DNA from: an uncultured Planctomycetaceae bacterium | Lineage (GTDB): Bacteria > Planctomycetota > Planctomycetia > Pirellulales > Lacipirellulaceae | Direction of reading: 5' to 3' | Length of the DNA: 10,470 nt | Assembly: GCA_937860165.1 (NCBI GenBank) | Contig: CALMBE010000783.1 | Location: 1 to 10,470 of the forward strand | In this document: piece after piece, positions 1 to 10,470 of the stretch | Layout: each line of letters begins with the position of its first letter | How positions within the stretch are numbered: position 1 is the stretch's first letter | Program-made: the position numbers and the translations under genes | The notes under the pieces: generated by a model | Told to the model about the DNA's origin: nothing | The model's database searches: none | What the model saw: only the letters and a program-made list of their open reading frames with translations

Positions 1-1
1 G

Positions 2-913
2 CTTGAGCGGCTCACCAATCCGACCTACTTGGCAGACCTGACCACGGCACGGGTTGCGATGTTCGCCAATGAGCTACGGAAGCCGTACACGATCACCAGA
101 GGAATTGGCAAGAAACAGACCAAGCGAATCGTACAACGCACAGAGGCGAGCGTGGCAAAGCACCTGCGGCACCTGAAAGCCGTAGCACGATGGGCGCACC
201 GACAAGGTTTGCTCTCAAAGCTTCCGACGTTCGATATGCCAAAGAAAGCCAGTGGGGCAACTCGCATGAAGGGGCGGCCAATCACCGGAGAAGAATTTGA
301 CCGGATGCTAGAAGTTGTCCCCAAAGTCGTAGGAGAAGTTGCGGCGGAGTCCTGGCGGTTGCTGCTACAGGGATTGTGGGCGTCAGGATTGCGGCTAGGT
401 GAGGCCCTTGCGATGCGATGGGAACGAAAGCCGGGAAGCCCTAGCGTGATTCTGAATGGCAAGAAAAGCGTTCTAGCGTTCGATGCGGATTCTCAGAAGT
501 CGGGCAAGGTTGAGCTGGTCCCTCTGGCACCGGAAGCCGTGCAACTCTTGGAACCACTGCAGCGCTCGAGCGGCTACGTGTTTGCGGTTCCCCGGGACGT
601 GCGTAAGGTTAGCAAAGTTATCACGGCCATCGGCAAGCAAGCTATGGTTGTTGTGGACCAAGAGCGGGGCAAATTCGCATCCGCACACGACTTGCGAAGA
701 TCGTTCGGTTTTCGTTGGTCACGGCGGGTAAACTACCAGCTATTGAAACAATTGATGCGACATGCGAGTATCTCGACAACGCTGACTTACTATGCCAATC
801 AGGGGGCGGAAGCGAGTGCGGCGGAGTTGTGGAGCGTTTTAGGTAACACTTTAGGTAACACCCCCACCCAGCCCGTTACTTCCCGGGCTGTCGAAACATG
901 GAATTTCAGCTAA
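2..913 (+). CDS. Tyrosine recombinase/integrase (5' end outside window)
   Basis: This is a site-specific DNA recombinase of the phage-integrase family, which cuts and rejoins DNA through a covalent tyrosine-DNA bond. The frame is open to the left edge, so the true start lies outside the window; residue numbers here count from the TTG at 29. An N-terminal SAM-like core-binding region covers about residues 1-75 and the catalytic domain about 85-260. The full catalytic set is visible: Arg122 in SGLRLGEAL, a lysine at 157 or 160, His220 and Arg223 in HDLRR, His245 in MRHASIS, and nucleophile Tyr254 nine residues further on, as in XerD. The domain looks intact. The C-terminal tail contains a GNTLGNT duplication encoded by a perfect 12-bp tandem repeat. 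The gene ends 11 bases before a tRNA-Arg gene on the same strand, and its stop codon forms part of a likely tRNA -10 box. It probably belongs to the mobile region anchored at that tRNA; which element it moves cannot be told from here. Confidence 0.9.
   Translation, partial: LERLTNPTYLADLTTARVAMFANELRKPYTITRGIGKKQTKRIVQRTEASVAKHLRHLKAVARWAHRQGLLSKLPTFDMPKKASGATRMKGRPITGEEFDRMLEVVPKVVGEVAAESWRLLLQGLWASGLRLGEALAMRWERKPGSPSVILNGKKSVLAFDADSQKSGKVELVPLAPEAVQLLEPLQRSSGYVFAVPRDVRKVSKVITAIGKQAMVVVDQERGKFASAHDLRRSFGFRWSRRVNYQLLKQLMRHASISTTLTYYANQGAEASAAELWSVLGNTLGNTPTQPVTSRAVETWNFS
838..861 (+). repeat. Perfect tandem duplication of a 12-mer near the integrase 3' end
   Basis: Two adjacent copies of tttaggtaacac occupy 838-849 and 850-861, inside the integrase coding region, and encode the LGNTLGNT tail. 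They lie about 65-85 bases from the tRNA gene. Integrases of this family often bind short direct repeats (arm sites) beside the crossover site, so these may be arm-type sites, but that role is inferred. Confidence 0.75.
869..890 (+). other. GC-rich hairpin in the integrase tail
   Basis: A 7-bp perfect stem, cagcccg (869-875) with cgggctg (884-890), has an 8-base loop. No T-run follows, so it is not a classical terminator. It sits between the tandem 12-mers and the tRNA promoter and could be structural DNA at the recombination site or an accident of coding sequence. Confidence 0.4.
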
Positions 914-916
914 AAT
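888..916 (+). promoter_or_regulatory. Candidate promoter of the tRNA-Arg gene
   Basis: TAAAAT at 911-916 matches the bacterial -10 consensus at five of six bases and ends eight bases before the first tRNA base. A weak -35 (ctgtcg, 888-893) lies 17 bases upstream. The -10 box includes the integrase stop codon, so the integrase 3' end appears to supply the tRNA promoter. No terminator is visible between the tRNA and the ATPase gene, so this promoter could also feed the cassette. The -35 match is poor. Confidence 0.4.
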
Positions 917-924
917 AACAACAC

Positions 925-998
925 GCGCCCGTAGCTCAGCTGGATAGAGCAACGGATTTCTAATCCGTCGGTCGCAGGTTCGAATCCTGCCGGGCGTA
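925..998 (+). tRNA. trnR: tRNA-Arg (anticodon UCU)
   Basis: A complete cloverleaf can be drawn by eye. The acceptor stem gcgcccg pairs with cgggcgt, with one G-U pair at the end. The D-arm is gctc...gagc. The anticodon stem acgga/tccgt encloses the loop tttctaa, giving anticodon TCT. The T-arm is gcagg/cctgc with loop ttcgaat. The discriminator base is A and the CCA end is not encoded. Length is 74 bases. Its last 31 bases are part of a 37-bp repeat that recurs at 2842-2878, which marks this gene as an integration site. The intact copy lies at the left boundary, as expected when an element restores the tRNA 3' end on insertion. Confidence 0.96.
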
Positions 999-1004
999 GT
1001 TTAT
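968..1004 (+). repeat. Left attachment site copy (tRNA 3' end core, 37 bp)
   Basis: This 37-bp stretch covers the end of the anticodon stem, the variable loop, the T-arm, the acceptor 3' strand, the discriminator and six downstream bases (gtttat). It is identical to 2842-2878; the flanking bases differ on both sides. Identical tRNA 3' ends bracketing foreign genes are the usual result of tyrosine-recombinase integration, so this is interpreted as attL. Confidence 0.92.
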
Positions 1005-1059
1005 TAATTGCAATTTGCGAAACGCACTACAGGATTCGAGAAAAAAATGCTCGGAGATC

Positions 1060-2247
1060 ATGAAATTATTTGAATCAATCACGATAAGAAACCTTCTTTC
1101 GTTTGGACCCGAGAATCCAACCTTGCCATTGGAGAATCTCAATGTCCTTATCGGTCCGAACGGTTCGGGAAAGTCAAATTTACTAGAGGCGATCGCGCTC
1201 TTAAGGAGTACTCGGTATGAAATCAACTCTCCATTAGAATTGAAGTCCGTCATCGCCAGAGGCGGAGGAATTAGAGAGTGGATTTGGAAAGGAAGACCCT
1301 TAGATACGGGCACAGTCGAAACAATACTGGATAATCCTTCGGGCCAACAGCCACTTAGGCATCTGTTAGCGTTGCGACAAGAGAATCAACAACTGCAAAT
1401 TACTGACGAAAGAATCGAAAACAGTTTGCCTAATGAAGGTGAAGAGGACACATATTTTTACTATCGCAGTCAAGGTGGGAATCCGGTTGTGAATCGTGCA
1501 GGTGGCGAAAGTAGAACAATTCAGGCTGCAAAGCACGGGCGTGAACAGACAGCCCTATCCTTTTTGAGAGATCCGATTGCTTATCCGGAACTTTCCTATT
1601 TAGCGGAAAAGTATGAGCGACTCCGCCTGTATCGAGAGTGGAACTTTGGCAATCGAAACTCGCCGTTTCGTATGCCCCAGCAGCCCGATTTGCCCAATGA
1701 GCAACTCAAGGAGGACTTTACGAATTTAGTCATGTTCTTGAATCGCATTCGCCGTTCTCCCCAAACTAAGAAAGCACTACTTTCAGCTTTCATCAATCTC
1801 TATGAAGGCCTTACGGATTTTGATGTAAGCATTGAAGGTGGCACAGTTCAGGTATTTTTCAATGAAGGTGAATTTGTGATCCCTGCAACACGATTGTCAG
1901 AAGGCAGTGTGCGATTTCTCTGCTTGCTGGCGATCCTATGTGACCCCGATCCTCCTCCATTTATTGGCATCGAAGAGCCAGAGATCGGACTTCATCCCGA
2001 TATTCTGCCGAAGGTCGCCGACCTCCTGATTGAGGCCTCGACTCGGACTCAGTTGGTCGTGACTACTCACTCAGACGTGCTTGTTGATGCTCTCTCGGAC
2101 CATCCGGGCGCTGTCGTAGTGTGCGAGAAACACGACGGCCAGACCACGATGAAGCGGCTAGACCCCCGAGAATTGGCCCCCTGGCTGGAAAAGTATCGCC
2201 TTGGCCAATTGTGGTCGAAGGGCGAGCTAGGAGGAAATCGCTGGTGA
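1060..2247 (+). CDS. AAA/ABC-type ATPase (RecF/OLD-like, AAA_21 type)
   Basis: The 395-aa product is a predicted cytoplasmic ATPase of the SMC/RecF/OLD-like branch, probably the sensor or motor of a two-gene conflict system. In order: an N-terminal strand region (LFESITIRNLLSF) typical of RecF-like proteins; Walker A GPNGSGKSN at residues 32-40; a variable middle insert at about 95-245; an ABC signature-like LSEGS at 279-283; Walker B FIGIEEPEIGLHP from 301, with the catalytic Glu pair; and a switch histidine at 337 in VVTTHSDVL. The C-terminal tail LWSKGELGGNRW is characteristic, from memory, of ATPases paired with DUF4276 proteins. ATG 1060 was chosen because GGAG lies just upstream and the protein then begins directly with the conserved strand; an in-frame TTG at 1015 would add 15 residues without a ribosome site. 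The gene overlaps the next by four bases. All ATPase motifs look intact. The exact defence family is uncertain. Confidence 0.9.
   Translation: MKLFESITIRNLLSFGPENPTLPLENLNVLIGPNGSGKSNLLEAIALLRSTRYEINSPLELKSVIARGGGIREWIWKGRPLDTGTVETILDNPSGQQPLRHLLALRQENQQLQITDERIENSLPNEGEEDTYFYYRSQGGNPVVNRAGGESRTIQAAKHGREQTALSFLRDPIAYPELSYLAEKYERLRLYREWNFGNRNSPFRMPQQPDLPNEQLKEDFTNLVMFLNRIRRSPQTKKALLSAFINLYEGLTDFDVSIEGGTVQVFFNEGEFVIPATRLSEGSVRFLCLLAILCDPDPPPFIGIEEPEIGLHPDILPKVADLLIEASTRTQLVVTTHSDVLVDALSDHPGAVVVCEKHDGQTTMKRLDPRELAPWLEKYRLGQLWSKGELGGNRW
2229..2234 (+). promoter_or_regulatory. Ribosome binding site deciding the start of the DUF4276-like gene
   Basis: A perfect AGGAGG lies inside the ATPase 3' end, nine bases before the GTG at 2244. 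It supports that GTG over the in-frame GTG at 2121, which would add 41 residues read from sequence that codes for the ATPase in another frame. Confidence 0.8.
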
Positions 2248-2840
2248 GTGTTACGATCTACATCGAAGGTGGAGGTAGTTCGAAAGAATTGCGCAGTCGT
2301 TGCCGAGAAGGATTTCGAGGACTTCTCGATAAATGCGGTTTAGCGGGACGATCCCCCAAGCTGGTGGCTTGTGGAAGTCGAAATGATGCGTTTGATGACT
2401 TCCAGACAGCATGTCGAACTAGATCGGAGGGCTTTGTTGCCCTACTTGTCGATAGCGAAGACCCATTGAGCGACATCGAGGCTACTTGGTTACACCTAAG
2501 TAATCGTGACGACTGGGAACAGCCATTAGACACTTCCGATGAGCAAGTGCTCTTTATGACCACTTGCATGGAAACCTGGATCGTCGCAGATAGGCTTTCG
2601 CTCAGGGAACATTACGGTCACGAACTTCAAGAGAATGCATTACCTGCTACAAATGAACTCGAAGGCCGCGATCGGCATCAAATTCAGGAGGCCTTAGTTC
2701 GCGCCACTCGAAACTGCTCAAACAGCTATTCCAAGGGGAAGCGATCATTTGCAGTGCTGGGGAAATTGAATCCTGGAGAATTGAAAAAGCATCTGCCGAG
2801 TTTTGTTAGAGTTTGCAGAATCTTGGAAAAGAAGTGCTGA
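2244..2840 (+). CDS. DUF4276-like protein with Toprim-like motifs, partner of the ATPase
   Basis: The 198-aa product is the likely effector of the upstream ATPase. It starts at a GTG overlapping the ATPase stop (gtga), with a strong ribosome site. The N-terminus has a strand followed by an acidic loop, IYIEGGG (Glu8), and a later strand ends in LLVDSEDP (Asp70, Glu72, Asp73). A glutamate after strand 1 and a DxD-like cluster after a later strand is the metal-binding pattern of Toprim nuclease folds, as in OLD and related effectors. METWIVAD at 109-116 and the tail LPSFVRVCRIL fit DUF4276 family members as I remember them. Nuclease activity is inferred from the motif pattern only. The stop codon ends one base before the right attachment repeat, so the gene defines the right edge of the cassette. 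A RloB-type or DUF4435-type partner is the main alternative. Confidence 0.75.
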   Translation: MSVTIYIEGGGSSKELRSRCREGFRGLLDKCGLAGRSPKLVACGSRNDAFDDFQTACRTRSEGFVALLVDSEDPLSDIEATWLHLSNRDDWEQPLDTSDEQVLFMTTCMETWIVADRLSLREHYGHELQENALPATNELEGRDRHQIQEALVRATRNCSNSYSKGKRSFAVLGKLNPGELKKHLPSFVRVCRILEKKC

Positions 2841-2841
2841 A

Positions 2842-2878
2842 TCGGTCGCAGGTTCGAATCCTGCCGGGCGTAGTTTAT
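2842..2878 (+). repeat. Right attachment site copy (37-bp tRNA-Arg 3' fragment)
   Basis: The sequence is identical to 968-1004. It holds only the T-arm and 3' acceptor strand of tRNA-Arg without the 5' half, so it is not a functional tRNA. The last bases contain the stop codon (2875-2877, minus strand) of the C39 peptidase gene. It is interpreted as attR, left when the cassette displaced the original tRNA 3' end. Confidence 0.92.
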
Positions 2879-3636
2879 CTGCCTTGAGAACCTCGATAAA
2901 TCGTGCCGCGACTGGGGACCGTGCTGAGGAACTGTTCGTTGGTTACTCCGAGGCAAATATCGCGTCCACTCACCTTGAGGGGCGACGTGGTGCGGACTTC
3001 TTCGTCGGGCTTGACAACGGCCAGTGCGAGATTTTTCTGCCACTGCTCGGCAAATTCGTTGATGCGAATCCTTAGATTCCCTCGAATTGGGTCCGCCAGG
3101 TAAACGTAGAAGTGATCGGTGCCGCGATACACCACGAAATGTTTGAATTCTTTCTCAGTAATGCCTACCACTAGCGGCGTTTTCGATTCCAGGAGCTTGC
3201 TCACCGATAACTTGGCAACCGCCGCTTGATAGCCCATCTTCACGGCGGCCTTGCGTAAATCGCTCATGGCGAGGCCGTTCTCGATGCGGTCGCGGACTTC
3301 TTCCAACGTCAGTAAATGGTCGAGTACGCCGAGGACTTGATCCTCGGTGACAGAGTCACCAAGGTGATACTTGAGAACGGTTGCGAGTGCTGCTGCACCA
3401 CAGGAATAGTCCCGCTGCTGCATGACGACGTTTCGTTCTTTTAGTTGCTGCCAACTCCAAACATAACGCGATGCAATGTGGCGATCGTCACGAACGGGGG
3501 GGGCTCCCCAGAGTGTATCCGCGCACAGCACACGGAAAGCAACAAAAATCGCCACTAATGTGAACGACATTGAAGACCAATGCAGACGGCGTGTTGCCAA
3601 GAAGCTCGTCTTCATAGGGTTTCCCCAAAGTGTCAT
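2875..3636 (-). CDS. Exported C39-type cysteine peptidase (FapD-like)
   Basis: The 253-aa product is a predicted papain-like cysteine peptidase of family C39, the fold that removes double-glycine leaders in bacteriocin exporters. It is a stand-alone protein, not fused to an ABC transporter. Residues 16-40 form a basic then hydrophobic N-terminus, so it should be exported or anchored facing the periplasm. Catalytic elements are Gln73 (oxyanion), Cys79 in YSCGAAALATVL, His166 in KHFVVYRG and Asp182 in ADPIRGN, all in family order and spacing. The ATG at 3636 overlaps the stop of the upstream barrel gene by one base (taatg), arguing for translational coupling; an internal ATG at 3615, with a G-rich stretch upstream, is an alternative start. 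Pairing with an outer-membrane barrel recalls FapD/FapF of the functional-amyloid pathway. A run of eight G on the plus strand (3496-3503) lies just after the signal region. The stop codon falls inside the attachment repeat. Confidence 0.82.
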   Translation of the reverse strand: MTLWGNPMKTSFLATRRLHWSSMSFTLVAIFVAFRVLCADTLWGAPPVRDDRHIASRYVWSWQQLKERNVVMQQRDYSCGAAALATVLKYHLGDSVTEDQVLGVLDHLLTLEEVRDRIENGLAMSDLRKAAVKMGYQAAVAKLSVSKLLESKTPLVVGITEKEFKHFVVYRGTDHFYVYLADPIRGNLRIRINEFAEQWQKNLALAVVKPDEEVRTTSPLKVSGRDICLGVTNEQFLSTVPSRGTIYRGSQGR

Positions 3637-5261
3637 TAATAAGTCCAGGTGATTCCGAAACGACCGTCGGGGGCGTCATCGGTAACACCAATCTCAGCAA
3701 ATGGCTCGATGAGTCGGCCACAGTTGGCAATCGTAGCCGCGAATCGAAGTGACATGGGCTCGGCAAACGTGCCATCGAAGTTCATGTGGTCGATGCGTGT
3801 GTCGGTGAAGTAAGAGACATTAAAGCGAGTGCTCAAGGTCACATTGGGATTCAAAGCAAAACCCACGCCTAGTTGTCCGCGGAGCTCTTCACCCGGCTGG
3901 ATGTGTTGGGCAAAGTAATCCCTGCCGAATTGATGTCGCCAACCGAGCCCATAGAAAACCACGACGGGGTCAAAGGTATCGATCCAGAGCAAGTCGGTCG
4001 AAAGGCCATAAAAGCCTTGCCCCAAGGCGGGAGCGACGGTCGTCAGCAAGGCATCGGCAAACGGGTTGCCCCCGGAGGGGAAAGTACCCGCCACGGTGAA
4101 GATGGTATCGGTGCAGCGGCCTTGTCCATCGCGGACTAAAAAGGAGATTCCGGTGGTAACATCGCCGACGCCGCCATCGTTGTCACGTTCATCGAATCCG
4201 AACGATGAAAAGTCGGTCTGAGACCACCCAAAGGGAGCCCCGATGAAAAACTGTGCTCGTCGGGTGAGCCCGAACCGGATTTCCAAGGGCATGACCAACT
4301 GGCGTTGCTTGAACTCGGCCTCGACCAAGTTGCTCATGCTGTCGACCACTGTCAGGTCGCTCTCGGCAATTTGGTAGGAAAAGCCGATGTCATATTGCAT
4401 TTCGCCTGGTTCCAACAGGACGGTACTTGCGCGGAGAAATTGAAGGCGATTCGTGGGAGGGGGTTCATCACCCAGCTTCTCGGCGCCTTCCAAGGAATTG
4501 GAGTTGGCGACATCGCTCGGACCTAGAGGGGTGCCAGGACCGAGGCTTTCAGGTAAAGGTGGGACCGGTGGTATCGCTGGATTTGAACCGGCCTGATCAG
4601 AGGCATCGGCTGGAATTGGCACGACACTCTGAGATGCCTGTTCGGGGGGATTCGCAAGTTCTTCTCCCTGCATCAGATTCACGGCATTGGGGTTTGCCTG
4701 GGCCCAACGTTGATCCGAGAAATCCCCATAAATAGGTTCCTGGGCAGGTTCCGGCAATTGTCGCAAATTCCCAGGTGCATTTTGCCAGTGGAGTGGGCCC
4801 ATCAACCCGATGTCTTGGCCAAAGCGATTCGTGCTGGGGAGAGACTGCTGGTCGGCATTCTGTGTAAAGCGTTGAACCGCGGAGTGACTGTTTGGGTTCT
4901 CCCAAAAGAAAGGTCCGATCAGATTGTACCTATCCACGGCTTTGACCGTTGACTTCGAGAGTGCTTGAGCGTTTTCGGAGTGTCGTTCCCAGCCCATGGG
5001 CCCGACAACCCCATCGGTGTTTGAATTGGGAAGTTGATCCGCAGGTCGGGGGACGACCCGGCTGCTCTCGCCCGGTGCGGGATTCTCCCAGTGCAGGGGG
5101 CCGAGCAATCCGCCGCTTGGTTCCGCGGATTGTTGTTGAGAAAATGCCGGGAATTGGAAAAACGATGCTGTGCAAACAGAGAGAACCAACAAGTAGATCC
5201 AGGAATTGCTCGTGCGCCACATTCGAGCCATCCGTTTGTTTTTCACGCTAAGGGTTTTCAT
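3636..5261 (-). CDS. Outer-membrane beta-barrel protein with repeat-bearing N-terminal extension (FapF/MetA-like)
   Basis: The 541-aa product is a predicted outer-membrane channel. Residues 1-41 hold a basic stretch and a hydrophobic signal segment ending near AFS-QQ. Residues 50-165 carry four spaced copies of a G-x-x-G-P-x-x-W-[EQ] motif: GLLGPLHWEN (51), GVVGPMGWER (84), NLIGPFFWEN (113) and GLMGPLHWQN (152). Residues 200-270 are Pro/Ser-rich and probably disordered. From about 272 to the end, alternating polar and hydrophobic strands such as MQYDIGFSYQI, TRRAQFFIGAPFGW and TLSTRFNVSYF form a barrel of the type annotated MetA-pathway of phenol degradation (PF13557). The C-terminus ends in Tyr, as expected for assembly of outer-membrane proteins. 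FapF has the same barrel type with a periplasmic N-terminal domain, and the C39 gene directly follows. The ATG at 5261 has only a weak ribosome site; ATGs at 5231 and 5222 are alternatives. The transported substrate is unknown. Confidence 0.78.
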   Translation of the reverse strand: MKTLSVKNKRMARMWRTSNSWIYLLVLSVCTASFFQFPAFSQQQSAEPSGGLLGPLHWENPAPGESSRVVPRPADQLPNSNTDGVVGPMGWERHSENAQALSKSTVKAVDRYNLIGPFFWENPNSHSAVQRFTQNADQQSLPSTNRFGQDIGLMGPLHWQNAPGNLRQLPEPAQEPIYGDFSDQRWAQANPNAVNLMQGEELANPPEQASQSVVPIPADASDQAGSNPAIPPVPPLPESLGPGTPLGPSDVANSNSLEGAEKLGDEPPPTNRLQFLRASTVLLEPGEMQYDIGFSYQIAESDLTVVDSMSNLVEAEFKQRQLVMPLEIRFGLTRRAQFFIGAPFGWSQTDFSSFGFDERDNDGGVGDVTTGISFLVRDGQGRCTDTIFTVAGTFPSGGNPFADALLTTVAPALGQGFYGLSTDLLWIDTFDPVVVFYGLGWRHQFGRDYFAQHIQPGEELRGQLGVGFALNPNVTLSTRFNVSYFTDTRIDHMNFDGTFAEPMSLRFAATIANCGRLIEPFAEIGVTDDAPDGRFGITWTY

Positions 5262-5571
5262 AGTGGCGACTCTCGACCTTCGGAAGACTACGCTTGGTAT
5301 GTCTGCGATCCATCAAGGGGTTAGCTGCGAAGTGAGCTGTTAGTTCGTTTGTTAATGGCAGGGATTCATTGGGGTTGTGATAGTTACAACGAAAGCTCGG
5401 ATTCGCCATTCATGCTAGTAGTGCTAGTTCTGTCGCTTGTGCAGGTTGGTGCAGCTTATAGCGTTGATCGGCCCCCATCGCTCGGAACTTCATCGTGACC
5501 TGCTGAGCTTCCAGAGGAATAGAATCCGAGGTCCTATTGGAACGGCTAGGTAAACTTTTACAGCACTAAAT

Positions 5572-5597
5572 CCCCGAAAACATGGTTTTCGCAGGGG
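5572..5597. other. Stem-loop in the divergent intergenic region
   Basis: A 7-bp stem, cgaaaac with gttttcg, closes a 3-base loop and is extended by ccc/ggg with a two-base bulge. No T-run follows on either strand, so a terminator is unlikely. It may be a regulatory structure in a leader RNA or a chance feature. Confidence 0.4.
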
Positions 5598-5609
5598 AAG
5601 TAACAATCA

Positions 5610-5622
5610 GTCAAAATTTGAC
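5610..5622. promoter_or_regulatory. 13-bp palindrome, possible operator
   Basis: GTCAAAATTTGAC is symmetric around a central A and overlaps a TTGACG that resembles a -35 box. The placement suits a dimeric regulator binding between two divergent transcription units, but no regulator gene is in the window. Confidence 0.3.
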
Positions 5623-5838
5623 GGTTATTCCAATAGTTCGTGCCACGATTAGATTTGTGTGAATTGACTTCTATCAGGGTCGATCATGCCATAAGAGTCG
5701 TGACGGTAGCTCCTGTAGATCGGATGCTATCAGTCACGCCGGTAATCCTACAGTTGACGGCGGTTCGAATGTCCCAAAGAGCATAGTGCCGGGCATCAGC
5801 AGCCCGATCCCTAAGTCACGATTAGCAAAGGCATAAGC

Positions 5839-7407
5839 ATGAGTACGGGTAAAACGCACTTGAAATTATTAGTTGCATCCCCTGCGGTATTGGGCCTGAT
5901 AGCAAACGTCTTGATTTCGCAGCTTGTTGCCGGGCAATTCGGTGGTTTACCAGCGAGTGTTCCGTTGCTAACGCTACCGCCGGTCGAATCAGAAGTGAGC
6001 GGGACAACTGTAAATACAGCGCGCTCTGCTCCTCAGGCGGCCCCAACTTCCGCAGGCGGGATAGTAAGTGTTCAGCAACCCACCGCAACTAGGAATCCCG
6101 CCGGTAACGAACGCTACGCTGCGGGTAATTTGGTGGATTTAAGAATGGGTACGCTAAATCCTAGTGGCATCGAGAAAGTCGCCTTGAAAACCCCGCTGGA
6201 ACAGTCGGATTATCTGGTGGAAAAAAAGGAATCCACCTCGGAGGCTGCACTGACGGATTTAAGCTCTTATGTGGATTGTTGCGATCCAGGATGCAAAGCA
6301 GCCTTGGGCTGTGATCCGGGATGCGATGCCGCACTGAGTTGTGACCCGGGGTATGGTTGTGGTCCAGCAGCGTCCATGGGGTCAGACTGCTGTTCTTCGC
6401 AGTGCTGCAATGGAAATGGATGCTGCAACGGAGCCTGCTGCAATGCCTGCTGTGGACCTCCTTGCTACTGGTTGGCAGGTGTCGAGGCAACCTTCTTTGG
6501 TCCAAATCTGAACACGGGTTTTGTCAGCTACCAGATCCAAGATCAGTTTCCTGCCGTGGACGTCAATGAGACATTTGGAAGCGAAGATATCGCGATCGAT
6601 GACTTCTATGTCGCACCGCGGTTGTGGTTAGGCGCTCAATATGGCTGCTGGGGAGTCGTGGGGCGTTACTGGCACATGCAGGCTGCCGAAGCGGCCTTCG
6701 ATCCCTTTACCTTTACTCCCCCCGGACCTACCCCCGATTTTGGTTACTTTATCCACAATCGATTTGAAGCTTATACGATTGACCTCGAACTGACTCGGAG
6801 CTTCTGCTGCTACGACACGAAAAACACGGTCTCGTTCGGAACCCGCTATGCCTCGATTTTGCACGACAATGCGTTGAGCGTCGATGGCCAAGTCAACAAC
6901 GGGGCGGGGGGCTTGGGAGTTATCAGCGGCAATGCCCGCTCGAATCGCAGTGCTCATGGCACAGGTATCACGGGATCGTGGCAGGGTCGCCGACCGTTCT
7001 TCTGCAACTCGTGCCTGCACTTGTTCTACGGAACGCGCGGATCAGTGGTCTGGGGCCCGATCTCAAATAGTGTCGAGACAGACACCATCGAAATCACCAC
7101 GGGTGCCACGGCGGGGTCCTACAATGGCGCGGTGACGTTGGTCAACGACGCCCTGTTCATCGTCGAAGGGCAACTTGGTTTGCAAGTCGACTACCGGGTA
7201 GCGTGCTTCCCGGCGGACGCATTCTTCCGGATCGCAGCCGAATACCAGTATTGGAGCGCCGAGGAAGGCACGACGGTCGCGACCTCGTTTGCCGGTTTCG
7301 GCGGACCCAGTCCAGCTCCATTTTCTCAAGGCCAAGCCTTTGCCGCTGCCGATGGCCTTTCGTTGGACTTGATCGGTTTAACCATCGGAACGGGCTTCAC
7401 TTGGTGA
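5839..7407 (+). CDS. Cysteine-rich outer-membrane barrel-like protein (planctomycete type)
   Basis: The 522-aa product is probably exported and embedded in the outer membrane. The start ATG has AAAGG seven bases upstream. Residues 1-32 form a signal peptide (HLKLLVASPAVLGLIANVL). Residues 35-140 are low complexity and Ala/Ser/Thr-rich. Residues 147-209 hold 18 cysteines in 63 residues, arranged as three CDPG[CY] units followed by CC pairs. From about 210 to the end are amphipathic strands rich in Trp, Tyr and Gly, with ArgLeuTrpLeuGly and TyrGlnTyrTrp stretches, ending in GTGFTW; the terminal aromatic residue fits an outer-membrane barrel. The barrel resembles planctomycete proteins annotated as BBP7 or Lpg1974-type pore proteins, without certainty which. 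The gene stands alone, divergent from the barrel/C39 operon, and ends at a strong terminator. The cysteine segment may bind metal or cross-link proteins at the cell surface; this is inferred. Confidence 0.75.
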   Translation: MSTGKTHLKLLVASPAVLGLIANVLISQLVAGQFGGLPASVPLLTLPPVESEVSGTTVNTARSAPQAAPTSAGGIVSVQQPTATRNPAGNERYAAGNLVDLRMGTLNPSGIEKVALKTPLEQSDYLVEKKESTSEAALTDLSSYVDCCDPGCKAALGCDPGCDAALSCDPGYGCGPAASMGSDCCSSQCCNGNGCCNGACCNACCGPPCYWLAGVEATFFGPNLNTGFVSYQIQDQFPAVDVNETFGSEDIAIDDFYVAPRLWLGAQYGCWGVVGRYWHMQAAEAAFDPFTFTPPGPTPDFGYFIHNRFEAYTIDLELTRSFCCYDTKNTVSFGTRYASILHDNALSVDGQVNNGAGGLGVISGNARSNRSAHGTGITGSWQGRRPFFCNSCLHLFYGTRGSVVWGPISNSVETDTIEITTGATAGSYNGAVTLVNDALFIVEGQLGLQVDYRVACFPADAFFRIAAEYQYWSAEEGTTVATSFAGFGGPSPAPFSQGQAFAAADGLSLDLIGLTIGTGFTW

Positions 7408-7445
7408 TCTTGAGTTCGAGAGTTGTCGTTTCCTGTTAAAACATC

Positions 7446-7488
7446 AACGGCCCTGACTGCCTCATGGAAGTCAGGGCCGTTTTCTTTT
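7446..7488 (+). terminator. Strong intrinsic terminator of the cysteine-rich barrel gene
   Basis: A perfect 13-bp stem, aacggccctgact (7446-7458) with agtcagggccgtt (7469-7481), closes a 10-base loop and runs into ttttctttt. It lies 38 bases after the stop codon. Confidence 0.93.
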
Positions 7489-7554
7489 CAATTCTGTCAG
7501 CTGTTCCGAGTTGTAACAGCAGCTAGTTGACCGGCCCAAGGGCCCTAGCGGCGA

Positions 7555-7992
7555 CTAGAACGACATTGCCGAGGAAAAACCACCTGCATACACGCGGGTC
7601 GATTTGGTCGTGGTTACCGACTTGGTAATTCCATCGATGGTAACGACTTCGCTGTGGACTTTGATCAGGCCGGCTTCCGAGAAGTTGGCACCTGAAGCAG
7701 CGTATTGACCCTTGGCGAAGTAGACGTTGACCGTTCCGGCGGCGGCGCCACCGTGGTGACCGTGCTTATCGCCGATGACAGCGAACGAACCCCCTGCGGC
7801 AATGGAAACCGAAGGACTGGGGGCATAGCCCATGCCTCGAACTTCAGCGGCGACCGTGTCTGAGACTACCGTCGCGCCGCCCAGGCCGAGTGCATTGAGG
7901 GTTTTCGATGGGATGAGTCCCTCTGCGGCCTGAGAAAGACTTCCCGCGGCCAGGACTGCCAGACAAGCTCCACACAAAATACTTTTTTTCAT
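7555..7992 (-). CDS. Small secreted protein with leader-like VRGxGY motif (paralogue A)
   Basis: The 145-aa product is of unknown function. ATG 7992 was chosen because GGAG lies nine bases upstream and the product then begins with a clear Sec signal peptide (MKKSILCGACLAVLAAGSLSQA, residues 1-22); longer in-frame readings add a non-signal N-terminus. Residues 30-56 read SKTLNALGLGGAT, then VVSDTVAAEVRGMGY. That segment lines up with double-glycine bacteriocin leaders (LSxxELxxVxGG) except that the second glycine is replaced. The mature part is rich in Gly, Ala, Ser and Val with a short His cluster (HGHH, 77-80), and ends AGGFSSAMSF. It is clearly homologous to the divergent gene at 8493, with identical spacing through residue 56. 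It may be a secreted structural or fibre-type protein processed by a C39 peptidase, but no function is established. Confidence 0.82.
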   Translation of the reverse strand: MKKSILCGACLAVLAAGSLSQAAEGLIPSKTLNALGLGGATVVSDTVAAEVRGMGYAPSPSVSIAAGGSFAVIGDKHGHHGGAAAGTVNVYFAKGQYAASGANFSEAGLIKVHSEVVTIDGITKSVTTTKSTRVYAGGFSSAMSF

Positions 7993-8099
7993 AGCTGAGA
8001 ACTCCAAGTGGAAAAGGATGGAAGGTACGGCATGGCTCGCAAACAGTTTGGAGGTTTTCAGCGACCATGCAGTGGGTGCTCTTTGCACTCACAGCCTTC

Positions 8100-8113
8100 A
8101 CCCTAATTAGGGT
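8100..8113. promoter_or_regulatory. 14-bp perfect palindrome upstream of paralogue A, possible operator
   Basis: ACCCTAATTAGGGT is fully self-complementary and lies 108 bases upstream of the minus-strand ATG at 7992. Its length and position suit a dimeric repressor or activator site. No second copy is seen in front of the plus-strand paralogue. Confidence 0.4.
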
Positions 8114-8315
8114 CAACAGTGCTTCAATAAATAGTGTGTAGGCAGCGAAAAAAGTTTCTTGAAATGGCGTCAGTGGTAGTGGTTGTTAGGAATGCAACGA
8201 GTCGCGAATCATTTTCTGGCACTGCCAGACTGTCGATCAGGTTTCTTTCCTCTCGGAAGGAATCGAGACTAGCGACCTCTCAGAAACGAAGCTTTCTGGG
8301 GATTTCTAGCCAACT

Positions 8316-8350
8316 TGGGGCTATCCCCCCCTGCAGGGGTGCCGGTTTTT
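8316..8350 (+). terminator. Possible terminator or attenuator in the divergent region
   Basis: Overlapping GC-rich hairpins (ggggctatcccc, and the palindrome cccctgcagggg at 8328-8339) are followed after a few bases by tttttt (8345-8350). If real it would end a short transcript started upstream in the gap, such as a small RNA. The stems are short and the spacing to the T-run is imperfect. Confidence 0.25.
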
Positions 8351-8492
8351 TCACCTGTTAATGGCTTTTCCAGGCGATTTTATCTTGACGTTAGGGCGTT
8401 GGGTGGTTTGAGTAGAGATATGCGGATTGTATCAGTTGTGAGGCGTGCCTCGCCCCGCGTGTTTCCTCGCACTTCCTACTAGGAGTCACACC

Positions 8493-8912
8493 ATGAAGAA
8501 AGTTTTGTCGATGTTCGCCGTGGCTTTGCTGCTGGCTGCTTCGTCCGCTGCCCAAGCTGCTGACGGAGTCATGAGTTCTGCCACCCTGTCGGCCCTGGGC
8601 CTCAGTGGAGCAACCCTTGTTTCCGATAGCGAAGCCAGCTTGGTTCGCGGCCATGGCTATCACCCTAATTCCATTGCCATCGCGGCAGGTGGTTCGTTCG
8701 CCCATGTGGGCGGCCCGGGCGCAGGGGCTGGTAGCGTGAATGTCTACTTTGCAGCCGGGCAGCATTTTGCCGGGGGAGCCAATCTCTCGGTCGCTGGCAA
8801 GTCGGTCACACACACGAAAGAGATAGGCTACGGCCACCATACGGTTACCGTGAGCCACACTAAATCGGTTACGGTCTTCGCCGGTGGTTTCTCCGCTGCC
8901 GCCGCTTTCTAA
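8493..8912 (+). CDS. Small secreted protein with leader-like VRGxGY motif (paralogue B)
   Basis: The 139-aa product is a paralogue of the divergent gene at 7992. AGGAG at 8481-8485 sits seven bases before the chosen ATG; an in-frame upstream start at 8445 lacks a signal peptide at its N-terminus. Residues 1-23 are a Sec signal peptide (MKKVLSMFAVALLLAASSAA...). Residues 30-56 are ATLSALGLSGAT followed by LVSDSEASLVRGHGY, matching paralogue A and resembling a double-glycine-type leader with Gly-His in place of Gly-Gly. The rest is Gly/Ala-rich with short Val/Thr/Tyr stretches such as SVNVYFAAGQ and HTVTVSHTKSVTVFAGG, and ends in Phe. Such composition fits a beta-rich secreted or surface protein, possibly fibre-forming. 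It is monocistronic, with a terminator hairpin just downstream. Function is unknown. Confidence 0.85.
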   Translation: MKKVLSMFAVALLLAASSAAQAADGVMSSATLSALGLSGATLVSDSEASLVRGHGYHPNSIAIAAGGSFAHVGGPGAGAGSVNVYFAAGQHFAGGANLSVAGKSVTHTKEIGYGHHTVTVSHTKSVTVFAGGFSAAAAF

Positions 8913-8937
8913 TTACCGATGACCTTGATTCCAAAAG

Positions 8938-8980
8938 CAAGAGCTAGTAGGTGATCGACACCTTACTAGCTCTTGTTATT
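8938..8980 (+). terminator. Intrinsic terminator of paralogue B
   Basis: caagagctagtaggtg (8938-8953) pairs with caccttactagctcttg (8959-8975), a 16-bp stem with one bulged base and a 5-base loop. A T-rich tail (ttattt) follows. It lies 25 bases after the stop codon. Confidence 0.85.
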
Positions 8981-9234
8981 TGATTCTTCGTGAATTTCGA
9001 GGGGTGGAAACGGTTATCAAATCGACTCGTAACAAGTCCTGCATCCGTAACCGTTCACGGGTCGCGCATAACCTAACCGGTACCTGAACAGTCAATACGG
9101 ATATTTCCGAAGTCCTTGCGTGCTATCCGTGTACGGCCCGATGACTGCTCGCCTTGCCACCTGAATTTGCAGCACTAGATTTCGGTCAAGGAACCAAATA
9201 CCCCTTGTTTTGTAGGCTCCCGACCCGTGAACGG
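8981..9234. other. Non-coding gap between paralogue B and the phosphate transporter gene
   Basis: No gene is supported here. Most of the gap is the interior and left arm of an inverted-repeat element (9047-9238). A minus-strand reading frame at 9092-9334 runs through it into the transporter gene in another frame and shows no family features. Confidence 0.55.
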
Positions 9235-9238
9235 TTAC
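9047..9238. repeat. 192-bp segment with perfect 18-bp terminal inverted repeats
   Basis: gtaaccgttcacgggtcg at 9047-9064 is the exact reverse complement of 9221-9238. The 156 bp between carry no recognised gene. The right arm covers the stop codon of the phosphate transporter gene. The layout suits a small non-autonomous inverted-repeat element. No clear target-site duplication flanks it, although agtcc occurs near both ends. Other copies in the genome are needed to call it mobile. Confidence 0.6.
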
Positions 9239-10347
9239 AGTCCAGTGATAATCGTGTAGCTTCCCGCCCCTAATGCGCCTCCCAACGGCAGCGTTGTCAC
9301 CCAGGCTCCCAGGATCTTCAGGACTGTGTTCCAACGTCCTTCGCCGGTGATGATTCCGATGCCGAATAGTCCTCCGCAGCTTACATGCGTCGTAGAAACT
9401 GGCATACCCAAGCGGCTGGCACCAATGACGATTGCACTTGTCACAAGATTGCTTGTGAAGCCTTGGCCCGGATTCATGGGAGTAATGCGCTGACTCATCG
9501 TATCCGCAACGCGACGTGCATTGAGAATGCCGCCCAAGGCAATTGCCAGGCCAACAATCGCCATTCCGGCGAGACCATTGAACAGGGGTAGTATCAGTAA
9601 TAGCGAAGCGATCTTGGGGGTGTCGTTAAGACCCCGGGCGAAACTCACAGCACCCGCTGAGAGAAAATGCAATCCATCCAAGATGGATTTGACTTCGTAA
9701 CCCCAGACTTCTCCGCGGTAGATATTTTGGCAGGTCACTCGATCACCGATCTGAACTGTTAAGAATGCTGCTCGTTCCATGGCGATGCATTGGTCGGACG
9801 AGGGAATAGTTTCCAGGACCCGATTCCCCGCGCAGAGGCATGTTTCGGCAGAGATCCCCAGCCTCTGCCGAGCTAATCGGAAAACTGGATAAGCAATGAT
9901 TGACGCCAATACAGCCAAGAGCGGGCTCAGGACTAGGGGCAGAAAGAAGTTGCCTCCCAAACGGTCCAGCCGGATAGATGAATTCGCCGCCAAGCCAGCA
10001 CCCACAAGTGCCCCAAGCAAGCTATGGGTTGTTGAAACAGGCATGCCGAGGCGTGTGGCAAGTAACACGGCCAAACCAGCACCAAGTGCCACGGCAGCCG
10101 TGTAATCCGCATTTGCGACGAGGGCATCATCGACTAAGCCCTTGCCGCTAAAGCTCTTAAGTAGTTCACCTGCTAACAGGACAGCCATGAACGAACCGAG
10201 GAGGGTCGTCACCGTCGCCCATGCGAGAGCACGCGAGTAATTCGTCGTGTTACTACCGAATAAGGTAGCAACTCCTTTGAAATTATCGTTAGCCCCGTTA
10301 GAGTAGGCCAAGAGCACGACTGCCAGTGTTACAAACGTTGTCAACAT
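9235..10347 (-). CDS. PiT-family inorganic phosphate transporter
   Basis: The 370-aa inner-membrane carrier (PF01384) takes up phosphate with protons, sodium or as a metal-phosphate complex. From ATG 10347, the first membrane helix carries NGANDNFKG (GAND at 18-21), and the second half repeats the signature as RGLNDTPKIA (GLND at 239-242). The motif RLGMPVSTTH occurs in each half (about 99-108 and 312-321), showing the internal duplication of the family. A hydrophilic central loop at about 157-225 contains four cysteines (CLC, then two singles). About ten hydrophobic segments are visible. Starts at TTG 10389 or GTG 10362 are possible, since no ATG has a good ribosome site; ATG 10347 places the first helix at the N-terminus, as usual. 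The stop codon is supplied by the right arm of an inverted repeat. No PhoU-like partner lies in the window on the downstream side. Length is within the family's shorter range. Confidence 0.9.
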   Translation of the reverse strand: MLTTFVTLAVVLLAYSNGANDNFKGVATLFGSNTTNYSRALAWATVTTLLGSFMAVLLAGELLKSFSGKGLVDDALVANADYTAAVALGAGLAVLLATRLGMPVSTTHSLLGALVGAGLAANSSIRLDRLGGNFFLPLVLSPLLAVLASIIAYPVFRLARQRLGISAETCLCAGNRVLETIPSSDQCIAMERAAFLTVQIGDRVTCQNIYRGEVWGYEVKSILDGLHFLSAGAVSFARGLNDTPKIASLLLILPLFNGLAGMAIVGLAIALGGILNARRVADTMSQRITPMNPGQGFTSNLVTSAIVIGASRLGMPVSTTHVSCGGLFGIGIITGEGRWNTVLKILGAWVTTLPLGGALGAGSYTIITGL

Positions 10348-10390
10348 GTTGTAGGTTGTCACCCGTTGTCCAATTGTGGGAGCTGACAAA

Positions 10391-10465
10391 GTGAGTTGCG
10401 AAGCGAGGAATCCTACTGGGTTAATTCTCGGCCAGTCTTATTCCAATCCGAGAATGTGAGTTGCG
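10391..10465. promoter_or_regulatory. Inverted and direct repeats upstream of the phosphate transporter gene
   Basis: An 8-bp inverted repeat, attctcgg (10424-10431) with ccgagaat (10448-10455), is separated by 16 bases and bracketed by two copies of gtgagttgcg (10391-10400 and 10456-10465). They lie 40-120 bases upstream of the gene and could be regulator sites. They do not match the known E. coli PhoB box. Confidence 0.35.
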
Positions 10466-10470
10466 GCAGC

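Follow-up and report, generated by a model that had tools for sequence, protein, structure and literature searches.

A two-gene HEC-01 segment between two copies of a tRNA-Arg(TCT) 3' end in a Planctomycetaceae draft genome

Several described systems share a part of their anatomy with the locus reported here. The CIMEs and the ssrA islands of Dehalococcoides resemble it in being integrase-less stretches between copies of the 3' end of an RNA gene, close to further elements that share the target, and they are described as lying in tandem, on the same side and with the same core (PMC5704250, PMC3146451). The additive flexible islands of Methylophilaceae resemble it in their short, recurring copies of a tRNA-Lys 3' end, and are reported to range from 330 bp to 42 kb and from 1 to 63 genes (PMC10872708). 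In the Islander collection, as in our locus, a tRNA and its displaced fragment mark the ends of an island, the likeness extending to crossover classes A and J; islands with a 5' fragment are given there as a known minority, 159 out of 3919 (PMC4383910). From Archaea, pTN3-like integrases are described that target the 5' half of a tRNA, the integrase promoter then driving the tRNA, and this is stated to be rare in bacteria (PMC8371274). Phages with tRNA-dependent lysogeny provide a rival model, likewise with a split tRNA and an intact copy that comes from the element (PMC10865867). At the protein level, PARIS (AriA/AriB) and the OLD nucleases combine an ATPase with a TOPRIM-fold partner, as the gene pair described below probably does (PMC9122126).

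Anatomy of the tRNA-Arg(TCT) locus and its gene pair

The stretch of DNA analysed, hereafter the window, is the entire contig C783 (10,470 b); the draft genome from which it comes is 87% complete and consists of 828 contigs. It contains two identical 37-bp direct repeats, which are the sole direct repeat of at least 16 nt within the 10,470 nt; an exact 37-mer pair within 10 kb is not attributable to chance. The 1.84-kb segment between them holds two intact genes and no others. The features of the locus are as follows.

29-913, plus strand: tyrosine integrase of a putative island, here called island B, truncated N-terminally at the contig edge (PF00589, 2.5e-12)
838-861, plus strand: arm-like doublet of island B, a 12-nt direct doublet, 95 nt from the anticodon loop
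925-998, plus strand: intact tRNA-Arg(TCT) (Rfam tRNA, 72.8 bits)
925-966, plus strand: 5' half of this tRNA, with a detached copy on contig C227 (L086 2495-2536, minus strand; 42 nt at 97.6%)
968-1004, plus strand: left 37-bp repeat, from tRNA position 44 to 6 nt beyond the tRNA
1022-1039, minus strand: inverted partial copy of the T-arm/acceptor end of the tRNA (18 nt at 83%)
1060-2247, plus strand: hecA, HEC-01A ATPase (AAA_21; PF13304, 9.6e-39; PDLC04177, 3.7e-158)
2244-2840, plus strand: hecB, HEC-01B (DUF4276), predicted TOPRIM-like fold (PF14103, 1.5e-10; PDLC04201, 8.3e-70)
2842-2878, plus strand: right 37-bp repeat, a detached tRNA 3' fragment by sequence match to the 3' part of the tRNA

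The repeats, their coordinates, the two-gene content and the spacing on either side were all correctly given in the original prediction, as was the tRNA-Arg 3' end as the boundary on both sides: the left repeat indeed belongs to the intact tRNA, and its right counterpart is a 3' fragment. When the tRNA plus 6 nt was used as an 80-nt query, the right repeat matched positions 44-80 only. A decayed full tRNA from simple duplication, which had been named as a possible undoing of the prediction, is thus ruled out, the match being confined to the 3' part. The end of the right repeat overlaps the stop codon of a C39 peptidase gene (2875-3636, minus strand). Among the 22 tRNA genes found in 62 contigs of this incomplete genome, tRNA-Arg(TCT) is the only one with detached fragments. 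The small inverted copy could pair with the T-arm of the tRNA, as predicted from sequence; its best local match was reached by 25 of 3000 shuffles, and the fold z was -3.4 for 975-1045 but -1.1 for 968-1060.

The two genes overlap by 4 nt and both are complete. The ATG of hecA lies 55 nt past the left repeat, an earlier ATG at 1047 being out of frame, and the TGA of hecB ends 1 nt short of the right repeat; the C-terminus of HecB is a natural one, since exactly the same end was found in 31 of 75 homologues. The adjacent matches to the HEC-01A and HEC-01B models make the pair a HEC-01 candidate defence system by the PADLOC definition, in agreement with the defence genes originally predicted; in other genomes, HecB adjoins HecA at 76 of 80 loci. 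It is to be noted that HEC denotes Hma-embedded candidates according to a table in PMC10855318, and that a literature search for HEC-01 by name returned no defence paper among the matches listed. The predicted structure of HecB and its structural matches indicate a TOPRIM-like fold with acidic residues, as in nucleases of the OLD type, the best matches of the model being the C-terminal regions of OLD proteins and chain 8ux9_A of a PARIS complex. A PDB search with the HecB profile gave nothing meaningful. In Pfam, HecB matched DUF4276 only and not DUF4435, and so does not qualify as the PARIS partner, AriB. The pair is probably an OLD/PARIS-like ATPase with a TOPRIM-fold partner, i.e., a pair of anti-virus genes; by analogy with OLD and PARIS, HecA would sense infection and HecB would then cut nucleic acid, stopping the phage. 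A sigma-70 scan of 700-3100 gave no match, where 2.0 were expected by chance. Given the lack of a promoter match near the leader, hecAB may be transcribed from the tRNA promoter.

The neighbouring integrase and its crossover point

The original prediction of a cassette without an integrase holds inside the repeats; outside them, a tyrosine integrase gene ends at 913, i.e., 11 nt upstream of the tRNA. Homologues of this integrase were found in 40 of 59 genomes, our own included, and it scored 25.1 bits against the XerA/integron-integrase model, for which the cut-off is 220. Comparison of 30 integrase loci, one per genome and with the window included, revealed that the 3' end of a tRNA faces the 3' end of the integrase in 22, that seven have no tRNA within the short stretch examined, and that the window alone has a tRNA 5' end facing the integrase.

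The match of the detached 5' half on C227 extends 4 nt further upstream, to 46 nt at 97.8%, and has on one side a cyclase gene (PF00211), a homologue of which (70.6%) also lies 5' of the intact tRNA in the congener G010, and on the other side a helix-turn-helix gene and a DUF3854 gene. When up to 3 mismatches were allowed, the arm-like doublet, with its 12-bp period, occurred in four places genome-wide, namely C227, the window, C659 and C804, the last two adjoining two other integrase genes; the reversed control gave none. Doublet and anticodon loop are 92 nt apart on C227; in the window, the distance is 95 nt, and the corresponding gaps in a classical island, that of G023, are 105 and 97 nt. 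Because the arm doublets flank it symmetrically, the anticodon loop of the intact tRNA sits where the core of the integrase is expected. In the best reading of these data, C227 and the left part of the window would be opposite ends of a single island carrying a tRNA 5' half, linked across separate contigs. With an intact tRNA and, at the opposite end on the other contig, a displaced 5' half, island B would have the form of a 5'-fragment tRNA island. It would have crossed over in the anticodon loop and supplied a new 5' half, the old half being left on C227 beside the cyclase gene. Two separate insertions would thus flank one tRNA-Arg(TCT), with island B on the 5' side and the 1.84-kb HEC-01 segment on the 3' side.

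The crossover point of the integrase family was mapped on 21 stretches with related integrases, 20 of which have a convergent tRNA. Of these 20, 9 yielded a right-end repeat, the remaining 11 islands being perhaps longer than the stretch examined or too diverged. In all nine mapped islands, which measure 8.4-18.6 kb, the repeats begin at tRNA positions 30-33, and none of the nine has a second 3' copy. The 37-bp repeats of the window start at position 44 instead, beyond the anticodon loop, and no arm motif was found within 990-2900, where doublets about 100 nt inside both ends would mark an island of this family.

Relatives, other HEC-01 pairs and the origin of the segment

At E <= 1e-60, hecA was found in 2 of 59 genomes, our own and G010; in the latter it has a different location and no flanking repeats. 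Conservation of the locus in relatives, the other possible undoing named with the original prediction, is thus ruled out, hecA being present in one other genome and elsewhere there. A comparison of 26 tRNA-Arg loci of relatives (25 TCT and 1 CCT, one of them with just 23 nt downstream) revealed a copy of the tRNA 3' end in one, that of G023; in G028, such a copy was seen when a longer downstream stretch was examined. In the search for an empty site, which had been proposed along with the prediction, six congeners (G006, G008, G009, G010, G012 and G013) proved to have an intact tRNA-Arg(TCT) with no 3' copy within 6-15 kb downstream, but their right flanks differ, and no clean empty site sharing both flanks was found among the relatives examined. 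The right-flank genes of G010 have relatives on our contig C494, about 44-52% alike, and no tRNA fragment was found beside them there. Phages and plasmids gave no match to hecA at 1e-20; in viral contigs, a search that reached close relatives only found no exact 33-nt core and no relative of the integrase.

Other HEC-01 pairs were then compared for copies at their flanks. TRNA-linked exact repeats of at least 18 nt were found in none of 80 HEC-01 loci (up to 4 kb per side, some contigs being shorter), a scan that is blind to tRNA fragments without a full tRNA nearby; the repeats that it did return, in L124, L130, L131, L146, L154, L155 and L197, were not linked to tRNAs, and L166 contained runs of N. 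In a first control, exact repeats of at least 16 nt enclosed 5 of 69 pairs and 9 of 4488 sliding segments, all nine from two loci. In the flank test, the 600 nt upstream of hecA were compared with the 600 nt downstream of hecB for direct homology at E <= 1e-4, using 70 usable pairs out of 76 others, and 488 random segments of the same length from the same loci as controls. Direct homology was found in 6 of 70 pairs versus 2 of 488 controls (Fisher 7e-5); both control matches came from L154, without which the numbers are 5 of 69 versus 0 of 480 (Fisher 3e-5). It is to be noted that the test was post hoc, done after the first matches, and that its controls were random segments, not other defence genes. 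With the gene-end cases alone the contrast is weaker (3 of 70 versus 2 of 488, Fisher 0.016). Overall, flanking copies around HEC-01 pairs are too common for chance, although 64 of the 70 pairs have none, and none of the 8 additional loci that proved usable in a search across 392 genomes of the phylum added a case.

In the Chloroflexi MAG locus L124, the copy is the start of the downstream urocanase gene (123 nt at 88.6%), and in the Methanosarcinaceae MAG locus L146 the copied sequence, 269 nt at 96.3%, takes in the start of an aminotransferase gene together with the region upstream of it. In the Cyanobium locus L155 the copy lies around the start of hsdR (62 nt at 80.6%), a weaker case in which the left reading diverges after about six codons. 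By sequence comparison, two of these are clear copies of the start of the next gene, and the third probably is. In these three loci, as in the window, the copied gene has the same direction as hecAB, and hecAB are the sole long genes between the copies, which enclose 1.8-2.2 kb. The copied piece is the 3' end of a tRNA in the window and the 5' end of a protein gene in the other loci. The three remaining matches are a dispersed palindromic repeat (L130), 34 nt at 85% (L132) and 39 nt in a repeat-rich locus (L154).

We tentatively favor the reading that a small unit of two genes, which brought with it a copy of the gene end that it joined, inserted 3' of the tRNA, independently of island B. We rank this reading first, with a pruned island remnant close behind, and now prefer it over pruning because hecAB recurs alone between gene-end copies. 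The minimal unit of the original prediction is likewise made more likely by the excess of direct flanking copies. We infer that a DNA circle with hecAB and the gene-end fragment entered by a single crossover; this one recombination event would have left the target complete and the end fragment on the far side of the pair. The crossover could have been made by ordinary homologous recombination or by a recombinase acting in trans, not by the integrase of island B at its usual site. Counted against the two-gene unit were the 64 of 70 pairs and all 8 further loci without copies, the cases L130, L132, L154 and L155, each weak or repeat-derived, the post hoc scan with its random-segment control, the difference between a tRNA 3' end in the window and protein-gene 5' ends elsewhere, and the lack of an empty site sharing both flanks. 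That a tRNA-Arg island instead lost its integrase and both arm regions, selection having retained the defence genes, appears somewhat less likely to us, and so does the accompanying proposal that a right-hand deletion joined hecB to mid-core, by which the copy starts at 44 rather than at about 32. Such a decay would agree with the cores of related islands, which begin at positions 30-33 at this and other tRNAs, with the definition of CIMEs as elements minus the genes for integration and transfer but with attL and attR retained (PMC5704250), and with the 15 ssrA islands of Dehalococcoides that are described without an integration module (PMC3146451). Nonetheless, it needs two deletions, one stopping 55 nt short of the genes and the other 1 nt past them, and other HEC-01 pairs also stand alone between gene-end copies.

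The other explanations are less probable. A non-mobile origin, in which a local rearrangement or a join in the draft assembly put the tRNA fragment behind ordinary genes, would fit a draft of 828 contigs, a right flank unlike that of the congener G010, and the majority of HEC-01 pairs without flanking copies; we regard it as improbable, considering that the copy spans from the tRNA interior to 6 nt past its end, the usual form of a tRNA-island core, and that comparable structures surround related genes in other genomes. Even more improbable is a single element with its own tRNA, similar to tRNA-dependent lysogeny, which would have divided the host tRNA at a point between positions 42 and 44, so that the intact tRNA-Arg and hecAB are cargo and each fragment is one half of the disrupted host tRNA. 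The fragments are indeed complementary without overlap, the 5' one corresponding to sequence that ends at 966 and the 3' one to sequence that starts at 968, and phages are known that interrupt a tRNA through a core of about 8-17 bp while supplying their own copy (PMC10865867); against this, the arm doublets are symmetrical about the anticodon loop of the intact tRNA, which identifies that loop as a recombined core, the two outer junctions have no visible common core, and some 2 kb would separate the integrase from the site at which it attaches. Least probable of all is the integron-like cassette mobilised in trans by the neighbouring integrase. The location of this integrase, 11 nt from the tRNA and outside the repeats, would suit such a role; however, the sequences do not support movement of the pair by island B's integrase through the present repeats, because these lack the anticodon-loop crossover seen in all nine mapped islands and the cassette has no arm sites. 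A T-loop crossover, which the repeats contain, by a different recombinase is possible, and Islander counts 1836 islands in its T-loop crossover class (PMC4383910). The likeness to integron cassettes was not borne out: instead of an array beside an integron integrase there is one cassette, the 22 tRNAs found in the genome show no further one, and no tRNA-linked repeats of at least 18 nt were found in the 80 loci.

Returning to the two-gene unit, we consider it rather unlikely that HEC-01 pairs are, as a class, small mobile elements in themselves, integrase-less and comprising two genes in about 2 kb, that insert at gene ends, carry a substitute for the displaced end by which the target is kept whole, and move via that end or an unseen recombinase. 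If two-gene defence pairs do travel alone between copied gene ends, a part of immune-gene exchange escapes island surveys, and if HEC-01 pairs are mobile, they go undetected wherever a survey requires an integrase or a length of 2 kb; the recombinase would then become a concrete question, with several sites for testing. If the segment is a pruned remnant, selection keeps a compact defence pair after the decay of its island. The tRNA occupied on two sides, with a 5'-half island in a clade that otherwise carries the 3' half, would be a testable case of an integrase lineage switching sides.

Comparison with described systems

In anatomy, the segment is of the CIME kind, with att-like repeats at both ends and no integrase or transfer genes inside. 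No remnant of a larger element was found. Unlike the CIMEs, it has the integrase-bearing island across the tRNA, with another crossover point, and contains two genes only, in 1.84 kb. In Methylophilaceae, many islands are described at one tRNA (PMC10872708), as against a single one here, and their genes differ from those of our segment. Islander rejects candidates that are shorter than 2 kb or lack an integrase (PMC4383910), and the cassette of the window would therefore be invisible to it. Phages of tRNA-dependent lysogeny are described as sharing a short common core at both junctions (PMC10865867); none is visible in the window. Among the defence systems, the PARIS partner is described as DUF4435 and HecB is DUF4276, and hecA and hecB, known here from sequence and model, are two separate genes, unlike OLD. 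Overall, the locus is set apart from known CIME-type anatomy by its content, trimmed to two genes, by the occupation of its tRNA from either side at two different crossover points, and by its parallels at the starts of protein genes.

Right part of the window and left end of the cassette

From the end of the right repeat onward, the following features were found in the window:

2875-7407, one cluster of C39 peptidase, porin-like and Cys-rich protein genes
7555-7989, minus strand, small secreted-looking protein
8493-8912, plus strand, small secreted-looking protein
9047-9064 / 9221-9238, perfect 18-nt inverted repeat, arms separated by 156 nt, in a region with few genes

Since the cluster is also present in the congeners G004 and G010, where it does not lie near tRNA-Arg, the right flank of the window has moved in one lineage. 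The two small proteins resemble each other by eye, and a Pfam search returned no match for either; the inverted repeat may delimit a small non-coding element. One further feature lies within the cassette, immediately next to its left boundary:

1022-1039, part of the tRNA T-arm, copied in inverted orientation

This copy is able to pair with the tRNA's own T-arm in a hairpin.

Related integrases and tRNA-Arg(TCT) pieces

The arm doublet of the neighboring island B was also found at two further integrase genes of the same genome, on contigs C659 (L087) and C804 (L088), which are located at tRNA-Arg(ACG) and tRNA-Ser, respectively, both in the classical orientation. The C659 copy contains an internal stop within the matched stretch.

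Another orphan tRNA-Arg(TCT) 5' half, the second case after that on contig C227, was observed in a relative's genome, G025 (sites listed: L089, 9818-9858; L115, 9281-10084), and is adjoined by phage-like genes, including a small serine recombinase. The intact tRNA-Arg(TCT) of G025 lies elsewhere and carries on its 5' side an N-terminus, integrase-like by eye and without a Pfam match, that is interrupted by a transposase gene.

Flanking copies at another HEC-01 locus

On a Dehalococcoidia chromosome, the HEC-01 locus L154 is flanked by 39-nt copies (7955-7993 and 9774-9812; 92%), one located 4 nt before hecA and the other 8 nt after hecB. These copies enclose hecAB as tightly as the repeats in the window do, but the L154 locus is repeat-rich.
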